A stretch of 64,000 nucleotides of DNA from Exiguobacterium acetylicum (GTDB lineage Bacteria; Bacillota; Bacilli; Exiguobacteriales; Exiguobacteriaceae), in the NCBI RefSeq assembly GCF_022170825.1, contig NZ_CP081878.1:2568001-2632000 (forward strand), read 5' to 3'. The notes under the pieces were generated by a model that saw only the letters and a list, made by a program, of their open reading frames with translations, did not search any database and had not been told where the DNA came from. The translations under genes were made by a program, and so were the position numbers. Of this stretch, positions 1 to 64,000 are shown piece after piece; the stretch's first letter is position 1; every line of letters starts with the position of its first letter.

Positions 1-117
1 AACGGTCACGCTCGCCGTTTCCAGCCACGTTGTCGTACACCAAGGCTCTCAGGAGTTCCAGCAATTCACCCAGTCATGTTCTAATCCGTTACCAGATTAG
101 ACGCCCGGTAGAATCAA

Positions 118-1317
118 TTATCGAAGGAGTTGAAGAACGCCCTGCGGTGTCTGATTCGATTGAGCCAACATTGCTTGTGCAGCTTGTGCAAGAATCGAGT
201 TCTTTGTTTGGTTCATCATTTCTTTCGCCATATCAACGTCACGAACGCGTGATTCAGCCGCTGTGATATTTTCAGACGATGTTTTTAAGTTGTTGATTGT
301 ATGTTCTAGACGGTTTTGATTAGCACCTAAAGAAGAACGTTGTGTTGAAATATCTTTAATTGAACGATCCATTGTAGAAATTAAGTTTTCAAAATTAGAT
401 TTACTTAATCCATTAGCAGCTTGTAATTTATTTAAAGCTAGTTCGATGGTATCTGAACCATTCGCAGATTCAATGTTACCAATTGTCGATGCGTCGTATT
501 TTCCGAAAGATACAGATAGAGTTTCATCTGATCCTCCTTTTGTACCAATTAAAAATTCTGCCGCTCCACTTCCTGCTGCAGTTTTAATCGTATCAGTAGC
601 TGTTGTTTCTAATGCTGCACCAATAAGGTCTGCTGTAGTTGTACCACTAACTGTTAAACTAATTCCCAATTCATTAAACGATAGGGTTTTAGAGTCGCCA
701 GCAGTAGCAGGTAACGTAATAGTTTGAGCAACGTTATCTCCACTTCTTGTTAACGTTAACTTATCAGTTGTATCATCGTATGAAAACTGATAGTCACGAT
801 TAGCTAAAGCTCCAGATACATCAATTGCAGAAATTACAGAACCTACACCTGCTGCAGTACCTACTTTTAATTCAGAAGTTGAATCTAGCTTAGCAGATAG
901 ATCACCATTCAATAATTTTTTATCGTTGAATGCTGTAGTTTTAGAAACACGATTGATTTCAGTTTCTAACTGCTCTAATTCATCTAGAATCGCGCCTTTA
1001 TCATCGCTATTATTTGTTTCGTTAGCACCTTGAACCGCTAACTCACGCATACGTTGAGAAATTGCGTGTACTTCATTTAAAGCTCCTTCAGCTGTTTGAA
1101 TCATTGAAATACCATCTTGTGCATTTCGTGAAGCTTGATCAAGTCCACGAACTTGAGCACGCATTTTTTCAGAAATTGAAAGACCTGCTGCATCGTCTCC
1201 AGCTTTGTTGATGCGAAGACCTGAAGCAAGTTTCTCCATTGATTTGCTTTGCGCTGCAGAAGCCGCAGACAATTTGTTGTGCGTGTTAAGCGCTGTAATG
1301 TTGTGATTGATAATCAT
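118..1317 (-). CDS. hag: Flagellin
   Basis: Structural subunit of the flagellar filament, 399 aa, exported by the flagellar type III apparatus. The N-terminal D0/D1 region begins MIINHNITALNTHNK and holds the conserved SGLRINKAGDDAAGL stretch; the C-terminal D1/D0 region carries RVRDVDMAKEMM and ends in QSNQTPQGVLQLLR. It is about 95 residues longer than B. subtilis Hag, the extra lying in the centre (about residues 150-320), which reads as a surface-exposed variable domain and is visibly AT-richer than the ends. The start was chosen because GGAGGG precedes this ATG at good spacing and homologues start with MxINHN; a longer upstream frame would run through the leader. A sigma-D-type promoter and CsrA-like sites lie upstream. 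Unlike B. subtilis, csrA-fliW are about 19 kb away. Confidence 0.96.
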   Translation of the reverse strand: MIINHNITALNTHNKLSAASAAQSKSMEKLASGLRINKAGDDAAGLSISEKMRAQVRGLDQASRNAQDGISMIQTAEGALNEVHAISQRMRELAVQGANETNNSDDKGAILDELEQLETEINRVSKTTAFNDKKLLNGDLSAKLDSTSELKVGTAAGVGSVISAIDVSGALANRDYQFSYDDTTDKLTLTRSGDNVAQTITLPATAGDSKTLSFNELGISLTVSGTTTADLIGAALETTATDTIKTAAGSGAAEFLIGTKGGSDETLSVSFGKYDASTIGNIESANGSDTIELALNKLQAANGLSKSNFENLISTMDRSIKDISTQRSSLGANQNRLEHTINNLKTSSENITAAESRVRDVDMAKEMMNQTKNSILAQAAQAMLAQSNQTPQGVLQLLR

Positions 1318-1321
1318 TGTA

Positions 1322-1370
1322 ATTTCCCTCCATAGGATAATTTTTTTTGTCTCTTTGAAGATCCGTCTTC
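1322..1370 (-). promoter_or_regulatory. Putative CsrA binding sites in the hag leader
   Basis: On the minus strand the leader contains a small hairpin GAAGA-CGGA-TCTTC (1357-1370) that presents GGA in its loop, and the Shine-Dalgarno ATGGAGGG (1326-1333) is itself a GGA motif. Two such sites, one in an upstream hairpin and one over the ribosome binding site, are the known arrangement for CsrA repression of B. subtilis hag, with FliW as antagonist. The presence of csrA and fliW in this window supports the reading. Binding itself is inferred. Confidence 0.55.
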
Positions 1371-1440
1371 TCCGAGATGTGCCCCCTGGCCGGCCCAAGG
1401 GTGACACAGTGGATTAGGTCGATGACTGCTTCCACCCTAT

Positions 1441-1466
1441 ATATCGTCGTCCACTCGAAATGTTTA
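1441..1466 (-). promoter_or_regulatory. Sigma-D (FliA-type) promoter of hag
   Basis: Minus-strand TAAA (1463-1466), 14-nt spacer, GACGATAT (1441-1448). The Firmicute sigma-D consensus is TAAA-N15-GCCGATAT, so the -10 matches at 7 of 8 positions. It lies about 120 nt before the hag start. Confidence 0.75.
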
Positions 1467-1479
1467 ACAACTTTCTTCA

Positions 1480-1523
1480 AAAAAATGCAAAAAAATCGCA
1501 CATCCGATTTAGATGTACGATTT
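1480..1523 (-). terminator. Terminator after the chemoreceptor gene
   Basis: Inverted repeat 1493-1523 (AAATCGCACATC / GATGTACGATTT, one mismatch), followed on the minus strand by a T-rich run. It separates the chemoreceptor transcript from the hag promoter. Confidence 0.7.
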
Positions 1524-1532
1524 CCTAATAGT

Positions 1533-2816
1533 TTAAAGACGCGTCGCACCTGTCTCTGCTTGTAATTGCTCCGCTACCGCCACAAGTTCTTCCATCGCAC
1601 CATTCACTTCACCGAGCGATGCCGCTTGATGGCTCGACGCCTGTAAGACTTGTTCTGCATGTTTCGAAGCTTCTTCGACCATTGCCAAGATATTCGCAGT
1701 CGTTAAACCGACCTGATCAATCTCTTGATCGGATTTGACGACAAGCTGGTCAACCGATTTAACGCGTGAATAGACGTTCTCCGTCGAATGATGAATCTCT
1801 TCAAATGACGAGCCTGCCTGCTCAACAAGTCCAACACCTGTCGCAACTTCACTTTGGACATCGGTCATTGCGTTTGCCGTATCATTAACAAGACGTTTGA
1901 CACCAGAAATCAAATCGGTGATTTCTTTCGCTGACGTTGCTGTCTGTTCCGCTAATTTTTTAACTTCTGCTGCGACGACGGCAAAACCACGTCCTGCTTC
2001 GCCCGCTCGTGCCGCTTCAATCGATGCGTTCAAACTGAGTAAATTCGTCTGTGCTGAAATGTCACTGATGACATCGGTGATCCGTGAGATCTCACCTGTC
2101 ATATCCGTCAGACGACCGTTCAGCGTCGCTGACTGTTCCATCTTCTTCGAAATCATATGCATCGCTTCAACAGAATCGGTCGCAAGTGTCTTACCATTTT
2201 GTGCTTCCGTCTGCATGACCGTTGCTGATTTCAACGCTTCGTTCATCTCTTTTGCAACGTCATCCATCGTTCGTTTAACAGCGCCAAGCGCATCCATTGA
2301 CAAGTAGGCTTGATCGACATTTTCATTCATCTTCGCTGATAGCTCTGCCATCGCTGAACGAATGCTTTCACCGGACGCATTGCCTTCTTGGACTGCTGCT
2401 GCGATTTCTTGCGCTGATGCTGTCAGCTTATCGCTCGAGCTCCCCATCTGTGTTGCTTGTTTGCGGATATGTAAGACCATGACTTCGAGTTCGTGCATCA
2501 ATTGATCGACTTCATCCCCGCGCTTTGCTTCCTCGAAATCGACATTGAAGTTGCCGTTTGCGACTTCTCGCGCCGTCTCAGTCGCCTTTTCAATCGCTTT
2601 GATTGGTTGACGCAAGATCAATTGAATCAATGACGTTCCAATCAACGATAACAATAAGCCGATCCCTGCTCCGAACCAGATCGCTTTCGTATCCGCGACG
2701 TCAAGTCCACGATGGAGATAGAGCACGAGTTGGGCTGAGATACCGCTCGTGATGACTGAGATTGCTAAGACCCAAAAGAATAACCGTACCTTCAAGTTAC
2801 TTCGTAATTTACGCAT
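1533..2816 (-). CDS. Methyl-accepting chemotaxis protein without a large sensor domain
   Basis: 427-aa chemoreceptor feeding CheA/CheW. Two membrane segments near the N-terminus (about 12-35 and 46-70) are separated by only about a dozen residues, so there is no extracellular ligand-binding domain. A HAMP-like linker follows, then a long coiled coil with the MCP hairpin tip ([20 protein letters not shown], then [19 protein letters not shown]). It may sense membrane or cytoplasmic signals or work with partners; the ligand is unknown. The start is the ATG preceded by AAAGGAAG; an ATG 33 nt upstream would sit almost at the predicted transcription start. A sigma-D-type promoter at 2858-2884 puts it in the motility regulon with hag. 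Confidence 0.93.
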
Positions 2817-2857
2817 AACCGAAACTTCCTTTCCTGTATCTTCTTTCATCGTTCTCT

Positions 2858-2884
2858 CTATCGGTTTCTTTTGTAACCGTTTTA
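2858..2884 (-). promoter_or_regulatory. Sigma-D-type promoter of the chemoreceptor gene
   Basis: Minus-strand TAAA (2881-2884), exactly 15 nt, then ACCGATAG (2858-2865); consensus TAAA-N15-GCCGATAT, 6 of 8 in the -10. Its position just upstream decides in favour of the start at 2816. Confidence 0.65.
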
Positions 2885-2936
2885 AGTCAGTTGACCTGAT
2901 TTAAAAAAGTGATTTCCAGTCTTATGACAAAAGTCC

Positions 2937-2970
2937 AAAAAAAAAGTGATGGACTGAATCGTCCACCACT
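2937..2970 (-). terminator. Terminator of the peptide-binding protein gene
   Basis: Ten-base stem AGTGGTGGAC / GTCCATCACT (one G-U pair) with a six-base loop and a run of Ts on the minus strand, ten bases after the stop codon. Confidence 0.85.
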
Positions 2971-2979
2971 CTCTCTTTC

Positions 2980-4488
2980 TTACTTCCGCTCAATCTCCAC
3001 ATACTTATATGAAATATCCGTTCCGACATTGTGACGGGCAAGATTCTTAACTTCTGTGTTTTGCAAGAAGGCATTCTTCCGTTGGTAGACCGGCGAGATC
3101 GCTTGATCGTCGAGCAATAAGCTTTCCGCTTTACTGAGTAATGCAAGACGTTTGTCTTGATCGAGCTCACTTTCTGCCTGTTTTAAGAGACGGTCATACT
3201 GTTTGTTCGAGTAGTCCATCATGTTAAATGGATTACCGGTCGTGAACAAATTCAGGTATGTCGTCGCATCCTGATAATCTGGAGCCCAGCTCGCGAGTGA
3301 CAAATCATAGTCTCCTCGTCCTTCACGTGCGAGACGTTCCTTCTTCGGTAGTGACAACAATTTAACATTGACATTCTGTTTCTTCAACGCCCCTTGGATG
3401 TACTCACCGATTTTTTTCGAGACATCGTCGTCTTCAATCAACATCGTCAATTCAAGGTTTTGGTTTGCGAGTACTTTGTTTGCCGCTGTTGCATCATATG
3501 ACGATTCGATTTGACGCGCATTGTCATACTTTGGATCAAGTTCTTGCGGTACGATGTAATCCGCTGGCAGTGAACCGTTTCCGAGCAATGTCTCTGTCAT
3601 CGCTTTTTTATCGTACGCTGCGTCGATTGCTTGACGTGTTTTCTTGTCTTTCAAAGCGTCTGTCTTTTCGTTCATCCGGATGAAGAACATCCGCGAGTCA
3701 CTGAACGTGTTGTACTCTTTTTGATCTTTATACGTGATGACGTTCTCAGAGTTAAGTGGTGCGACATCGAGTTCACCTGATTCGAACAAGTTGATTGCAA
3801 GCATCGGATCCTTGATGATCTTCACGTCGACTTCATCGATCTTGACGTTTTTCCGGTCTGCGTACTCAGCGTTCTTCGCAAGCGTATAACCTTGCTCCGC
3901 TTGATACTTCTTGAACGTGAACGGTCCGTTGTAGACGTTTGTTTTCGGATCCGTTCCGAACTGGTCGCCTTCAGCTTTGACGATATCTTCCCGGACTGGC
4001 ATATACGTGCCAAACGTCGTCATGCTAAGGAAGTACGGTGTCGGACGTTTCAGTTCGATTTGGAGTGTCTCGTTGTCGACGGCTGTCGTTTTTTCGACAG
4101 GTTCAAGCAAGTAAGCGAATGGTGAGTTCGTTTTGACGACACGTTCGAATGCATAGCGGAAGTTCTCCGCTGTGACGGGCTTTCCGTCCGACCATTTGGC
4201 ATTCGGGTCAAGCTTGAACGTATAGACTTTTCCGTCCTCTGACACGCTATGTGATTTCGCTGCCGCCGGAACGAGTTCGTTGTTCGCGTCGAAGCGATAG
4301 AGTCCTTCGTAGATTTGGTTGAAGATGTTTGACGTGATGGCATCTGCCGGGTCAACCGACAGGAGATCGTAACTTTCCATCGTATGCAGGACCTTCTTAT
4401 CTGCTTGTTTATCTTCTGCTGGTTCTGTCGTTGCACATCCTGCTAACAGGAATGCCGTGCTCGCCGCTGCGATCAATGTCTTTTTCAT
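2980..4488 (-). CDS. Oligopeptide ABC transporter substrate-binding lipoprotein (OppA/DppE type)
   Basis: 502-aa extracellular peptide-binding protein of SBP family 5. It has a lipoprotein signal peptide with lipobox LAGC (Cys18). Family features include YEGLYRFD and the 'WSDGKPVTAENFRYAFERV' stretch typical of OppA, DppE and MppA proteins. No permease or ATPase genes are adjacent, so it is an orphan binding protein that probably works with a transporter encoded elsewhere. RBS AGGAGG precedes the ATG. A complete T-box leader lies upstream, so expression should rise when a particular tRNA, read here as Trp, is uncharged. The gene would then scavenge peptides as an amino-acid source. Peptide specificity cannot be read from sequence. 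Confidence 0.92.
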   Translation of the reverse strand: MKKTLIAAASTAFLLAGCATTEPAEDKQADKKVLHTMESYDLLSVDPADAITSNIFNQIYEGLYRFDANNELVPAAAKSHSVSEDGKVYTFKLDPNAKWSDGKPVTAENFRYAFERVVKTNSPFAYLLEPVEKTTAVDNETLQIELKRPTPYFLSMTTFGTYMPVREDIVKAEGDQFGTDPKTNVYNGPFTFKKYQAEQGYTLAKNAEYADRKNVKIDEVDVKIIKDPMLAINLFESGELDVAPLNSENVITYKDQKEYNTFSDSRMFFIRMNEKTDALKDKKTRQAIDAAYDKKAMTETLLGNGSLPADYIVPQELDPKYDNARQIESSYDATAANKVLANQNLELTMLIEDDDVSKKIGEYIQGALKKQNVNVKLLSLPKKERLAREGRGDYDLSLASWAPDYQDATTYLNLFTTGNPFNMMDYSNKQYDRLLKQAESELDQDKRLALLSKAESLLLDDQAISPVYQRKNAFLQNTEVKNLARHNVGTDISYKYVEIERK

Positions 4489-4550
4489 GTGTAGTGCCTC
4501 CTGAGAAATATGATGAGCGTTGGATGATTCGGCATACCTTGACGTACAAC

Positions 4551-4598
4551 AAAAGGCGCCCTCTACGCATAGCTAACAGCTAATGCATAGAGGACGCC
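4551..4598 (-). terminator. T-box intrinsic terminator
   Basis: About 19-bp stem (GGCGTCCTCTATGCATTAGC with GCTATGCGTAGAGGGCGCC) followed by TTTTGTTG on the minus strand. It is mutually exclusive with the T-box antiterminator and lies before the peptide-binding protein gene. Confidence 0.9.
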
Positions 4599-4825
4599 TG
4601 TATCCGCGCGGTGCCACCTCTGATTGAGACGAAAAATCGTCTCCACTTGTCGCTGGTCCAACAACCAGCTAGCCCGGTAACGGGGGCAACCGTCCTGTCT
4701 ACTCGAAGGTTCAACAGGCTCTCAGCGGTCCATTCTCGTTCAGCTTACCGTGTCAGGCTCTCACCATTCCTGACTCGCTTGGTCGGCAGTGTTGACGATA
4801 CTTACTCCGCGTCGTCGATGTAATT
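4551..4825 (-). ncRNA. T-box riboswitch leader, specifier read as UGG (Trp)
   Basis: On the minus strand a full T-box can be traced. Stem I begins near 4825 with GCGG-AGTAAGTA. The opposite side reads ACGA-GAA-TGG-A-CCGC, giving the loop-E AGUA/GAA motif directly followed by UGG at 4732-4730. An apical AATGGTGAGAG loop sits between GTCAGG and CCTGAC. The antiterminator T-box GAGGTGGCACCGCGCGG is at 4604-4620 and a strong terminator at 4551-4598. The T-box residue after UGG is C, which would pair with a G discriminator base, as tRNA-Trp carries. The T-box call is near certain; the Trp assignment is an inference from helix alignment. Confidence 0.93.
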
Positions 4826-4847
4826 GATATGGCTTAACTTGTTGTTT

Positions 4848-4876
4848 ACTTTACACGGCTTGTTTTTCGCTGTCAA
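4848..4876 (-). promoter_or_regulatory. Sigma-A promoter of the T-box transcript
   Basis: Minus-strand TTGACA (4871-4876), 17-nt spacer, TAAAGT (4848-4853). It places transcription start about 20 nt before stem I of the T-box. Confidence 0.75.
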
Positions 4877-4886
4877 CGAAAAAAAC

Positions 4887-5288
4887 TCAGAACGGATGGT
4901 CTTCTTGTTTTTCTTGTTCCCGACGGACCGGACGTGGTCGAATCGGTTCGACGTGTTTTACATGTGTCCGTGTGACGCTCGTAAAGATTCGATTCCCAAA
5001 TGCCGCATCGAGTAAGATCGTAATTGCTGCTGCCATGTGTAAGAGCATCCCGACGACCGGAATGACACCGACCGTTGATGCGACGATCCCGACGATGTTC
5101 CCTTTTGAGACGTTACCAGCACGTGCCGTCAATACGACGACGACGATGTGAAACGCGAGCATTAACCACAGAGCATTGTAACCTGTTCCAAAGACAATCA
5201 GTCCACCCAAAAGCGGAATCCCGAGCACAGCTTCCATTCCACCTGATACCCACTTCAACGTCCGCAATGATTCCTGTCGACTCTCCAT
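4887..5288 (-). CDS. Small multi-pass membrane protein, unknown function
   Basis: 133 aa with about four hydrophobic segments (starting near VSGGMEAVLGIPLLGGLIVF) and a charged cytoplasmic tail rich in Arg, Glu and Pro. I do not recognise a named family. The start was chosen for the GAGGAGG before this ATG; a longer frame would swallow the promoter. The upstream region carries an ECF-sigma-type promoter (5322-5349), suggesting induction by envelope stress. That regulatory idea is inference and function is unassigned. Confidence 0.8.
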   Translation of the reverse strand: MESRQESLRTLKWVSGGMEAVLGIPLLGGLIVFGTGYNALWLMLAFHIVVVVLTARAGNVSKGNIVGIVASTVGVIPVVGMLLHMAAAITILLDAAFGNRIFTSVTRTHVKHVEPIRPRPVRREQEKQEDHPF

Positions 5289-5321
5289 GACGTCGCCTCC
5301 TCTTTTTTTCCATATGTCTAG

Positions 5322-5349
5322 TATACGACGGATTACAGAAAAGGTTCCA
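5322..5349 (-). promoter_or_regulatory. ECF sigma (sigma-W-like) promoter candidate
   Basis: Minus-strand TGGAAC (5344-5349), exactly 16 nt beginning CTTTT, then CGTATA (5322-5327). The B. subtilis sigma-W consensus is TGAAAC-N16-CGTA, so only one base of the -35 differs. Confidence 0.6.
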
Positions 5350-5408
5350 ACGTTTTTGTTTAGTTTCTGTAATAATATCAACAAAAAAAAAAACGATCGA
5401 CGAATGTA

Positions 5409-5537
5409 CTCAAGTCTTGCTCCCTTTCCTCAGGCGAGACACAAGCCGCGACTCTCTCGCTTTAGGCGAAGAGCCGGGTCTTGTTTGTCTCTGACAGCGC
5501 AACTGCGCTTTTTCCTGTAGGAGTGGAGCAACTTGAG
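5409..5537 (+). repeat. Structured repeat, copy A
   Basis: About 130-nt element between genes, closed by a 13-bp stem (CTCAAGT..TGCTCC 5409-5423 with GGAGCAACTTGAG 5525-5537). Inside are CTTTCCTCAGGCG, AAGCCGCGAC, GCCGGGTCTT and TTTTCCTGTAGGAGT, all shared with copy B at 60890-61036. Internal helices are GAGACA-C-AAG with CTTGTTTGTCTC and the small hairpin AGCGC-AACT-GCGCT. No reading frame fits. The strand is unknown; plus is given for convenience. Confidence 0.75.
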
Positions 5538-5578
5538 CATCCAGCATGCACTGGAATTTCCGTCAATCGCTCATTATT

Positions 5579-6409
5579 TTAAACCGCCAACACGTGGAAC
5601 TGATAGCCACGATGGACGACGAATCCTGCCTCTTTATAAAGATCAAGCGCCCGGTCGTTATCCGTTTCGACGTCAAGCTCGAGCTGTGTCCGTCCTGTCC
5701 GGAATAACGCTTGCACCATCAGCTTCAGCATCTTTTTCCCGTAGCCATTTCCTTGGGCTTCCGGACGAACCGCGAACGCGTGAATGCTCGCTTGTGTATC
5801 AGAAGCGAGATAAGCACGAATAACACCGACCGGTTTGCCGCTGGCGACACCAATGAACGTGATCCGATCGTCAGATTCGATTGCTTGATAGATCGATTCT
5901 GCTTCTTCGTCCGTGTTACCGAACGATTTTCCTAGTGTCTCGACGATGAACGGACGGTCGTCCGCTGTCGCTTCCCGTAGTTCGAAATCGGGATCTGCTT
6001 TTAAGAACAACTGCGCCTTCTTCAAGATCATGTTGTACTCTGTCATCCGGTACTCAGCCCCTAGCCGTCCAAGAACAGCTTGACCTGATTCACTAGCATC
6101 ATCAATGACGAACGTGAAGGCTTCGACGCCCGCTTCTGTCGCCCGCGCACGTGCTGCTTCAACGAGTGCTGTGAAGATGCCTTGTTTTCGGTAATCGGGA
6201 TCAACGAAGACGTTTAATTCCCATTCCGTCGGTAAATACGCGAATGCTTGCAAGTATCCAATTAATTGCTCACCATCATAGATCGCAAAATCGTTCTCGC
6301 CAACCCAATCGGCTGCGACTTTTAATTCAATGCCATCGTGATCGTTGACACATTTTTCGAGTTGTAATACATCTGTTGTTTGTTTGACGTCTGTGACGTT
6401 CCATTCCAT
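5579..6409 (-). CDS. Tandem GNAT-family acetyltransferase
   Basis: 276-aa protein with two GNAT folds in series. The N-terminal half holds VDPDYRKQGIFTALVEAA (acetyl-CoA loop variant) and the C-terminal half the fuller motif VRPEAQGNGYGKKMLKLMV, followed by LDVETDNDRALDLYKEAGF. Such duplicated GNATs acetylate small amines or peptides; MshD-like enzymes share the plan, but the substrate here is unknown. The second ATG was chosen because GAGGTG is 7 nt before it and only 1 nt before the first (6415). It appears monocistronic. The structured repeat copy A lies just downstream. Confidence 0.85.
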   Translation of the reverse strand: MEWNVTDVKQTTDVLQLEKCVNDHDGIELKVAADWVGENDFAIYDGEQLIGYLQAFAYLPTEWELNVFVDPDYRKQGIFTALVEAARARATEAGVEAFTFVIDDASESGQAVLGRLGAEYRMTEYNMILKKAQLFLKADPDFELREATADDRPFIVETLGKSFGNTDEEAESIYQAIESDDRITFIGVASGKPVGVIRAYLASDTQASIHAFAVRPEAQGNGYGKKMLKLMVQALFRTGRTQLELDVETDNDRALDLYKEAGFVVHRGYQFHVLAV

Positions 6410-6442
6410 ATTCATTCACCTCATTTTCAACTATACCGAACG

Positions 6443-6473
6443 AACAAAAGAAGCACTAGCAAAAGCTAGTGCT
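6443..6473 (-). terminator. Terminator of the secreted-protein gene
   Basis: Perfect stem AGCACTAGC-TTTT-GCTAGTGCT (6452-6473) followed by TCTTTTG on the minus strand. Its first base overlaps the stop codon of the gene ending at 6473. Confidence 0.8.
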
Positions 6474-6955
6474 CATTGCAGTTTAAATGTCTTCATCATC
6501 TGCGGGACGTCCTTGACGATCAAGTTCTCGATCGCTTTCTTGCCGACAGCACCTTTGACGGCTTCCGTCGGTAAGACGTAGTAGTACGTTTTGCTACCTT
6601 TCGTCCCGAGATATGTACCATATCCGATTTCACGGTCGAACTGTTTTTTCGAGAGCTTCTTCGGCTCGTAGTTCAAGTTGACGAGCAGCTGATCCGCTCC
6701 TTTGACTTTATAGTACAACGCGAATGTACCGCTCCGCGTGACGACACCGTATTTCGATTTGACTGTCTTGTTCTTGACGAGTTCGACTTTGTCTTGCTGG
6801 ATTGCCTTTTTCAACGCATCTGTCGTCTTGACTGTGTAGCCGAACGTCTTGTTCGCGACGACCCCTTTATTGTATGTCACGTTACTTGCGGCAAAGCCCG
6901 TCACCGGAGTCAGACATGCTCCGAGTAAGACTCCTGTCATTGCGATTCGTTTCAT
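6473..6955 (-). CDS. Secreted protein of unknown function
   Basis: 160 aa with a clear Sec signal peptide (MKRIAMTGVLLGACLTPVTG, cleavage probably after FAA near residue 23). The mature part is Lys-rich and soluble, about 137 residues, with no cysteine and no motif I recognise. It is followed immediately by its own terminator and precedes no co-oriented partner closely, so it is probably a single-gene unit. RBS AGGAGG lies before the ATG. Function unassigned. Confidence 0.8.
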   Translation of the reverse strand: MKRIAMTGVLLGACLTPVTGFAASNVTYNKGVVANKTFGYTVKTTDALKKAIQQDKVELVKNKTVKSKYGVVTRSGTFALYYKVKGADQLLVNLNYEPKKLSKKQFDREIGYGTYLGTKGSKTYYYVLPTEAVKGAVGKKAIENLIVKDVPQMMKTFKLQ

Positions 6956-7032
6956 GCTGACTCCTCCTTGAAATGATCGATAGTTATGGATTCCCTTTTG
7001 TGAAATAGGTAAACTCTATTCTCGAAAAAGAT

Positions 7033-7061
7033 TTGACGGAATTGTCTAAATTTCTTACGAT
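7033..7061 (+). promoter_or_regulatory. Sigma-A promoter
   Basis: TTGACG (7033-7038), 17-nt spacer, TACGAT (7056-7061). It sits where a TTG-initiated extension of the following gene would start, which argues for the downstream ATG at 7093. Confidence 0.7.
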
Positions 7062-7092
7062 AAGGATAACGAAACGAAATGGGGTTAAAGCG

Positions 7093-7596
7093 ATGACTGA
7101 ACAAGAACAATTAACGCAAGAACAGCTCGATAACTTGCTCAAAAATGCGTTTGCAATGCAAGTTCCGATCCTCGAGAAGTTCATGAAGGATACACACGAT
7201 CGCTATGCACTAGCAACAACGTCGTTCAAGCGTGACATGGAAGCGATGAAAGAGACGGAATGGCATCAGTTCTTCGCTAGTAAACTGTTACCGCACTTCT
7301 TCCTCGAGCACCTCGGATTTGGTGCATCGTTCCGCTTCAACGGACACGATAAGGAAGTCGATCTTCCTGAAAACGTCGTCCCGGTCCGTAATGATGCCGA
7401 TGAGCAAATCGAAAAAGTCGTCCTTGGGGTCAAAAAAGCGATGCAAGATGAGCACATCAAGAATCACGATCTCGTCGCGAACTTCTATAAAGAAACACTC
7501 GAACTCGCTTGCCAAATGGGGAGCCGTGTCGGGATGAGCGATGAATTCTATACTCTCGTTAAACCAAGTCTCGTTCATGCGAACGAAGGCGAATAA
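7093..7596 (+). CDS. Conserved-looking soluble protein, unknown function
   Basis: 167 aa, acidic, mostly helical by composition, with no signal peptide, membrane segment or nucleotide-binding motif. Features are an N-terminal Gln/Glu-rich helix (TEQEQLTQEQLDNLLKN) and a His/Phe-rich middle (HFFLEHLGFGASFRFNGHD). I do not recognise the family. The start was chosen downstream of the promoter at 7033-7061. It borders the AAA+/subtilase island and shares the bidirectional terminator with it, but its base composition matches the core genes, so it is probably not part of the island. Confidence 0.75.
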   Translation: MTEQEQLTQEQLDNLLKNAFAMQVPILEKFMKDTHDRYALATTSFKRDMEAMKETEWHQFFASKLLPHFFLEHLGFGASFRFNGHDKEVDLPENVVPVRNDADEQIEKVVLGVKKAMQDEHIKNHDLVANFYKETLELACQMGSRVGMSDEFYTLVKPSLVHANEGE

Positions 7597-7614
7597 TTAA
7601 GTGATTAATCAATC

Positions 7615-7672
7615 AAAGACGTATGATTTTCTTACAGTTCCTTAGAACGGAAAAAGAAAATCATACGTCTTT
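7615..7672. terminator. Bidirectional terminator, left boundary of the AT-rich island
   Basis: Perfect 17-bp arms AAAGACGTATGATTTTC (7615-7631) and GAAAATCATACGTCTTT (7656-7672) with T-rich sequence on both strands. It serves the gene ending at 7596 and the subtilase gene ending at 7688. Confidence 0.85.
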
Positions 7673-7687
7673 TTGAGTGAAGAAAGT

Positions 7688-9916
7688 CTATTCTAATTCA
7701 ATCGTCTCATTTGCAGTTTCATAGATATCAATTCTTTCTTCCACATTGATACGGTTTACAAGCCATCCTTTTAAAGAACACCGCTGAATAAAATCATCAA
7801 TTCGGTTAACGCCGTTAATTTCTTTCAACGTCACGACTACTCCGAATCTTATTCCATCTCCGTCTCTTGCATTCAATCTTTCCTTGGTCTTTATGCTCAT
7901 TCCCCACATAGAATTACTATATACTTTTTTAGGATTGTTACGACTTTTCACTTCTTCTTTGATGTGTTTTATATTATCCCATTTCCGAAAAAGTTTACGT
8001 GCTGATTCTTCACGTAAGTAGTGACCATCTTCACCTAGACTTTGCTTATTACCATTAAGCGGCATCAACTTACCTTTATCATTTATTCTTCCAAAATATA
8101 TATCTAATTCAGTATTGGTATAGTCAACACCCTGATTTCGAGAGCATTTGGGAAAATAGCACATTGTCGCTTTTGCGATGTATGGATGTTTTCCGTTATG
8201 AATTGGTACAGGAAAATTATAATTGAACGTTTCATATTTTTCAGAAACACCTGATACGATGAACTTAATTTCATCTTCAGTTGTATTTACGATATCTTCT
8301 ATTCTAATCGGAACAACACCGTGACCTTTTAATGCCAGTTGTGAAGTCTCTGGCGTTTTTTCCCATCCAATCGAAGCATCAATTATAAGTGCTTTAGCTA
8401 CCTCTCGATTAAGTCCGACTATATCAATAAGATATGAAAGTTTACGTGCAATCCATGGTGTCGCAAATGATGTGCCGCTGACTAGAGCTTTTCCTAATGG
8501 CTCGCATACTGATATATAATCCCCTTTCGATCCTCCGTAGTAACTAACGTCTGGTTTTGTGAAAAAGGACAGCACTATACCATGTCTCGAATATGATGTT
8601 GGCACCTTTTCTCTATCTACCGAATTCACAACCATTGAATTGATAGAATCTGCCGGAGCACCAATTCGTTTACTGATATTAGTGTCTACTACGCGTTTAT
8701 TCGTACCAGCAATTACAAATATGACATCACTCTCAAATTGAATTTGATCTAATACTGCACCTTCTGCTGAAATGAAGTTCTCATTCACTTCGTCATTAGA
8801 GCCTAAAGACAAATTCCATACCTTTATATCAGGATTACTTGTAATTATTTCTTTTATTTGCCGAATGATAGTGAATGAGTTAAACGCTTTTCCTGTAGCA
8901 ACACCAAAATGCCTTACTCTAAATCTGCCACAGCCATCGTCTAAATTCGGATTTAATGTCGGTCCATCGACTATGATTGAACTAACAGCAGTTCCATGCT
9001 TATAATCACTGGGCTCAATTGGAATGTGACTATCAATCATATTATGAAACTCGACCCATTCACTAAAATAAACTCGATCATCGAATAATGTATCAATAAC
9101 TCCGATCGTCGGTTCTTCTGCTGGTAAAGGAATTGATGCAGCATCCGATTCTATATATTCTCGAAAATCAATAGGTGCTAAATCAGATATGTTTTCTGTT
9201 ACCATTGCAACTAAATAGGGAGCTTTTTGAAGTAATAAAGCTAAATCTATTTCATCCAGCAACACAGTAGTTTCGTTAATAATTCGCATATCCAAAACCT
9301 TAACACCAATTTTTTCAAGTAAGTTTTTTGTGTTGTTCTGGGTATCGTATATTGTAACAATTGATGTTTTCGCTGAATCAACCTCACTTGTTTCTACATC
9401 AAATTTCTCTACATAAAAAATATCTACTACTACACGTTGAAATTTGCTCTTTGATATTCCATAACTAGAAAAATTAACGTTTTCTAATTTGTTTAATGTT
9501 TCTTCAGAAATACTCCCATGAAACTCGTTTAGTAAAATCATTTTTGCCTTTTGAAAAACTTCAACTGCACGTTCTAAAGAAGACATCGAAATATAGTGCG
9601 TAATAATATGCTTTTTAATTCGTCCATCTGAAAATTTAGCACCGACAATCGTATCGTTGGTAGACATGTTCCCATTGGCGAAAACGCTGTTTAAGCGATT
9701 GCTTTTAGCAACAATTTTATTGTAATAAACGCTAACTAATGCTCCTTCAAATATTTCCTCCGTAGCCCAGAAACTAATTAAGCGAAGTAAGTCTTGTTTT
9801 AAGCTTTCTAGATGTGTCGCATTCACAGATGCACCTTTAGGAAGTTTTGGTGCACCCGGCCTGCTGCTATTAGCTTTCTGTTCAAACCGACCTTTCAATT
9901 CCAATATTTGATTCAT
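7688..9916 (-). CDS. Cytoplasmic subtilisin-like (S8) serine protease, partner of an AAA+ ATPase
   Basis: 742 aa with an intact subtilase triad: Asp275 (GVIDT), His307 (YKHGTAVSS) and Ser483 (SGTSFATP); Asn406 in VIAGTN is the likely oxyanion residue. There is no signal peptide and no recognisable I9 propeptide, so it should act inside the cell. The about 260-residue N-terminal region and the about 240-residue C-terminal region are of unknown fold. Its start codon is 5 nt after the stop of the ATPase gene, with the RBS (AAGGG) overlapping that stop, so the two are translationally coupled. Base composition is markedly AT-richer than the flanks, suggesting horizontal transfer. Plausible role: a regulated protease in a conflict or stress module. 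Substrate unknown. Confidence 0.88.
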   Translation of the reverse strand: MNQILELKGRFEQKANSSRPGAPKLPKGASVNATHLESLKQDLLRLISFWATEEIFEGALVSVYYNKIVAKSNRLNSVFANGNMSTNDTIVGAKFSDGRIKKHIITHYISMSSLERAVEVFQKAKMILLNEFHGSISEETLNKLENVNFSSYGISKSKFQRVVVDIFYVEKFDVETSEVDSAKTSIVTIYDTQNNTKNLLEKIGVKVLDMRIINETTVLLDEIDLALLLQKAPYLVAMVTENISDLAPIDFREYIESDAASIPLPAEEPTIGVIDTLFDDRVYFSEWVEFHNMIDSHIPIEPSDYKHGTAVSSIIVDGPTLNPNLDDGCGRFRVRHFGVATGKAFNSFTIIRQIKEIITSNPDIKVWNLSLGSNDEVNENFISAEGAVLDQIQFESDVIFVIAGTNKRVVDTNISKRIGAPADSINSMVVNSVDREKVPTSYSRHGIVLSFFTKPDVSYYGGSKGDYISVCEPLGKALVSGTSFATPWIARKLSYLIDIVGLNREVAKALIIDASIGWEKTPETSQLALKGHGVVPIRIEDIVNTTEDEIKFIVSGVSEKYETFNYNFPVPIHNGKHPYIAKATMCYFPKCSRNQGVDYTNTELDIYFGRINDKGKLMPLNGNKQSLGEDGHYLREESARKLFRKWDNIKHIKEEVKSRNNPKKVYSNSMWGMSIKTKERLNARDGDGIRFGVVVTLKEINGVNRIDDFIQRCSLKGWLVNRINVEERIDIYETANETIELE

Positions 9917-9921
9917 TTACA

Positions 9922-10962
9922 TCACCCTTCTTTCAACTCTCGTGAAACTTGGCTCTTTGAAACTCCTGTCAAAATTTCAATTTCCCTTAAAGTAAAACCT
10001 TTCGAATGAAGTTCTTGTATACTCCATGGTGTTTCACGATTAGTAATCGAACTAAGAATCCTTCTTAGATAATCGTACTCATTAGTTGGATCACTAAAGG
10101 CTAAGGCAATTTTTATTATATTTTTCAACTCACCAGGATTTGGTATCTTTTCAACACTTGATAAAATCTTTCTAAACAAGCGCATCTCTCTACTTGCTCC
10201 TTTAAATTTTTTAAGCAGTGAGTTCAATAAAACTTCAGCAATTTCTATCAAATCTTCTTTACTATAACGATCAAAATCAATTACAGAATCAAATCTTCGA
10301 ATTAATGCTTTATCAAAATTTTCAAACAGATTTGTAGTAGCAATTAATACAACTTCCTCATTCAGTTTCTCGATTTCTTTCAAAATTGTTGAAGTAACTC
10401 TTCCCATCTCTCGAACATCATTCGAATTAATTCTATCTAGAGCTATAGCATCTATTTCGTCAAAAAGAATAACTACTTTTGACGGATAAGGCATGCGATT
10501 GATTTCGTTGAATACAGTTACAACATTTTTGGAAGTCTGTCCCATTTTGCTATCAATCAATTCGCTAAACTCAACGATGTATAATGTTCGTTCAAGTAAG
10601 CGTGCTAATTGCTTTGCCGTCTCAGTTTTTCCAGTTCCAGGAGTACCTTTAAATAAAAATTTATTAATACCAACTCTATGATGAACTGCATTAATGATTC
10701 CTTTTACATCTTCTGCAATTAATTTTGGAAGCGGTAACGGTTCATTATCTAAATCAAGTTCCTTTAAAAAATGACTTTCAAAAGAATTCATTTGAGGAAC
10801 AAACGTATTAGCCGTAGATAGTTGACCCATGATATATTCAGCGAGTTGATGATCTCCAATTTGATCAAAATAACGTGCAATTTCTGTTGCCTCTTTTCTA
10901 AATTGAAGATCGTTTTTCTCAGTATGATATTTAATTAAATTTAGTATGTTTTTTTTCTTCAT
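9922..10962 (-). CDS. AAA+ ATPase with C-terminal helix-turn-helix, partner of the subtilase
   Basis: 346 aa. The N-terminal about 75 residues are helical. A complete AAA+ module follows (numbered from GTG 10971; subtract 3 for the chosen ATG): Walker A GTPGTGKT (109-116), Walker B VVILFDEID (166-174), sensor 1 ATTN (211-214) and arginine finger in IRRFD. The last about 25 residues (FTLREIEILTGVSKSQVSRE) read as a helix-turn-helix, unusual for a protein-remodelling AAA+ and suggesting DNA binding or autoregulation. The ATG at 10962 was preferred over GTG at 10971, which directly abuts GAGGGG. Operon with the subtilase; AT-rich. Tandem operator-like repeats overlap its promoter. Confidence 0.88.
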   Translation of the reverse strand: MKKKNILNLIKYHTEKNDLQFRKEATEIARYFDQIGDHQLAEYIMGQLSTANTFVPQMNSFESHFLKELDLDNEPLPLPKLIAEDVKGIINAVHHRVGINKFLFKGTPGTGKTETAKQLARLLERTLYIVEFSELIDSKMGQTSKNVVTVFNEINRMPYPSKVVILFDEIDAIALDRINSNDVREMGRVTSTILKEIEKLNEEVVLIATTNLFENFDKALIRRFDSVIDFDRYSKEDLIEIAEVLLNSLLKKFKGASREMRLFRKILSSVEKIPNPGELKNIIKIALAFSDPTNEYDYLRRILSSITNRETPWSIQELHSKGFTLREIEILTGVSKSQVSRELKEG

Positions 10963-10985
10963 TTTAATCACTTCCCCTCGAGCAT

Positions 10986-10991
10986 ATTATA
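10986..10991 (-). promoter_or_regulatory. -10 element of the AAA+/subtilase operon
   Basis: Minus-strand TATAAT, 24 nt before the ATPase start. No good -35 is seen at normal spacing. That region is occupied by the tandem repeats at 11001-11042, so the promoter may be activator-dependent or repressor-controlled. Confidence 0.5.
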
Positions 10992-11000
10992 ACACTCTTT

Positions 11001-11042
11001 GGGACAAAAATAATTATTTTGGGACAAAAAATAATTATTTTT
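11001..11042. repeat. Two tandem 20/22-bp repeats between divergent promoters, probable operator
   Basis: Unit 1 GGGACAAAAATAATTATTTT (11001-11020) and unit 2, the same with one extra A and two more Ts (11021-11042). Each contains a TAATTA palindrome core. They fill the -35 region of the ATPase promoter and end one base before the -35 of the divergent small gene (TTGACG, 11044). A site for a dimeric regulator is the natural reading; the C-terminal HTH of the ATPase is a candidate ligand. Confidence 0.65.
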
Positions 11043-11043
11043 G

Positions 11044-11072
11044 TTGACGAAACAGCTTTTAAAAAGTAAGAT
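11044..11072 (+). promoter_or_regulatory. Sigma-A promoter of the small basic-protein gene
   Basis: TTGACG (11044-11049), 17-nt spacer, TAAGAT (11067-11072), immediately next to the tandem repeats. Confidence 0.7.
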
Positions 11073-11104
11073 TTAGACATCCTAATTATTAAGAAGGTGA
11101 AACT

Positions 11105-11275
11105 ATGGCGAAAAATGGTGCTCCAGGAAAAGGTCGAGTAGGAGCTGTTAAAGGACGAAGTCAATTCAAAGCTCCTAACGGCAATTATGTAAAAAGAGAC
11201 ACAAAAACTGGTCGTTTTTTAGATCAAAAAACAAGTAGTTCATCACCGTTTAAAGGTGTTCGAAAAGAACATTAA
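11105..11275 (+). CDS. Small basic protein of the AAA+/subtilase locus
   Basis: 56-aa protein, rich in Lys, Arg and Gly, with no membrane segment. It begins MAKNGAPGKGRVGAVKGRSQ. The C-terminal half has a patterned motif (NYVKRDTKTGRFLDQK, then PFKGVRKEH) of a kind I associate with short widespread bacterial proteins of unknown function. RBS AAGGTG precedes the ATG by 6 nt and a good promoter lies upstream. It is transcribed away from the ATPase/subtilase operon across the shared operator-like repeats, so the three are probably one unit. It could be a protease substrate, adaptor, inhibitor or nucleic-acid binder; none is shown. Confidence 0.75.
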   Translation: MAKNGAPGKGRVGAVKGRSQFKAPNGNYVKRDTKTGRFLDQKTSSSSPFKGVRKEH

Positions 11276-11290
11276 TAAGTATTTCTTTGA

Positions 11291-11329
11291 AAAAGCAGGA
11301 CACCTTTTAATTAAAGGTGCCCTGCTTTT
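11291..11329. terminator. Bidirectional terminator, right boundary of the AT-rich island
   Basis: Stem AAAGCAGG-A-CACCTTT paired with AAAGGTG-C-CCTGCTTT, with T- and A-rich flanks. The stop codon of the histidine kinase gene (11307) lies inside the hairpin, so the last few kinase residues are encoded by it. Confidence 0.75.
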
Positions 11330-12602
11330 CGCGTAGAAATAGCTTTATATAAAAAACTGCTCCCCCACCACTCCGGTCTCGAACACCGTACTCGAATTGA
11401 TGACTATCAAGGATCATCCGACTGATTGCAAGACCCAGTCCATGCCCAGCACTGCCTTCTTGTTTGACGTAAACATCCCAAATCGTCGCCCGGTCTTCGG
11501 CGCGGACCCCCGCCCCTTCATCCTCAACTGTCAATTCAGTATCCGTTAAGCGAACCGTGACCGTTCCGTTAATCGGTGAAGCAAAGCGCGCGTTCATCAA
11601 GAAGTTGATCAAGACACGTTCGAACATTCGTGGATCAAGTGACTGTTTTATCGGCTTGAGATCTGTCACAAGTATAAGTCCCGCTTGCGTAAACGTGCCA
11701 CGCAGGCGTTCGACTGTCGCTGTCACTAATTCATCAACTGCCACCTCGGTGACGTCAAGCGGCATCCGCCCACCGGCAAGCTTCGAATAAAGCAACGTCT
11801 CATCAATCAGATGACCGAGTCGGTCCGTCTCCTCGATGATGCTCGTCGTCACGTCAGGCAGTTCAGCGAGCGGAATGACTCCTGCTGCGAGTGCTTCGGT
11901 CTCATTTCGGATGATCGCGAGTGGCGTGCGCAAGTCATGGGTGATCCCGGCAATGAATGTCTTTTGTAAATGATCCTTCTGCTTCAGTTGTGTCTGCATC
12001 TCATCGACGGCGTCAATCAACTCTCCGACTTCATCCTTCGGTCGCGTTGGTAAGACGACGTCCGTTTCGCCGGCACCAATCTTTTGAGCAACAGAACGAA
12101 GCGTCACGATTGGTCGCGTCAGATGTCGTCCCATGTAGTAGGCAAGCAACGACGCGAGCAGTAACGTCACGAGTAACGCGAGTCCAATCGCGAGATAGAC
12201 CCCACTCAGCGCACTACTCGCCAGCGGTGCTTGGCGGACCGTCGTGATTCGCGTTTCGTCAACAGTCAGCTGATAAGTCAGTAACCGTTCGTCTTGCACT
12301 TCGATGACGTCTTCCTTCTTTAGGTTATCAAGAAACGGTAATCGTCCAGCGGGTCCGCGCGCACCAATCCGTTGCGTCAATCCGTCCGTCGTCAAAAATC
12401 CTTGGATATCAAGCGGAATCGGAGTATCGGCTTCAAGGGACTGTTTGATGATGTTCGCTTCGCGCGCGAGCTGGTCGTAGCGTTCACCTTCTGCGAATCG
12501 GTTAACGAGGAACGCCGTCAAGACGAAACTGAGAACTCCCATGACGAGTAACGGACCGACGACAGCGTATAAGAACTTACGCATCAAAGGACGTCGTTTC
12601 AT
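11307..12602 (-). CDS. Two-component sensor histidine kinase
   Basis: 431-aa membrane kinase. It has TM1 at about 9-34, an extracytoplasmic sensor of about 100 residues (35-132), TM2 at about 133-157, then HAMP, HisKA with the phosphorylated His222 (AGITHDLRTPLAI), and HATPase with N-box INFLMNARF, DEGAGV and GHGLGLAIS. Its ATG overlaps the regulator's stop (ATGA), so the pair is co-translated. The signal is unknown. A divergent secreted protein gene with regulator-type repeats in its promoter is the likely target. The C-terminal tail runs into the island terminator hairpin but the catalytic domain is complete. Confidence 0.93.
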   Translation of the reverse strand: MKRRPLMRKFLYAVVGPLLVMGVLSFVLTAFLVNRFAEGERYDQLAREANIIKQSLEADTPIPLDIQGFLTTDGLTQRIGARGPAGRLPFLDNLKKEDVIEVQDERLLTYQLTVDETRITTVRQAPLASSALSGVYLAIGLALLVTLLLASLLAYYMGRHLTRPIVTLRSVAQKIGAGETDVVLPTRPKDEVGELIDAVDEMQTQLKQKDHLQKTFIAGITHDLRTPLAIIRNETEALAAGVIPLAELPDVTTSIIEETDRLGHLIDETLLYSKLAGGRMPLDVTEVAVDELVTATVERLRGTFTQAGLILVTDLKPIKQSLDPRMFERVLINFLMNARFASPINGTVTVRLTDTELTVEDEGAGVRAEDRATIWDVYVKQEGSAGHGLGLAISRMILDSHQFEYGVRDRSGGGAVFYIKLFLREKQGTFN

Positions 12603-13255
12603 TCGATCGCCTCCAATCGATAGCCGACCCGGTGCACCGTCTTCAATTGTTGTTTAATGACGGGTAGCTTATCGCGCAGTTGTTTAACGTGCGTATCGAC
12701 AGTCCGTGTATCGCCACCAAATGCATAGCCCCAGACGTCATCGAGAATCTGATCCCGACTAAGTGCTTCCCCGAGATGTTCGATGAAATAGAGCAACAGT
12801 TCGAACTCCATCTTCGCGAGACTGACCGTGCGTTCCCCTGTCTTTACTTGACGTCCCTTCTCATCGATCGTCAAGTCACCGAACGCATGGCGGACGACCG
12901 GACGAACTTTTAATGCTCGCTCGAGCCGAATCGTCAACTCCTTTAGGACGACCGGTTTGACAAGATAGTCATCGGCACCAAGTTCGAGCCCGAATACCCG
13001 ATCATCTGCCTCTCCGCGTGACGTCATCATGAAGACGACCGGTGGCTGCACTTGTGATTTAATGCTCTGAACAAGCGACCAGCCGTCACCGTCCGGTAAG
13101 CGGACGTCGATCAAGACAGCGTCAAACGTTGTCGTCAAGCACTGTTTCGCCTCTGCTAACGAACCAGCAATCGTCACGTCATACGCATGGTGACGGAGGA
13201 AGCGTGCCGTCACCTGCGCTAATTTTTGTTCATCTTCAATCAATAGTACGTTCAT
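12599..13255 (-). CDS. OmpR/PhoB-family response regulator
   Basis: 218 aa: receiver domain with acceptor Asp50 (AVLIDVRLPDGDG) and KPVVLKEL near the end, then a winged-helix DNA-binding domain (LAKMEFELLLYFIEH, GDTRTVDTHVKQLRDKL). The start at 13255 was chosen because GGAGGG lies 6 nt before this ATG; a frame reaching 13360 would consume the intergenic promoter region. Partner of the kinase that follows with a 4-nt overlap. The triple 11-bp repeat at 13311-13343 in the divergent promoter is the kind of site this family binds. Confidence 0.93.
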   Translation of the reverse strand: MNVLLIEDEQKLAQVTARFLRHHAYDVTIAGSLAEAKQCLTTTFDAVLIDVRLPDGDGWSLVQSIKSQVQPPVVFMMTSRGEADDRVFGLELGADDYLVKPVVLKELTIRLERALKVRPVVRHAFGDLTIDEKGRQVKTGERTVSLAKMEFELLLYFIEHLGEALSRDQILDDVWGYAFGGDTRTVDTHVKQLRDKLPVIKQQLKTVHRVGYRLEAIE

Positions 13256-13310
13256 TATCATCCCTCCACTCTTAGTGTAGCGCCTTTTTATCCGCATTTG
13301 CCTTTCTTCG

Positions 13311-13343
13311 CAGTTTCTTTGCAACTTCCTCACAACTTCTCTT
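13311..13343 (+). promoter_or_regulatory. Three 11-bp direct repeats, probable response-regulator operator
   Basis: CAGTTTCTTTG (13311), CAACTTCCTCA (13322) and CAACTTCTCTT (13333) repeat with an exact 11-bp period, one DNA turn. The last ends 11 nt before a candidate -10 TACCAT (13355-13360), the geometry of PhoB-type activation where the boxes replace the -35. Confidence 0.6.
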
Positions 13344-13385
13344 TCGTGACCCTCTACCATAAAAGGTGAAAGGAGTGATCATCCC

Positions 13386-14537
13386 ATGACATTCAAAAAA
13401 CAATGGATCACTGCATTGACAATCAGCGCATTAACAGTCGGAGGAGCATCCGCATACGCTGCGACGAACGACGACTCGAGCACAACAAAACAAGCGAAAC
13501 ACGGGCACCACTTCGAAGGTATGAAAAAACACGATATGACGTTACTCTTGAAAAAATTGAACCTGACACAAGCCGAGGCAGACGCTGCCCGTGAAAAAGG
13601 ACAATCGATTGCTGATCTCGCAAAAGCAAAAGGCATCTCGTTCGCTGATTATAAGAAAGCGGAACTCGCTGCAGCGAAGGAACAACTCGCAAGTCTCGTC
13701 AAATCCGGTGATTTAACGCAATCGCAAGCCGACGACATGCTGAAGCGTCAAACGGAACGGTTCAGTGGCGTCAAAAGCTATGATGAGTTAAAAGACAAGA
13801 TGCCGATGGGGCGTCACGGTGAACCAGGTTTCTTTAATGAATCGTTGATTGCTGACGTCTTGAAAGCACTCGGACTCAGCCAGTCGAAATTTGATGCGGC
13901 GAATCAATCGCTTGCGGCCTACGCAAAAGCACAAGCAATCAAGTTCGCTGACTACAAAAAAGCATTGCTTGCGGAACAGACAAACCAACTCGATCAGATG
14001 GTCAAAGACGGGAAGATGACCGAAAAGCAAGCGACGGAAATCAAATCTCGTCTGACAGAAGAATACAAGGACGCGAAGAGCTACGACGATCTACCGGATC
14101 GCGGTGATCACGGTAAGCGTGGTGACCATGGACCGGGTGGTGTCTTCGGTGACTCAACATCCGCGATTCTAAAAGCACTAGGACTCGATGAAGCGAAGTT
14201 CGAAGCTGCAGAGCAATCGTTGCCTGAATTTGCGGAAGCGAACAAGATTGCTTACGCGGATTTCGAGAAAGCCGTCCTAACAGCGCAAAATGCTGCGATT
14301 GATCAACAAGTCAAAGATGGCAAGCTGACAGAAAAACAAGCAAAACAAATCAAGGAACACATTCAGTCACGAGCGGATGCGGTCTCGAGCTACGCTGATC
14401 TCAAAAAAGGTCCGGCGCGCGATGGTCATGGTCGCGGACACGGACACGGTCCGGATGGCGACATGCCAGGAGCACCGGATCAAGGAACCGATACGGATCC
14501 GAATGCGAGTGATACATCCGTCGATTTAGCGATTTAA
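13386..14537 (+). CDS. Secreted triple-repeat, His/Gly-rich protein
   Basis: 383 aa with a Sec signal peptide ending at AYA (about residue 25). The mature protein consists of three about 90-residue repeats, each a helical unit of the form 'LGL..AKFEAAEQSL..FAEANKIAYADFEKAVL', then '..KDGKLTEKQAKQI' and 'SYADLK'. They are joined by linkers rich in His, Gly and Asp, and the tail is acidic. The His-rich linkers might bind metal ions. Similar repeats occur in uncharacterised Firmicute secreted proteins. It is divergent from the response regulator, with three direct repeats in its promoter, so it is probably induced by that system. RBS AAAGGAG. Exact function unknown. Confidence 0.85.
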   Translation: MTFKKQWITALTISALTVGGASAYAATNDDSSTTKQAKHGHHFEGMKKHDMTLLLKKLNLTQAEADAAREKGQSIADLAKAKGISFADYKKAELAAAKEQLASLVKSGDLTQSQADDMLKRQTERFSGVKSYDELKDKMPMGRHGEPGFFNESLIADVLKALGLSQSKFDAANQSLAAYAKAQAIKFADYKKALLAEQTNQLDQMVKDGKMTEKQATEIKSRLTEEYKDAKSYDDLPDRGDHGKRGDHGPGGVFGDSTSAILKALGLDEAKFEAAEQSLPEFAEANKIAYADFEKAVLTAQNAAIDQQVKDGKLTEKQAKQIKEHIQSRADAVSSYADLKKGPARDGHGRGHGHGPDGDMPGAPDQGTDTDPNASDTSVDLAI

Positions 14538-14545
14538 AGATTAGA

Positions 14546-14578
14546 CCGAAGCTCTTTCACCGGAGCTTCGGCTTTTTT
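14546..14578 (+). terminator. Terminator of the triple-repeat protein gene
   Basis: CCGAAGCTC / GAGCTTCGG stem followed by CTTTTTTG. Confidence 0.85.
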
Positions 14579-14690
14579 GTGTTCACGTTAGGACAATTGT
14601 CTTTTAATCATGAATTTCACAAACTGATTCACTTTTTTGAAAAATAAGTCTATTCCTTGAACGAAGGTTGCAATTTCTATTTCCTTCACC

Positions 14691-14719
14691 CGATACTAGT
14701 AAAGAGAACGTTAGTATCG
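14691..14719 (+). other. Inverted repeat just before the RBS of the PAS/GGDEF/EAL gene
   Basis: CGATACTA (14691-14698) and TAGTATCG (14712-14719) form a perfect 8-bp stem with a 13-nt loop ending one base before AAGGAGG. It could be an operator or an RNA hairpin affecting translation. No T-run follows, so it is not a terminator. Confidence 0.5.
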
Positions 14720-14735
14720 TAAGGAGGTGACGTGG

Positions 14736-17561
14736 ATGGCTTTTCATGAAGCGATGAATCGGATTCGTCAATCCGACACAGCCCCACTCTATATCGGTGG
14801 ACTTGAAGTATTTCGTCCGGAAACGGCGGAAGCCTTCTTTCAGCAACAGACAGATGCAATCTTTTTATTCGATGCTTCTGGAACGATCATCTATTTCAAT
14901 GAACAGTTACCAGACATGCTCGGTTATTCAGCTGAGACGCTCTATGAGCACTTTGCCGTCTTCAATCCGCCTGATCAGGTCGAAGCGGTGACGTCCTTTT
15001 TCACGCGCGCATTAAATGGTGAGACCGTTCATTATACAGCACAAGGACTCCATGCCGATCAACACCGGGTCACGTTGAAGATTACGAACATGCCGGTTGA
15101 ACAAGACGGACAAGTGATCGGTGTCTACGGTGTCGCCCGTGATATCACACGTGAGAAACAACTCGAAGAAGATGTCTCATCGATTCGCTCCCAACTTGAG
15201 CTGACGGAACAGATTCCGGAACTCGTTGTCTTTCACTTTGATGTTCAAAAACAAACGATCGAGTTCTCCCCTGCTCTGCTACATTTTTTGGGACTTTCAG
15301 AGGCGGATGCGACGACACTCGATCAAGAACAGTTGTTCAGCCGGATCCATCCGCGCGACTTCGACCCGCTCCGGTTCGAGATGGAACGCTTGATTGCGGG
15401 TGAAAAAGGACGATTCGAAATGGAAGTCTCTTTACTGACAGCTGACGGAACATACCAACTGTTACGGCTGAAAGCCTTCCATCGCCCGCATCATCCGAAT
15501 CATTTGTCAGTCGTCCTCTATGATTTATCGGAAGTCGATGAAGCACGACGTCAACTCGTTACGGAGCGGGCGCAGGCACGCGAAATCTATGAAGCCGTGA
15601 ATGCCGCGATCTCGCAAATCGATCTGTTCACGGGACGGATTCTTTTTCACTCCCAAGGATTCCTTCATATCTTTGAGGAGTTGCCGCAAGACTTAATCCT
15701 CAGCCAGGAGTGGTTGTTCGAACGACTGGACGCGCGCGATCATACAGCGATGAAGCAATTCATCGGACGGCTAGTCGACGGACAAGCTGGTACGATTCAG
15801 TACCGACTTCATTTCCCGGATGGGCGCATCAAATGGATCGAGGACCAGCAAATTCCAGTCTTCCAGCTCGACGGCACGATTGCCTATACGAATAGCATCA
15901 TGCATGATATCACGCTCCAAAAAGCTTATGAGGAACAGCTGCGACAACTTGCTTTGCGTGACGCCGTGACGCGCCTGCCGAACCGCCAAGCGCTGATCGA
16001 GACAATCGATGCTTGGCAAACGAAGGATCAATCATTCTTCGTCCTCACCGTCTCCTTCAACCGAATTGCCGAGATCAACAATGCCTTCGGGCACGGTTCT
16101 GGTGATCAATGGTTACAAGGAACGGCTGCCTTATTACAACAAACGAAACCGGACGAGACATTTCTCGGACACCTCGGTGGTGACGAGTATGCCTTACTCG
16201 TGCCGACGAGTTACAAACAGGACGTAACGACATGCGCGCAGTCGCTACTCGACTTATCGGAAACACCGATTTCGATCGAACCGTATGCCTTGTTCGCTCG
16301 TGTCTCGGTCGGAGTCAGTCGCTATCCGGAAGACAGTACAGACGCTGTCGAACTATTGAAACACTCGTACACTGCCTTACGTCGGTCGCGTCGTGAAAAT
16401 CACAGTACGATGCACCACTACGCGTCGAATCTCGATATCGATTACTACCGTCGTTATCGCCTTGAGCAAGATTTGCATTATGCGATCGAACGCGATCAAC
16501 TGTTCCTCGAATATCAGCCGAAGGTCGATAGTTGGACCGGTAAAATCGTCGGACTCGAAGCGTTGATCCGCTGGCAGCACCCAGAATGGGGACGGATTCC
16601 ACCGAACGACTTCATTCCGCTTGCTGAAGAAAGTGCGTTACACGTCGCGATTGGCGACTGGGTCGTTGAGACAGCCTGTCGTTCGATGCAACACTGGCAA
16701 ACGACAGGGGCAGAGCTTGTTCCGATTTCCGTCAACGTCTCACCGAAACGATTCTTGATCCCTGGTTTTGAACATCACATCGAGCGGATGTTATCGACGT
16801 ATCAATTGGCCCCTGAATTACTGGAACTCGAAATCACTGAGGCGGCTTTGATCATGGATGATCCAATGACGAGTCGGACGCTTGAATACGTCAGCCGAAT
16901 CGGTGTTCGGATCGCACTCGACGATTTCGGGAAGGGCTATTCCTCGATGGTCTATCTGCAACGGTATCCGATCAATGTCATCAAGATCGACCGGCAGTTC
17001 GCGACGCATATCACGGATGACGCAAAAGCCCAAGCGATCGTCAAAAGCATTCTCTATATGGCAGGCGAGTTCAATCTAACCGTCGTCGCTGAAGGCATTG
17101 AGACGCTCCGGCAGCTCGATACATTCCGGACGCTCAATTGTCCAAGCATCCAAGGTTACTTGTTTAGTCGACCGGTCCCAGCTGACGTCATGGAGTCATT
17201 CCTCCTGCGCGAGATTTTGTATCCGATTGAAGCTTGTTCCTTGTCGAGCGACACGATACCGCGCTTTTCTGTTTCAGGAAAAGTCCGCATGTTGACGCAT
17301 CATGCGCAATCGTTCGATTTAACCTTCTCAGACATCGAAGCTCATCAGACGAGTACGCGCGCCCTCTACTTCTCAACGAAGACGTCGTTACCGTTGTCGG
17401 ATGCAACATTCGAGATTCGATTGAGTGAAGGCTTACAACTCGTCACCTGTACGGTGAGAATCACCGGGCAGGAAGATGAACATTATATCGGCGAATATAC
17501 GAATCCGACAGAAGCGGAACAGATCATGCGTTTCTTCCAATCGTTACGCTATCGCCCTTGA
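14736..17561 (+). CDS. PAS-PAS-PAS-GGDEF-EAL cyclic-di-GMP protein
   Basis: 941-aa cytoplasmic protein: three PAS domains (about 30-150, 165-290, 295-410), GGDEF (about 420-570; LGGDEYALL near 480), EAL (about 580-830) and a C-terminal about 100-residue domain possibly PilZ-like. EAL catalytic features are complete (EALIRWQHPEWG, SVNVSPKRF, LEITEAAL, DDFGKGYSS, KIDRQF, VAEGIET, QGYLFSRP), so phosphodiesterase activity is likely. In the GGDEF domain the usual metal-binding DLD reads S-F-N (TVSFNRIAEINNAFGHGSGD), so cyclase activity is doubtful and the domain may be regulatory. ATG 14736 was chosen over an upstream GTG because AAGGAGG is 8 nt before it. No signal peptide. The signal for the PAS domains is unknown. 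Confidence 0.92.
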   Translation: MAFHEAMNRIRQSDTAPLYIGGLEVFRPETAEAFFQQQTDAIFLFDASGTIIYFNEQLPDMLGYSAETLYEHFAVFNPPDQVEAVTSFFTRALNGETVHYTAQGLHADQHRVTLKITNMPVEQDGQVIGVYGVARDITREKQLEEDVSSIRSQLELTEQIPELVVFHFDVQKQTIEFSPALLHFLGLSEADATTLDQEQLFSRIHPRDFDPLRFEMERLIAGEKGRFEMEVSLLTADGTYQLLRLKAFHRPHHPNHLSVVLYDLSEVDEARRQLVTERAQAREIYEAVNAAISQIDLFTGRILFHSQGFLHIFEELPQDLILSQEWLFERLDARDHTAMKQFIGRLVDGQAGTIQYRLHFPDGRIKWIEDQQIPVFQLDGTIAYTNSIMHDITLQKAYEEQLRQLALRDAVTRLPNRQALIETIDAWQTKDQSFFVLTVSFNRIAEINNAFGHGSGDQWLQGTAALLQQTKPDETFLGHLGGDEYALLVPTSYKQDVTTCAQSLLDLSETPISIEPYALFARVSVGVSRYPEDSTDAVELLKHSYTALRRSRRENHSTMHHYASNLDIDYYRRYRLEQDLHYAIERDQLFLEYQPKVDSWTGKIVGLEALIRWQHPEWGRIPPNDFIPLAEESALHVAIGDWVVETACRSMQHWQTTGAELVPISVNVSPKRFLIPGFEHHIERMLSTYQLAPELLELEITEAALIMDDPMTSRTLEYVSRIGVRIALDDFGKGYSSMVYLQRYPINVIKIDRQFATHITDDAKAQAIVKSILYMAGEFNLTVVAEGIETLRQLDTFRTLNCPSIQGYLFSRPVPADVMESFLLREILYPIEACSLSSDTIPRFSVSGKVRMLTHHAQSFDLTFSDIEAHQTSTRALYFSTKTSLPLSDATFEIRLSEGLQLVTCTVRITGQEDEHYIGEYTNPTEAEQIMRFFQSLRYRP

Positions 17562-17568
17562 CCTCTCC

Positions 17569-17602
17569 ACGAAGACGTTCACACACGTCTTCGTGCTTTT
17601 TT
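17569..17602 (+). terminator. Terminator after the GGDEF/EAL gene
   Basis: CACGAAGACG / CGTCTTCGTG stem followed by CTTTTTTG. Confidence 0.85.
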
Positions 17603-17647
17603 GTTATAGTAATCGTAAAGCGTTTCACTTCAGAAGGGAGGAATGGC

Positions 17648-18529
17648 ATGCAGTCACCACTACCTACGAAACATCATCGCCGTTCTACGAAAGGTCAGCT
17701 TTTTCGACGAATCTTGATGCTGACGATTGGTGCCATCATCTTCGCGCTTGGACTCAAAGGATTCCTTGTTCCAAATAACATCATCGATGGTGGCATCGTC
17801 GGAATCTCGATCATCGGCTCAAAAGTGACGGACACGACGCTTGCCTTGTGGCTGTTCTTCTTAAACATCCCGTTCATCTTTTTCGGCTACAAACAAATCG
17901 GAAAAACGTTCGCCTTATCGACGTTATACGCAATCTTCGTCATGGCAATCGCAACAAAACTATTGGAACACATCGGTCCACTGACGAGCGTTGACTTACT
18001 CGCGACCGTCTTCGGTGGTTTGATTCTCGGAATTGGTGTTGGAATCGTCATCCGGTCGAGTGGATCCCTCGACGGAACAGAGATCCTCGCTGTCTCCTTT
18101 AGCCGTTCGACGCCGTTTTCAGTCGGTGAGATCGTGATGTTCTTCAACGTCTTCATCCTCGGCGCTGCCGGATTTGTCTTCGGTTGGGACCGGGCAATGT
18201 ATTCGTTAATCACCTATTTTGTCGCCTTTAAGACGATTGATGTCGTCATCGACGGTCTCGATCAGTCGAAGAGTGTCTGGATCATTTCTGAGAACTACGA
18301 AGAGATCGGTCTTGCAATTATGGATCGCCTCGGTCGAAGCATGACGTACTTAAACGGTGAAGGTGCCTTTACCGGTGACGGCAAAAAAGTCATCTTTTGT
18401 GTCATCAGTCGCCTTGAGGAATCGAAGCTCAAAGACATCGTGCGCGACTTCGATGAACAAGCCTTTATTGCGATCGGCAACATCCATGATGTTCATGGCG
18501 GTCGCTTCAAGAAAAAAGATATCCATTAA
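17648..18529 (+). CDS. YitT-family membrane protein
   Basis: 293 aa: five or six membrane segments (starting ILMLTIGAIIFALGLKGFLV) with the YitT signature VPNNIIDGGIVGISII, then a soluble C-terminal DUF2179 domain (about 210-293; SVWIISENYEEIG through IGNIHDVHGGRF). Family members are widespread in Firmicutes; most have no settled biochemical role. GGGAGG precedes the chosen ATG by 6 nt. It begins 87 nt after the GGDEF/EAL gene but behind a terminator. The hydrolase gene follows 23 nt downstream, so the two probably share a transcript. Confidence 0.9.
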   Translation: MQSPLPTKHHRRSTKGQLFRRILMLTIGAIIFALGLKGFLVPNNIIDGGIVGISIIGSKVTDTTLALWLFFLNIPFIFFGYKQIGKTFALSTLYAIFVMAIATKLLEHIGPLTSVDLLATVFGGLILGIGVGIVIRSSGSLDGTEILAVSFSRSTPFSVGEIVMFFNVFILGAAGFVFGWDRAMYSLITYFVAFKTIDVVIDGLDQSKSVWIISENYEEIGLAIMDRLGRSMTYLNGEGAFTGDGKKVIFCVISRLEESKLKDIVRDFDEQAFIAIGNIHDVHGGRFKKKDIH

Positions 18530-18552
18530 CCGAACGAAAGGAAGGAACGCGG

Positions 18553-19449
18553 GTGTGGAAAAAACATCGTAAGAAAATCATCAGCGGGGTGGTCATCATC
18601 GTGACGCTTGTCGTCATCGTCGTGGTCGGCATTTCTGGTTACGTCGGATCCTCGTTGACGCAACCGGAACGCGAAGCCTTGACGACGACACCGAAAAAGG
18701 CGGAAGGGCTCGACTATGAAGACGTCACCTTCCGCTCATATAAAGACCGGACGCGCCTATCGGGCTGGTGGATGCCAAGCGAAGATGCGAAGTTGACGGT
18801 CGTCTTCGCCCACGGCTACGGCAAGAACCGGGAACAAGAAGATGTTCCGGTCTTTCCGTTATTCAAGAAGTTTCACGACGCCGGCTATAACGTCCTGACG
18901 TTTGATTTTCGAGGATCCGGTGAATCGGATGGAAAACGTTCGACGGTCGGCGCAAAGGAACAAGACGATTTGCTAACGGCCGTTCGCTACGCGAAGTCGC
19001 GGTCTTCGAAACCGGTCGTCCTCTATGGCATCTCAATGGGTGCTGCAACCTCCCTCGTCACGGCACCAAAAGCTGACGTCGTTGGTGTCATCGCGGACAG
19101 TCCGTTTAGCGATCTAGAAAATTATCTATCGACGAACTTACCGGTTTGGAGTGGGTTACCGAACTTCCCGTTCACACCGGTCATCCTTGAAATCACACCA
19201 CCACTGACCGGCTTGAATCCGGAGCGTGTCAAACCGATCGAAGCCGTTCGACGCATCGAGTATCCAATCCTCTTGATCCACGGAAAGGACGATGATGCGA
19301 TTCCGGTGACGGAAAGCATGAAGATCCAAAAGGCGGCTCCACGGTCGGAACTCTACGTGACGGAAAACGGGGGACACGTCCAGTCCTATGCCCACGACCG
19401 GAAAGCGTATGAAGAGAAAGTCATGACGTACTTGTCAGATTTGCATTGA
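18553..19449 (+). CDS. Membrane-anchored alpha/beta hydrolase
   Basis: 298 aa with an N-terminal membrane anchor (about 8-30) and an extracytoplasmic alpha/beta-hydrolase domain. Catalytic elements: nucleophile Ser in GISMGAA, acid in HGKDDDAIP, His in NGGHVQSY; HGYGKNREQE forms the oxyanion region. It resembles B. subtilis YqkD/YfhR-type lipase-like hydrolases; the substrate is unknown. It starts with GTG behind AAGGAAGG, 23 nt after yitT, and is followed 15 nt later by a small membrane-protein gene. Confidence 0.87.
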   Translation: MWKKHRKKIISGVVIIVTLVVIVVVGISGYVGSSLTQPEREALTTTPKKAEGLDYEDVTFRSYKDRTRLSGWWMPSEDAKLTVVFAHGYGKNREQEDVPVFPLFKKFHDAGYNVLTFDFRGSGESDGKRSTVGAKEQDDLLTAVRYAKSRSSKPVVLYGISMGAATSLVTAPKADVVGVIADSPFSDLENYLSTNLPVWSGLPNFPFTPVILEITPPLTGLNPERVKPIEAVRRIEYPILLIHGKDDDAIPVTESMKIQKAAPRSELYVTENGGHVQSYAHDRKAYEEKVMTYLSDLH

Positions 19450-19464
19450 TGAAAGGAGAATGAC

Positions 19465-19632
19465 ATGCAACAGTTATCATTGTTCCTAACCTTTTTCATC
19501 GCCCTGACAGTCATGACGATTGGTCTGCTCGTCTCCCGTCGTGCCGGCTATCGTTTCCCTTACGGACGAACGATTGTCTTGATCTGGACCGGTTCTGCCC
19601 TGATCGGACTAGCACTTTATTTATTACGCTAA
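19465..19632 (+). CDS. Small membrane protein, 55 aa
   Basis: Short frame with a strong RBS (AAAGGAG) 15 nt after the hydrolase stop, followed by a terminator. Two predicted membrane spans (about 4-23 and 34-53) are joined by a basic loop RRAGYRFPYGR, the usual look of a real small membrane protein. Function unknown; last gene of the yitT-hydrolase transcript. Confidence 0.72.
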   Translation: MQQLSLFLTFFIALTVMTIGLLVSRRAGYRFPYGRTIVLIWTGSALIGLALYLLR

Positions 19633-19635
19633 CCA

Positions 19636-19680
19636 AACAGCCGCCCGCTTTCCTAATGGAAAACGGGCGGCTGTTCGTTT
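19636..19680. terminator. Bidirectional terminator between convergent genes
   Basis: AACAGCCGCCCG-TTTCC arms around TAAT (19637-19675) with a T run on the plus strand. Shared by the small membrane-protein gene and the phytoene/squalene-synthase-like gene. Confidence 0.8.
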
Positions 19681-19687
19681 AATAGGC

Positions 19688-20512
19688 TTATCGTTTTAAT
19701 ACGGCAGCGCCGACGATTTTCAAGACTTCCGGACGACTGAGTTTTTCTTTCCCTTTTGCAAGAGCATCGAGTGTTCCATGCGCAAGTGCAAGTGGGATAT
19801 GACAAAATTCATAGATCGTCGTCTCTTTTGGGATCGAAGCGAGGTACGCGTCGGCTTCTGCGAGGTTCTCACGCGCATAAGCGAACATCGTATCCGTCGT
19901 CCAACCAGGTGGGAAGTATCCGACACCACGTTCCGCATCCTCCTGTTGGTTGCGGAGAATGTTGACGGCTTGTAACCCACGACCAAAGCCGATCGCTTGC
20001 TGTTTATCAGTCACGATTCCTGCCTTCCAGTACCAGATATCAGATAACATGACTCCGACGAGTCCTGCGACATAATACGTATACTCGTCAAGATCCGCTT
20101 CCGTCTCGACCGTCCAGTCGCGTTCTGCCCAGACAGCCATGCCTTCTGCCATCTCTGCCGTCGAATCGAGGACCTTTGGACGAATCGCAGCCGGACAGTA
20201 GGCGATCCACTCCGGTAGACGGAGTGTCACTTCCGGTAGATGCGCCGTATACGGGGCAATCAACTCAAGATACGCTGTCGCAGAAAACGTGCCTCGCATC
20301 AATAGTGCTGTCTCACGGAGCAACATCGTCTTGACGTCCGTTGCCAAGTCCTCATGGTCTTCAATCTCATCAATGGCGCGCATGCATAGATAAGCAGCAC
20401 CGACCGCTTCCTGTAAGTCTTGCGATAGTCGACTGATCGGGATGTAGAAGGTGCGACTCGTCGCTTTTAATACACGGTTCGCGTCTTTTTTCAGCTGCTT
20501 CGTCTCATTCAT
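19688..20512 (-). CDS. Squalene/phytoene synthase-family protein, YisP-like
   Basis: 274 aa, all-helical isoprenoid synthase fold. The first Asp-rich motif is intact (RAIDEIEDH). The second, normally NILRDxxED, reads NILRNQQEDAERG, so the first Asp is Asn. Loss of an Asp in this motif is, as I recall, also reported for B. subtilis YisP, which acts as a farnesyl diphosphate phosphatase rather than a squalene synthase. By analogy this may make farnesol. Carotenoid or hopanoid synthesis is the alternative, but no crt or hpn genes are near. ATG 20512 was chosen over TTG 20521, which lies too close to GAGGGAG. It stands alone. Confidence 0.82.
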   Translation of the reverse strand: MNETKQLKKDANRVLKATSRTFYIPISRLSQDLQEAVGAAYLCMRAIDEIEDHEDLATDVKTMLLRETALLMRGTFSATAYLELIAPYTAHLPEVTLRLPEWIAYCPAAIRPKVLDSTAEMAEGMAVWAERDWTVETEADLDEYTYYVAGLVGVMLSDIWYWKAGIVTDKQQAIGFGRGLQAVNILRNQQEDAERGVGYFPPGWTTDTMFAYARENLAEADAYLASIPKETTIYEFCHIPLALAHGTLDALAKGKEKLSRPEVLKIVGAAVLKR

Positions 20513-20599
20513 TCCTGACAACTCCCTCTTTGGCTCAAAAGGTTTCTTTTCTCTCCATTACTATACACGATTCAACGCGTTTCAGCATTTGTTTCATGA

Positions 20600-20641
20600 T
20601 AAGAAAGACTCCCTTTGCGCTAGATTCAGGCAAAGGGAGTC
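20600..20641 (-). terminator. Terminator of the flgM-csrA flagellar operon
   Basis: Perfect 12-bp stem GACTCCCTTTGC / GCAAAGGGAGTC (20607-20641) followed by TTTCTT on the minus strand, downstream of csrA. Confidence 0.8.
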
Positions 20642-20706
20642 TGTTCGTCCTCGTTTGGAGCGCATCGTTTGCGAAAAAGATACGTTCCAATGACATTCAA
20701 ATGGAA

Positions 20707-20931
20707 TCATTTTTCCTGTTGTTTCAAGAGTTGTCCAATCAATCCTGTACTGCGGGACGCTTCCGTGTTCTCTTCTTGGATCGACAAGTAGACTTCTTTG
20801 CGATGGATGTCGACCTGTCGTGGTGCTTTGATGCCGAGCTTGATTTGATCGCCTTCAATCGCAAGAATCGTCAGTTCGATGTCGTCACCGATCTGAATCG
20901 CTTCTCCCGTCTTTCGTTTCAGTACGAGCAT
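20707..20931 (-). CDS. csrA: Carbon storage / translational regulator CsrA
   Basis: 74-aa RNA-binding dimer that blocks translation of GGA-bearing leaders, in Bacillus chiefly hag. It has the family start [20 protein letters not shown], the [16 protein letters not shown] stretch and a variable C-terminal extension. Its ATG overlaps the fliW stop by one base, so the two are translationally coupled. The probable target hag lies about 19 kb downstream on the same strand. Confidence 0.96.
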
Positions 20932-21371
20932 CAGTGACCACCTACTTCCGTCAGACTACCAATCAGGTGACGATTCGTGTATGTATCGTCCAAGATGATT
21001 TGTTTTGCAAGGCGTTGTTTCGTCTCCATGACGAAGGGTGCCCGTAAATTCGTCGTCGACGTCGTGAACGGATCACGTAACGTGACCGTCGTATAGACGG
21101 CGACTTGCGCCGTATCCTCGATCCCGAGTTGCTCTTTTGCTGCTTCCGGTAACTCGAAGACGTATTCTGGATCAATCCAGAATGGGTTCGTCACGACGAA
21201 GGCACATTCCGGCTGATCAATCGATTGAAACGACCAGAACGGTACACCCTCTCCGAGCGGGAGCAAGATGAAGCGTTTTGCTTCCGGAAAACCTGGTAAT
21301 TCAGACGCGAAGGTGATGATTTCCGTCTCGTCAATCGTAATGGTTCCAAAAAAATCCGTTTCGATCTGCAT
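20931..21371 (-). CDS. fliW: Flagellar assembly factor FliW
   Basis: 146-aa CsrA antagonist that binds flagellin; when flagellin is exported FliW is freed to inhibit CsrA and allow hag translation. Family sequence [20 protein letters not shown] and [15 protein letters not shown] are visible. ATG 21371 is preceded by GGAAGGA. It starts 4 nt after the yviE stop and couples to csrA. Confidence 0.95.
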
Positions 21372-21375
21372 GTCG

Positions 21376-21954
21376 TTATCCTTCCCCATCGAATATGCCG
21401 CCAACCGGCCACATATTCAGTTGATTTTGTTCTTGTAAGTAAATCTCGACCTGACCTTCTTTTACGGTCAGTTCCGGTCGATGCGTTTCGACATCGATCT
21501 TCGGACGATTCGCGGTATAACTTAATCGTACCTCAGCCGGTGTATAGGTCGTCTTGACTCGATCGAGGCTCCGTGGAATGAATCCGAGGGTCGTTACTTC
21601 AGCAGGAGGTGTATCATTGGCTCTCGCAATTCGCGCGACAGTTCCCCCGCCCTGCTCGATCCGCATCAGTTGATCGCCTTCGGAAGCTCCTTTTGCGACA
21701 GCTTCCTGTCCTTTTTGTCGTCCATAAGTAGCATACTGTCGAACGGACTCAAGCGCAGGAACGCGCCCCATCTCGATCCAAGCTTGTGTCGAATCGATCT
21801 CAAGACGCGCTGCGACCGTTTCAATCGATAATTCCCCACGTGGTTGTTCGATCGACAGGGAGGCAGGTGTCTGCTTCTGCTCGATTTGCGGACGTGTGAT
21901 GTTCATTCCGATTCGTGCCGCCGTCTGACGCATCTCAAGATGTGGAAGATTCAT
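21376..21954 (-). CDS. yviE: YviE-like flagellar-locus protein (DUF6470)
   Basis: 192 aa, rich in Gln and charged residues, beginning MNLPHLEMRQTAARIGM with a repeated pattern of the form 'I..Q..ELSIE'. The position between flgL and fliW is the same as B. subtilis yviE. Molecular function is not established. RBS AAGGAG; 13 nt after flgL. Confidence 0.85.
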   Translation of the reverse strand: MNLPHLEMRQTAARIGMNITRPQIEQKQTPASLSIEQPRGELSIETVAARLEIDSTQAWIEMGRVPALESVRQYATYGRQKGQEAVAKGASEGDQLMRIEQGGGTVARIARANDTPPAEVTTLGFIPRSLDRVKTTYTPAEVRLSYTANRPKIDVETHRPELTVKEGQVEIYLQEQNQLNMWPVGGIFDGEG

Positions 21955-21967
21955 CTGCCTTCACTCC

Positions 21968-22906
21968 TTATCGTAGGAAATCGAGTAATGTCGGTTGGAT
22001 GATCCGTGCACCGGCGCTAAGCGCTGCCCGGTGTAACGTCTCGTATGACTTTAGATCCATGATGACTTTTTCCGCCTCGATGTCTTCGTTATTCGACATA
22101 ACCGTTTTTGCGATGATTTCTTGATCCTCGAGCCGTGATGTATTCAAATCCATCCGGTTGACGCGTGCTCCGAGATCAGCACGTGTCTCGACCGCTCCGT
22201 TGAGCATCGCATCGATATCCTTCAACATCCCGGATAAGGCAGCGCCGTTATTGTCAGCGTTCGTACCGAGCGCATCATAGACTGTTTTCAACGTTTCGAA
22301 CGTTCCCGGTCCGAAGACGCTGATCGGAGAGATGTTGACTTGGACCTCGATCCCGGAAGAGACTTCATACTGAATCGCTTCCGTCTCCTTGCCTGTCGGA
22401 TCACCATCCGTGAAGACGCCTTCGATCGGTCCCGCTGCACTGGCTAAATAATTGCGCAATCCGTCCATCGAGACGAATGGTGTATCCGTCTTTGTCCCGT
22501 TGAAGATCCCTTTTTCATTGTATTTCGTGTTCGCAAGCGTCCCGATGTGTTCGATCAATTGACCGACCTCACTCTGGATCGCTTTACGTTGTGTCGCATC
22601 ATACGTATCCGTCGCCGCTTGCGTCGTCAACTCACGAATCCGACTCATCGCTGACGTGACTTCGTTGAGGGCAGAATCCGTCAAGTCCATCCAGCCGGTT
22701 GCTTCGCTGGCATTTTTCTTGAACTGTTCCACTTCCCGTACTTCCGTCCGGTACCGAACGCCTTGCATCGCAACGACTGGATCTTCCGACGGACGCTGAA
22801 TCTTCTTGCCACTGATCAGCTGTTCCTGAAGCGTGCTCAAGCGCTGATAGCTTGAGGATAAGTGCCCGATATTTGTTTTCGTCAACATCGTTTGTGTTAC
22901 TCTCAT
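21968..22906 (-). CDS. flgL: Flagellar hook-filament junction protein FlgL
   Basis: 312 aa. Flagellin-like ends: N-terminal MRVTQTMLTKTNIGHLSSSY with LQEQLISGKKIQRPSEDP, and C-terminal SYETLHRAALSAGARIIQPT. Together with FlgK it joins hook and filament. Starts 7 nt after flgK in the flgM-N-K-L operon. Confidence 0.95.
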   Translation of the reverse strand: MRVTQTMLTKTNIGHLSSSYQRLSTLQEQLISGKKIQRPSEDPVVAMQGVRYRTEVREVEQFKKNASEATGWMDLTDSALNEVTSAMSRIRELTTQAATDTYDATQRKAIQSEVGQLIEHIGTLANTKYNEKGIFNGTKTDTPFVSMDGLRNYLASAAGPIEGVFTDGDPTGKETEAIQYEVSSGIEVQVNISPISVFGPGTFETLKTVYDALGTNADNNGAALSGMLKDIDAMLNGAVETRADLGARVNRMDLNTSRLEDQEIIAKTVMSNNEDIEAEKVIMDLKSYETLHRAALSAGARIIQPTLLDFLR

Positions 22907-22913
22907 CTATTCA

Positions 22914-24440
22914 TCACCGTCCTACAAGTCCCATACCGTTGATGATTTTATCAAGCATCTCATCGACGGTTGTAATATTTCGTGCTGCTGCATTATAAGC
23001 ATGTTGATACTGAATCATCATCGTCATCTCTTCATCAATCGAGACGGCAGACATCGACATACGGCGCTGATCCGCACTTTCCATTAAGACAGCGGCACTC
23101 TTACCGAGGCGTCCGACCTGATCGGTTGAGACCGCCATGTTACCGATGACATTCTGATAGAATGAGCCAATTGTCGTCGTCGTGTTCGATTGCGTGAATG
23201 TGATGCTCGCCGTCTTCATCTTGGCTAGTTTCAATGCCCCTTGGCTATCCCCGATATTACCGTCCGTCGACGTCGCGATGTTATCGAGACTTGCTTTGAT
23301 GTCTGCACCGACTGAAATCGTTGCTGCCGTGATTTCGCCACTTGTTGACGTGAAGAAAGCATTCGATCCCGCTGTACCATCTTTTTTCACGTTCGTTGCG
23401 TGTGCTACGTTAAAGGCATCCGCGAATGTCTTTGCCATTTCATCGAGTTGGTCTTCCATCTTGACGTATTCCCCGACAGCTTTTCCGTCTCGTTCTTGTC
23501 CGTACATTTCGATTAATCCTGTTAAACGTCCTGTTGAGAAGCCACCTAGCTGATCAAACGTGTACGTCTGTGTCTCAGACTTAAAGCCTGTATACAGTCC
23601 CTGATCGTTCGTCGTGAACGTCAGTGTACCAGCTTTCGGCAGATCGGAGTCGACAGCAAGCAGTTTATCGCCGTTCGGAAACTTGATATTGACGTCGATT
23701 CGTCCTTCTGCGTTGCGTAATGCATTCCCCATCTGTCCTGTTTCAATCGCCTGAGCGTCTACTGTCACTTTTTCGAAATCAACATATTGAGCAAGCTCAT
23801 CGAAGTAACGATCGCGTTCATCGTAGAGCGCGTTCGGCAAAGCACCAAGCGGTTCGACGACATGGATTTCCGTATTGATGTTATGGATTTTTTGCAAGAG
23901 GTCGTTGACTTTTTTCGTCGAGACCTCGACTTCACTCTTTAAGTCTGATTTGACTTGATTGATGGCTTTTGCCATGTAATTGAAGGTTTGCGTGAGAGTC
24001 TCTGCTTTTTGACGGACGACACTACGTGCGCCTGAGTCTTGCGGATTCGTCGACAAGGTCTGCAAGGATTCCCAGAACCCGTCGAATGCTTTTGAAAGAC
24101 CCGTTTCCGACGGTTCGTTGATGATATCTTCCATCCGTCCAAATGCTGCTTCCTTCGTGCCGTAATACGAGACCTTCGTCACTTCATCCCGGTACTGCTT
24201 ATCAAGCATGACGTCCCGAATGCGTTCGAGCATTTCTCCGCGGACACCAGTGCCGACTTGCCCATTTCGTCCAGATCCAAGTGAAATCGAAAGTTGCTCC
24301 GTCGTTCCCATGACGAGACGCTGACGAGAGAATCCTTCCGTTCCGGCGTTCGCAATGTTATTTCCAGTCGATTGCAGGGCCCACTGGTTCGTCGTTAATG
24401 CGCGACGCCCTGTCTCAAGCCCCATGAAAGTCGATCCCAT
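22914..24440 (-). CDS. flgK: Flagellar hook-associated protein FlgK
   Basis: 508 aa. The N-terminal rod/hook-type motif (GLETGRRALTTNQWALQSTG, NNIANAGTEGFSRQR) and C-terminal helix (YQHAYNAAARNITTVDEMLD) are typical of HAP1. Forms the first junction layer between hook and filament. RBS AAGGAGG; 12 nt after flgN. Confidence 0.95.
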   Translation of the reverse strand: MGSTFMGLETGRRALTTNQWALQSTGNNIANAGTEGFSRQRLVMGTTEQLSISLGSGRNGQVGTGVRGEMLERIRDVMLDKQYRDEVTKVSYYGTKEAAFGRMEDIINEPSETGLSKAFDGFWESLQTLSTNPQDSGARSVVRQKAETLTQTFNYMAKAINQVKSDLKSEVEVSTKKVNDLLQKIHNINTEIHVVEPLGALPNALYDERDRYFDELAQYVDFEKVTVDAQAIETGQMGNALRNAEGRIDVNIKFPNGDKLLAVDSDLPKAGTLTFTTNDQGLYTGFKSETQTYTFDQLGGFSTGRLTGLIEMYGQERDGKAVGEYVKMEDQLDEMAKTFADAFNVAHATNVKKDGTAGSNAFFTSTSGEITAATISVGADIKASLDNIATSTDGNIGDSQGALKLAKMKTASITFTQSNTTTTIGSFYQNVIGNMAVSTDQVGRLGKSAAVLMESADQRRMSMSAVSIDEEMTMMIQYQHAYNAAARNITTVDEMLDKIINGMGLVGR

Positions 24441-24452
24441 CCGTATTCCTCC

Positions 24453-24860
24453 TTACGCGTTTCGATTGAAGTGTGTCTGGTTCAGTGCGGATTGTCCATA
24501 TGTGAAGTCGTCCGCTTCCGGAATCAAGAGTTGGAGGTGCCAATCCAAATAGTGCAGGGATTGTTCTAGTAACTCTGCGTTTAGTGTGTTGAGCTGTCGC
24601 AGTTGACCAATTGTCTGCAACAACGTTCGGAGCGAGTCGACATCTTCCGGGTGCGTCTTGATCCACTCTGTCATCGTCACGCTTCCCATGAGTGCGAGTC
24701 GTTCTTGTTCTAGTCCTTCGATTCGCTTGATATGTACAGGTTCTTCCTTAACGATTTCAGACAAGCGGCGCATGTCATTTGCGATCAAGACCTGCTTCTT
24801 CTCTTCTGCGAGCGCAAGCAATTGAGCGTGCGCCTCATTGAGCTGATTGATGAGTTGCAT
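24453..24860 (-). CDS. flgN: Flagellar export chaperone FlgN
   Basis: 135 aa, almost entirely helical, with the FlgN pattern LLALAEEKKQVLIANDMRRL and EEPVHIKRIEGLEQERLALM. It escorts FlgK and FlgL to the export gate. It lies between flgM and flgK; a hairpin with a T-run in the flgM-flgN gap may lower its expression relative to flgM. Confidence 0.9.
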   Translation of the reverse strand: MQLINQLNEAHAQLLALAEEKKQVLIANDMRRLSEIVKEEPVHIKRIEGLEQERLALMGSVTMTEWIKTHPEDVDSLRTLLQTIGQLRQLNTLNAELLEQSLHYLDWHLQLLIPEADDFTYGQSALNQTHFNRNA

Positions 24861-24900
24861 TCGGTTTCTCCTTCCGAATTGAAAAAGGTTCCATTCATAT

Positions 24901-24933
24901 AAAAAACGACCCGCGCATCCGTGCCCCGAGTCG
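24901..24933 (-). terminator. Possible partial terminator between flgM and flgN
   Basis: Minus-strand stem CGACTCG / CGGGTCG (24907-24933, one G-T pair) followed directly by TTTTTT (24901-24906). The 7-bp stem is modest, so read-through into flgN-flgK-flgL is expected. Confidence 0.5.
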
Positions 24934-24957
24934 CCTCCATTGTCTACGATGTCCCGC

Positions 24958-25206
24958 TTACAGGTTCAAGAAACGTTCCGCGATTTTTTTCGCATCCGGT
25001 TTATAGGTTCCATCCTGGATCGCCTGTTTGAGGGATTCAATCTTTTCAGTCCGTGACGTCTGTGTCTCGTTGAAACGCGCACGCGCTTCTGTTGAGATAC
25101 TGACTTCGTCAGGACGATTCGTGCGTTGGTTTTTTGTTCCTTCTACTGATTGAGTTCTTTCGTACGTTTTGGGCATGTTCACCCATTTCGTAGAATCAAT
25201 TCGCAT
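24958..25206 (-). CDS. flgM: Anti-sigma-D factor FlgM
   Basis: 82 aa, largely disordered N-terminal half, C-terminal sigma-binding helices (RTEKIESLKQAIQDGTYKPD, AKKIAERFL) as in the family. Holds sigma-D until the hook-basal body is complete and FlgM is exported. RBS AGGTG. Follows yvyF by 36 nt. Confidence 0.93.
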   Translation of the reverse strand: MRIDSTKWVNMPKTYERTQSVEGTKNQRTNRPDEVSISTEARARFNETQTSRTEKIESLKQAIQDGTYKPDAKKIAERFLNL

Positions 25207-25242
25207 GTGAACACCTGCTTTCTAGACTACAAGATTCTTAGT

Positions 25243-25623
25243 TCAAGTCCGATACGTCCTTGGTTTCGAAGAGTCAGAAGAGTCAAGCATCGCCTGGGCG
25301 AGGTCGCGTCGTAAACGATCACGACACGCGGCACAAATCGTGCCTTCACGGGAGGGCTTCCCGCAACTCTCACACATGATTTCCATTTGGGAAATCTCGG
25401 AGATCAATAAGCGCCCTTCCTTGATGTAACGGAAGACGGTATCTTGACCGACACCCGTTCCGATCTCGACATCTTTAGGTGAAGTCCGGATTTTTCGTCG
25501 TTCTCGCAGAAATTCGCGTACCTTCTCAAAATCCGTATGATCCTTTCGTATGCAATCAATACACAGTTCTGAAGATTGACGCATGACTAACTTCCCGCAA
25601 GATTTACAATTGATGACATCCAT
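25243..25623 (-). CDS. yvyF: YvyF-like flagellar operon protein
   Basis: 126 aa with two Cys-pair knuckles (NCKSCG...CIDCI near the N-terminus and CESCGKPS...CAACRDRL near the C-terminus), suggesting zinc binding, around a helical middle (VGQDTVFRYIKEGRL) resembling a MerR/HTH helix. Located between comFC and flgM as in Bacillus. Role unknown. ATG 25623 was chosen because GAGGTG is 6 nt before it; a GTG 9 nt upstream lies within that RBS. Confidence 0.85.
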   Translation of the reverse strand: MDVINCKSCGKLVMRQSSELCIDCIRKDHTDFEKVREFLRERRKIRTSPKDVEIGTGVGQDTVFRYIKEGRLLISEISQMEIMCESCGKPSREGTICAACRDRLRRDLAQAMLDSSDSSKPRTYRT

Positions 25624-25665
25624 TTCCTTCACCTCGTATAGAGTATCGGCAGGAATGTTGCTTTC

Positions 25666-26307
25666 TTAAACACTTCGAAATAAAGTTACAGCAGAAATTT
25701 CTTTTGCTCCTGCTTCCTTCAGCCGAATCATCGCTTGACGAAGCGTTACACCGGTCGTATAGACGTCATCAATGAGCACGATGTTCTTGCCCCTGACGTC
25801 TCCAGAGACGCAAAACGGATTGCTGCGTGCAAGTCGTGCTTGTCGACCTGCCTTGCTTTGGGCTGGTCCATCGACTCGACTCAAGTAAGGAACGATTTTT
25901 CCACGCATCTGGCGTGCGATCGCTTCTGCTTGATTGAAACGACGGTCCGCGAGACGCTCGATGCTTAACGGTATCGGCACAAGAACAGCTTGTTTGATTT
26001 TTACCTTCTTCAAGTCATCGGTAAACATCTCAAGCAACGCGGTATCACCGAGAAACTTGAACCGGTACATGAAGGTTTTTGCTACGTCATTGTACAAATA
26101 AAGAGGTGTTGTTTGGAGCGTCAGCCCTTGTTTTCGCCATTCTGTGCAGTCCGAACAACACGTCGAACCTGGCTTCCCACAATCGACGCATTCCCCTCTT
26201 TTTACAAACTTTATTTTACAGGTCGGACAGGTCACTTGCCTAGTCCATAGATTTCCGAGTTCCCAACTAGGTAGATAGACCTCTTGACAGAATAAGCATC
26301 GGCTCAT
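25666..26307 (-). CDS. comFC: Competence protein ComFC
   Basis: 213 aa, phosphoribosyltransferase-like protein required for DNA uptake/transformation. N-terminal Cys clusters (CLFCQ, CPTC, CVDCGKPGSTCCSDC) suggest zinc. The PRTase motif VLIDDVYTTGVTLRQA is present, as is VPIPLSIERLADRRFNQAEA. Its ATG overlaps the comFA stop (ATGA). Confidence 0.93.
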   Translation of the reverse strand: MSRCLFCQEVYLPSWELGNLWTRQVTCPTCKIKFVKRGECVDCGKPGSTCCSDCTEWRKQGLTLQTTPLYLYNDVAKTFMYRFKFLGDTALLEMFTDDLKKVKIKQAVLVPIPLSIERLADRRFNQAEAIARQMRGKIVPYLSRVDGPAQSKAGRQARLARSNPFCVSGDVRGKNIVLIDDVYTTGVTLRQAMIRLKEAGAKEISAVTLFRSV

Positions 26308-27512
26308 GGTCGCACAGCGTTCGCTTTCTTAATCTGATGGATTGCTTCGTACATCGCGTCACTCCGGTCATTGGCGCAAAATAAAATGTCACCATCCGGA
26401 TATGCCGACGATCGTCCGACTCGTCCGCTGATTTGAATCAACGCTGCCGTACTGAACCCTTGATCAGCATCCAGAATCGCGACTTGAACGTTTTCGATCG
26501 TCACACCCCGCTCAAGAATCGTCGTCGTCAGTAAGATTCCTGTTGATTGTCGAAAACGCTGCACCTTCTCAACGCGTTCCGAATCCGCAGCATGGACTTT
26601 CTCGACGTCATAGCCTGCCGTTGCGAATCGTTTTTGCCATCGCTCGAGTTCCGCGATGCGTGAGACGAACACAAGACGTGGTACAGCAGCATGACGTGCC
26701 AACCAATCGAACACGATTTGTTCTGTATAAGGTACAACGAGCTTCGGAACTGGTAACGGATACCCATGATAACGGCGCATCAATCGCACCGTCGGAAAAC
26801 GCCGATGCCAAAACGAAGGCGTTGCACTTAATAAGATCAGTGCAGCGTCTTTCGTCATCGCTCGCTTGACGTAGCGATTTAGCGTTCGGTCAAGCCGGTA
26901 CGGAAACGCATCGACCTCATCTAAAAAGACGACATCGAAACAATTCCGGTAATGAATCAATTGATGCGTCGTACTAACTGTGATGTCACCGAGCTCGAGA
27001 CGTTCAGACGAACCACCGTACAACGAGACGATGGAAGCGTCTGTAAATGCTCGTTTTAAATGTCCCGTCAATTCCCGAACGACATCTGCCCGTGGTGCTG
27101 CGACAAGCACACGGCGTCCGCTAGCGAGAGCGTCGGCGATCCCCGGAAAGAGCATCGGTGTCTTCCCGGCGCCGCACACGGCATGGACGAGAAGCCGTTT
27201 GTTAGTTAGAACCGTTCGTTGAATCGCTTGAGCAACGCGTAGTTGCGCCGGCGTCAACGTCAACGGTCCATGTTGGGCTGGTGTCACTGGATCAAGTTTT
27301 CGTCGATCTGTCACGAGCCGTCCACAGCTTCGCAGTTTACCGTAGGCGAGACATTTCCGACAATAATAACAGGCTTTTCCACACGTACAAGCACCCCGTA
27401 CCGGAAGCGCGCCACACCTTTGGCAACGCCACGTCACAGCTGGCATGTATCGATATGTTTCGTTTGGTGTGTCCATCCATTCAACAGGTACGAGTCGTCC
27501 TCGAAGATCCAT
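26304..27512 (-). CDS. comFA: Competence DNA helicase/translocase ComFA
   Basis: 402-aa DEAD-box-type superfamily 2 ATPase that pulls transforming single-stranded DNA into the cell. A four-Cys zinc module (CQRCGALPVRGACTCG, then CYYCRKC) precedes Walker A (AVCGAGKTPML) and DEVD; helicase motif VI is ISGRVGRSSAYPDG. ATG 27512 was preferred: AAGGAG lies 8 nt before it, while other ATGs are too close or lack an RBS. Operon with comFC. Confidence 0.94.
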   Translation of the reverse strand: MDLRGRLVPVEWMDTPNETYRYMPAVTWRCQRCGALPVRGACTCGKACYYCRKCLAYGKLRSCGRLVTDRRKLDPVTPAQHGPLTLTPAQLRVAQAIQRTVLTNKRLLVHAVCGAGKTPMLFPGIADALASGRRVLVAAPRADVVRELTGHLKRAFTDASIVSLYGGSSERLELGDITVSTTHQLIHYRNCFDVVFLDEVDAFPYRLDRTLNRYVKRAMTKDAALILLSATPSFWHRRFPTVRLMRRYHGYPLPVPKLVVPYTEQIVFDWLARHAAVPRLVFVSRIAELERWQKRFATAGYDVEKVHAADSERVEKVQRFRQSTGILLTTTILERGVTIENVQVAILDADQGFSTAALIQISGRVGRSSAYPDGDILFCANDRSDAMYEAIHQIKKANAVRP

Positions 27513-27682
27513 CGTCATCTCTCCTTTTCTGTTTCGTCTTTTCTCGAGGACGCTCGCTATCTCCTTGTCGGCATTCCACCGCTCTCTTTGAGTTTTTGAC
27601 TTGACCAATTCGAAACAACATCAGCCTCGAAACTTTCATCAATCGTTTTAGATAAACGCATTCATGAAATTCAAGGATTTTA

Positions 27683-27730
27683 ACAAAACAAAAGCAGCAG
27701 GTATCCTCATGAAGAGAATTCCTACTGCTT
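27683..27730 (-). terminator. Terminator of degV
   Basis: AAGCAGTAGG paired with CCTGCTGCTT (27692-27730) followed by TTGTTTTG on the minus strand. Confidence 0.7.
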
Positions 27731-27741
27731 CCGCTCTTATC

Positions 27742-28590
27742 TTATTCTGCTGCGTGATACCATGTGACACCGATTGCCCCTGGTCCGAGGTGTGTACCGA
27801 TGACGGGTCCAAAAACACTCATCTCGATGCGTGCCTGCGGGAAAAGTGTCTTCAGTTCGGCGATCTCTGCTTCTGCTTTCGCAGAATCCTCAGCATGGAT
27901 GACACCGATGACATACCCTGTACCGTCACCGTGGATATCTTCCTTCATCATTTCCTCAATCCGGTTGACCGCCCGCTTGAACGTTCGAATCTTTTCGAAC
28001 GGAACGATTTTTCCATCAACGAAATGAAGGACTGGCTTGATTTTTAGGAACGAGCCAACAAATGCCTGCGCGACACTCAAACGTCCACCACGCTGGAGAT
28101 GTTCGAGATCGTCGACGACGAAATAGGCACGAATCTGTTCCTTCAATGTCTCAAGACGATTAACGATTGTCTCTGCCGTGGCTCCTGCATCTCGCAAACG
28201 AACGGCTTCTTGGACGAGAAACGCTTGCGGCATACAGGAAATACGTGAATCGACTGGATGGACGTTGACATGATCCACCATCATGTTGATCGTATGTAAC
28301 GCTTGGTACGTTCCACTGATCCCGCTCGATAGTGTAATACCGATGATATCCGTTCCTTCTGGTAACTGCTCAAACGACGCCACGAGATCACCGATGTTCG
28401 GTTGTGAGGTCGTCGGGAGGCTGCCCGTCTGGATGCGTTCATAAAATTCAGCTACTGAGATATCAAACCCTTCCCGGTAGGCGTCACCGTCGAAGATGAC
28501 ACTAAGTGGTGCGACGTGCACTTGATGTTCTTCACAATAGGTAGTTGGCAGATAGGCTGTGCTATCCGTTAAGATCACAATCTGGCTCAT
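27742..28590 (-). CDS. degV: DegV-family fatty-acid-binding protein
   Basis: 282 aa. DegV hallmarks: VILTDSTAYLP, LPTTSQPNIGDL, GITLSSGISGTYQAL and the C-terminal VFGPVIGTHLGPGAIGVTW. Homologues (FakB proteins) hold a fatty acid for FakA kinase so exogenous fatty acids can enter phospholipids. It lies between degU and comFA, as yviA does in B. subtilis, with its own terminator. Confidence 0.93.
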   Translation of the reverse strand: MSQIVILTDSTAYLPTTYCEEHQVHVAPLSVIFDGDAYREGFDISVAEFYERIQTGSLPTTSQPNIGDLVASFEQLPEGTDIIGITLSSGISGTYQALHTINMMVDHVNVHPVDSRISCMPQAFLVQEAVRLRDAGATAETIVNRLETLKEQIRAYFVVDDLEHLQRGGRLSVAQAFVGSFLKIKPVLHFVDGKIVPFEKIRTFKRAVNRIEEMMKEDIHGDGTGYVIGVIHAEDSAKAEAEIAELKTLFPQARIEMSVFGPVIGTHLGPGAIGVTWYHAAE

Positions 28591-28681
28591 CCGTGAATTT
28601 CCTCGCTTTTATAGTTCCGTCGTGACGTTACCAAATACGACACGCCACAATCGCTTATAAGTGTAGCATTATTTACTGGAT

Positions 28682-28718
28682 AAAAAAAGAAAGACGGGAG
28701 CCTCTGCTCCTGTCTTTC
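28682..28718 (-). terminator. Terminator of degSU
   Basis: GAAAGACAGGAGC / GCTCCCGTCTTTC stem followed by seven Ts on the minus strand. Confidence 0.88.
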
Positions 28719-28724
28719 AAGATG

Positions 28725-29417
28725 TCAGACGACGACCCATCCGCGACGGATCGATTCGACGACGGCACCCGTTCGGTCCGGGACATTCATCTTCCGAAGG
28801 ATCGATGAAACGTGGTTCTTGACTGTCTTTTCACTGATATATAACGTGTCACTGATCGCACGATTCGAGAATCCGTCCGCCAGTAATTGCAAGACTTCAC
28901 ATTCGCGACGTGTCAAGACGTGCAGTGGTGCTTCCGCAACCCGTTTTTCAACAGGTTGTGACGCCATCGTTTGTTTCATCTTCATCAAACGACGATATTC
29001 CTGCAACAAGTTCGGCGTGACTTTCGGGTGGACGTATCCACCTTCACGGTACACGGAACGAATCGCATTGACGAGTTCATCCGTTGCCATTTCTTTTAAG
29101 AGGTAACCGACTGCACCGGCACCAAGAGCGTGCATGACATACGTCTCATCATCATGAATCGATAAGATGATGACACGAACGTCCGGATAGACTTCCATCA
29201 GACGTTTTGTTGCTTCAACACCATTGACTTGCGGCATGTTGATATCCATTAAGACGATATCCGGTTGATGGGTTTCGACGAGCGAGATGACTTCCGCTCC
29301 GCTTTCTCCCTCCGCTACGACGACGAACTCTTCTTCGAAATCAAGAATTCGTTTAACGCCTTCGCGGAATAACTGATGATCGTCGACGATGACTACTTTC
29401 ACTTGCTCGTTGTTCAC
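28725..29417 (-). CDS. degU: Response regulator DegU
   Basis: 230 aa, NarL/FixJ family. Receiver with acceptor Asp58 (VLMDINMP), then LuxR-type HTH ([39 protein letters not shown]). Controls exoenzymes, motility, competence and biofilm genes in Bacillus. Starts with GTG overlapping the degS stop (GTGA), as expected for the degSU operon. Neighbours include several of its classical targets (comF, flg genes). Confidence 0.95.
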
Positions 29418-30586
29418 AGTGTTTCCCCTCTCGCTTCAGATTCCTCAATTGGAATCTTTACCTTGATGACCGTACCTTTTCCGGGCTGCGTCTCGATATC
29501 GAATTCACCATCGATCAATTCGATCCGTTCACGCATGCCGACGAGTCCGAATGACTCGTCACACGACGCGACGATGGAATCAAAATCAAATCCAACGCCA
29601 TTATCCTTCACATGGATTCGTACGGAATGTTGATATTGTTCTATGATAATACGAATGTCACTCGCTTTGGAATGCTTAACTGCATTTTGGACTGCTTCTT
29701 GCACGATTCGGAAGACGGCGACCTCATACGTCGAATCGATGCGTTCACCGCCTCCTAAATAATTGAAGTGAACCGGAATATTCGAAATTTCTTGAATATG
29801 GCGAAGATAACGTTCAAGCGTCGGAACGAATCCGAGATCGTCAAGCGTCATCGGACGTAAATCATAGATAATCCGACGGATATCGGCAAGCCCATCCCGA
29901 ATCAACGTCCGCAGACGGTGAATTTCTTCAAAAGCTGCCTCTGCCCCATTGTGCTGGTGAATCTTTTCAATTAAATCTGCCCGGATCAAAACGTGGGCAA
30001 GTGTCTGTGCTGGACCATCATGCATGTCGCGCGATAGGCGGCGACGTTCATTTTCGGCGGACTGGAAGACTTTTAAACCCATCTCCTGTTTTTGCATCGC
30101 CTTTTCATATTTTTCATTCATCATCTGCATATCGTCCGTCAAGAAGTTGAGGACGACCGAGACACGTCCAATCAATTGATCCGCTCGTTCGATTGTCTCA
30201 TCGAGCTGAATCAGTCGGCGTTCGAGCTCATCGCGACGCTTTCGGCAATTCATCTCGTCTCGTTGGTTGATGAACGATTCGAGTTGCAATGCGTTCGCAG
30301 TCTCATAGGCCGACCGGACATCCTGTTCCGAGTAGCTGTCGAAGTTCTTACTGACGACGACGAGTCGCGCTTTCGCATCCTTGATATGGCGTTCGAGTCG
30401 TTCTGCTTCTTTTATATAGTCGTGCACCCGAATCTTCAGGTCGCGTAATTCTTGCTGAATTTCGGCATATTGTTCGCGAGAACTTTCCGTAATCCGGACG
30501 ATTTCTTCCCGACTCTCTTCTACGACGCCGATGATGTTCTGTACGATATCATTCAAGGATAGCCGCTCCCTCATCTCATTCGTCAT
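29414..30586 (-). CDS. degS: Cytoplasmic sensor kinase DegS
   Basis: 390 aa with no membrane segment. A long N-terminal coiled-coil sensor region (about 15-175) precedes HisKA_3 with His189 ([18 protein letters not shown]) and the HATPase domain ([27 protein letters not shown]). Phosphorylates DegU. RBS GGAGGGAG before ATG 30586. Confidence 0.95.
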
Positions 30587-30685
30587 GGTACTCCCTCCAT
30601 TCCTTGCCAGTCGTCTACGGTTGTCTCTCTCTTGGAACGTCGTTATGCTAGAAAGAACTAGTTAACGAGGAGGACATTTTTGATT

Positions 30686-31327
30686 ATGACATTATCTAAT
30701 TATTATACAGTAAAAGAAAACGGTTTCCACGAAATCATTATCCAAAAGTCACGATTCATCACCTATTTAGCCCGTGCAACGACCGAAGAACAAGCCCAGG
30801 CGTTCATTTCCGAGCTGAAAAAAAAACATCACGATGCGAACCATAATTGCTCTGCCTACGTCATCGGTGAGCGAAATGAGATTCAAAAAGCGAATGATGA
30901 TGGTGAACCGAGCGGAACCGCTGGTGTTCCGATGCTCGAAGTCTTAAAAAAGCGTGACTTGCGCGATACGGTCGTCGTCGTAACAAGGTATTTTGGCGGC
31001 ATCAAGCTGGGTGGTGGTGGACTGATTCGCGCGTATGGTTCGAGTGTCTCTGAAGCACTTAACGCGGTCGGTGTCGTCGAACGAATCGAGCATACCGTTG
31101 TTTCCGTCAACGTCGACTACACGTGGCTCGGAAAGCTCGAGAACGAACTCCGGGCAAGTGTCCATCCGATTGATCAGATTCATTACCTCGATCAGGTTCA
31201 GATCGACGTCCTCGTCAAGACAGCCGATGTCCCTGATTTTCTAGACTGGATGACGAACATGACGAACGGTCAAGCTGATTTGTCAAGCGGCTCTACGCGC
31301 TACCTCGAACGTGACATTATTTCCTGA
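30686..31327 (+). CDS. yvyE: YigZ/IMPACT-family protein
   Basis: 213 aa. UPF0029/IMPACT N-terminal domain (KSRFITYLARATTEEQAQAF; DANHNCSAYVIG; NDDGEPSGTAGVPML; TRYFGGIKLGGGGLIRAYG) followed by a DUF1949 ferredoxin-like domain. The family is linked to translation or nucleic-acid binding, but the activity is unproved. It sits between degS and the LCP gene as yvyE does in B. subtilis. The start is ambiguous: ATG 30686 matches homologue length, while TTG 30680 has the better spacing from AGGAGG (6 nt). Confidence 0.9.
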   Translation: MTLSNYYTVKENGFHEIIIQKSRFITYLARATTEEQAQAFISELKKKHHDANHNCSAYVIGERNEIQKANDDGEPSGTAGVPMLEVLKKRDLRDTVVVVTRYFGGIKLGGGGLIRAYGSSVSEALNAVGVVERIEHTVVSVNVDYTWLGKLENELRASVHPIDQIHYLDQVQIDVLVKTADVPDFLDWMTNMTNGQADLSSGSTRYLERDIIS

Positions 31328-31389
31328 CCTGCTATACTGATTGTAAAGAATTTTAAAGTTTTTTAAAAATTCAGTAATGTTAGGAGTTA

Positions 31390-32427
31390 ATGAAGGTGGA
31401 AGAGCGAACCCGCAGTAATAAAAAACAGATAAAGAAAAAACGTTCGTGGTTTAAGGTGTTCGTGATCAGTTTTCTGGTCGTGCTCGTAGGTGGAGGTGCG
31501 ACCTTCGCTTACGTCGCGTATAAGACGTTCCAGACTGCAAATGATGCAAACGTCGATTTAGCGCGCGGTGACAAGTCTGAGAAACGAGAAGCTGCCATTG
31601 ATTTGACGAAAGACCACTTTTCCGTTCTGCTCGTCGGGACGGATGAACGCCCTGGCGACACCTCCTCACGTGCCGATACGATGATCGTCGCGACATTCAA
31701 CAAGGACGATCAAACTGTTGATATGGTTAGCATCCCCCGTGATTCACTCGTCGAGATTCCTTCTGTCGGCTATGAGGATAAAATCAATCACTCTTATGCC
31801 TTTGGTGGCATCGATTCAACGATTGAAACCGTCGAGACATTGCTCGATATTCCAATCGACTATTATGCATCGATCAACTTCAATGGTGTCGTCGCAATCG
31901 TTGACGCCTTAGGTGGTATCGATGTCGACGTCAAGTTACCGATTGATACACTCGACTCGTCCGATAAACGCAATGGCGTCAAATTGGAACCGGGTCAACA
32001 GACGTTGAACGGAGAGGAAGCACTCGCTTATGCCCGAATGCGTTATCAAGATCCTGAAGGTGATATCGGTCGGACAAAACGTCAACAACAAATCGTCGAA
32101 GCCATCATCGATCAGTCGACATCATTTGGTTCAATCACGAAATTGAACAGTTTAATGGATGCGACCGGTGACAACTTCCAGACGAACATGTCGTTGACGG
32201 AAGCGTTCCAATTGCAACCATTCGTTAAAAAAATCGGATCAATCAATCGGATTGATCTTAAAGGAACGGACACGAAAATCAATGGTGCTTATTATTACCA
32301 GCTCGATCCAACATCACTGGCTGACGCGAAGACGACATTGAAGGAACAACTCAATTTGCCAATCGATGAGACGACGGACAGCATCACGTCGGAGGCTGCA
32401 AATGATTCGTTCACTCCAAGCAACTGA
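31390..32427 (+). CDS. tagU: LytR-CpsA-Psr (LCP) transferase, TagU-like
   Basis: 345 aa: basic cytoplasmic tail, one TM segment (about 20-43) and an extracellular LCP domain (FSVLLVGTDERPGD, SRADTMIVATF, MVSIPRDS, INHSYAFGG, YARMRYQDPEGDIGRTKRQQ). The conserved Asp/Arg residues that bind polyprenyl pyrophosphate are present. LCP proteins attach wall teichoic acid or related polymers to peptidoglycan, consistent with tagO in the same region. ATG 31390 lies only 3 nt from AGGAG; an in-frame GTG at 31396 has better spacing. Confidence 0.93.
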   Translation: MKVEERTRSNKKQIKKKRSWFKVFVISFLVVLVGGGATFAYVAYKTFQTANDANVDLARGDKSEKREAAIDLTKDHFSVLLVGTDERPGDTSSRADTMIVATFNKDDQTVDMVSIPRDSLVEIPSVGYEDKINHSYAFGGIDSTIETVETLLDIPIDYYASINFNGVVAIVDALGGIDVDVKLPIDTLDSSDKRNGVKLEPGQQTLNGEEALAYARMRYQDPEGDIGRTKRQQQIVEAIIDQSTSFGSITKLNSLMDATGDNFQTNMSLTEAFQLQPFVKKIGSINRIDLKGTDTKINGAYYYQLDPTSLADAKTTLKEQLNLPIDETTDSITSEAANDSFTPSN

Positions 32428-32818
32428 TCATGCATCACTGCTGGAATTACAACGTCGCGCTTATCAGATAGAAGCCGCATTACTCGACGCTACTGATTTC
32501 CCGCCATTACGCGAAACGATTGATGACATCAACACTGAATCACCGATTGGTTTTGTTTATGTGATCGACGATGTCGTCACTGGTGCTGTCACGATTGATG
32601 ATTTGACAATCACCCGACTTGTCGTCGACCCTGCATACTTCCGTCAAGGAATTGCACAGTCGTTGCTACAACATGTGTTCGAACAAAGTCACGCTAAACA
32701 CGTCATGACCGGTGCACGGAATCTACCAGCACTTACGCTCTATGCTCATTTTGGCTTCACGGAAGTCCGCCGCGAGTGGTACGAAGAAATCGAACTCGTC
32801 TTTTTGACTCGACTCTGA
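32402..32818 (+). CDS. GNAT-family N-acetyltransferase
   Basis: 138 aa. GNAT core with TRLVVDPAYFRQGIAQSLLQ (acetyl-CoA loop with RQGIA) and ALTLYAHFGFTEVRREWY. Starts inside the last codons of the LCP gene (26-nt overlap); GGAGG 6 nt before the ATG decides the start. Substrate unknown. Followed by a strong terminator. Confidence 0.87.
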   Translation: MIRSLQATDHASLLELQRRAYQIEAALLDATDFPPLRETIDDINTESPIGFVYVIDDVVTGAVTIDDLTITRLVVDPAYFRQGIAQSLLQHVFEQSHAKHVMTGARNLPALTLYAHFGFTEVRREWYEEIELVFLTRL

Positions 32819-32861
32819 CGCGATAGTATAAGTGAAAATAAAGAAGCAGTAGACCGAAGAC

Positions 32862-32904
32862 AAAGTGTAATTTTTCTCTTAGCGAGAAAGATTGCACTTT
32901 TTTT
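32862..32904 (+). terminator. Terminator of the tagU-GNAT transcript
   Basis: AAGTGTAATTTTTCTC / GAGAAAGATTGCACTT imperfect stem followed by a T run. Confidence 0.8.
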
Positions 32905-33005
32905 GTTCATCTCGAATCGTTTTCCTGGGACAAGCATCGCGCCGCTTCACTTCGTTGCAGGGTCGCTCCTGCTTGTTTTTCCCTAGGAAGCGATTTCGAG
33001 TGAAC
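32905..33005 (+). repeat. Structured repeat, divergent copy C
   Basis: Large imperfect inverted repeat: GTTCATCTCGAATCG (32905) with CGATTTCGAGTGAAC (ends 33005), and inside ACAAGCA with TGCTTGT. The inner flanks TTTTCCTGGG and TTTTTCCCTAGGAAG echo CTTTCCTCAGG and TTTTCCTGTAGGAG of copies A and B, and GCGCCGC echoes AAGCCGCG. The likeness is weaker than between A and B. Confidence 0.45.
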
Positions 33006-33070
33006 AAAACGCTTCTCTCCTTTTTCTTCTGGGTGTAAAAAGTAGAAACGAAGAAGGAAGAGGACTCTCT

Positions 33071-33205
33071 ATGACGGGTAAGACAGATCACCACCATTGA
33101 TTAGAGCATGTCATCATCACATTGGAACAACTGGTCTCTTAGGACCGGTTTGTTCGTAAAATCGATGCGGTTATCCATGTTTTATTCGTATTTTAGTCGC
33201 TACTA
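33071..33205 (+). pseudogene. Decayed N-terminal remnant of an IS1182-type transposase
   Basis: One frame read through stop codons TGA (33098) and TAG (33140) gives ITLEQLVS-DRFVRKIDAV followed by IHVLFVF and a further TAG. IS1182-family transposases carry 'LEQLVP.DH..RKID.AIDFSFI' near the N-terminus, so the match is convincing although short. No downstream transposase sequence is found before chrA and no clear terminal inverted repeats are visible. It lies in a 470-nt gene-free gap next to structured repeat C. Confidence 0.6.
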
Positions 33206-33214
33206 CATACAACA

Positions 33215-33251
33215 AACCCTCATTTCAATTACAAAATGAGGGTTTGTCTAC
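33215..33251 (-). terminator. Hairpin downstream of chrA, probable terminator
   Basis: ACAAACCCTCATTT and AAAATGAGGGTTTGT form a perfect long stem around CAATTAC. The T-run is poor on both strands, so termination is likely rather than certain. The rest of the chrA-distal gap (33252-33294) shows nothing. Confidence 0.55.
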
Positions 33252-33294
33252 AATTTGAAGCTGCAGACCGATGTCTACTGCTTCTTTGTGCGGT

Positions 33295-34446
33295 TTAAAA
33301 GAATAGGAATCCAAGGGCGGCTCCAATCAACACGATCCGTAACGGCGACTGTTTATAAAAACGGAGTAAACAGAACAAACCAAAGGCAATCAAGAAATCA
33401 AGACCACTCTTGATGCTTGACGTAAAGATCGGATCATAAAGAGCAGCAAGTAGAATCCCAACGACGGCGGCGTTGACTCCAATCAACATCCGTCCAACTG
33501 CTTGGTTCTTCCGAATTCGATCCCAGTACGGTAAGACACCGATAACGAGTAGGAATCCGGGTAGGAAAATAGCAAGCGTCGCAAGAAGACCACCGGATAC
33601 ACCAGAGACGATCGTACCGAGATACGTCGCAAATGTGAAGAGTGGTCCAGGTACCGCTTGCGCTGCGGCATACCCAGCAAGGAACGTATCCGTATTCATC
33701 AGTCCCGGTACGAGCAGTTGCTCAAGGAACGGCAAGACGACGTGTCCGCCACCAAAGACGAGGGCTCCGGCACTGTACATGATACTCGTCAATTGGATGG
33801 TTCCTGTCGTTGCTTGAGCGAGAAAAGGCGTGACGACGAGTAACACGAAAAACAAGACGAGAGCGGTGACGCTAAGGAAGCGCGGTACGCGAATCGACAA
33901 GGATCCACCTGTTGCCGTCTCTTCTTTGAACCAGAAGAATGCAAGAAGACCTGCCAGCAACAAGACACCGACTTGCGCCAGCGGGTGTGCAATCAACAGT
34001 ACACCGGCTAACGCCAGCAACATCAAGGTCATGCGTTTGACACCGGTCGCAAGCTTCATTCCCATGCCAAGAACGGCGTCAGCAACGATCGCAACAGCAA
34101 CGAGCTTCAAGCCATGAATGAATCCGGCCTCTGCGACATCGAACTGCGTCGCAAGAATCGCGAATAGAATCAAAGCGATACTCGACGGTAACGTGAAGCC
34201 AACAAACGAAATGATCGCCCCTGCTACTCCACCACGAATCAGACCGATGCCCATACCGACCTGACTCGAAGCGGGACCGGGGAGGAATTGACAGAGTGCT
34301 ACTAAATCAGCGTATGCTTTCTCATCAATCCATTTTTTCCGTTTGACATATTCTTCATAAAAATACCCAAGATGGGCGACTGGACCTCCGAACGACGTCA
34401 GTCCGAGCTTGAACGATACAAGAAAGATTTCGATAAGACGATTCAT
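33295..34446 (-). CDS. chrA: Chromate transporter ChrA (long form)
   Basis: 383 aa, about 10-12 membrane segments in two homologous halves. The N-terminal half has SFGGPVAHLGYFYEEYV and CQFLPGPASSQVGMGIG; the C-terminal half has FGGGHVVLPFLEQLLV and AAAQAVPGPLFTFATYLG, both typical CHR signatures. Exports chromate or a related anion. A 16-bp palindrome AAGTTCTTGTGAACTT (34484-34499) lies in its promoter region and could be an operator. Confidence 0.92.
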   Translation of the reverse strand: MNRLIEIFLVSFKLGLTSFGGPVAHLGYFYEEYVKRKKWIDEKAYADLVALCQFLPGPASSQVGMGIGLIRGGVAGAIISFVGFTLPSSIALILFAILATQFDVAEAGFIHGLKLVAVAIVADAVLGMGMKLATGVKRMTLMLLALAGVLLIAHPLAQVGVLLLAGLLAFFWFKEETATGGSLSIRVPRFLSVTALVLFFVLLVVTPFLAQATTGTIQLTSIMYSAGALVFGGGHVVLPFLEQLLVPGLMNTDTFLAGYAAAQAVPGPLFTFATYLGTIVSGVSGGLLATLAIFLPGFLLVIGVLPYWDRIRKNQAVGRMLIGVNAAVVGILLAALYDPIFTSSIKSGLDFLIAFGLFCLLRFYKQSPLRIVLIGAALGFLFF

Positions 34447-34483
34447 GCTTCACCTCCATCTCTCATTGTATAAAATATTTGTT

Positions 34484-34499
34484 AAGTTCTTGTGAACTT
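34484..34499. promoter_or_regulatory. Palindrome upstream of chrA, candidate operator
   Basis: Perfect inverted repeat AAGTTC-TTGT-GAACTT, placed at the expected -35 zone relative to a minus-strand TATACA (34467-34472) before chrA. It overlaps the stop of the DUF418 gene. Function inferred from position only. Confidence 0.35.
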
Positions 34500-35602
34500 C
34501 ATCGTTTTTTATTACCATAAGTACCTTTTCGCCACAATTTCTCCATGGGACCTTGTGGATGATGCTGGAGATATTTGTTCGAAGCGATACCTTGTGTAAT
34601 CAAAAGTAGGAATACAAGTAACAGACCTTGCCATAACGGCGTCGTTCCATGTTGTCCACTGAAGAAGACGAACACGGTAAAGACGAGTGTATGCATCAAA
34701 TAATTCGTCAATGCCATCCGACCTAGTCCAGCAAACCATTGCATTCGTCCAGCACGAACGAGTAAGGCGACAGCACAGGCATACGTGATCGCAAGCGTGC
34801 GTCCTGATAGCCAGACGTAAAACAGATTGATTGATCCGTCCGGTACGTCAGCATGCGCTTGAATGATTCCTGCGAACGATGGAACTGTCAGCAGTAAGCT
34901 GATTCCAAGTGCCCACCAGAGGAAACGATTCGATGGCGGTCGTGTACTGAAACGTTCCATCAAGTAGGCTCCAATCAGGAACAATGATAAAATTTCCGGC
35001 CAAATGACACCGGAATTCATAAGGGCTTCCGGTAATTGAACCGTCGCGTGATGCCACAAAAATCCGAGAAGATCGCGCGATGCGACGAACGACTGAAGTG
35101 TCTTTTCCAGCTCGACGACGGGAGAATCGCCAAATTGACGAGCTCCCCAAAAAATAAGTAGATAGAGCAGAATGGCATAGATTTGGAATGCTATTGCAAA
35201 CAAGAGTTTCGTGATTGGCTTGGTTTTTGCAAATAATAACAAGATAAAACCGGTCAGTGCATACGTATGTAAGATATCTCCCTGCCAGACGACAAGATGC
35301 ACGAGACCGATGAGAAGCAGAATCCCGAGCCGTCTTGCGAAAATCGTCATCGGTAGACCACGTTGGCGCAACCGATTGATGAACAAATAAAAACCGGCTC
35401 CAAACAGGACGCTAAACAAAGTATAAAATTTCGTCTGGATGAAGAGATCAAATAGTAGACGAATCGATTGGTCTATTTCCCCCATCATCGCATTCGGTCG
35501 ATCGCCTAGAAAACTCGGCATGTTGACGAATAAGATCCCGCATAACGCAAAACCTCGTAACACATCTAAGTAGACGATGCGTTGATTCAATTGTTGTTCC
35601 AA
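34499..35602 (-). CDS. DUF418 (YeiB-like) membrane protein
   Basis: 367 aa, about 10 membrane segments. The N-terminal LDVLRGFALCGILFVNMP and C-terminal ALTNYLMHTLVFTVFVF with PLWQGLL are DUF418/YeiB hallmarks; the fold is related to acyltransferase-3 and heparan acetyltransferase families. Substrate unknown. Starts about 60 nt after the tagO terminator hairpin, so it is probably transcribed alone. Confidence 0.88.
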   Translation of the reverse strand: MEQQLNQRIVYLDVLRGFALCGILFVNMPSFLGDRPNAMMGEIDQSIRLLFDLFIQTKFYTLFSVLFGAGFYLFINRLRQRGLPMTIFARRLGILLLIGLVHLVVWQGDILHTYALTGFILLLFAKTKPITKLLFAIAFQIYAILLYLLIFWGARQFGDSPVVELEKTLQSFVASRDLLGFLWHHATVQLPEALMNSGVIWPEILSLFLIGAYLMERFSTRPPSNRFLWWALGISLLLTVPSFAGIIQAHADVPDGSINLFYVWLSGRTLAITYACAVALLVRAGRMQWFAGLGRMALTNYLMHTLVFTVFVFFSGQHGTTPLWQGLLLVFLLLITQGIASNKYLQHHPQGPMEKLWRKGTYGNKKR

Positions 35603-35620
35603 TAGAGCACTCCCTTTCTG

Positions 35621-35656
35621 AAAAAAGACCGCTCACACGGATGAGCGGTCTTTTAT
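35621..35656 (-). terminator. Terminator of tagO
   Basis: AAAAGACCGCTCA / TGAGCGGTCTTTT stem with T-rich flanks, between tagO and the DUF418 gene. Confidence 0.85.
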
Positions 35657-35664
35657 GGTATACG

Positions 35665-36708
35665 TTATTTCGATGTAAAACGTTCCAACAAATTCAACAA
35701 TGGTCGATAGCGTTCGCCAAGCAAACCGAGCGATTCAACGAGAATGTCGAGGACGATCAGTAACATGATGAGTGAGACCAGGGCGCCGAGCGAATTCGTC
35801 TGTGAAAAGAGAATCGCCGTCATCCCGAAGATGGCACACAGCCCGTAAATGACGAGAACGGCTTGTCGCATCGTAAAGCCAAGATCAAGCAACCGGTGAT
35901 GCAGATGGGCTTTATCCGGTGCAAATGGTGGTTTTCCTTGCAATACTCGCCGAACGATCGCAAACAACGTATCGGAGATCGGAATTCCGAGCAAGATGAC
36001 CGGAACAGCAAGCGAGAACAGTGTCACATTCTTGAACCCAAGAAGTGACAAGACACCGAGCATATAGCCGAGGAAGAGCGCTCCGGTATCACCCATGAAG
36101 ATCTTCGCCGGATAAAAATTATGAAACAAGAAGCCTAACGTACTCATCAATAAGAGAATCGCGACAATCGTCACGTAGACGTTTCCTTGGATGACGGCAA
36201 GACTGATCAATGTCAACAAAACAATACTCGAGACACCGGCTGCTAGTCCATCTAATCCGTCAATCAAGTTGACGGCGTTCGTGATTCCGATGACCCAAAG
36301 GAACGTCAATGGAACACTCCACCAACCGAGATAGAGCTGTTGGTCGAACGGTAGATTGATGAACTCGATCCGAATCCCACCGTTGAGGACGATGACAGCG
36401 GCAACGATTTGCCCCATCAGCTTCAAACGGGCATTGAGTTGGAATCGATCGTCAAGTGCACCTGTCAAAATAATAACGAACCCACCGACTAAAATATGCG
36501 TCGCGTACGGACTCGAAGGTTGTAAGATAAAATATCCGATCATGAAGGCGATATAGATCGCTAATCCGCCAAGTCGCGGCATGATTCGGACGTGTACTTT
36601 TCGCGCGTCTGGACTGTCAACGGCACCGACTGCAATCGCAAAGCGTTTCACGACGGGTGTGATCAGTAAGGCGGCGATAAAACAGACGATGGACGCAGTC
36701 CATAACAT
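35665..36708 (-). CDS. tagO: Undecaprenyl-phosphate GlcNAc-1-phosphate transferase TagO
   Basis: 347 aa polytopic enzyme that transfers GlcNAc-1-P to undecaprenyl phosphate, first step of wall teichoic acid and related polymers. MraY/WecA-family motifs: DSPDARKVHVRIMPRLGG, GALDDRF, NAVNLIDGLDGLAAG, AKIFMGDTGALFLGYMLG and KAHLHHRLLDLG. Functional link to tagU-like LCP at 31.4 kb. Followed by its own terminator. Confidence 0.95.
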   Translation of the reverse strand: MLWTASIVCFIAALLITPVVKRFAIAVGAVDSPDARKVHVRIMPRLGGLAIYIAFMIGYFILQPSSPYATHILVGGFVIILTGALDDRFQLNARLKLMGQIVAAVIVLNGGIRIEFINLPFDQQLYLGWWSVPLTFLWVIGITNAVNLIDGLDGLAAGVSSIVLLTLISLAVIQGNVYVTIVAILLLMSTLGFLFHNFYPAKIFMGDTGALFLGYMLGVLSLLGFKNVTLFSLAVPVILLGIPISDTLFAIVRRVLQGKPPFAPDKAHLHHRLLDLGFTMRQAVLVIYGLCAIFGMTAILFSQTNSLGALVSLIMLLIVLDILVESLGLLGERYRPLLNLLERFTSK

Positions 36709-36741
36709 AGTAACATCACGCTCCTGCGCGAATTATATCAT

Positions 36742-36769
36742 AAAAAAAAAGAGCCGACGAGCGGCTCTT
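36742..36769 (-). terminator. Terminator of the Rok-like gene
   Basis: AAGAGCCG / CGGCTCTT stem (36749-36769) followed by a run of Ts on the minus strand; overlaps the stop codon region. Confidence 0.8.
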
Positions 36770-37169
36770 ACATGAAGATTGGTACTTCAGCTGCTGGATC
36801 ATATGTATAGATACCGCGTCCGACTTTTTTAATGGCAGGGTTTGCCTGTTCGACTTTTGCCATCAGTTGGTAGATGTTACTAATTTGATGACGGTAACGC
36901 AGTTCGAGCTCCATTTGAATGTCTCGTGCTGTCATTGATTCACGCTCTCGCATTAAATCACTGATTTGATGTACGTAGACTTCTAGTGGATAACGCTGAT
37001 TGACGCGACGTTGTTTTAACGGACGCTCATGTGTGACGGCGATTTCTTGCGAATGTTCTCCCGTTCCACGACTTAGTTCCGAGATTAAATACTCGGCACG
37101 ACGCTGCAAGCGACGGTATTCCTCTTCGATTTCCATTAGTTCGCGGTAGATATGTTCACTGTTACCCAT
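36768..37169 (-). CDS. Rok-like DNA-binding protein (putative)
   Basis: 133 aa. The N-terminal about 40 residues form a charged coiled coil (EEEYRRLQRRAEYLISELSR), followed by a basic linker and a C-terminal winged-helix-like region (MTARDIQMELELRYRHQISN, YQLMAKVEQANPAIKKVGRG, IYTYDP). This plan, coiled coil then linker then wHTH ending in 'G.Y', resembles B. subtilis Rok, an AT-binding nucleoid repressor of competence and acquired genes. The resemblance is by layout and a few residues only. RBS AAGGAAAG weak. AT-rich upstream DNA. Confidence 0.7.
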   Translation of the reverse strand: MGNSEHIYRELMEIEEEYRRLQRRAEYLISELSRGTGEHSQEIAVTHERPLKQRRVNQRYPLEVYVHQISDLMRERESMTARDIQMELELRYRHQISNIYQLMAKVEQANPAIKKVGRGIYTYDPAAEVPIFM

Positions 37170-37462
37170 TCCTTGCCCCTCTTTCCTTTTTTATACATTA
37201 ATGTTTCAATCATGTTTCATTTGTATGTATTTTGAAATATTTTAAACTATAATTTGTCTTGATAATATATAATTTCTTTAATTATTTAATTATCCTGTAA
37301 TATTTTCATATCCTTACCGATAAATTGGCTACACCTCATATTAACAGAAAGGAGTGAAAACGGAACATATAATTTCGACATTTAACTATTTTAATAATAC
37401 TTAAGTTCTACTAATCCAATATATATCTTTCTTATTTTACCGAAAAGGAGACTGGAAATTTA
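37170..37462. other. AT-rich intergenic region
   Basis: About 290 nt, much more AT-rich than its surroundings, between the divergent Rok-like and amidase genes. Several TATAAT-like runs are present but none has a clean -35 partner. No RNA gene or convincing hairpin was seen. Confidence 0.6.
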
Positions 37463-38947
37463 ATGGGCAAATTACCTAAAACACTTCGGACCGCTCTAGT
37501 ACTTTCGTTGGTATCCGGTTGCTTCGCCTCTACTTCTACTGTATCGGCTGCTTCTGGGACAACCTTTACGAAAACTTCGTATCAGACGACAGATGCCTTG
37601 AATCTACGCAGTTCGAACTCGACGTCTTCTAAAAAATTGCTGACGATCCCGAAGACGACGAAAGTCACGTCAAGCTATCGTAAAGGCACGTGGTATAAGC
37701 TGTCTTATAAAGGAAAGACGGGGTATGTGACCGGGTCGTACCTGAAGAAGATCGAGAGCGGTACGTCCTTTACGAAGACGTCTTACAAGACGACGGATGC
37801 TCTATCCTTGCGCAGTGCAGCAACGACGTCTTCTACACGATTGTTGACGATCCCAAAAGGTGCAGGCGTACAATCCAGTTTTAAAACTGGAAGTTGGTAT
37901 AAAGTGACCTATGCGAATAAGACGGGATATGTGTCTGGTTCTTATCTAAAGAAAGTGACCGCCCCAGCAAAAACGACGGTCTATACGACGACGGATCGCT
38001 TGAATTTCCGTACTTCTCCTTCAACGTCCGGAAAAGTACTGACGACGATTCCGAGCGGGACTGCCGTCCATTCGCTCGCCGTTAAATCGAATTGGCACAC
38101 GGTCCAGTACCAAGGAAAAACGGGTTATGTCATGGGAACGTATCTCAAGAAGGGCACTTCCGTACCTGCCTCGACGACTGGAAACGTCGATTATAGTGGT
38201 TCGAAGATGTATGTGTTGATCCCGTCAGGTAGCAGCGTTGCGCTCCGTGCGAGTGCATCGACGCTCAGTGGTCAAGTAGCTCGTCTTGGACGCGGTACAC
38301 CGGTTGCTGTCACGAATTCACGCCATCAAACGAAAGGCTTCGTCGCCGTTCGCACGGCAAGTGGTCAGAGCGGTTATGTCGACGCAACATATCTAACGTT
38401 GTTCCAACCGGCACCATCGAATCGCCCATTACTCGTCCTCGACCCAGGTCATGGTGGATACGATGCGGGTGCAGTTCGTTACGGCGTCGCTGAACGTGAC
38501 ATCGTCCTTGCGGTGACGAAACAAGTCGCTGAGCGGCTTGCTGGCAAAGTCGATGTGACGATGTCTCGCTATACGAACGACTATTATCCGTCACTTGGAG
38601 AACGGAGTGCCCTAGCGAACAGTCATGCGACGACTGCGTTCGTCAGTGTCCATATTAATGCTTCAACGAGTACACAAGCATATGGAGCAGAGACCTTCTA
38701 TTATAAAGGAGCTTCTTCGATCAACCTCGCTCGTAACGTTCAGCAACGTCTCGTCTCATACGCTGGCATGCGCGACCGGAACGTTCACTATGCGAACTAT
38801 GCTGTCATTCGTGGTACAAAAGCACCGTCGATCTTAGCGGAACTCGGGTTCCTCTCAAACAGCGCGGATCGTGCGAAACTCACGAACGCGACGTATCAGT
38901 CACGCTACGCGCAAGCAATCGCGGACGGGATTCTCGCTTCACTTTAA
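37463..38947 (+). CDS. N-acetylmuramoyl-L-alanine amidase with SH3b repeats
   Basis: 494-aa secreted cell-wall hydrolase. Signal peptide (about 1-31, VSAA cleavage region), three bacterial SH3 domains (about 35-95, 103-165, 172-230; each 'TTDALNLRSS..', '..GTWYKL', 'GKTGYV.GSYLKK'), a fourth weaker SH3b (about 245-310), then Amidase_3 (about 320-494). Zinc ligands are visible: His in LVLDPGHGGYD, Glu in VAERDI, His in SVHINAS; the catalytic Glu is in LAELGFLSN. Cuts the amide between MurNAc and the stem peptide. In B. anthracis SecA2/SlaP export S-layer proteins and a murein hydrolase, so this enzyme 1 kb from secA2 is a possible client. Confidence 0.93.
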   Translation: MGKLPKTLRTALVLSLVSGCFASTSTVSAASGTTFTKTSYQTTDALNLRSSNSTSSKKLLTIPKTTKVTSSYRKGTWYKLSYKGKTGYVTGSYLKKIESGTSFTKTSYKTTDALSLRSAATTSSTRLLTIPKGAGVQSSFKTGSWYKVTYANKTGYVSGSYLKKVTAPAKTTVYTTTDRLNFRTSPSTSGKVLTTIPSGTAVHSLAVKSNWHTVQYQGKTGYVMGTYLKKGTSVPASTTGNVDYSGSKMYVLIPSGSSVALRASASTLSGQVARLGRGTPVAVTNSRHQTKGFVAVRTASGQSGYVDATYLTLFQPAPSNRPLLVLDPGHGGYDAGAVRYGVAERDIVLAVTKQVAERLAGKVDVTMSRYTNDYYPSLGERSALANSHATTAFVSVHINASTSTQAYGAETFYYKGASSINLARNVQQRLVSYAGMRDRNVHYANYAVIRGTKAPSILAELGFLSNSADRAKLTNATYQSRYAQAIADGILASL

Positions 38948-38961
38948 ATCAACACCATACC

Positions 38962-38993
38962 AAAAAGGATCGCTCAGGGAAGCGATCCTTTTT
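38962..38993. terminator. Bidirectional terminator between amidase gene and pgmB
   Basis: AAAAAGGATCGCT / AGCGATCCTTTTT perfect 13-bp stem around CAGGGA. Confidence 0.88.
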
Positions 38994-39040
38994 GCATACA
39001 CATAACTTTCAAGGAATGTCTTTCACCATCAGGGAATGGT

Positions 39041-39712
39041 TCAGACAAGGGAGCGACTAGCGAGGATTTGCTCAAGGGATAGCAAATCTGTCGAATCGAC
39101 ACGATAGTCTGCCTCATGGAGCGCCGACTCCGGTCCGACTCCGACGGCATACATGCCGGCAGCGTGGATGGCAGTGATGCCAGCTGTTGCATCTTCTACA
39201 CCGATGCAACGACTCGGTTCGACGTCGAGTGCTTCTGCAGCACGGAGAAACACTTCAGGGTGTGGTTTCGATTGTGCAACGGTCGCAGCGTCTACGATGT
39301 CATCGAAATAGTGTCGAACTTTTAATGCCTCGACGACCATCAGCGCATTTTTAGAAGCGGACGCCATTCCGATCTTCAGCCCAGCGTTTCGGATTTCATC
39401 GAGGAATGCAGTGATTCCAGGAAGAAGATCCTGCTCAGAGATATGTTGGATCAATGTGACATAGTGTTCATTCTTCTTCGCAGCGAGTGCTAGCTTCTCA
39501 TCTTCCGAAAAAGCGTCCTGTTTTCCACCGAGCGCAAGGATACGCTCGAGTGAATCCATTCGGCTGACACCTTTTAATGTCTCATTGAACTCCCGGTCGA
39601 ACGGGATATTCAAATCCTCTCCTAGTTGTTTCCACGCTAAGTAGTGATACTCTGCTGTATCGGTAATTACGCCGTCTAAATCAAAAATGACCGCTTCGAT
39701 CGTTGGTGCCAT
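39041..39712 (-). CDS. pgmB: Beta-phosphoglucomutase
   Basis: 223-aa HAD-superfamily enzyme that interconverts beta-glucose 1-phosphate and 6-phosphate during maltose/trehalose use. Nucleophile motif FDLDGVITDT (Asp pair), MASASKN, KPHPEVFLRAAE and GVEDATAGITA are all typical. ATG 39712 was chosen because AAAGGA precedes it and HAD proteins start close to the DxD motif. No maltose genes adjoin. Three cre-like sites upstream predict CcpA control. Confidence 0.92.
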   Translation of the reverse strand: MAPTIEAVIFDLDGVITDTAEYHYLAWKQLGEDLNIPFDREFNETLKGVSRMDSLERILALGGKQDAFSEDEKLALAAKKNEHYVTLIQHISEQDLLPGITAFLDEIRNAGLKIGMASASKNALMVVEALKVRHYFDDIVDAATVAQSKPHPEVFLRAAEALDVEPSRCIGVEDATAGITAIHAAGMYAVGVGPESALHEADYRVDSTDLLSLEQILASRSLV

Positions 39713-39768
39713 CCGACATCCATCCTTTCTTCCATCGTCCATGAAAGGCAAGAAATCGAATGACTTTG

Positions 39769-39903
39769 CGCAAACGATTGCACTTGCCTCATGAATAATT
39801 CTACTGGTTCTCTCGAATCTTTGCAAGCGTTATCAAATATTTCTGATTCTTTGTTTTTATATGAGGTATTTTACTTTTTAGATAACGCTTTCAATTTTAA
39901 GGG
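39769..39903. promoter_or_regulatory. Three cre-like (CcpA) sites
   Basis: Against TGNAANCGNWNNCA: CGCAAACGATTGCA (39769-39782, one mismatch), TGCAAGCGTTATCA (39822-39835, full match) and AGATAACGCTTTCA (39890-39903, minus strand, one mismatch). They lie in the divergent pgmB-secA2 gap and would place pgmB, perhaps also secA2, under catabolite control. Confidence 0.55.
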
Positions 39904-39952
39904 AATATTTTACTTATTTCGTTCTTTACTATTCGTTTTACATTTTTTAACT

Positions 39953-39979
39953 GCTATAATGACCTCATAGCATATGAGG
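39953..39979 (+). promoter_or_regulatory. Extended -10 promoter and leader hairpin of secA2
   Basis: TGCTATAAT (39952-39960) is an extended -10 element. Immediately after it CCTCATA-GCA-TATGAGG (39963-39979) is a perfect palindrome covering the expected transcription start and the first half of the RBS GAGGGAG. It may be an operator or may mask the RBS in the mRNA. Confidence 0.55.
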
Positions 39980-39990
39980 GAGTGACGAAG

Positions 39991-42354
39991 ATGTTTCAAC
40001 GTGTCAAACAGTTGTTGAATGATCAAAGTCGAAGAATTCATCGTTATGAAAAAATTGTAACGACGATCAATAGCCTAGAACGAGAAATGGAGCAAACATC
40101 AGATCAAGCGTTACGGGAGTTGACCGTCTCATTACGTGAGCGGCTACAAGCTGGGGAACGAATCGATGCCATCACACCAATGGCGTTCGCGCTTGTCAGA
40201 GAAGCAAGTAAACGAACGCTCGGCTTACGACATTATGACGTCCAGCTCATGGGCGGACTTGCGTTACTCGAAGGACAAATCGCTGAAATGGCGACGGGTG
40301 AAGGAAAGACACTCGTTGCTTCCCTTGCGAGCTTTACGCAAGCGTTACACGGAAAAGGTGTTCACGTCATTACCGTCAACGAATATCTTGCACAACGCGA
40401 TGCCGAGCAAATCGGTCAGATTCACCGTTTTTTGGGGCTTCAGGTCGGTATCAACTCGGCGGAAGCTACGTTTGATGAAAAACGAATTGCTTACGCAGCG
40501 GATATTACATATGGTGTCGGGACCGAATTTGGATTCGATTACTTACGAGACCATCTGATCATGGAACCGACGGAACGTCTGCAGCGTCCTCTTCACTTCG
40601 CTTTGATTGACGAAGTCGATAGCATTTTGATCGATGAAGCGAAAACGCCACTCATCATGGCGGAGCGAGACAGCGTCCACGAAGGTTTACAACAACTCGT
40701 CCGTCATGTCGTCCAGACGTTTGAGGATGAACGAGATTATACGTTTGATGAAGAAATCAAAGCGGTCGCTTTGACCGATCATGGAATCGAGACGATTGAA
40801 GAAGCGTTTGCGATTGATCATCTGTTTGCGGCCGAGCATTCCGTCCTCTTCCACTACGTCATCCAAGCCTTACGTGCCCATGTCGTGCTCAAGCGGGATG
40901 TCGATTACATCATCAAGGATCAAAAAATCGCGCTCGTCGATCTCTTTACTGGTCGCCTGATGGAGGGTCGTAGTCTCTCCGACGGGTTACACCAAGCGCT
41001 CGAGGCAAAAGAAGGCGTGCCAGTCACGGAGGAGAACCGGACAACAGCGCAAATCACGATTCAGCATTACTTCCGCCTCTATCATCAAGTAGCAGGAATG
41101 ACTGGGACGGCAGCCACGTCACGCGAAGAATTCCAAAAGACGTACGGGATGGACGTCGTAACGATTCCATCGAATCGTCCTAAAATCCGGATGGATGCAG
41201 AGGACGTCATCTTTGCGACGCGTGACGAAAAACTCGAAGCAATCGCACTGGCGACGAAATCGGCACACGTCACGGGACGCCCCGTTCTAATCGGAACATC
41301 GTCAATCGAACAGTCCCTGCGCGTTGCGAAAACACTCGACGCTCACGGACTTACCTATGAGATCCTAAACGCCAAAACTGTCGATCAAGAAGTCCGGATC
41401 ATCGCTTCTGCCGGACAAGCAGGCCGGATCACGATTGCGACGAACATGGCAGGACGCGGAACGGATATCTTACTCGACGAAACGGCGCAACAACAAGGCG
41501 GTTTGTTCGTCATCGGAACTGAACGTCATGAGTCGATTCGGATCGACAATCAACTCCGTGGTCGGGCAGGTCGTCAAGGTGACCCTGGATTGACACAATT
41601 TTATCTCTCGCTCGAAGATGAATTACCTCGTCGCTTCGCGCGTGATCGTCTAGCGCGCGTACAACAAAAAGTACGAGTTGCTTCCGGTCCGCTTGCTACG
41701 CGTGACGTTCGGGATTTATTGCAATTTGCTCAGTCGACGTGTGAGTCTGTCAATCGGAGTGTCCGGGATGAACTTGTCCAGCTCGAAGAAGTCATCAGTG
41801 AACAACGACAAGCCATCTATCATCTCCGCAACAGAATCGTTGACGCGACGTCACTTGAAGACATCGTCCAACCGTTTGCCGGACGTGTTCTTCCGTCGAT
41901 CATCGACCAAACGCTTTCTGACGATCTTGTCCCGGAAGAATGGCCGCTCGCCTTCGTCGTGACGGAGCTCGAACAATTACTTCATCAACCGGTCACCTTA
42001 GAACGACTAGAAACGATCGACGAAATGAAACGACAACTCGAGCCGTTGATTGCGGAAACCGAAGCCTTACTCGTTGCCCATGTTGAGGCTGAAAAAGAGA
42101 CCGTTAAACGTTTCATCCTCCTTGCACTCGATGAGCAGTGGACACGACATTTGACGGCGATGAACACATTAAAAGAAGGGATCCACCTCCGGGGTTATGG
42201 TCAAGAACAACCCGTTCGCATCTTTGAACGGGAAGGAATGGATTACTTCGAATATGCCATTGCGAGTTTTGAGAAGCAGGTCCTTTCTGGCATCTGCCGC
42301 GCCGAACAGACACAGGATAGCGAAGGAGAGCTGCACCATGCACACGTCGAATGA
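39991..42354 (+). CDS. secA2: Accessory secretion ATPase SecA2
   Basis: 787-aa SecA-family motor. NBD1 has MATGEGKTLVASLASF (Walker A), LIDEVDSILIDEAKTPLI (DEVD) and GTEFGFDYLRD; NBD2 has TNMAGRGTDILL and RGRAGRQGDPG. It is shorter than housekeeping SecA (about 840 aa) and lacks the C-terminal zinc-binding tail, ending in a short acidic tail. Overlap with the SlaP-type gene identifies it as the SecA2 of the S-layer accessory system. ATG 39991 was chosen: GAGGGAG is 8 nt before it, while an upstream GTG overlaps that RBS. Confidence 0.92.
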   Translation: MFQRVKQLLNDQSRRIHRYEKIVTTINSLEREMEQTSDQALRELTVSLRERLQAGERIDAITPMAFALVREASKRTLGLRHYDVQLMGGLALLEGQIAEMATGEGKTLVASLASFTQALHGKGVHVITVNEYLAQRDAEQIGQIHRFLGLQVGINSAEATFDEKRIAYAADITYGVGTEFGFDYLRDHLIMEPTERLQRPLHFALIDEVDSILIDEAKTPLIMAERDSVHEGLQQLVRHVVQTFEDERDYTFDEEIKAVALTDHGIETIEEAFAIDHLFAAEHSVLFHYVIQALRAHVVLKRDVDYIIKDQKIALVDLFTGRLMEGRSLSDGLHQALEAKEGVPVTEENRTTAQITIQHYFRLYHQVAGMTGTAATSREEFQKTYGMDVVTIPSNRPKIRMDAEDVIFATRDEKLEAIALATKSAHVTGRPVLIGTSSIEQSLRVAKTLDAHGLTYEILNAKTVDQEVRIIASAGQAGRITIATNMAGRGTDILLDETAQQQGGLFVIGTERHESIRIDNQLRGRAGRQGDPGLTQFYLSLEDELPRRFARDRLARVQQKVRVASGPLATRDVRDLLQFAQSTCESVNRSVRDELVQLEEVISEQRQAIYHLRNRIVDATSLEDIVQPFAGRVLPSIIDQTLSDDLVPEEWPLAFVVTELEQLLHQPVTLERLETIDEMKRQLEPLIAETEALLVAHVEAEKETVKRFILLALDEQWTRHLTAMNTLKEGIHLRGYGQEQPVRIFEREGMDYFEYAIASFEKQVLSGICRAEQTQDSEGELHHAHVE

Positions 42355-43099
42355 AGCGTTTCGTCCCCCACTCTATTTCACGGAGGACATGCCGATCGTC
42401 AAGGAAGATGAATACGTCTTCCGTCACGTCGCGAAACAATTGCCTGAATTACACGTCAATCAGATGGCGATCCATCTGTTTCAAGTCTTATCTCGTCGTC
42501 CGCTTCACGTCATCGCCCTGTTCCAAAACACGTTAGACCGATCGTTTCATCTGAATGATCTCGTTGTCCTTGCTTTATCTGGTGACGAGCTCGTTGCTCG
42601 CAAAGTACTCAGTATCGAAGAAGTCCCAGTCATCCTTCCGATGGCGACGCTACCGCTTTGGTTGACGTTCGAAGAAGACGAATGTTTTGTCGATCTCGAA
42701 CAGTTGACGGAGCCACTGCAGCTCGTCTTCTCGAGTGAGACGCTGACGGAACTCTTCATCGAGGACGACTTCACAGAAGCTGAGCAGCGGATCATCCGTC
42801 AAGTTGCTTATTCGCACCCGACACCACCAGCAGACGGGTGGTCGTTATTACCGGTCTCGATCATGCGCGAACCGGACGTTGTGACTGCGACCGTCCTCGT
42901 TCGTAATGCCAGCGCTCAGACGCTGACGCTCGATACGCTTACCTTTGAACTGATGGATGATGAGACACCACTCGCAGACATTACCCATCCTGGATTGTCG
43001 TTACCCGCTCATAGCCAACACGCGATCCGTCTCCGTTTTTCCTGCACCGCCCCACATGTCGATGCTTTCGGACTTCGCTATCTCCCACCTTCTTCATAA
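42338..43099 (+). CDS. slaP: Accessory Sec system S-layer assembly protein SlaP
   Basis: 253 aa, no signal peptide, acidic, two beta-rich halves as in SLAP-type proteins (RPPLYFTEDMPIVKEDEYVF... and WSLLPVSIMREPDVVTATVL..., TLTFELMD). In B. anthracis SlaP works with SecA2 to export S-layer proteins. The ATG lies 17 nt inside the secA2 end with AAGGAGAG upstream, so the pair is translationally coupled. Assignment rests mainly on context plus general resemblance; no S-layer gene is in the window. Confidence 0.8.
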   Translation: MHTSNEAFRPPLYFTEDMPIVKEDEYVFRHVAKQLPELHVNQMAIHLFQVLSRRPLHVIALFQNTLDRSFHLNDLVVLALSGDELVARKVLSIEEVPVILPMATLPLWLTFEEDECFVDLEQLTEPLQLVFSSETLTELFIEDDFTEAEQRIIRQVAYSHPTPPADGWSLLPVSIMREPDVVTATVLVRNASAQTLTLDTLTFELMDDETPLADITHPGLSLPAHSQHAIRLRFSCTAPHVDAFGLRYLPPSS

Positions 43100-43100
43100 A

Positions 43101-43135
43101 AAAACGTCTCGGCACACAAGTTGCCGAGACGTTTT
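43101..43135. terminator. Bidirectional terminator
   Basis: AAAACGTCTCGGCA / TGCCGAGACGTTTT stem between convergent slaP and the Asp23 gene. Confidence 0.88.
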
Positions 43136-43137
43136 CC

Positions 43138-43470
43138 TTATCCTTTTAAGAGTCCGATGACACGGACGTTGATTGCTTTTGGTTGGAACGCGAGCATGTT
43201 TTCCATGTCTTGCGCGATCCGTTCTTGGACTTTTCCAGCTGTCTTGATGATCGACATGCCGTATTTGATATGGACGGACAAGCTAACTGTGATATCGCCG
43301 CCGACATCTTCGACTTTCACAAGTTTGACCATCTGTTTTTCCTGCAGTTTCGAATCATCTGCTGTAAACGCGATGCCTTCCGTTTCTTGAACAGCAACGC
43401 CTGCGATGACCTCGATGACTTGTTGCGAGACGTTCACGACACCATCTGCGTTATTTAAATTATATGACAT
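43138..43470 (-). CDS. Asp23/Gls24-family envelope stress protein
   Basis: 110 aa. Family sequence VSQQVIEVIAGVAVQETEGI near the N-terminus, then VSLSVHIKYGMSIIKTAGKV and VRVIGL at the end. Members (Asp23, YqhY, YloU) are membrane-associated or linked to cell-wall and fatty-acid homeostasis. Start ATG 43470; an in-frame GTG 9 nt upstream is equally placed but overlaps the RBS. Confidence 0.88.
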   Translation of the reverse strand: MSYNLNNADGVVNVSQQVIEVIAGVAVQETEGIAFTADDSKLQEKQMVKLVKVEDVGGDITVSLSVHIKYGMSIIKTAGKVQERIAQDMENMLAFQPKAINVRVIGLLKG

Positions 43471-43527
43471 ACCTTCCACGCCCTTCGTCTAGTAATCCAT
43501 CTATCTTAAAGTGTAATGCATTCCGTC

Positions 43528-44589
43528 TTATTTTGAAAGGTCTTCCCGTTTCTCGACGATCGGGCGAATGTCGATCTCAATCAAAGGACGGAGGACACGG
43601 ACGACGAGCGGGTGTATGATGATACCAACGATCAGTAAAGCCGCGCCGATCATGATCAGTAAGGCAAGCCATGCTTGTGGTACGAAGGCATCCGTCACGT
43701 ATTGACGCCACGCCATGACGAAGAAGACGTGGAGCAAGTAGACGTAGAGGCTGAGTTCTCCAGCGCGTGTGATGAGCGGTAGGCGACGCATCGGCACCAA
43801 CATCATGAAGCCGAGTGAAGCCGCGATCGACAGAAGATAGATGACGCTATGCTTAAGGACACCAATCCACGCGTCACTATCATATTGTTCGACGTACGGG
43901 AAACGATGCTTGAAGGCATTTGCGAAATCAACGATTTCTTGCGGTGTATCACGCCATGATTCAAACAATAGGAACGCCATGACAGCTGCGAACGTGATTC
44001 CGCCAATCAAGCGGACGTTCATCCGACGCTTGAAGTTCTTCGGCATTTCGAAAATCCGAATGAACTGATGCTCCGATAAATAATTCCCAAGTAAGAAATA
44101 AGGATAGAACATGATTAATTTACGGAGTGCTAAGAAGCCCGTGTTCTCGAGTTCGAATCCGTACAGTAAGGCAAACGCAAGACCGAACCAGACATACCCG
44201 CGTAAATGAACGACATATGGTGTCACGATGTACCAGACGACCATGACGAACAGATACCAAAGTGCCCAGTACGGGCGCAGTAGATGTGTCCCGATATTTT
44301 CACCGGACAGGAGCGGTAGTCCCTCGCCGAGCGTCGCCCAGGAACCGATCAGAATTTGCCAGACACAGTAGACGGCAAATAGTTGAATGACACGCAAATA
44401 TTTGTTTTCGCGGAAGAAATAACCGCTTAAAATAATGAATAATGGCATATGAAACGAGTAAATCAATAGATAAACCGTTTCGAGTAACTTTCCGTCATAA
44501 TCAAACCGTAAATCCGTCAGCATGTGACCGATGACGACGAAAATGACAAGAAAACCTTTGATATTATCAAACCACGGATTCCGATTCAT
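43528..44589 (-). CDS. Acyltransferase-3 family membrane protein
   Basis: 353 aa, about 10 membrane segments. Family motifs: FDNIKGFLVIFVVIGHM with the catalytic-type His, SFHMPLFIILSGYFFR and LSLYVYLLHVFFVMAWRQY. Transfers acyl groups across the membrane to surface polysaccharides in characterised members. Divergently arranged with a secreted SGNH hydrolase gene only 42 nt away. In OatA these two domains are one polypeptide, so a split O-acetyltransferase pair is plausible. Confidence 0.9.
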   Translation of the reverse strand: MNRNPWFDNIKGFLVIFVVIGHMLTDLRFDYDGKLLETVYLLIYSFHMPLFIILSGYFFRENKYLRVIQLFAVYCVWQILIGSWATLGEGLPLLSGENIGTHLLRPYWALWYLFVMVVWYIVTPYVVHLRGYVWFGLAFALLYGFELENTGFLALRKLIMFYPYFLLGNYLSEHQFIRIFEMPKNFKRRMNVRLIGGITFAAVMAFLLFESWRDTPQEIVDFANAFKHRFPYVEQYDSDAWIGVLKHSVIYLLSIAASLGFMMLVPMRRLPLITRAGELSLYVYLLHVFFVMAWRQYVTDAFVPQAWLALLIMIGAALLIVGIIIHPLVVRVLRPLIEIDIRPIVEKREDLSK

Positions 44590-44631
44590 GTTACACTACC
44601 CCTTATACTCCCTCGAAAGGAACGAATGTTT

Positions 44632-45372
44632 ATGAAAAAGACACTCCTGATTCTATCTGTCGTCTTGAACGTCGTTCTCCTTGCATTGTTACTGGGACGT
44701 AAACCGCTCGAACTATTCGAAAGCGTCTTACCTGCAACGAGTACGACTCCAGTCACGACCTTCCAATACGATAAGAATCCGAACTATGTCCGTCTGAATA
44801 GTCTATTCCATACTTATCAATACCCAAAATCCGCGAACGCTGTCATGTTAGGTGACTCGATGACGAATTTTGCCGATTGGCGCATCTTGATGGAAGATCC
44901 GACGATCATTAACTTCGGGATTCCCGGCGATACGACAGAAGGATTCCTGACGCGTCTCGACTTGATCATCGAGATGAAACCAAAACGCGTCTTCTTGATG
45001 GGTGGTATCAATGATATCCGTCACTATACACCCATTCCACAAATTACCGAGAACATGACGACGATCGTGACGACACTTCGAAAAAATAACATCGACGTCG
45101 TTATCCAGTCAACCGTTCCTGTAGCTCCTAAATATTCCGACTCCGTCCGAATCAACCGGGATGTCGAAGCATTGAATCGGAATTTACAAAATCTAGCGCA
45201 GTCGCTTGAAGTACCATTCGTCGACTTGCGACCAGCCTTGACGAACAAACAAGGATACCTGCAAAATCGGATGACGTACGATGGACTCCATCTCGTTGGT
45301 GGCGGTTATCTCCGCTGGAGCGATGCACTGAAGCCATACGCACTCAAAACTGATTTGACAGCAAATAACTAA
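44632..45372 (+). CDS. Membrane-anchored or secreted SGNH (GDSL) hydrolase
   Basis: 246 aa with an N-terminal signal anchor (MKKTLLILSVVLNVVLLALL). SGNH blocks are complete: Ser in GDSM, Gly in NFGIPGDTT, Asn in GGIND and Asp/His in YDGLH. Acts as esterase or acyltransferase outside the cell. The start is the second ATG (AAAGGA 10 nt before); an ATG at 44626 is possible. Divergent partner of the acyltransferase-3 gene. Confidence 0.88.
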   Translation: MKKTLLILSVVLNVVLLALLLGRKPLELFESVLPATSTTPVTTFQYDKNPNYVRLNSLFHTYQYPKSANAVMLGDSMTNFADWRILMEDPTIINFGIPGDTTEGFLTRLDLIIEMKPKRVFLMGGINDIRHYTPIPQITENMTTIVTTLRKNNIDVVIQSTVPVAPKYSDSVRINRDVEALNRNLQNLAQSLEVPFVDLRPALTNKQGYLQNRMTYDGLHLVGGGYLRWSDALKPYALKTDLTANN

Positions 45373-45379
45373 ATCAAAA

Positions 45380-45416
45380 AAAGCGGCTCATCCAGATTTC
45401 CGGGATGAGCCGCTTT
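45380..45416. terminator. Bidirectional terminator
   Basis: AAAGCGGCTCATCC / GGATGAGCCGCTTT perfect stem after the SGNH gene and before the small convergent gene. Confidence 0.88.
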
Positions 45417-45423
45417 CGAATAC

Positions 45424-45528
45424 TTAATCTTCTTGGTTTTTGACACCCATGTAGGCTGCGACGCTCGATGCTGAGAAAACAGCAACGGCAACGATTCCGA
45501 CAGCAATCCAGACAACTTGATCCATCAT
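45424..45528 (-). CDS. Very small single-pass membrane protein, 34 aa
   Basis: Frame beginning MMDQVVWIAVGIVAVAVFSA, then a short polar tail ending KNQED. One hydrophobic span; GGGGG precedes the ATG by about 10 nt and a terminator follows. Resembles many small Firmicute membrane proteins of unknown role. Confidence 0.65.
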   Translation of the reverse strand: MMDQVVWIAVGIVAVAVFSASSVAAYMGVKNQED

Positions 45529-45707
45529 GACGTGATATCCCCCTTTATGTAACCGCTCACTTCTACACTTAGCGTACACGAATTTCGTCAAGAAAGAAAC
45601 ACATTTTCCATGTCTAATGACTAGACGATTCGGGAAAAGTTAACTATAGTAGAAGGACAACTACAAATTGTCAGAAAATTCGATTATTTAACAAGGAGGT
45701 GTTTCTG

Positions 45708-46175
45708 ATGGCCACTTCATTGCTTACGCCAAAAGTAACGTTACGACATCGAAGTACTCTCAACTTTGGATATTGGCTTGTCATCGGATGCATAGGATGG
45801 GCGATGCTTGCCCTCGTCACGAATGTTGGTACCGTTCTTGGGCGTCTTCCTTTGTACGAAAGCATTCCGCTCGCCATCCTTGTACTTGGGCTTACGGGTG
45901 TCGTACTGAAAATGGCGCGTGACGAGTGGTGGATTCGTTATCTTGAACGTCAGACGCAATATTACATCGGACACGAGACCGTTACCAGTTGGTGTACGAC
46001 GATTGATAGCATGTGGCTGATTCGTAAGACGATGCGTCGTGAACTACGTCTGCTTTACCGGCAACTTGCCAAGACGAAAGCATCAGAGGAAGTGAAACAG
46101 ACACTTGCCCTCCAGCTTATTGAGCACGGTGTACTGATTGTCTATTCTCGACCAAAAAGTGATCACCCTGCTTGA
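45708..46175 (+). CDS. Membrane protein, unknown function
   Basis: 155 aa with two membrane spans (about 24-45 and 56-75) and a basic cytoplasmic C-terminal half (KTMRRELRLLYRQLAKTKAS). No family recognised. ATG 45708 was chosen: GGAGG lies 8 nt before it; an upstream GTG is part of that RBS. Followed by a terminator shared with mhqD. Confidence 0.75.
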   Translation: MATSLLTPKVTLRHRSTLNFGYWLVIGCIGWAMLALVTNVGTVLGRLPLYESIPLAILVLGLTGVVLKMARDEWWIRYLERQTQYYIGHETVTSWCTTIDSMWLIRKTMRRELRLLYRQLAKTKASEEVKQTLALQLIEHGVLIVYSRPKSDHPA

Positions 46176-46184
46176 AACGAAAAG

Positions 46185-46236
46185 AGGACTGCCCCATCGC
46201 CTTCTATAAGAGAAGCAGATGGGACAGCCCTTTTTT
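46185..46236. terminator. Bidirectional terminator
   Basis: AGGACTGCCCCATC paired with GATGGGACAGCCCT, extended by GCCTTC/GAAGCA, then six Ts on the plus strand. Confidence 0.8.
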
Positions 46237-46831
46237 AGTGTGTTAACCAATCCGTTGCTGCTTCGATCGTTGGCATGACAAGTTGGTGACCGTAATTCGA
46301 CCACGTGACGTCGACCGTTGCACCGGCCTCCGTCAAGAGTGCTGACAACTCTTCCGTTTCCTGAGCCGGACAAATCGGATCATTGCTGCCGGCTCCGATG
46401 AAGACACGGACGTTCGATAAGTCAGGTAACGTCACTCCGCGACGCGGTACCATCGGATGAAGTAGAATTGCTTGTTGAAATAGTGCTTCTTCAAACATCA
46501 TATTCGCTGCAATGTTCGCTCCGTTCGAATAGCCGACCGGAATCAGACGATCGATGGCAAAATCACGTTCTACTGCCTGCTCGCGTAAAAATTGAATCAA
46601 TCGTGCTGTTCGTAAAGCGAGGTCTTCTTCATCGAAAACACCTTCAGCGAGTCGTTTGAAGAACCGTGGCATTCCGTTTTCCGAGACTTCCCCACGGACG
46701 GACAAGTAACCCGCTTCTGGATTTAACAAAGAGACGAGTCCAACAAGATCTTGTTCCGTCCCGCCTGTTCCGTGTAATAGTAAAAAGATCGGTGCATCTG
46801 CTGTTTTTGGTGCTTGATATAAATGAATCAT
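46235..46831 (-). CDS. mhqD: MhqD-like carboxylesterase/hydrolase
   Basis: 198-aa alpha/beta hydrolase of the phospholipase/carboxylesterase type: FLLLHGTGGTEQDL, nucleophile in VGYSNGANIAANM, Asp in GAGSNDPICP, His in NYGHQLVMP. In B. subtilis mhqD and mhqE form an operon induced by quinones and 2-methylhydroquinone. Its ATG overlaps the stop of the dioxygenase gene by 4 nt, matching that organisation. Confidence 0.87.
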   Translation of the reverse strand: MIHLYQAPKTADAPIFLLLHGTGGTEQDLVGLVSLLNPEAGYLSVRGEVSENGMPRFFKRLAEGVFDEEDLALRTARLIQFLREQAVERDFAIDRLIPVGYSNGANIAANMMFEEALFQQAILLHPMVPRRGVTLPDLSNVRVFIGAGSNDPICPAQETEELSALLTEAGATVDVTWSNYGHQLVMPTIEAATDWLTH

Positions 46832-47763
46832 ACGAGTCTCCCCTTCGGTACAGTAATAGGTGTTACATGATTCGCAATCGCCGTGCGATGTGCTTCAAAT
46901 TGTTCCGGTAACTTCAAGTCTTCTCCGAGTGACTCAAAGTTCTCATCAATCGCAAACCCTGGATTGTCGGTCGCAATCTCATGAAGGATCCGTCCGCGAT
47001 CATGGAAATAAATCGACGTGAAGTAATTGCGATCCTTCACTTCAGTCGTCATCAAACCAAATGCGTTGATCTCTTTCATCCAGTCCAGTTGCTCGCGTTG
47101 ATCGGTCGCTCGCCACGCGATGTGGTGAACCGTTCCGGTCCCCGGACGCCCAGCTGGAATATGACCGTGGACGACGTCGATGACATTTCCGAACTCCCCT
47201 TCTGCAATGTAACGATCGACTGTTTCCGTCCGTTTACTAAGTGTCAGTCCGAATGTGTCTGTCAGTAACTTCGCTGTATCCGACGGATCTCGTGACAGCA
47301 ATGTCGCTCCAGCAAATCCTTTAATCGCGACGTCTCGCGTGATGCCGTCGATTTCGTAGCGGCTGTTCGATCCCTTGCGTTCGACGAGTTCAATTTGAAG
47401 ACCGTGTGGATCTTCAAAGGCAATCTGTTGCTCTCCAAACCGAACCGTCTCTTCAAACGAGACGTTTTTTTCTGTCAGTCGCGCTTTCCAAAAATCCGCT
47501 GTACCGATCGGAATCGCATAAGCTGTCGTCCCGACTTGTCCGGCACCGACTTGCCCTTTCGGCATGCCTTCAAATGGAAAGAAGGTAATAATCGTTCCTG
47601 GCGCTCCCGACTCATTCCCGAAGTAGAAGTGGTACGTTCCAGGATCATCGAAGTTGACCGTTTTTTTGACGAATCGGAGCCCGAGGACCGTTCCGTAAAA
47701 ATCGAGATTTTCTTGTGGATCTCCGACCATCGCGGAGATATGATGGATGCCTTGTGTTTTCAT
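46828..47763 (-). CDS. mhqE: MhqE/MhqO-like ring-cleaving dioxygenase (VOC superfamily)
   Basis: 311 aa, two glyoxalase-type modules: GIHHISAMVGDPQENLDFYG and, in the second, VHHIAWRATDQREQLDWMKE. The metal ligands of this superfamily (His, His, Glu) are consistent with HHIS, HHIA and RILHEIATD. Predicted to open quinone/hydroquinone rings in detoxification. First gene of the mhqE-mhqD operon; RBS AAAGGAGG. A promoter with a palindrome inside its spacer lies upstream. Confidence 0.88.
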   Translation of the reverse strand: MKTQGIHHISAMVGDPQENLDFYGTVLGLRFVKKTVNFDDPGTYHFYFGNESGAPGTIITFFPFEGMPKGQVGAGQVGTTAYAIPIGTADFWKARLTEKNVSFEETVRFGEQQIAFEDPHGLQIELVERKGSNSRYEIDGITRDVAIKGFAGATLLSRDPSDTAKLLTDTFGLTLSKRTETVDRYIAEGEFGNVIDVVHGHIPAGRPGTGTVHHIAWRATDQREQLDWMKEINAFGLMTTEVKDRNYFTSIYFHDRGRILHEIATDNPGFAIDENFESLGEDLKLPEQFEAHRTAIANHVTPITVPKGRLV

Positions 47764-47801
47764 CTGACGCGTTCCTCCTTTAAGATCGTCTTGTTAACAC
47801 A

Positions 47802-47830
47802 ATAATAGTAACTAATGTACAAAAAGTAAA
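47802..47830 (-). promoter_or_regulatory. Promoter of mhqED with embedded inverted repeat
   Basis: Minus-strand TTTACT (47825-47830), 17-nt spacer, TATTAT (47802-47807). The spacer contains GTACATTAGTTAC (47808-47820), an imperfect palindrome positioned to block RNA polymerase, as MarR- or YodB-type quinone sensors do. The identity of the regulator is unknown. Confidence 0.5.
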
Positions 47831-47942
47831 CCAATAAGCCTTTCATCGTTCTTTTCTGGAACCTTTACCCAATTTAGAGCGTAGGACACTAGGTAACAAT
47901 GTTACACTTGTCGTGCAACAGACGTCTTTATAGGAGGTTCAT

Positions 47943-48836
47943 ATGTTAGAAATCAAACAAATCACGAAGCGTTTCGGCGATTTTACAGCCGTAGATGCTC
48001 TGACGATCGAGGTGCCACGCGGGCAAATCTTTGGTTTGCTTGGTGCGAACGGTGCCGGGAAGACAACGACGTTCCGAATGCTGCTCGGTCTACTGCAACC
48101 GACTGAAGGTTCGATCACCTGGAACGGAGAGCGCATTCCGACTTCAAAAATCGGATACCTTCCGGAAGAACGAGGTCTCTATCCAAAAGTCCGCGTTGAC
48201 GAACAATTGCTATTCCTCGCAGAACTCCGTGATATGAAACGGAAAGATGCGAAACAAGCATTAACGGAATGGCTCGAGTATTTCCAAATTCCACAGTATG
48301 AAAAAATGCGCGTCGAACAACTCTCAAAAGGAAATCAACAAAAAATCCAGTTGATTTCTGCCGTCCTACATAAACCAGAACTCCTGATTTTAGATGAACC
48401 GTTCAGCGGACTTGATCCAGTCAACGCGGAACAATTAAAACGTGCTGTCAAAAAGTTGACCGTCGATGGAACGACGATCGTCTTCTCAAGTCACCGAATG
48501 GATCACGTCGAAGAACTCTGTGAACACGTCGCGATTCTCGATCATGGAAAACCCGTCGTTGCCGGCTATCTTCCTGACATCAAGGCAGGCTACGGAAAAA
48601 CACGCGTTCTCTTGACGACAGATGCCCCACCGCTCCTCTGGGATAGCTTGCCGGGTGTCCTCCAAATCGAGTCGGACAACAACGGTCATATCGTCCAAGT
48701 CTCTTCCAAAGAGGTGGCTGATCAACTTCTCCAACATATCGTCAGCCAAGGACACCATGTCGATCGGTTCGTCTGGGATCAACTATCGCTGCAGGATATC
48801 TTCATCGAGGAGGTCGGAAAACGTTATGAACCGTAA
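47943..48836 (+). CDS. ABC transporter ATP-binding protein (NatA/YhaQ type)
   Basis: 297 aa. Walker A GANGAGKTT, signature LSKGNQQKIQ, Walker B LLILDEPFSGLDP, H-loop SSHRM; a C-terminal DUF4162-like region follows. NatA/YhaQ proteins power ABC-2 exporters linked to Na+ or drug efflux. RBS AGGAGG. The permease gene starts 11 nt before its end. Confidence 0.9.
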   Translation: MLEIKQITKRFGDFTAVDALTIEVPRGQIFGLLGANGAGKTTTFRMLLGLLQPTEGSITWNGERIPTSKIGYLPEERGLYPKVRVDEQLLFLAELRDMKRKDAKQALTEWLEYFQIPQYEKMRVEQLSKGNQQKIQLISAVLHKPELLILDEPFSGLDPVNAEQLKRAVKKLTVDGTTIVFSSHRMDHVEELCEHVAILDHGKPVVAGYLPDIKAGYGKTRVLLTTDAPPLLWDSLPGVLQIESDNNGHIVQVSSKEVADQLLQHIVSQGHHVDRFVWDQLSLQDIFIEEVGKRYEP

Positions 48837-50025
48837 ATTCCTGACTTTATATCGCTTCAATCTACTCCAAAAATTGCGCGCTAAAAGCTTTTTGATTTCG
48901 ACGGTCCTGATGGTCCTGTTCCTCGTCGGCTTCGGCAATATCGAACGGATTCTCGACTGGTTCTCGGGTGACGATCCGAAAGTTGCCCTCGTCAGTGAAT
49001 TATCGACGGACCTTCGTCCTTCCTTGAAGAAGGCTGGTGTCACTTCAGATATCACAACGAAGGATTATACGGTCGCTGAAGCCCGAAAAGCAGTCGATCG
49101 AGGCACATTTGATGCCGTGGCGATCGTTCAGGATTCGTATGACGTAACACTCGTCAGTGCTAGTCCTGAATCTGAATTACAAACACAGGTCGCAACGGTC
49201 GTCAAAGAAGTCCGTGATCAAGCCGTCATCACGGACGCTGAAATCGATCCGAACGTTCTTGCTTCGCTCGCTGAACCCGTTCCCGTCAAACAAGAATTGA
49301 CATCGACAGGTGGTAAAAGCGAGGATGAACTCTTTGCTGCCTCTGCCCTTGTCTATGTATTGCTGTTCTTGATGTATTTCACGATTGCCATTTACGGCGG
49401 GATGATCGTCACGGAAATCGCGAACGAAAAATCATCCCGTGTCATGGAGTTGTTGATTTCAGCAGCAAGTCCGATCCAACATATGCTCGCGAAGATTCTC
49501 TCGATCGCAACGGTCAGTCTCGTGCAGTTATCGATTCTCGTTGGCGTCGGCTACTACAGTGCCCAGAGTAGCAGTTTATTTGATCAGTTATCACTCGATT
49601 CCTTGAGTGCCCGGACGATCATTTATCTATTCGTCTTCTTCTTACTCGGATATTTCCTATATGCCACGTTACTCGCAGCACTCGGTTCGCTCGTCAGTCG
49701 CGTCGAGGATGCACAACAAGTCACGTTACCGGTCATCTTGTTGATTGTCGCTGCCTTCATGATCTCGATGTTTAGTCTAAATGCTCCAACGAACCAAGCC
49801 GTTGTCGTCTTGTCGTTCGTTCCGTTCTTTACACCGATGGTCATGTTCTTGCGCGTCATGTTGACCGATGTTCCATTTTGGCAAGTCGCGATTTCGCTCA
49901 TCTTGATGCTAATCAGTATCTCGCTTGCCTTGTTCGTCGGAACAAAATTCTATCGGGGTGGCGTTCTATTCTACGGATCAAACCCACTCAAACAACTCCG
50001 TCGAATCTTAAGCGGTCGCCGGTAA
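48826..50025 (+). CDS. ABC-2 type permease (NatB/YhaP type)
   Basis: 399 aa: TM1 (about 22-40), an extracytoplasmic domain of about 150 residues, then five or six TM segments with MIVTEIANEKSSRVMELLIS, the ABC_membrane_3 hallmark. Exports Na+ or a toxic compound with the overlapping ATPase. The ATG was chosen where homologues begin (MNRKFLTLYRFNLLQKLRAK). Confidence 0.9.
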   Translation: MNRKFLTLYRFNLLQKLRAKSFLISTVLMVLFLVGFGNIERILDWFSGDDPKVALVSELSTDLRPSLKKAGVTSDITTKDYTVAEARKAVDRGTFDAVAIVQDSYDVTLVSASPESELQTQVATVVKEVRDQAVITDAEIDPNVLASLAEPVPVKQELTSTGGKSEDELFAASALVYVLLFLMYFTIAIYGGMIVTEIANEKSSRVMELLISAASPIQHMLAKILSIATVSLVQLSILVGVGYYSAQSSSLFDQLSLDSLSARTIIYLFVFFLLGYFLYATLLAALGSLVSRVEDAQQVTLPVILLIVAAFMISMFSLNAPTNQAVVVLSFVPFFTPMVMFLRVMLTDVPFWQVAISLILMLISISLALFVGTKFYRGGVLFYGSNPLKQLRRILSGRR

Positions 50026-50091
50026 CAGTTTACAAGACGAATCGTTTCCGCTATCGTTAGGTGAGAAAAAGCCTTTAGGAGGAACTACGTT

Positions 50092-50520
50092 ATGCGGTCT
50101 CGTTTTTGGGCAGCGATCCTTTTCACAGCTGCTGCCATGGTCTCGTCACTTGTCATGTTCACGAAATTCCCGCAAGCGAGTGCGACATGGGAGCTCGTCC
50201 TTGCCTATGGAGGCATGGCGTTCATCTCTAGCCTCTTTTGCTGGTCCTTCGTTGCGGTACGCCGCCACTCTTCCCGTCTGTATGGGAGCTGGGTTGGTGT
50301 CTTCATCGCCGGACTGACTGTCTTACTCGTCTGTATCGCGCGATTCGTCTTGCGTGGTGATGTGATGATGATTTTCAAATGGCAAGCGATGCTCGGTAGC
50401 TTAACTCTCAATTTCGGCTATGTCGGTTGGGTACTCGTCATTGCAAATGCGATCATCGGTTTCATCATCGGTCGGATCCGTCAAAAGACGCGTCGTCCAC
50501 GTCCGATGCCACAACGTTAA
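50092..50520 (+). CDS. Four-TM membrane protein, unknown function
   Basis: 142 aa, four hydrophobic spans, basic C-terminal tail (RQKTRRPRPMPQR). AGGAGG before the ATG, 66 nt after the NatB-like gene, so possibly co-transcribed with the exporter. Family not recognised. Strong terminator downstream. Confidence 0.75.
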   Translation: MRSRFWAAILFTAAAMVSSLVMFTKFPQASATWELVLAYGGMAFISSLFCWSFVAVRRHSSRLYGSWVGVFIAGLTVLLVCIARFVLRGDVMMIFKWQAMLGSLTLNFGYVGWVLVIANAIIGFIIGRIRQKTRRPRPMPQR

Positions 50521-50522
50521 TA

Positions 50523-50567
50523 AAAAGTCGCTGTCTTCTGAACATCAATCAGAAGACAGCGACTTTT
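50523..50567. terminator. Bidirectional terminator
   Basis: AAAAGTCGCTGTCTTCTGA / TCAGAAGACAGCGACTTTT perfect 19-bp stem, between convergent genes. Confidence 0.9.
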
Positions 50568-50568
50568 T

Positions 50569-51198
50569 TTATTTGCGATGGTAACGCGATCGACTTTTGC
50601 GATCACTATAATCCGCATAGTAGGTAGAAGCCGGTAACGATACACCGTTCGTCATCCGGTCCAAGTACTCGTCGAGTTGCATCATCGATGGCAATTTATC
50701 CTCAAACAATTCATACGTCTCTTCTGCTTGATCGCGTTGTAATTCCCCTGCTTCCATCACAGCTTCGACAAGCTCATGGAAGATTCGTTGCTCTGTCGCA
50801 CTCATCGTCTGCTCGATTCGTTTGACGTCTTCGTCATACATCAAATCAAACAGGCGCATCCGCTCCTCGAGCTGCTCCTCGACCCACGTTCCGTCTTGTC
50901 CGAGCGTCTGCTCATAAGCAAGCTTCATCTCTTCAAGCGGTGTGTTCTGTTGCATGATGAACTTCAACGACTCCCCTGTCCAGATATGCCGTGCCAAATA
51001 ACTTGGATCGATATTTAAGACGTCCGCCAATGCTTCGATATAGGGTTTCGTTGGATAGACTTCGCTGAGCTCCGTCCGTCGAATGAAATACGGCGCGACA
51101 CCGAGTCGTTCAGCTAACTGTTCGATCGTAATCCCGGCACGCTCTCGTAAAATACGAATCCGGTCACCGTAACCCCGATATGGTGAATGGTCTAGCAT
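50569..51198 (-). CDS. XRE-family transcriptional regulator
   Basis: 209 aa. N-terminal HTH (about 10-65: IRILRERAGITIEQLAERLG, VAPYFIRRTELSEVYPTKP) and an about 140-residue helical C-terminal domain rich in Glu. Target unknown. It lies 31 nt after bceB1 on the same strand but has no antibiotic-related signature; read-through from the Bce operon is possible. Confidence 0.85.
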   Translation of the reverse strand: MLDHSPYRGYGDRIRILRERAGITIEQLAERLGVAPYFIRRTELSEVYPTKPYIEALADVLNIDPSYLARHIWTGESLKFIMQQNTPLEEMKLAYEQTLGQDGTWVEEQLEERMRLFDLMYDEDVKRIEQTMSATEQRIFHELVEAVMEAGELQRDQAEETYELFEDKLPSMMQLDEYLDRMTNGVSLPASTYYADYSDRKSRSRYHRK

Positions 51199-51228
51199 AC
51201 GTTTCCCTCCCTTGTTCCTATGGTATCA

Positions 51229-53160
51229 TCATACCCTTGAATCTGGTGTTGGATACATCGAACTTTCGGATGATTTCCGAAACAGATGACGCGGGTAGCG
51301 TAACCAAATCGGTAAGACGCTCAGGAAATAGCCGATCGTAACGATACTGATCCAAAACAGTGCTAAGTTTAGAAATGATCCGACCTGTAATCCGGCTTGC
51401 GTCACGACGACTTGAAACAATAAGAAGGCATGAAAGACGGAAATCAGATACGGGATGAGCAAGACAGCGCCATACTTCATTAACAAGTAGCGACGGATAT
51501 TGCCCGAACCAAACCCAAGTGCAAACAATGTCTTCATCCGCTTTTGTTCCTGTTCCGCCGTCATCTGCATCCATACATGCAAAAAGCTCGCGTTGATGAC
51601 GAACAACCAGACCGTTAAGAGAATGACGACGAACGTGACGAGCCGAACGATTCGAATCCCATCGATTTCATCTTCCGTCTCGTTGATCAGTTGATACGGA
51701 ACCGATTGTTTCTCGTCGAGTTTTGCCGTCGACTGAATGTTCCGGACGATTTTCATCCACTGTTTCCAGTCCTCGGTACCGTAATCCTGATAGGATGGTG
51801 TATCGAAGACGACGATTTGGCGAACGGGTTGCTTGAGTGTTTGAAAGACTTCGTCACTGACGACAAATAGTGTTTCAATTTGATAATTGTATCCAAACAC
51901 TAAATCATGCGAAGACGGTGGAAGCAACTCGAAATCGGCTTTCTCCATCGCTTGCTTCGCTTTTTTCATCGTTGGTGTATTCTCCTCGAGTTGGACTGGA
52001 CGCGCTGGAACGAAGAAACTTTGTCGTCCGGTCACCGTTCGCTCCGGGAGATTCAAGTGACGCATCATTCCGTTATAAGACGAGATCGGTAAGACATAAC
52101 GTGTGCCCTTTGATTTTAGTCGAACATCTTGTTGATAACGCTCCGGAAACGCCTCCATCATCGTCTGTTTGACTTCTTTTAATCGTTTCGTTTGTTGCGC
52201 GGATTCCTCGTAATAGACTAAACCGAACTGGTTTTGTGACGACAAGTCGAATCCGATTAATTGAAATAAGAAGACGAGTCCGACTGCCGTCAATGCACAC
52301 GACGTCAAAATCGTTCCGAGGGCAATCAATGTACTATTCGTTCGAAGTTGATTGGCGATTTCTGAGACAATCAGCTTGCGAAGCGACAGTCGCCGCGGCC
52401 GATACAACTTCGTCATCCATGGCAAGATATACCGACAGATGAAGAACGACCCGATAAAGATGACGAGTGGAAAAAATATATAAAATCCTTCCGTCCGAAC
52501 AAATGCTAAAGCATAACTATAGATCAATAGTAGTAACGCTCCGATTTGCGTCAGAACCCAGACTCGTTTTCGAAAAGGCGAACGTAAACGAGTCGGTCGA
52601 TCGGGACGAAAACGGTAAATCGCGAGGACCGTTGCCGTCAATAATACTAAGAAGGCGCCGCCAATCAAGGCGAGAATCGCATAAAAGGACAACTCGAACT
52701 CGATGGATGGTAAGAACATAACTTTGACGACGGATAGCAACAGCATCTTCGTCAAGACATTCCCGAGAACCATCCCCGCTGTAATCGCGAGACCACCCAC
52801 GATTAAGACTTCAATTAAAAAATACTTCAAGAAGTGTGACAACCCACTCCCAAGCGTCCGCATCGTCCGTAGATCATTCTTACGGTGCTCAAGCATCGTA
52901 TACGTCGTCGAGTAGATGAACAGGACGCTGAAGAAGAGGATGATCAGCTCTGCGATGAAGACGAAGAAAATCGTCATCTCGATGACTTGGTTCAATTGAC
53001 TGAGAACCTTAGCGACGTTTTGAAACGATCCATTCGTCAACAAGTTCCAGTAACTCGTCACAATCGTCATCGCGATGATGATCGTCAAGGCATAACCGTA
53101 ATACAATCGCTGATAACGCCGGATATTACGTAGGGCGTATTGCAGATAATTGATGCTCAT
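51229..53160 (-). CDS. BceB-type ABC transporter permease (module 1)
   Basis: 643-aa FtsX-family permease with 10 TM segments and the about 200-residue extracellular loop between TM7 and TM8 (about 310-525) that defines Bce/Vra transporters. These sense and remove peptide antibiotics that bind lipid II cycle intermediates, and activate the cognate kinase. Start within the ATPase gene (35-nt overlap). Last of bceR-S-A-B. Drug specificity cannot be read. Confidence 0.9.
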   Translation of the reverse strand: MSINYLQYALRNIRRYQRLYYGYALTIIIAMTIVTSYWNLLTNGSFQNVAKVLSQLNQVIEMTIFFVFIAELIILFFSVLFIYSTTYTMLEHRKNDLRTMRTLGSGLSHFLKYFLIEVLIVGGLAITAGMVLGNVLTKMLLLSVVKVMFLPSIEFELSFYAILALIGGAFLVLLTATVLAIYRFRPDRPTRLRSPFRKRVWVLTQIGALLLLIYSYALAFVRTEGFYIFFPLVIFIGSFFICRYILPWMTKLYRPRRLSLRKLIVSEIANQLRTNSTLIALGTILTSCALTAVGLVFLFQLIGFDLSSQNQFGLVYYEESAQQTKRLKEVKQTMMEAFPERYQQDVRLKSKGTRYVLPISSYNGMMRHLNLPERTVTGRQSFFVPARPVQLEENTPTMKKAKQAMEKADFELLPPSSHDLVFGYNYQIETLFVVSDEVFQTLKQPVRQIVVFDTPSYQDYGTEDWKQWMKIVRNIQSTAKLDEKQSVPYQLINETEDEIDGIRIVRLVTFVVILLTVWLFVINASFLHVWMQMTAEQEQKRMKTLFALGFGSGNIRRYLLMKYGAVLLIPYLISVFHAFLLFQVVVTQAGLQVGSFLNLALFWISIVTIGYFLSVLPIWLRYPRHLFRKSSESSMYPTPDSRV

Positions 53161-53890
53161 CCCCTCCTAACAGCGATAGTGATTCAATGACCCGTTGGAA
53201 AAAGATACGTCGTGGCTCATCGCGGAACAACTCCGTTTGAATGCTACCATCTTTTAGGAATAAGACATGGTTACAGTATGACGCGACTTGCGGATCGTGT
53301 GTCACGATGACCATCGTCATTCCCGTCGCATTCAATTCAGCTAGGACGTCCATGACGTGTTTCGTCGCTTGGAAATCGAGTGCTCCCGTCGGTTCATCGG
53401 CGAGCATCAGACGTGGTGTATGAATCAAGGCGCGACCGATCGAAGTCCGCTGCCGTTGTCCACCACTGACTTCATCGACTTGTTTATCAAGCAGATCCTC
53501 AATTTGTAGACGGCGTGCCAACTCTTCCATTTCTTCGCGTGCGTGCTTGGCTTTTTTCCCAGACAACATCAACGGAACGAGCATGTTTTCACCGAGCGTT
53601 AAGGAGTCGAGTAAATTAAACTCCTGAAAGATGATGCCAAGCGTCTCGCGCCGAAAACGCGTCATCTCTTTTCGTTTGAATGTCGCTGTATCGACGCCAT
53701 CGATCAGAATGGATCCCCAGCTTGGCTCATCGAGTGTCGCAAGCAAGTTGATCAGCGTCGACTTTCCACTACCCGATGGTCCCATGACCGCGACCATCTC
53801 ACCTTCTTCGACTCGAAAATTCACATCCGTCAACGGTTGCTCCGTCACCTTTCCGGGGTACACCTTCCCCAATTGTTTGACCTCAATCAT
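53126..53890 (-). CDS. BceA-type ABC transporter ATPase (module 1)
   Basis: 254 aa. Walker A GPSGSGKST, Q-loop FQEFNLLDSLT, signature VSGGQRQRTSIGRA, Walker B LMLADEPTGALD, H-loop VTHD. MacB/BceA class. Overlaps the kinase gene by 8 nt and the permease by 35 nt. Confidence 0.92.
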   Translation of the reverse strand: MIEVKQLGKVYPGKVTEQPLTDVNFRVEEGEMVAVMGPSGSGKSTLINLLATLDEPSWGSILIDGVDTATFKRKEMTRFRRETLGIIFQEFNLLDSLTLGENMLVPLMLSGKKAKHAREEMEELARRLQIEDLLDKQVDEVSGGQRQRTSIGRALIHTPRLMLADEPTGALDFQATKHVMDVLAELNATGMTMVIVTHDPQVASYCNHVLFLKDGSIQTELFRDEPRRIFFQRVIESLSLLGGDEHQLSAIRPT

Positions 53891-54875
53891 GTGCGCGACC
53901 TCCTACTAATCGAATCCGGCATGTCGTGCCGACACCTTCCTCACTCTCAAGTTCGATCTCGTGCCCAAGCTTCAAGCAGACTTGCTGGACGAAATACAAT
54001 CCCATCCCGGTCGATTCCCCGTATCGTCGTCCGTTCTCACCCGTAAAGAACGCATTAAAGACGCGAGGAACGTCTCGTTTCGGGATACCGACGCCGTCAT
54101 CTCGAACGGAAAGAATGACTTGCCCTTTAATCTCTTCTGCTGACAGAACGACTTCTCGTCCGTGTCCCGTCGTATATTTAATCGCATTCGTCACGAGTTG
54201 TAGGACAAGGAAACGGAACCACTTCGCATCCGTGTAGACATACACATCCTCTGCGATATCGAGTTTCGGAAAGACCTGATTTTTAACGAACAATCGCTTT
54301 TCCTGATTGATGATGCTCGTGACGAGCGGCTTCAATGACAATTGTTCTGCCTTTAAGTCCGTCTCGATCGCTTCTAAACGTGACGAATAAAGCATCTGAT
54401 CAAGACCACTACGCAACCGATCGACCTCTTGTCGTAAATCCGCTTGATAGTGCTCCCCAGGGTGTTCAAGGATCAGCTCGATGACGGATAACGGCGTCTT
54501 CATCTGGTGAATCCATTGGTCGACGTAGCGATGCCGTTCCTTTTCCTTGCGGCGCTCAGCGAACAAACTGTTTCGAAACAGCGTCTGTTGTCGCTCTAAA
54601 AATTGTTCGACCGCAACGGAAATCGGTTCTTCGCTATCACTACGAATCGGTTCTGCAACCGACTGAACCGGCTGTTGCATCCGCCGTAGCAGCGGAAGCA
54701 TGCTGAAGAAACGGTAACTGAGATAAATCAGAAGACCGATACTGTTCAAGAGCACGATATAAAAGAAGGCTGCCGGACGGTACAGATCATAGAGCCATAA
54801 GACGGCGTATAAAATCAACATCTGTCCAGTAAAGAAGAGGATGCCTGGTATCGCGTGCCGTAAAAAGAGCTTCAT
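53883..54875 (-). CDS. BceS-type intramembrane-sensing histidine kinase
   Basis: 330 aa. Two TM segments (about 11-30 and 36-55) with only a few residues between them, so it has no sensor domain of its own and must take its signal from the transporter. His123 in QWIHQMKTPLSVIELILEH; HATPase with VTNAIKYTTG, DDGVGI and GMGLYFVQQ. Overlaps bceR by 4 nt and bceA by 8 nt. Confidence 0.93.
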   Translation of the reverse strand: MKLFLRHAIPGILFFTGQMLILYAVLWLYDLYRPAAFFYIVLLNSIGLLIYLSYRFFSMLPLLRRMQQPVQSVAEPIRSDSEEPISVAVEQFLERQQTLFRNSLFAERRKEKERHRYVDQWIHQMKTPLSVIELILEHPGEHYQADLRQEVDRLRSGLDQMLYSSRLEAIETDLKAEQLSLKPLVTSIINQEKRLFVKNQVFPKLDIAEDVYVYTDAKWFRFLVLQLVTNAIKYTTGHGREVVLSAEEIKGQVILSVRDDGVGIPKRDVPRVFNAFFTGENGRRYGESTGMGLYFVQQVCLKLGHEIELESEEGVGTTCRIRLVGGRAHD

Positions 54876-55558
54876 GGCTCAAGAACCAGTTTATAGCCGA
54901 CACCCCGCACCGTCTCAAGACCTGCAACACCAATCTCGGCGAGTCGTTTACGGACGCGGGTGATGTTGACGTTCAATGTATTCTCATCGACGAATGCCTC
55001 ATCATCCCAAATCCGTTCGAGTAAGTCTCCTCGACTGACGATCCGCGGACTTGCCGTCAACAACATCTCAAGGATCAACCCTTCTTTTTTCGACAACTCG
55101 ATCGACTGCTCCCCATACTCGACGATATAACGATCCAAGTACAGCGTGACACCCGCTTTCGTCACTGTCCGCTCGTCCGTCTCGTTCGACAAGGTGCCAT
55201 ATGCCCGGCGAATCTGACTTTTGATCTTTGCAATGACGACGGCACCTTGGAACGGTTTGACGATGTAGTCATCCGCACCATATTCGAGCGCCATCACTTG
55301 ATCCATCTCCCCGACCCGTGCCGAGATGAACAAGATTGGTGCCCGCGTTTTCATCCGCAATTGTCGGCACCAATAGAAGCCGTCAAACTTCGGTAAGTTA
55401 ACGTCTAGGAGAATGACGTCCGGATTCGCTTCCTCATACGTCGCAACGACGTCCCCTCGTCCATCTTCAACGACTACTTTAAAATCATATCGTTCGAGTA
55501 GTTCTTTCAATAATGCAGCAATCTTCATATCATCTTCGACTAATAAAATCGTATGCAT
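54872..55558 (-). CDS. BceR-type OmpR-family response regulator
   Basis: 228 aa. Receiver with acceptor Asp52 (VILLDVNLPKFDGFYWCRQL), KPF near residue 102, winged-helix C-terminus (DENTLNVNITRVRKRLAEIG). First gene of the bceR-S-A1-B1 operon and presumably the activator of bceA2B2, whose promoter region carries a BceR-like box. Confidence 0.93.
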   Translation of the reverse strand: MHTILLVEDDMKIAALLKELLERYDFKVVVEDGRGDVVATYEEANPDVILLDVNLPKFDGFYWCRQLRMKTRAPILFISARVGEMDQVMALEYGADDYIVKPFQGAVVIAKIKSQIRRAYGTLSNETDERTVTKAGVTLYLDRYIVEYGEQSIELSKKEGLILEMLLTASPRIVSRGDLLERIWDDEAFVDENTLNVNITRVRKRLAEIGVAGLETVRGVGYKLVLEP

Positions 55559-55598
55559 CGTTCATGTCAACTCCTTCTCCCTTTATCATAACGAACTC

Positions 55599-55635
55599 AA
55601 AAAGGACTGGAAACGATTATTCCGTTTCCAGTTCC
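55599..55635 (-). terminator. Terminator between bceB2 and bceR
   Basis: GGAACTGGAAACG / CGTTTCCAGTCC stem followed by TTTTTG on the minus strand. It separates the second transporter operon from the regulator operon. Confidence 0.82.
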
Positions 55636-55652
55636 GTGAAGTATCTAGTTGG

Positions 55653-57569
55653 TTACGTGACGATACGGCGATAAGCACGAACAGTCACGATGTAATAGAT
55701 GAGATAGACGATCGTATAACAGATGATCGCAAGCAACGTCGGACGGACGATGTTGTAGTTCAACAGTTTCTGCAAGACTTGCATCGCAACTACACTATGA
55801 ACGAGTCCGAGGACGTACGGTAAAGAGAAGACGAATCCAACGAGACGACGGATGATACCGGTCTGTTCCTTCTCATCGACACCGATTTTCTGGATGATCG
55901 CAAATCGTTGTTTTGATTCTTCGGCTTCTGCGAGCATCTTGAAGTAGATGATCGAACCAGTTGCAAGTAAGAAGACAAGACCAAGGAATCCCGCTGCGAA
56001 CGCGAGTAATCCAGTCGTCGCTGTCGTCATCGCATAGACAGGATAGTATGCTGCCATCTCGGTATCTGCTTGTTTTCCATAAAGTTGCGTCAACTGTTTC
56101 ATCAGTCCATCATCATGACGTTCGTCGGAGAACTGATAATTCGTCAGCGTAAAGCCTTTTTCCGGCATCTTCGCAAAGGCATCATCGCTTACGACGAAGG
56201 CAAGCCGCTGTTTCTCATAAAGTTGAGCGATCGGTAAATTCGTCGCAGCGGTGATGCGAAAGGACGCATGAACATCCTTGATTTCAACACCAATCGGTGA
56301 TTCGACTTTCATCTTCAATAAATCATTTCCTTTGAATGTCTCAAGGACGATCGCTTCGCCTTGCTTTGGCTCTGCGATGACCGATTTCCCATTGGCTTTT
56401 GCAAGCTTCACGTAATCCGAGTAATTGACGTAACTAAATTGCCCTGGCTGATCTTCGTAAGCATAGGTCTGATAATAACGTGTGAACGTCAGCGGATTCG
56501 GAAGCTCGGTCATCTTGTGATCGACGTTCTTGACGTTGACCATCGTCCGGCTGTCGATCTTTTGATCGGACTTCGCAATCCGTTTTTCTGCTTCTGCCTG
56601 TTTACTTGCAATCGACAGACTGTATGGCATTTGTTCTTCGACGGTCTGATCGATGAAGTAATAGATCGACGTCGCTGTACCGACTGTCGTCAATGTCACA
56701 GCGGTAATGACCGTGATCGTCGACAGCATGACGGCATTCGATTTGATCCGTGACAAGAGTTGCCCGTGTAAAATTAAGTTCGTTCCTTTAAAATGTCGTG
56801 CTTGATTACTTAAAAGGCGTAATAAGAAAATCGTGAAGTAACTCATTGTTCCGAACGTTCCGAGGATGACACAAAGCATCAAGAGCGGGGCAACGATCGT
56901 GAAGTGATCCATCAGTGGTTGTCCCGTCAAGTAGTATCCGACGCCGATCAATCCGACGGATAGCACGGCAAGAATCGGGTGCACTTTCGGTAGTGATTCT
57001 GCTTGTTGTTCTGCCTTGAACAGTTCAATCAATGTAAAACGATAGATTATCCGTGCCGAACGCAAAGCGATGATCAAGAAAATCAACAAGAAGACACCAA
57101 TCGTCTGACCGACGGACGCAAAACTAATCGTAAACGACGCGTCGACTTGCATCACCATGACAGAAGCCAGCAACTGAACGAAATATTTCGAAGCCACCGT
57201 TCCGATCGCGATTCCGAGAATCAGACCAATTGCACCGTACCCCATCGTCTCAAGGAAGATTAAGCGTGCAATCTGTCCTCGTTCTAGACCGAGCAACGCA
57301 TAGAGTCCAATTTCTTTCTTGCGGCGACGTAAGAAGAAGTCACTCGAATACCAGATGAAGATGGCAGAGAAGAGCGCGAGGATGACGCTTGCTCCCGTAA
57401 AGACCGTTCCTAGTTTTCCGTACATTTCATTTGCCTGAAGCATTGCTTCATTGGATCGAATGGCAAGGAACGTATAGTAAATCAGGATTGCGAACGTGAC
57501 TGCACCGAGGTACATGACGTTTTGACGAATGTTCTTTAGATTTTGAAATGCTAGTTTAGACAAGCTCAC
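55653..57569 (-). CDS. BceB-type ABC transporter permease (module 2)
   Basis: 638 aa, same plan as bceB1: 10 TM segments and a large extracellular loop (about 290-510). It is only distantly similar to bceB1, so the two modules are not a recent tandem duplication. The GTG at 57569 was chosen because GGAGG is 8 nt before it and SLSKLAFQNLKN is where the family starts. It overlaps the ATPase gene by 14 nt. Confidence 0.9.
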   Translation of the reverse strand: MSLSKLAFQNLKNIRQNVMYLGAVTFAILIYYTFLAIRSNEAMLQANEMYGKLGTVFTGASVILALFSAIFIWYSSDFFLRRRKKEIGLYALLGLERGQIARLIFLETMGYGAIGLILGIAIGTVASKYFVQLLASVMVMQVDASFTISFASVGQTIGVFLLIFLIIALRSARIIYRFTLIELFKAEQQAESLPKVHPILAVLSVGLIGVGYYLTGQPLMDHFTIVAPLLMLCVILGTFGTMSYFTIFLLRLLSNQARHFKGTNLILHGQLLSRIKSNAVMLSTITVITAVTLTTVGTATSIYYFIDQTVEEQMPYSLSIASKQAEAEKRIAKSDQKIDSRTMVNVKNVDHKMTELPNPLTFTRYYQTYAYEDQPGQFSYVNYSDYVKLAKANGKSVIAEPKQGEAIVLETFKGNDLLKMKVESPIGVEIKDVHASFRITAATNLPIAQLYEKQRLAFVVSDDAFAKMPEKGFTLTNYQFSDERHDDGLMKQLTQLYGKQADTEMAAYYPVYAMTTATTGLLAFAAGFLGLVFLLATGSIIYFKMLAEAEESKQRFAIIQKIGVDEKEQTGIIRRLVGFVFSLPYVLGLVHSVVAMQVLQKLLNYNIVRPTLLAIICYTIVYLIYYIVTVRAYRRIVT

Positions 57570-58317
57570 GGACGGCACCTCCGAGTTCGCGCTGAACTTC
57601 CATGATCTGTTCGAAGAACTCCTTCTGCGAACCGAAGCGATGGACTTCCTTGAATAGCTCCCCGTCCTTGACGAACAAAATCCGTTCCGCATATGACGCT
57701 GTCATCGGATCATGCGTTACCATTAAGATCGTTGCGCCTTCATCATTGAGCGCCTGCATCGCCTCAAGTAACCCTGTCGCTGACTTCGAGTCAAGCGCAC
57801 CGGTCGGTTCGTCCGCTAAGATAAGTGACGGATCGTGGATGATCGCGCGGGCAGCAGCCGTCCGTTGTTTTTGTCCACCTGATAGTTCGACGGGGCGTTT
57901 ATCCAGTAAGTCATTGATCCCTAGTTGGCGAGCGACACGTTCCACCCGTTCAAGAATTGTTTTTTTATCAACGTTCGCGAGTGATAGTGGTAAGGCGATG
58001 TTTTCCCGGACCGTCATCGTATCGAGTAAATTGAAATCCTGGAAGATAAAGCCGAGTTGCTCCCGACGAAAACGTGCCAATTGTTTTTCCTTCATCGCTG
58101 TCACGTCTGCCCCATTGATTAAAATCGATCCGTCCGTCGGCTGATCGATCGTCGACAACAAGTTGAGTAACGTCGATTTCCCAGCACCGGACGGTCCCAT
58201 GATGCTGACGAACTCTCCTTCATGGACACTAAGTGTCGTCGGGCGCAGCGCTTCATGGCGCGCTGTTTTCGTTTGATAGGTTTTTGAGATCTGTTCTGCT
58301 TGTAAGATTGCTTTCAT
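57556..58317 (-). CDS. BceA-type ABC transporter ATPase (module 2)
   Basis: 253 aa. Walker A GPSGAGKST, FQDFNLLDTMTV, signature LSGGQKQRTAAARA, Walker B LILADEPTGALD, H-loop VTHD. First gene of the two-gene bceA2-bceB2 operon; AGGAGG RBS. No kinase or regulator of its own is attached. Confidence 0.92.
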   Translation of the reverse strand: MKAILQAEQISKTYQTKTARHEALRPTTLSVHEGEFVSIMGPSGAGKSTLLNLLSTIDQPTDGSILINGADVTAMKEKQLARFRREQLGFIFQDFNLLDTMTVRENIALPLSLANVDKKTILERVERVARQLGINDLLDKRPVELSGGQKQRTAAARAIIHDPSLILADEPTGALDSKSATGLLEAMQALNDEGATILMVTHDPMTASYAERILFVKDGELFKEVHRFGSQKEFFEQIMEVQRELGGAVRELV

Positions 58318-58369
58318 CTGTAATGCCTCCTGTGTTTGATTCGTTACACTCAGTCTAGTACGAGTGCTC

Positions 58370-58415
58370 GATTCTCAAAATGGACTTTACTTTCACTTCT
58401 CTTACAAAACGGTAA
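58370..58415 (-). promoter_or_regulatory. Promoter region of bceA2B2 with a BceR-like box
   Basis: TTACA-AAAC-GGTAA (58402-58415) matches the BceR consensus TNACA-N4-TGTAA except for one base. Downstream on the minus strand TTTTGA (58375-58380) and TAGACT, 17 nt further (about 58352-58357), form a weak sigma-A promoter that would need activation. Confidence 0.5.
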
Positions 58416-58432
58416 GGCAAGGGAGGAGACAA

Positions 58433-58465
58433 CAAAAAAGCCTCCATCCGCAAGGGATAGAGGCT
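58433..58465 (-). terminator. Terminator of the EIIA gene
   Basis: AGCCTCTATCC / GGATGGAGGCT stem followed by TTTTTTG on the minus strand. Confidence 0.85.
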
Positions 58466-58474
58466 GGTCGCATC

Positions 58475-58978
58475 TTATTTATGTGTTGCTTTGAAGAGCT
58501 CTGTGTCTCCTGCAACAACAGAAGTTCCTTCAGCTGGTACAGCTGAAAGCGTGAATTGATCGTGGTTCGTCACGATGATTGGTGTGATCGTCGATGGTGC
58601 GTTCGCACGGATGTAGTCAAGATCGAACTCAACGAGAACATCTCCTGCTTTGACTTTGTCACCTGACTGGACGTGAGCTGTGAAGCCTTCGCCTTTAAGG
58701 TTGACTGTATCAAGACCAACGTGGATCAACAGTTCAAGACCGTCTTCACCTTTTAGACCGATTGCGTGTTTTGTTGGGAAGATTGTTTCAACCGTCGCGT
58801 TGATTGGCGAGACGACTTTACCTTCTGTTGGTTCGATTGCGACACCGTCGCCCATCATTTTTTGAGAGAAAACTTGATCGGGTACGTTCTCGATGTTGAC
58901 GATTTTACCTGTAAGTGCAGAAGCGATTTTCGCGTTTCCTGCGTCGTTACCACCAAACAATTTTTTTAAGAATCCCAT
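58475..58978 (-). CDS. crr: Glucose-type PTS EIIA protein
   Basis: 167 aa, single-domain EIIA-Glc. Phosphorylated His86 in LLIHVGLDTVNL with partner His71 (KHAIGL). It takes phosphate from HPr and passes it to EIIB of glucose-family transporters; in Firmicutes a free EIIA can serve several sugars. Monocistronic with its own terminator. RBS AGAGGG. Confidence 0.93.
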   Translation of the reverse strand: MGFLKKLFGGNDAGNAKIASALTGKIVNIENVPDQVFSQKMMGDGVAIEPTEGKVVSPINATVETIFPTKHAIGLKGEDGLELLIHVGLDTVNLKGEGFTAHVQSGDKVKAGDVLVEFDLDYIRANAPSTITPIIVTNHDQFTLSAVPAEGTSVVAGDTELFKATHK

Positions 58979-59153
58979 GATACTATCCCTCTACTTTCTC
59001 GATCGTTATTCTTCCAAGTGGAAGTTTCGATTTTTTATAGGAGTAAGCTGTTAGACAGCTCGCTCACGTTCTCACAAAAAGCATACGTTTGTCCCTCTGG
59101 TTTTGCAAGTATTTTTGTGTGATAATAGTTAGAAATCAAAAGGAGGCGCTTAC

Positions 59154-60860
59154 ATGTTACCATTTTCAGAAATTACATATGTCCGTCCTGATCTTGCCTT
59201 ACTTGAAACGTCCATGAATCAAGCAATCGCTCGATTAACGGAAGCCACACAGGTAGATGAAGCAAACGCAGCCATCACTGAGATTAATACCCTCAGAAAC
59301 CAATTCGAAACGGCTAGCCAACTCGTCGAGATCCGTCACACGATCGATACACGCGATACGTTCTATGAAACGGAGCAAGGATTCTTCGATGAAGCGAGCG
59401 CGATCTATCAAGGATATGTCTCGAGTTATTATCAAGCATTAACGACACACCCACTCCGTAGTGAACTCGAACAGACGCATGGCAAACAGTTATTCCTGAT
59501 TGCTGAAGCAAGCTTGAAGACGTTCTCAGAAGAAATCATTCCGAAGCTTCAAGAAGAGAACCGACTCTCAAGTGAATATACGAAACTGATGTCTTCGGCT
59601 CAAATCGAGTTCGATGGCAAAACGCTCAACTTATCGCAGTTCGGTCCGTACCTTCAATCACCAGACCGCGACGTCCGTAAAGCGGCCTCAGAAGCACGCT
59701 ACGGTTACTTAAACGAGCATGGTGAAGCGATTGATACAATCTACGATAAACTCGTCCGCATCCGGACAGAGATCGCGAAGACACTCGGTTTCCCGTCATT
59801 CGTCGAGCTCGGTTACGCACGGATGCTTCGCGTCGACTATAATCAATCGATGGTCGAGCAATACCGGGAACAGATCCGCGAAACGATCGTTCCACTTGCA
59901 ACACAGCTTAAAGAACGGCAGCAACGACGCATCGGTGTCGATCACCTGTATTACTACGATGAAGGATTTGCCTTCAAATCTGGTAACGCGACACCTAAAG
60001 GAGAAGAGTCATTCATCATCGAAGGCGGTAAAAAGATGTACGCCGAGATGTCACCCGAGACGAACGAATTCTTTAACTATATGCTCGACCGGGAAGCACT
60101 TGATTTAACAGCGAAGCCTGGTAAAGCCGGTGGTGGCTATTGTACCTACATCGCAGACGAAAAACTCCCGTTCATCTTCTCGAACTTCAACGGGACAGCA
60201 GGCGACATCGATGTCTTGACGCATGAAGTCGGACATGCGTTCCAAGTCTATGAGAGCCGTCACCTGACTGCTCCAGAGAGTGCTTTCCCGACGTATGAAG
60301 CGTGTGAAATCCACTCGATGTCAATGGAGTTCTTCGCTTATCCATGGATGGAAGAGTTCTTCGGTGAAGAGACAGCGAAATACAAATTCAATCACCTCGC
60401 AGGGAGCGTCACATTCCTCCCGTACGGTGTTGCGATTGATGAGTTCCAACACGTCATCTATAACCAACCTGAACTGACGCCAGCAGAACGTCGTCATGCA
60501 TGGCGGACGATTGAGAAGAAATACTTGCCGCATCGCGACTATGAAACGAACGATTACCTTGATTCGGGCGCATGGTGGCATCAGCAAGGACACGTCTTCG
60601 GCAGTCCGTTCTACTATATCGATTATACGCTCGCTCAAGTCTGTGCCTTCCAGTTCTATGCATGGATGGAACAAGACCGGGAAGCGGCATGGAAGTCATA
60701 TCTCGAACTTTGCCGTGCTGGCGGATCAGAAAGCTTCCTCGCACTCGTTGAGCGCGCTGGATTGAAGTCTCCGTTTGCACCTGGAACTGTCGAAGCAGCG
60801 GTTGCACCGGTTAAAGCGTATCTTGAACAAGCAGATGACCTCGTGCTCGACCGCGTTTAA
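59154..60860 (+). CDS. M3-family oligoendopeptidase (PepF-like)
   Basis: 568-aa cytoplasmic zinc metallopeptidase. Active site HEVGH (about residues 355-359, within LTHEVGHAFQVYES), third ligand Glu downstream (YEACEIHSMSMEFFA). It degrades short peptides (about 7-17 residues). RBS AAAGGAGG precedes the ATG. Single gene; structured repeat copy B lies just downstream. It could process peptides imported by Opp systems such as the T-box-controlled one at 3-4.5 kb. Confidence 0.93.
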   Translation: MLPFSEITYVRPDLALLETSMNQAIARLTEATQVDEANAAITEINTLRNQFETASQLVEIRHTIDTRDTFYETEQGFFDEASAIYQGYVSSYYQALTTHPLRSELEQTHGKQLFLIAEASLKTFSEEIIPKLQEENRLSSEYTKLMSSAQIEFDGKTLNLSQFGPYLQSPDRDVRKAASEARYGYLNEHGEAIDTIYDKLVRIRTEIAKTLGFPSFVELGYARMLRVDYNQSMVEQYREQIRETIVPLATQLKERQQRRIGVDHLYYYDEGFAFKSGNATPKGEESFIIEGGKKMYAEMSPETNEFFNYMLDREALDLTAKPGKAGGGYCTYIADEKLPFIFSNFNGTAGDIDVLTHEVGHAFQVYESRHLTAPESAFPTYEACEIHSMSMEFFAYPWMEEFFGEETAKYKFNHLAGSVTFLPYGVAIDEFQHVIYNQPELTPAERRHAWRTIEKKYLPHRDYETNDYLDSGAWWHQQGHVFGSPFYYIDYTLAQVCAFQFYAWMEQDREAAWKSYLELCRAGGSESFLALVERAGLKSPFAPGTVEAAVAPVKAYLEQADDLVLDRV

Positions 60861-60889
60861 TCACCGCTCTAAAGTTCATGCCTACAACG

Positions 60890-61036
60890 AACGTTTCTGT
60901 CATCCTTGCTTTCCTCAGGCGGGGGTAAGCCGCGACACTCCGCATTCCATTTGGTTTGCCGGGTCTTACCTAACCCTGTCGAAAGCGTCAATCACGCTTT
61001 CTTTTCCTGTAGGAGTCAAGGATGAACATTCACGTT
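60890..61036 (+). repeat. Structured repeat, copy B
   Basis: About 145-nt element: outer stem AACGT/ACGTT, then TCATCCTTG (60900-60908) with CAAGGATGA (61017-61025). The interior keeps CTTTCCTCAGGCG, TAAGCCGCGAC, GCCGGGTCTTA and TTTTCCTGTAGGAGT as in copy A. Stems GTAAG/CTTAC and AAAGCGT/ACGCTTT replace ACAAG/CTTGT and AGCGC/GCGCT of copy A with pairing kept. No reading frame fits. Confidence 0.75.
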
Positions 61037-61050
61037 ATCCATTTATAGAA

Positions 61051-61091
61051 TGCAAAAGGTGAGTTTCCCGTCTGGGAACTCACCTTTTGCA
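61051..61091. terminator. Long hairpin downstream of the GGDEF/EAL gene
   Basis: TGCAAAAGGTGAGTTTCCC paired with GGGAACTCACCTTTTGCA (one extra base), between repeat copy B and the minus-strand gene ending at 61163. There is no long T-run, so termination is inferred. Confidence 0.55.
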
Positions 61092-61162
61092 TTCCTATTA
61101 CTCTCTTAAATCGATTCACTATTCAAGTCAGCACTGTAGCCAAGAACATGACGGGTCTAGTT

Positions 61163-63949
61163 TCATTCAGATAAAAGTTTTTCATGATACTTCCCGTACC
61201 AAATTCGAAACTCATCTGCTGGAATCGGTCTTGAATAATAAAACCCTTGCGCATACTCACAGTCAAGCACTCGTAAATGATCTGCTTGTTCAATTTCCTC
61301 GATTCCTTCAGCGACGACATCGTATTTCAACGTATGCGCAAGCTTGATGATCGTCTCAATGAGCGGTGCATTCGAACACGCATCCGGACCACTGATGAAC
61401 GAACGATCAATCTTCAATCGCTGGATTGGCAATCGACTCAAGTAAGACAAGGAAGAATAACCTGTACCAAAGTCGTCAATCGCAAGACGATACCCCATTT
61501 GGTGCAATGTCTGCAGGGCATCAAACACACGCGTGTCTGAAAAGACACCGAACGATTCCGTAATCTCGAGTTCCATCCGTTGTTCAATCCCCGGATGAAT
61601 TTCTCGAACATCAGTCAGATAATCGACGATCCGACCAGAGACGAGTTCTTTTACGGATAAGTTCGCTGAGACACGAAGTACTCCGAGTTCCGTTTCCTTC
61701 CACTCCTCGACTTGTCGAACCGTTTCGGCAACGACCCACATGCCGATCTCTTCAATCAACATCGATCGTTCGGCAATCGGAATGAAGATTGCCGGACTGA
61801 TCATCCCCCGTTCAGGATGGAACCAGCGTAAGAGAGCTTCACAGCCATCGACTTGATTGGTCGCGAGATTAATCTGTGGCTGATAGAACAGTTGTAATTC
61901 ATTTTTTTCAATCGCGTCTCGTAATTCCCCTTCGAGAACGACCGATTCCAGATATTCAGCACTCATCCATGGTTCGAACCAGACTGGGCCACCTTCTGTC
62001 TGTTGTTTCGCATGTTGCATCGCGATATCGACCGAGGACAACAAGGAGGTCACAGCTACCGCATCGTCCGGATAGCGGACCATACTCATACTGATGCTGA
62101 CATTGACGTATTCTCCGTTGATCTCATAAACGTGTTCGATGACCTGCTTCAATTGCTGGTAATCAACGATATCCTGCTGCGCGACCAACACAGCGAATTC
62201 GTCTCCACCGATTCGTGCCGCTTGTCCTGTTCCGATGAAATGATGCTTGAGTCGGTTTGCGAGATCTTTTAGAATCTGATCCCCTGCACCGTGTCCGTAG
62301 ATGTCATTGATCCGCCGGAATTGTCGGACACTGATCGTGACGAGTTCACCCGGCTGAGGAGCCTTTAACGCGTCGGACATCTTTTGTTCGAAACCATTCC
62401 GGTTCAGTAACCCTGTCAACATATCAAAGAGTGCAAGTTGTGTAATCCGTTCTTCCCGCCGGAACTGATCCGTTTCATCATGACAAGATAAGTAGAGTGC
62501 AACACCTGTATCGTCTTCTTTATTCGCGACGTGGATGATGTTGACGAACATATTCAAAATCTCTTCATTGAAAAGCATCTTACAACGAATCGTTTGACTA
62601 TGTCCTTCAAATGATCGTCTCAAAGCTCGCCGCATCCGGTTCAAATCAGCCGGATGAATCAATTCTTCAATCGTCCATCCTGCTGTTGCCTTCGTCAATT
62701 GTCGAAAACGTTCGTTTCCGTTTAATATCGTATAGTCAGATGATAAGGCAAGGATTGGATCTGTATTTTGCGAAAAGAGCGATTCGATTTCTGCTTTCTT
62801 TTGCTTAATCTCTTTTGTTTTTGCATCGCTATGGTCTAATAATCCAGCAATGATAGCTGTCATCGTTCGAAAGGCTTGGACGACAGGTTGAAAATCATTT
62901 CGCTCCGGTACGTGATAATCAGATTGTCTCCGGTCTTCAGCGAAAGTGTTCGCCTCACCTTTTAGCAAGGAGAGATCTTGGCGGAACGCGCGTAATAACG
63001 CTAAGGTCAAAATCAATAATCCAAGAATCAGGACACTTGTTGCGCCAAACAGGAGCCAGGCATTGCGAATGATTTGATTTCCTCGATCCTGCATTTCTTG
63101 AGCGACTTGGTTGAGTTCTTGATCATACAGACGATACATGCTGGATTCATACTGTTCGGCATGGCTTGCCAAAGCAGCATAAGTCATTCCTTCTGCATCG
63201 CGTAATAGATCGTCAAGCGTTTGTGTGTAGGCATCCATCTGATCCCGCATGATTGCAATGTCTTGACGACCCGCATCATTTTGAAGTGGGATGACGTCAT
63301 ACAGGGATTTGATGAGCGAATCCTGGCGTAAAGGCAAATCAATCCGCATCTGTTGAATGCGTAGCCGATCAATTGAGCTAGGTTCGTCTTTTTGTCGGGC
63401 ATCCTTTAAAATCTCAGCCGACTTCCCAAGCTGTTCTTCCATGAGAATCAAATTGGAGAAGACATTATAATAAGACCCTGTTTCTTTACTCAATACGAGC
63501 TGATTGAAGATGATTTCACTCTTGAAGTTCGTCATCGTCGTAAAAAAGCGATGATTTGATTCATATCCTTGTCGTTGCAGTTTCTTAATCTCTGCCAGGA
63601 CTTCTTCACGTGTAGATCCGGTCACTTTCATATTCGGAAGACGGTCCGTCAATTGTTCCAATGCTTGATCAGCTTGTTTTGAAGCTTGCGTTACATCGGC
63701 ATCGTCATCCAAAGATGAAAAATAATAGCGTGTCACTTCTTGTTCGGCATGATTAAAAGGTGTCACTCCAGCAATTGTTTTCCCCGATGCCTGAAAGCGA
63801 TATCCTTCATCCAATGTTTTCATCAAATGTTGACAAGCGACGATCAATGCTAACAGACCGATGATCGCAATCATCCATGAGAACGTTTTATAGTAGGAGC
63901 GTCTTCGAAAAGCTTCTACGATGAAGACTGGTGATAAACGTCGCAACAC
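61163..63949 (-). CDS. Membrane PAS-GGDEF-EAL cyclic-di-GMP protein
   Basis: 928 aa. TM1 (about 23-45), an extracytoplasmic helical sensor of about 250 residues, TM2 (about 298-322), HAMP-like linker, PAS (about 390-500), GGDEF (about 510-670, IGGDEFAVL near 583) and EAL (about 680-925). EAL residues are complete (EALLRW, SANLSVKEL, LEITES, DDFGTGYSS, KIDRSF, VAEGIEE, QGFYYSRP), so it should hydrolyse c-di-GMP. In the GGDEF domain the metal-binding Asp before F-R-R-IND is Ser (ISVRQFRRIND), so cyclase activity is doubtful despite GGDEF. Starts with GTG behind GGGAGG. Confidence 0.92.
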   Translation of the reverse strand: MLRRLSPVFIVEAFRRRSYYKTFSWMIAIIGLLALIVACQHLMKTLDEGYRFQASGKTIAGVTPFNHAEQEVTRYYFSSLDDDADVTQASKQADQALEQLTDRLPNMKVTGSTREEVLAEIKKLQRQGYESNHRFFTTMTNFKSEIIFNQLVLSKETGSYYNVFSNLILMEEQLGKSAEILKDARQKDEPSSIDRLRIQQMRIDLPLRQDSLIKSLYDVIPLQNDAGRQDIAIMRDQMDAYTQTLDDLLRDAEGMTYAALASHAEQYESSMYRLYDQELNQVAQEMQDRGNQIIRNAWLLFGATSVLILGLLILTLALLRAFRQDLSLLKGEANTFAEDRRQSDYHVPERNDFQPVVQAFRTMTAIIAGLLDHSDAKTKEIKQKKAEIESLFSQNTDPILALSSDYTILNGNERFRQLTKATAGWTIEELIHPADLNRMRRALRRSFEGHSQTIRCKMLFNEEILNMFVNIIHVANKEDDTGVALYLSCHDETDQFRREERITQLALFDMLTGLLNRNGFEQKMSDALKAPQPGELVTISVRQFRRINDIYGHGAGDQILKDLANRLKHHFIGTGQAARIGGDEFAVLVAQQDIVDYQQLKQVIEHVYEINGEYVNVSISMSMVRYPDDAVAVTSLLSSVDIAMQHAKQQTEGGPVWFEPWMSAEYLESVVLEGELRDAIEKNELQLFYQPQINLATNQVDGCEALLRWFHPERGMISPAIFIPIAERSMLIEEIGMWVVAETVRQVEEWKETELGVLRVSANLSVKELVSGRIVDYLTDVREIHPGIEQRMELEITESFGVFSDTRVFDALQTLHQMGYRLAIDDFGTGYSSLSYLSRLPIQRLKIDRSFISGPDACSNAPLIETIIKLAHTLKYDVVAEGIEEIEQADHLRVLDCEYAQGFYYSRPIPADEFRIWYGKYHEKLLSE

Positions 63950-64000
63950 ATCGTCCTCCCTAAATTGTCATTATGCTTCTATATCGTCGCCTTACAGCAT

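Follow-up and report, generated by a model that had tools for sequence, protein, structure and literature searches.

The window analyzed here, a stretch of 64,000 nucleotides of Exiguobacterium acetylicum DNA, contains an AT-rich island in which the genes for an AAA+ ATPase (9922..10962, minus strand) and a subtilase (7688..9916, minus strand) lie beside a divergent gene for a 56-aa basic protein (11105..11275, plus strand), all three open reading frames being confirmed at the places claimed for them. The locus raises the question of whether these genes form one mobile three-component module of a conflict system without a name, as the original prediction proposed, or whether the pair and its small neighbor are to be understood separately.

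The three genes have a GC content of 0.32–0.37 and a GC3 of 0.12–0.27, compared with 0.46–0.48 and about 0.54 in the flanks, in line with the predicted AT-richness relative to both sides. The predicted strong bidirectional terminators were also found, at the left end (7615..7672; z = -6.1 and -7.8 for the two strands) and at the right end (11291..11329; z = -6.1 and -8.3), and both fold far better than shuffled sequences on either strand (z -6 to -8). The alignment of the flanks with the closest relatives ends at 7597 and resumes at 11350, with approximately 70–270 bp between these points in the relatives, and thus the island (7598..11349) replaces a short intergenic terminator region. Neither the subtilase gene nor the 56-aa gene was found in the 18 other genomes of the genus (18/18), and the left-flank gene is kept in all of them (18/18). 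This gene directly faces the two-component kinase gene in nearly all 18, one genome showing no kinase match in the short stretch compared and one showing a partial match, and each of the eight empty sites that were read carries one ordinary bidirectional terminator between the left gene and the kinase gene. The absence of the subtilase and 56-aa genes, together with the empty site in the genus relatives, suggests that the island segment was, most simply, acquired by the E. acetylicum lineage. None of its three genes encodes an integrase, no replicon was recognized in the island, and no tRNA gene was found in the 64,000-nt window.

The ATPase and subtilase genes lie 5 bp apart on the same strand. 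Their products match the PADLOC profiles IetA (3.1e-42, full-length) and IetS (4e-60), as well as AAA (4.9e-27) and Peptidase_S8 (4.9e-29), respectively, placing IetA-type and IetS-type neighbors in one operon. In PHROGs, both proteins fall into families of unknown function, with scores much stronger than those in PADLOC. The scores against the NCBIfam IteA and IteS equivalogs (NF042959 and NF042956) were 113.8 against a cut-off of 510 and 147.3 against 900, respectively; since they lie far below the cut-offs, the pair is assigned to an IetAS-like clade and not to the equivalog itself. Judged by its profile matches, the pair is a Gram-positive clade of IetAS in the broad PADLOC sense, and hence an already known kind of ATPase–subtilase pair, not an unnamed system. 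The statement that no validated system can be named is therefore to be withdrawn in favor of IetAS/SgiAT, while the empty site and the match to a named system bear out the prediction of an acquired NTPase–protease pair of a conflict system.

In the close relatives that were read, ietA lies directly upstream of ietS, on viral contigs, plasmids, or chromosomes, and relatives of the pair are present on Carnobacterium and Macrococcus plasmids. In the sampled genomes from which the loci were taken, close relatives of the clade are rare (3 of 399 Bacilli genomes, including that of the window), and IetS in the PADLOC sense was found in 32 of 398 Bacillota genomes. A few of the clade loci have type I restriction genes as neighbors, a few have phage terminase or portal genes, and a few have recombinases; a Mycoplasma relative adjoins a restriction-like locus with genes for DNA methyltransferase and helicase. 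For sgiAT, the published account describes a toxin–antitoxin system, in which the subtilase is the toxin and the AAA ATPase is the antitoxin, with a role in the maintenance of a genomic island (PMC5006074). NCBI and PADLOC, as library annotation, class the family as anti-phage, and according to a 2023 survey the defense mechanism of IetAS awaits description (PMC9958689). In the predicted division of labor, the ATPase senses or remodels and the subtilase executes; by analogy with the published genetics of relatives, the ATPase would instead be the antitoxin of a toxic protease and not just a sensor.

For IetS (742 aa), the catalytic triad (Asp275, His307, and Ser483) and the oxyanion residue (Asn406) are intact, and no hydrophobic N-terminal segment was found in the first 60 residues, where the best 19-residue Kyte-Doolittle mean is 0.64. 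These results agree with the predicted subtilase that retains Asp/His/Ser and has no signal peptide, and suggest a cytoplasmic S8 enzyme. For IetA (346 aa; an alternative GTG start at 10971 is possible), the Walker A and Walker B motifs, at 106 and 165, respectively, are both intact. In the AlphaFold2 model (overall pLDDT 84.7), residues 315–345 form the helices of a C-terminal helix-turn-helix (HTH) with a pLDDT of about 90, which, together with a sub-threshold HTH_38 profile match, supports the HTH predicted there. We read the modeled helices as an N-terminal helical region, an AAA+ core with its lid, and the HTH; the nearest neighbors in both fold and sequence are the proteasomal, Cdc48, and PAN ATPases. 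The HTH is kept in nearly all of the aligned relatives, and distant relatives, among them the annotated Acidovorax IteA, have HTH-like C-termini too, with weak profile scores, suggesting that the HTH is probably a feature of the IetA family. Some of the most distant ATPases that neighbor a subtilase gene have no HTH.

The promoter region of ietA contains a conserved pair of direct repeats. Upstream of the putative -10 element (TATAAT, 10986..10991, minus strand), whose equivalent position is conserved in relatives, candidate operator box 2 (TTTTTGTCCC, 11001..11010, minus strand) lies in the putative -35/-10 spacer, and box 1 (TTTTTGTCCC, 11021..11030, minus strand) lies 20 bp further upstream; both are conserved in the clade. 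Of the clade loci whose upstream DNA could be read, 16 of 16 carry two GTCCC boxes at the ietA promoter, spaced 20–21 bp apart; one of these loci has GTCCT as the second box. The pair was first noticed in three loci and then in further ones, and the counts treat related loci as independent. As a test, eight loci with previously unread upstream DNA were taken from eight other genomes, and every one of them has the two boxes, with a spacing of 20 or 21 bp. The repeat score at this spacing is markedly high (z 14.2, compared with dinucleotide shuffles), and 12 of the 14 occurrences of GTCCC-N15-GTCCC in the DNA gathered by then were at ietA, 7 of these 12 being distinct and several being repeat copies of one locus. 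The longer form, TTGTCCC-N13-TTGTCCC, occurs once in the genome of the window and in none of the 18 genus relatives. One exact pair in another genome (G052), between genes read from their ORFs as acetyl-CoA carboxylase-like and phosphofructokinase-like, was taken as chance. The palindrome TTTTGNNNCAAAA was dropped as an operator in favor of the direct repeats, because the relatives conserve only GTCCC.

For a distant IetA clade (33–39% identical to the queries used), other boxes, TAACG or TAACA, were found with the same 21-bp phasing. One locus (L227) carries four copies at -102, -81, -60, and -39, and three others (L228, L229, and L232) carry two or more boxes each; over five loci the phasing gives z 4.4, not every locus of the group having an array and the start codons of the distant ietA genes being uncertain. 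A test of this second clade on more genomes added just one locus, which has one TAACG box, and in a scan of repeat spacings in distant ietA promoters 21 bp scored highest of those tried, which is only suggestive. Within the open-access literature searched, the conserved operator pair and its phasing are new.

Because IetA ends in a modeled HTH and the boxes lie at its own promoter, the most straightforward interpretation is autorepression, in which IetA would bind the two boxes, two helical turns apart, and repress its own operon. The different boxes with 21-bp phasing in the distant clade count for this reading, as does the Mycoplasma relative, in which the HTH is degenerate and the GTCCC boxes were not found. 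Conversely, two Macrococcus relatives count against it, since GTCCC was not found there although the HTH is kept; one of them has a different 20-bp repeat. The regulator of the boxes could instead be another host factor, although the clade loci span many genera.

Taking these results together, we propose, with moderate confidence, that the island carries an acquired ietAS operon in which IetA is both the antitoxin of a toxic IetS and an autorepressor acting through the two GTCCC boxes, and that a trigger frees IetS. The roles of toxin and antitoxin are carried over from the published relatives, whereas the family membership, the empty site, the ietA–ietS linkage, the operator pair, and the modeled HTH come from the present analysis. 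IetS, as a cytoplasmic subtilase, would be harmful to the cell when free, and IetA, as an AAA+ antitoxin, would restrain it. At the same time, the C-terminal HTH of IetA may bind the two direct boxes and thereby repress the ietA promoter. An invader, either a phage or an incoming replicon, might then engage or deplete IetA, so that the boxes would be vacated and the operon induced, and the released IetS could end the infection by cleaving proteins. Our inferences here concern IetA as the factor that binds the boxes, as well as the trigger, substrates, and outcome.

Two other readings of the pair need to be weighed against this proposal. IetA and IetS might act together as an ATP-dependent protease, in which a phage protein, once recognized and unfolded by IetA, is passed on to IetS and degraded directly, with no toxin being released and with the boxes bound by another factor or only tuning expression. 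The likeness of the AAA core to the proteasomal, Cdc48, and PAN unfoldases favors such a machine, as does the constant adjacency of ietA and ietS in the relatives read. The published relation is the reverse, however, since the sgiAT account describes a subtilase that is toxic alone and relieved by its ATPase (PMC5006074), and no additional gene for a regulator was seen to accompany the pair; we therefore regard this reading as rather unlikely. The pair might also be mainly a toxin–antitoxin module for the maintenance of mobile DNA, left over on the chromosome, with phage defense a side effect or absent. A part in maintaining a genomic island is published for sgiAT (PMC5006074), and the relatives on Carnobacterium and Macrococcus plasmids would suit such a role, but the lack of a recognized integrase or replicon in the island and the anti-phage classification by NCBI and PADLOC make it improbable as the main role. 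Maintenance and defense are not mutually exclusive.

The 56-aa protein (pI 11.2) matches the PDC-S38 and phrog_12550 families over its full length (1.1e-24 and 1.9e-25, respectively), its residues 1–55 aligning with 1–56 of the 57 positions of the PDC-S38 profile. Its structural model (pLDDT 80) shows three strands forming a small sheet, the core of which is confidently predicted, and a PDB fold search with this model gave nothing at E <= 0.001; weak sequence matches to actinohivin and a designed trefoil cover only 16–25 residues and are not believed. Many bacterial groups have homologues about 50–84% identical, carried by chromosomes, plasmids, and prophages; the family is conserved across phyla, with invariant residues spread along the chain.

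Among the 80 best-scoring genomic loci of the family, which are not a random sample, 45 have a DNA-damage-type regulator of an immune operon nearby, of one of three kinds: a divergent WYL protein (CapW-like) in 16, M78/XRE proteins of the CapP/CapH kind in 16 (both genes in 7), and a kinase and winged-HTH pair (CapK+CapS-like) in 13, the last assigned by domain type, size, and order against the published description and not by direct protein comparison. Another 23 share a carB/lepA-type neighborhood, mostly in Rhodobacterales, and the other 12 fit none of these classes; a CBASS cyclase lies within about 5 kb in 15 of these 80. On viral contigs, an S24/XRE (CI-type) gene or a small M78 gene was close by in 50 of 78 loci, many near-identical prophages being included, and a Bacillus relative adjoins HTH, M78, and JetD genes. 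LexA-type boxes upstream of the homologues were essentially absent (one match in about 170 loci). No paper naming PDC-S38 or its function was found in the open-access literature searched, and text searches of three papers on the CapW, CapK/CapS, and CapH/CapP regulators did not find the 56-aa protein. The recurrence of the family beside immune-operon regulators is new relative to that literature.

These neighborhoods bear on whether the 56-aa gene belongs to the module. It is divergent from ietA, with the operator boxes in the shared intergenic region, and its co-control by them would be possible, given their position immediately upstream of its putative promoter (TTGACG-17-TAAGAT, 11044..11072, plus strand), which was found by a consensus scan in a region where promoter-like sites are not above shuffle expectation. 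The shared region, and the enclosure and joint arrival of the three genes between two terminators, would suit a true third component of this locus, such as an inhibitor or adaptor of IetS. However, of the predicted co-occurrence of three genes only the ietA–ietS linkage stood: the 56-aa gene was not found beside ietAS at any other related locus checked, the combination being seen only in the genome of the window, and its relatives adjoin unrelated immune regulators, CBASS, and prophage genes. A third component is thus very improbable, and the three-component module gives way to the best explanation of these neighborhoods, in which the 56-aa gene accompanies immune loci as a separate gene that moves independently.

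The window would thus join an ietAS pair that is probably autoregulated with a common companion gene of immune loci. The clade-specific operator pair or array, with its helical phasing, offers a direct and cheap entry point to the IetAS mechanism: it leads to the prediction that the antitoxin acts as repressor, and it provides a reporter with which the trigger could be sought. The 56-aa family shows strong conservation across phyla, next to immune-operon regulators of three unrelated kinds, and is unnamed in the literature searched; it is therefore a testable unknown in many immune loci. A broader scheme is offered tentatively, as possible rather than probable: IetA would serve as antitoxin and repressor on phased arrays, its removal coupling induction to toxin release, and, separately, PDC-S38 would be a widespread damage-induced component, perhaps a stand-alone effector, common to prophages and to CapW-, CapH/P-, and CapK/S-type immune operons.

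Among known systems, PDC-S38, a PADLOC candidate family without described function, is matched by the 56-aa protein over its full length. The CapW, CapK+CapS, and CapH/CapP regulators resemble the proposed control in that they are repressors encoded next to immune operons and have their operators at the promoters of these operons, and they are frequent neighbors of the 56-aa family elsewhere, but none is present in the island, where the candidate regulator is the ATPase itself. The pair shares with IetAS/IteAS the position of an S8 subtilase gene immediately after an AAA+ gene, the full-length PADLOC IetA match, and the catalytic residues, whereas it falls far below the NCBI equivalog cut-offs and forms a Gram-positive clade with its own GTCCC operator. 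The pairing of a toxic subtilase with an AAA antitoxin in a single operon would be common to it, to sgiAT from Salmonella genomic island 1, and to ietAS from pTiC58; the sgiAT promoter, however, showed no activity under the published conditions, and the available part of that account describes no autoregulation (PMC5006074). The closest parallel in control is type II toxin–antitoxin autoregulation, which the locus would resemble in an antitoxin with a DNA-binding domain, as modeled and aligned here, and in conserved operators over its own promoter, and from which it would differ in that the antitoxin is an AAA+ ATPase and the operators, as putative IetA sites, are phased direct repeats.

The closest homologue of the 56-aa basic protein gene that lies divergent from ietA in the window is the copy in the Peribacillus locus L011 (84%), where a 388-aa protein with a RelA/SpoT domain (L011:10376-11542) is encoded convergently to it. 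On two small elements, a 5.1-kb Klebsiella plasmid (L007) and an E. coli locus adjoining tRNA-Sec (L117), the 56-aa gene is faced back to back by a gene for a WYL regulator, directly behind which no immune effector was recognised in either of them. In many Rhodobacterales genomes (loci within L014-L063), the family gene is adjoined by carB and/or lepA, and in this order it gives the impression of a stably maintained gene of the chromosome.

Elsewhere in the window, the sole Rfam match was a T-box leader at 4587-4824 on the minus strand, which scored above the gathering score. A second GC dip was observed at 37001-38000 (GC 0.41), adjoined by a 494-aa ORF (37463-38947) whose product, judged by eye, looks like an SH3-repeat amidase.

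In the Macrococcus plasmid L095, GTCCC was absent upstream of ietA, and TTTTTCATTA occurred twice, 20 bp apart, approximately 100 and 80 bp ahead of the start codon; a 20-bp repeat of this type was not clearly visible in the Macrococcus canis relative (L221). Ahead of a distant ietA on an Enterococcus plasmid (L223), one GGGACA and one TGTCCC were found, which are inverted rather than direct. Upstream of the distant ietA genes of L227, L228, L229, and L232, TAACG/TAACA boxes were arranged in tandem, exactly 21 bp apart, with four copies between -102 and -39 in L227. These distant genes share the phasing of the predicted operator in the window's ietA clade, whereas the box sequence differs.
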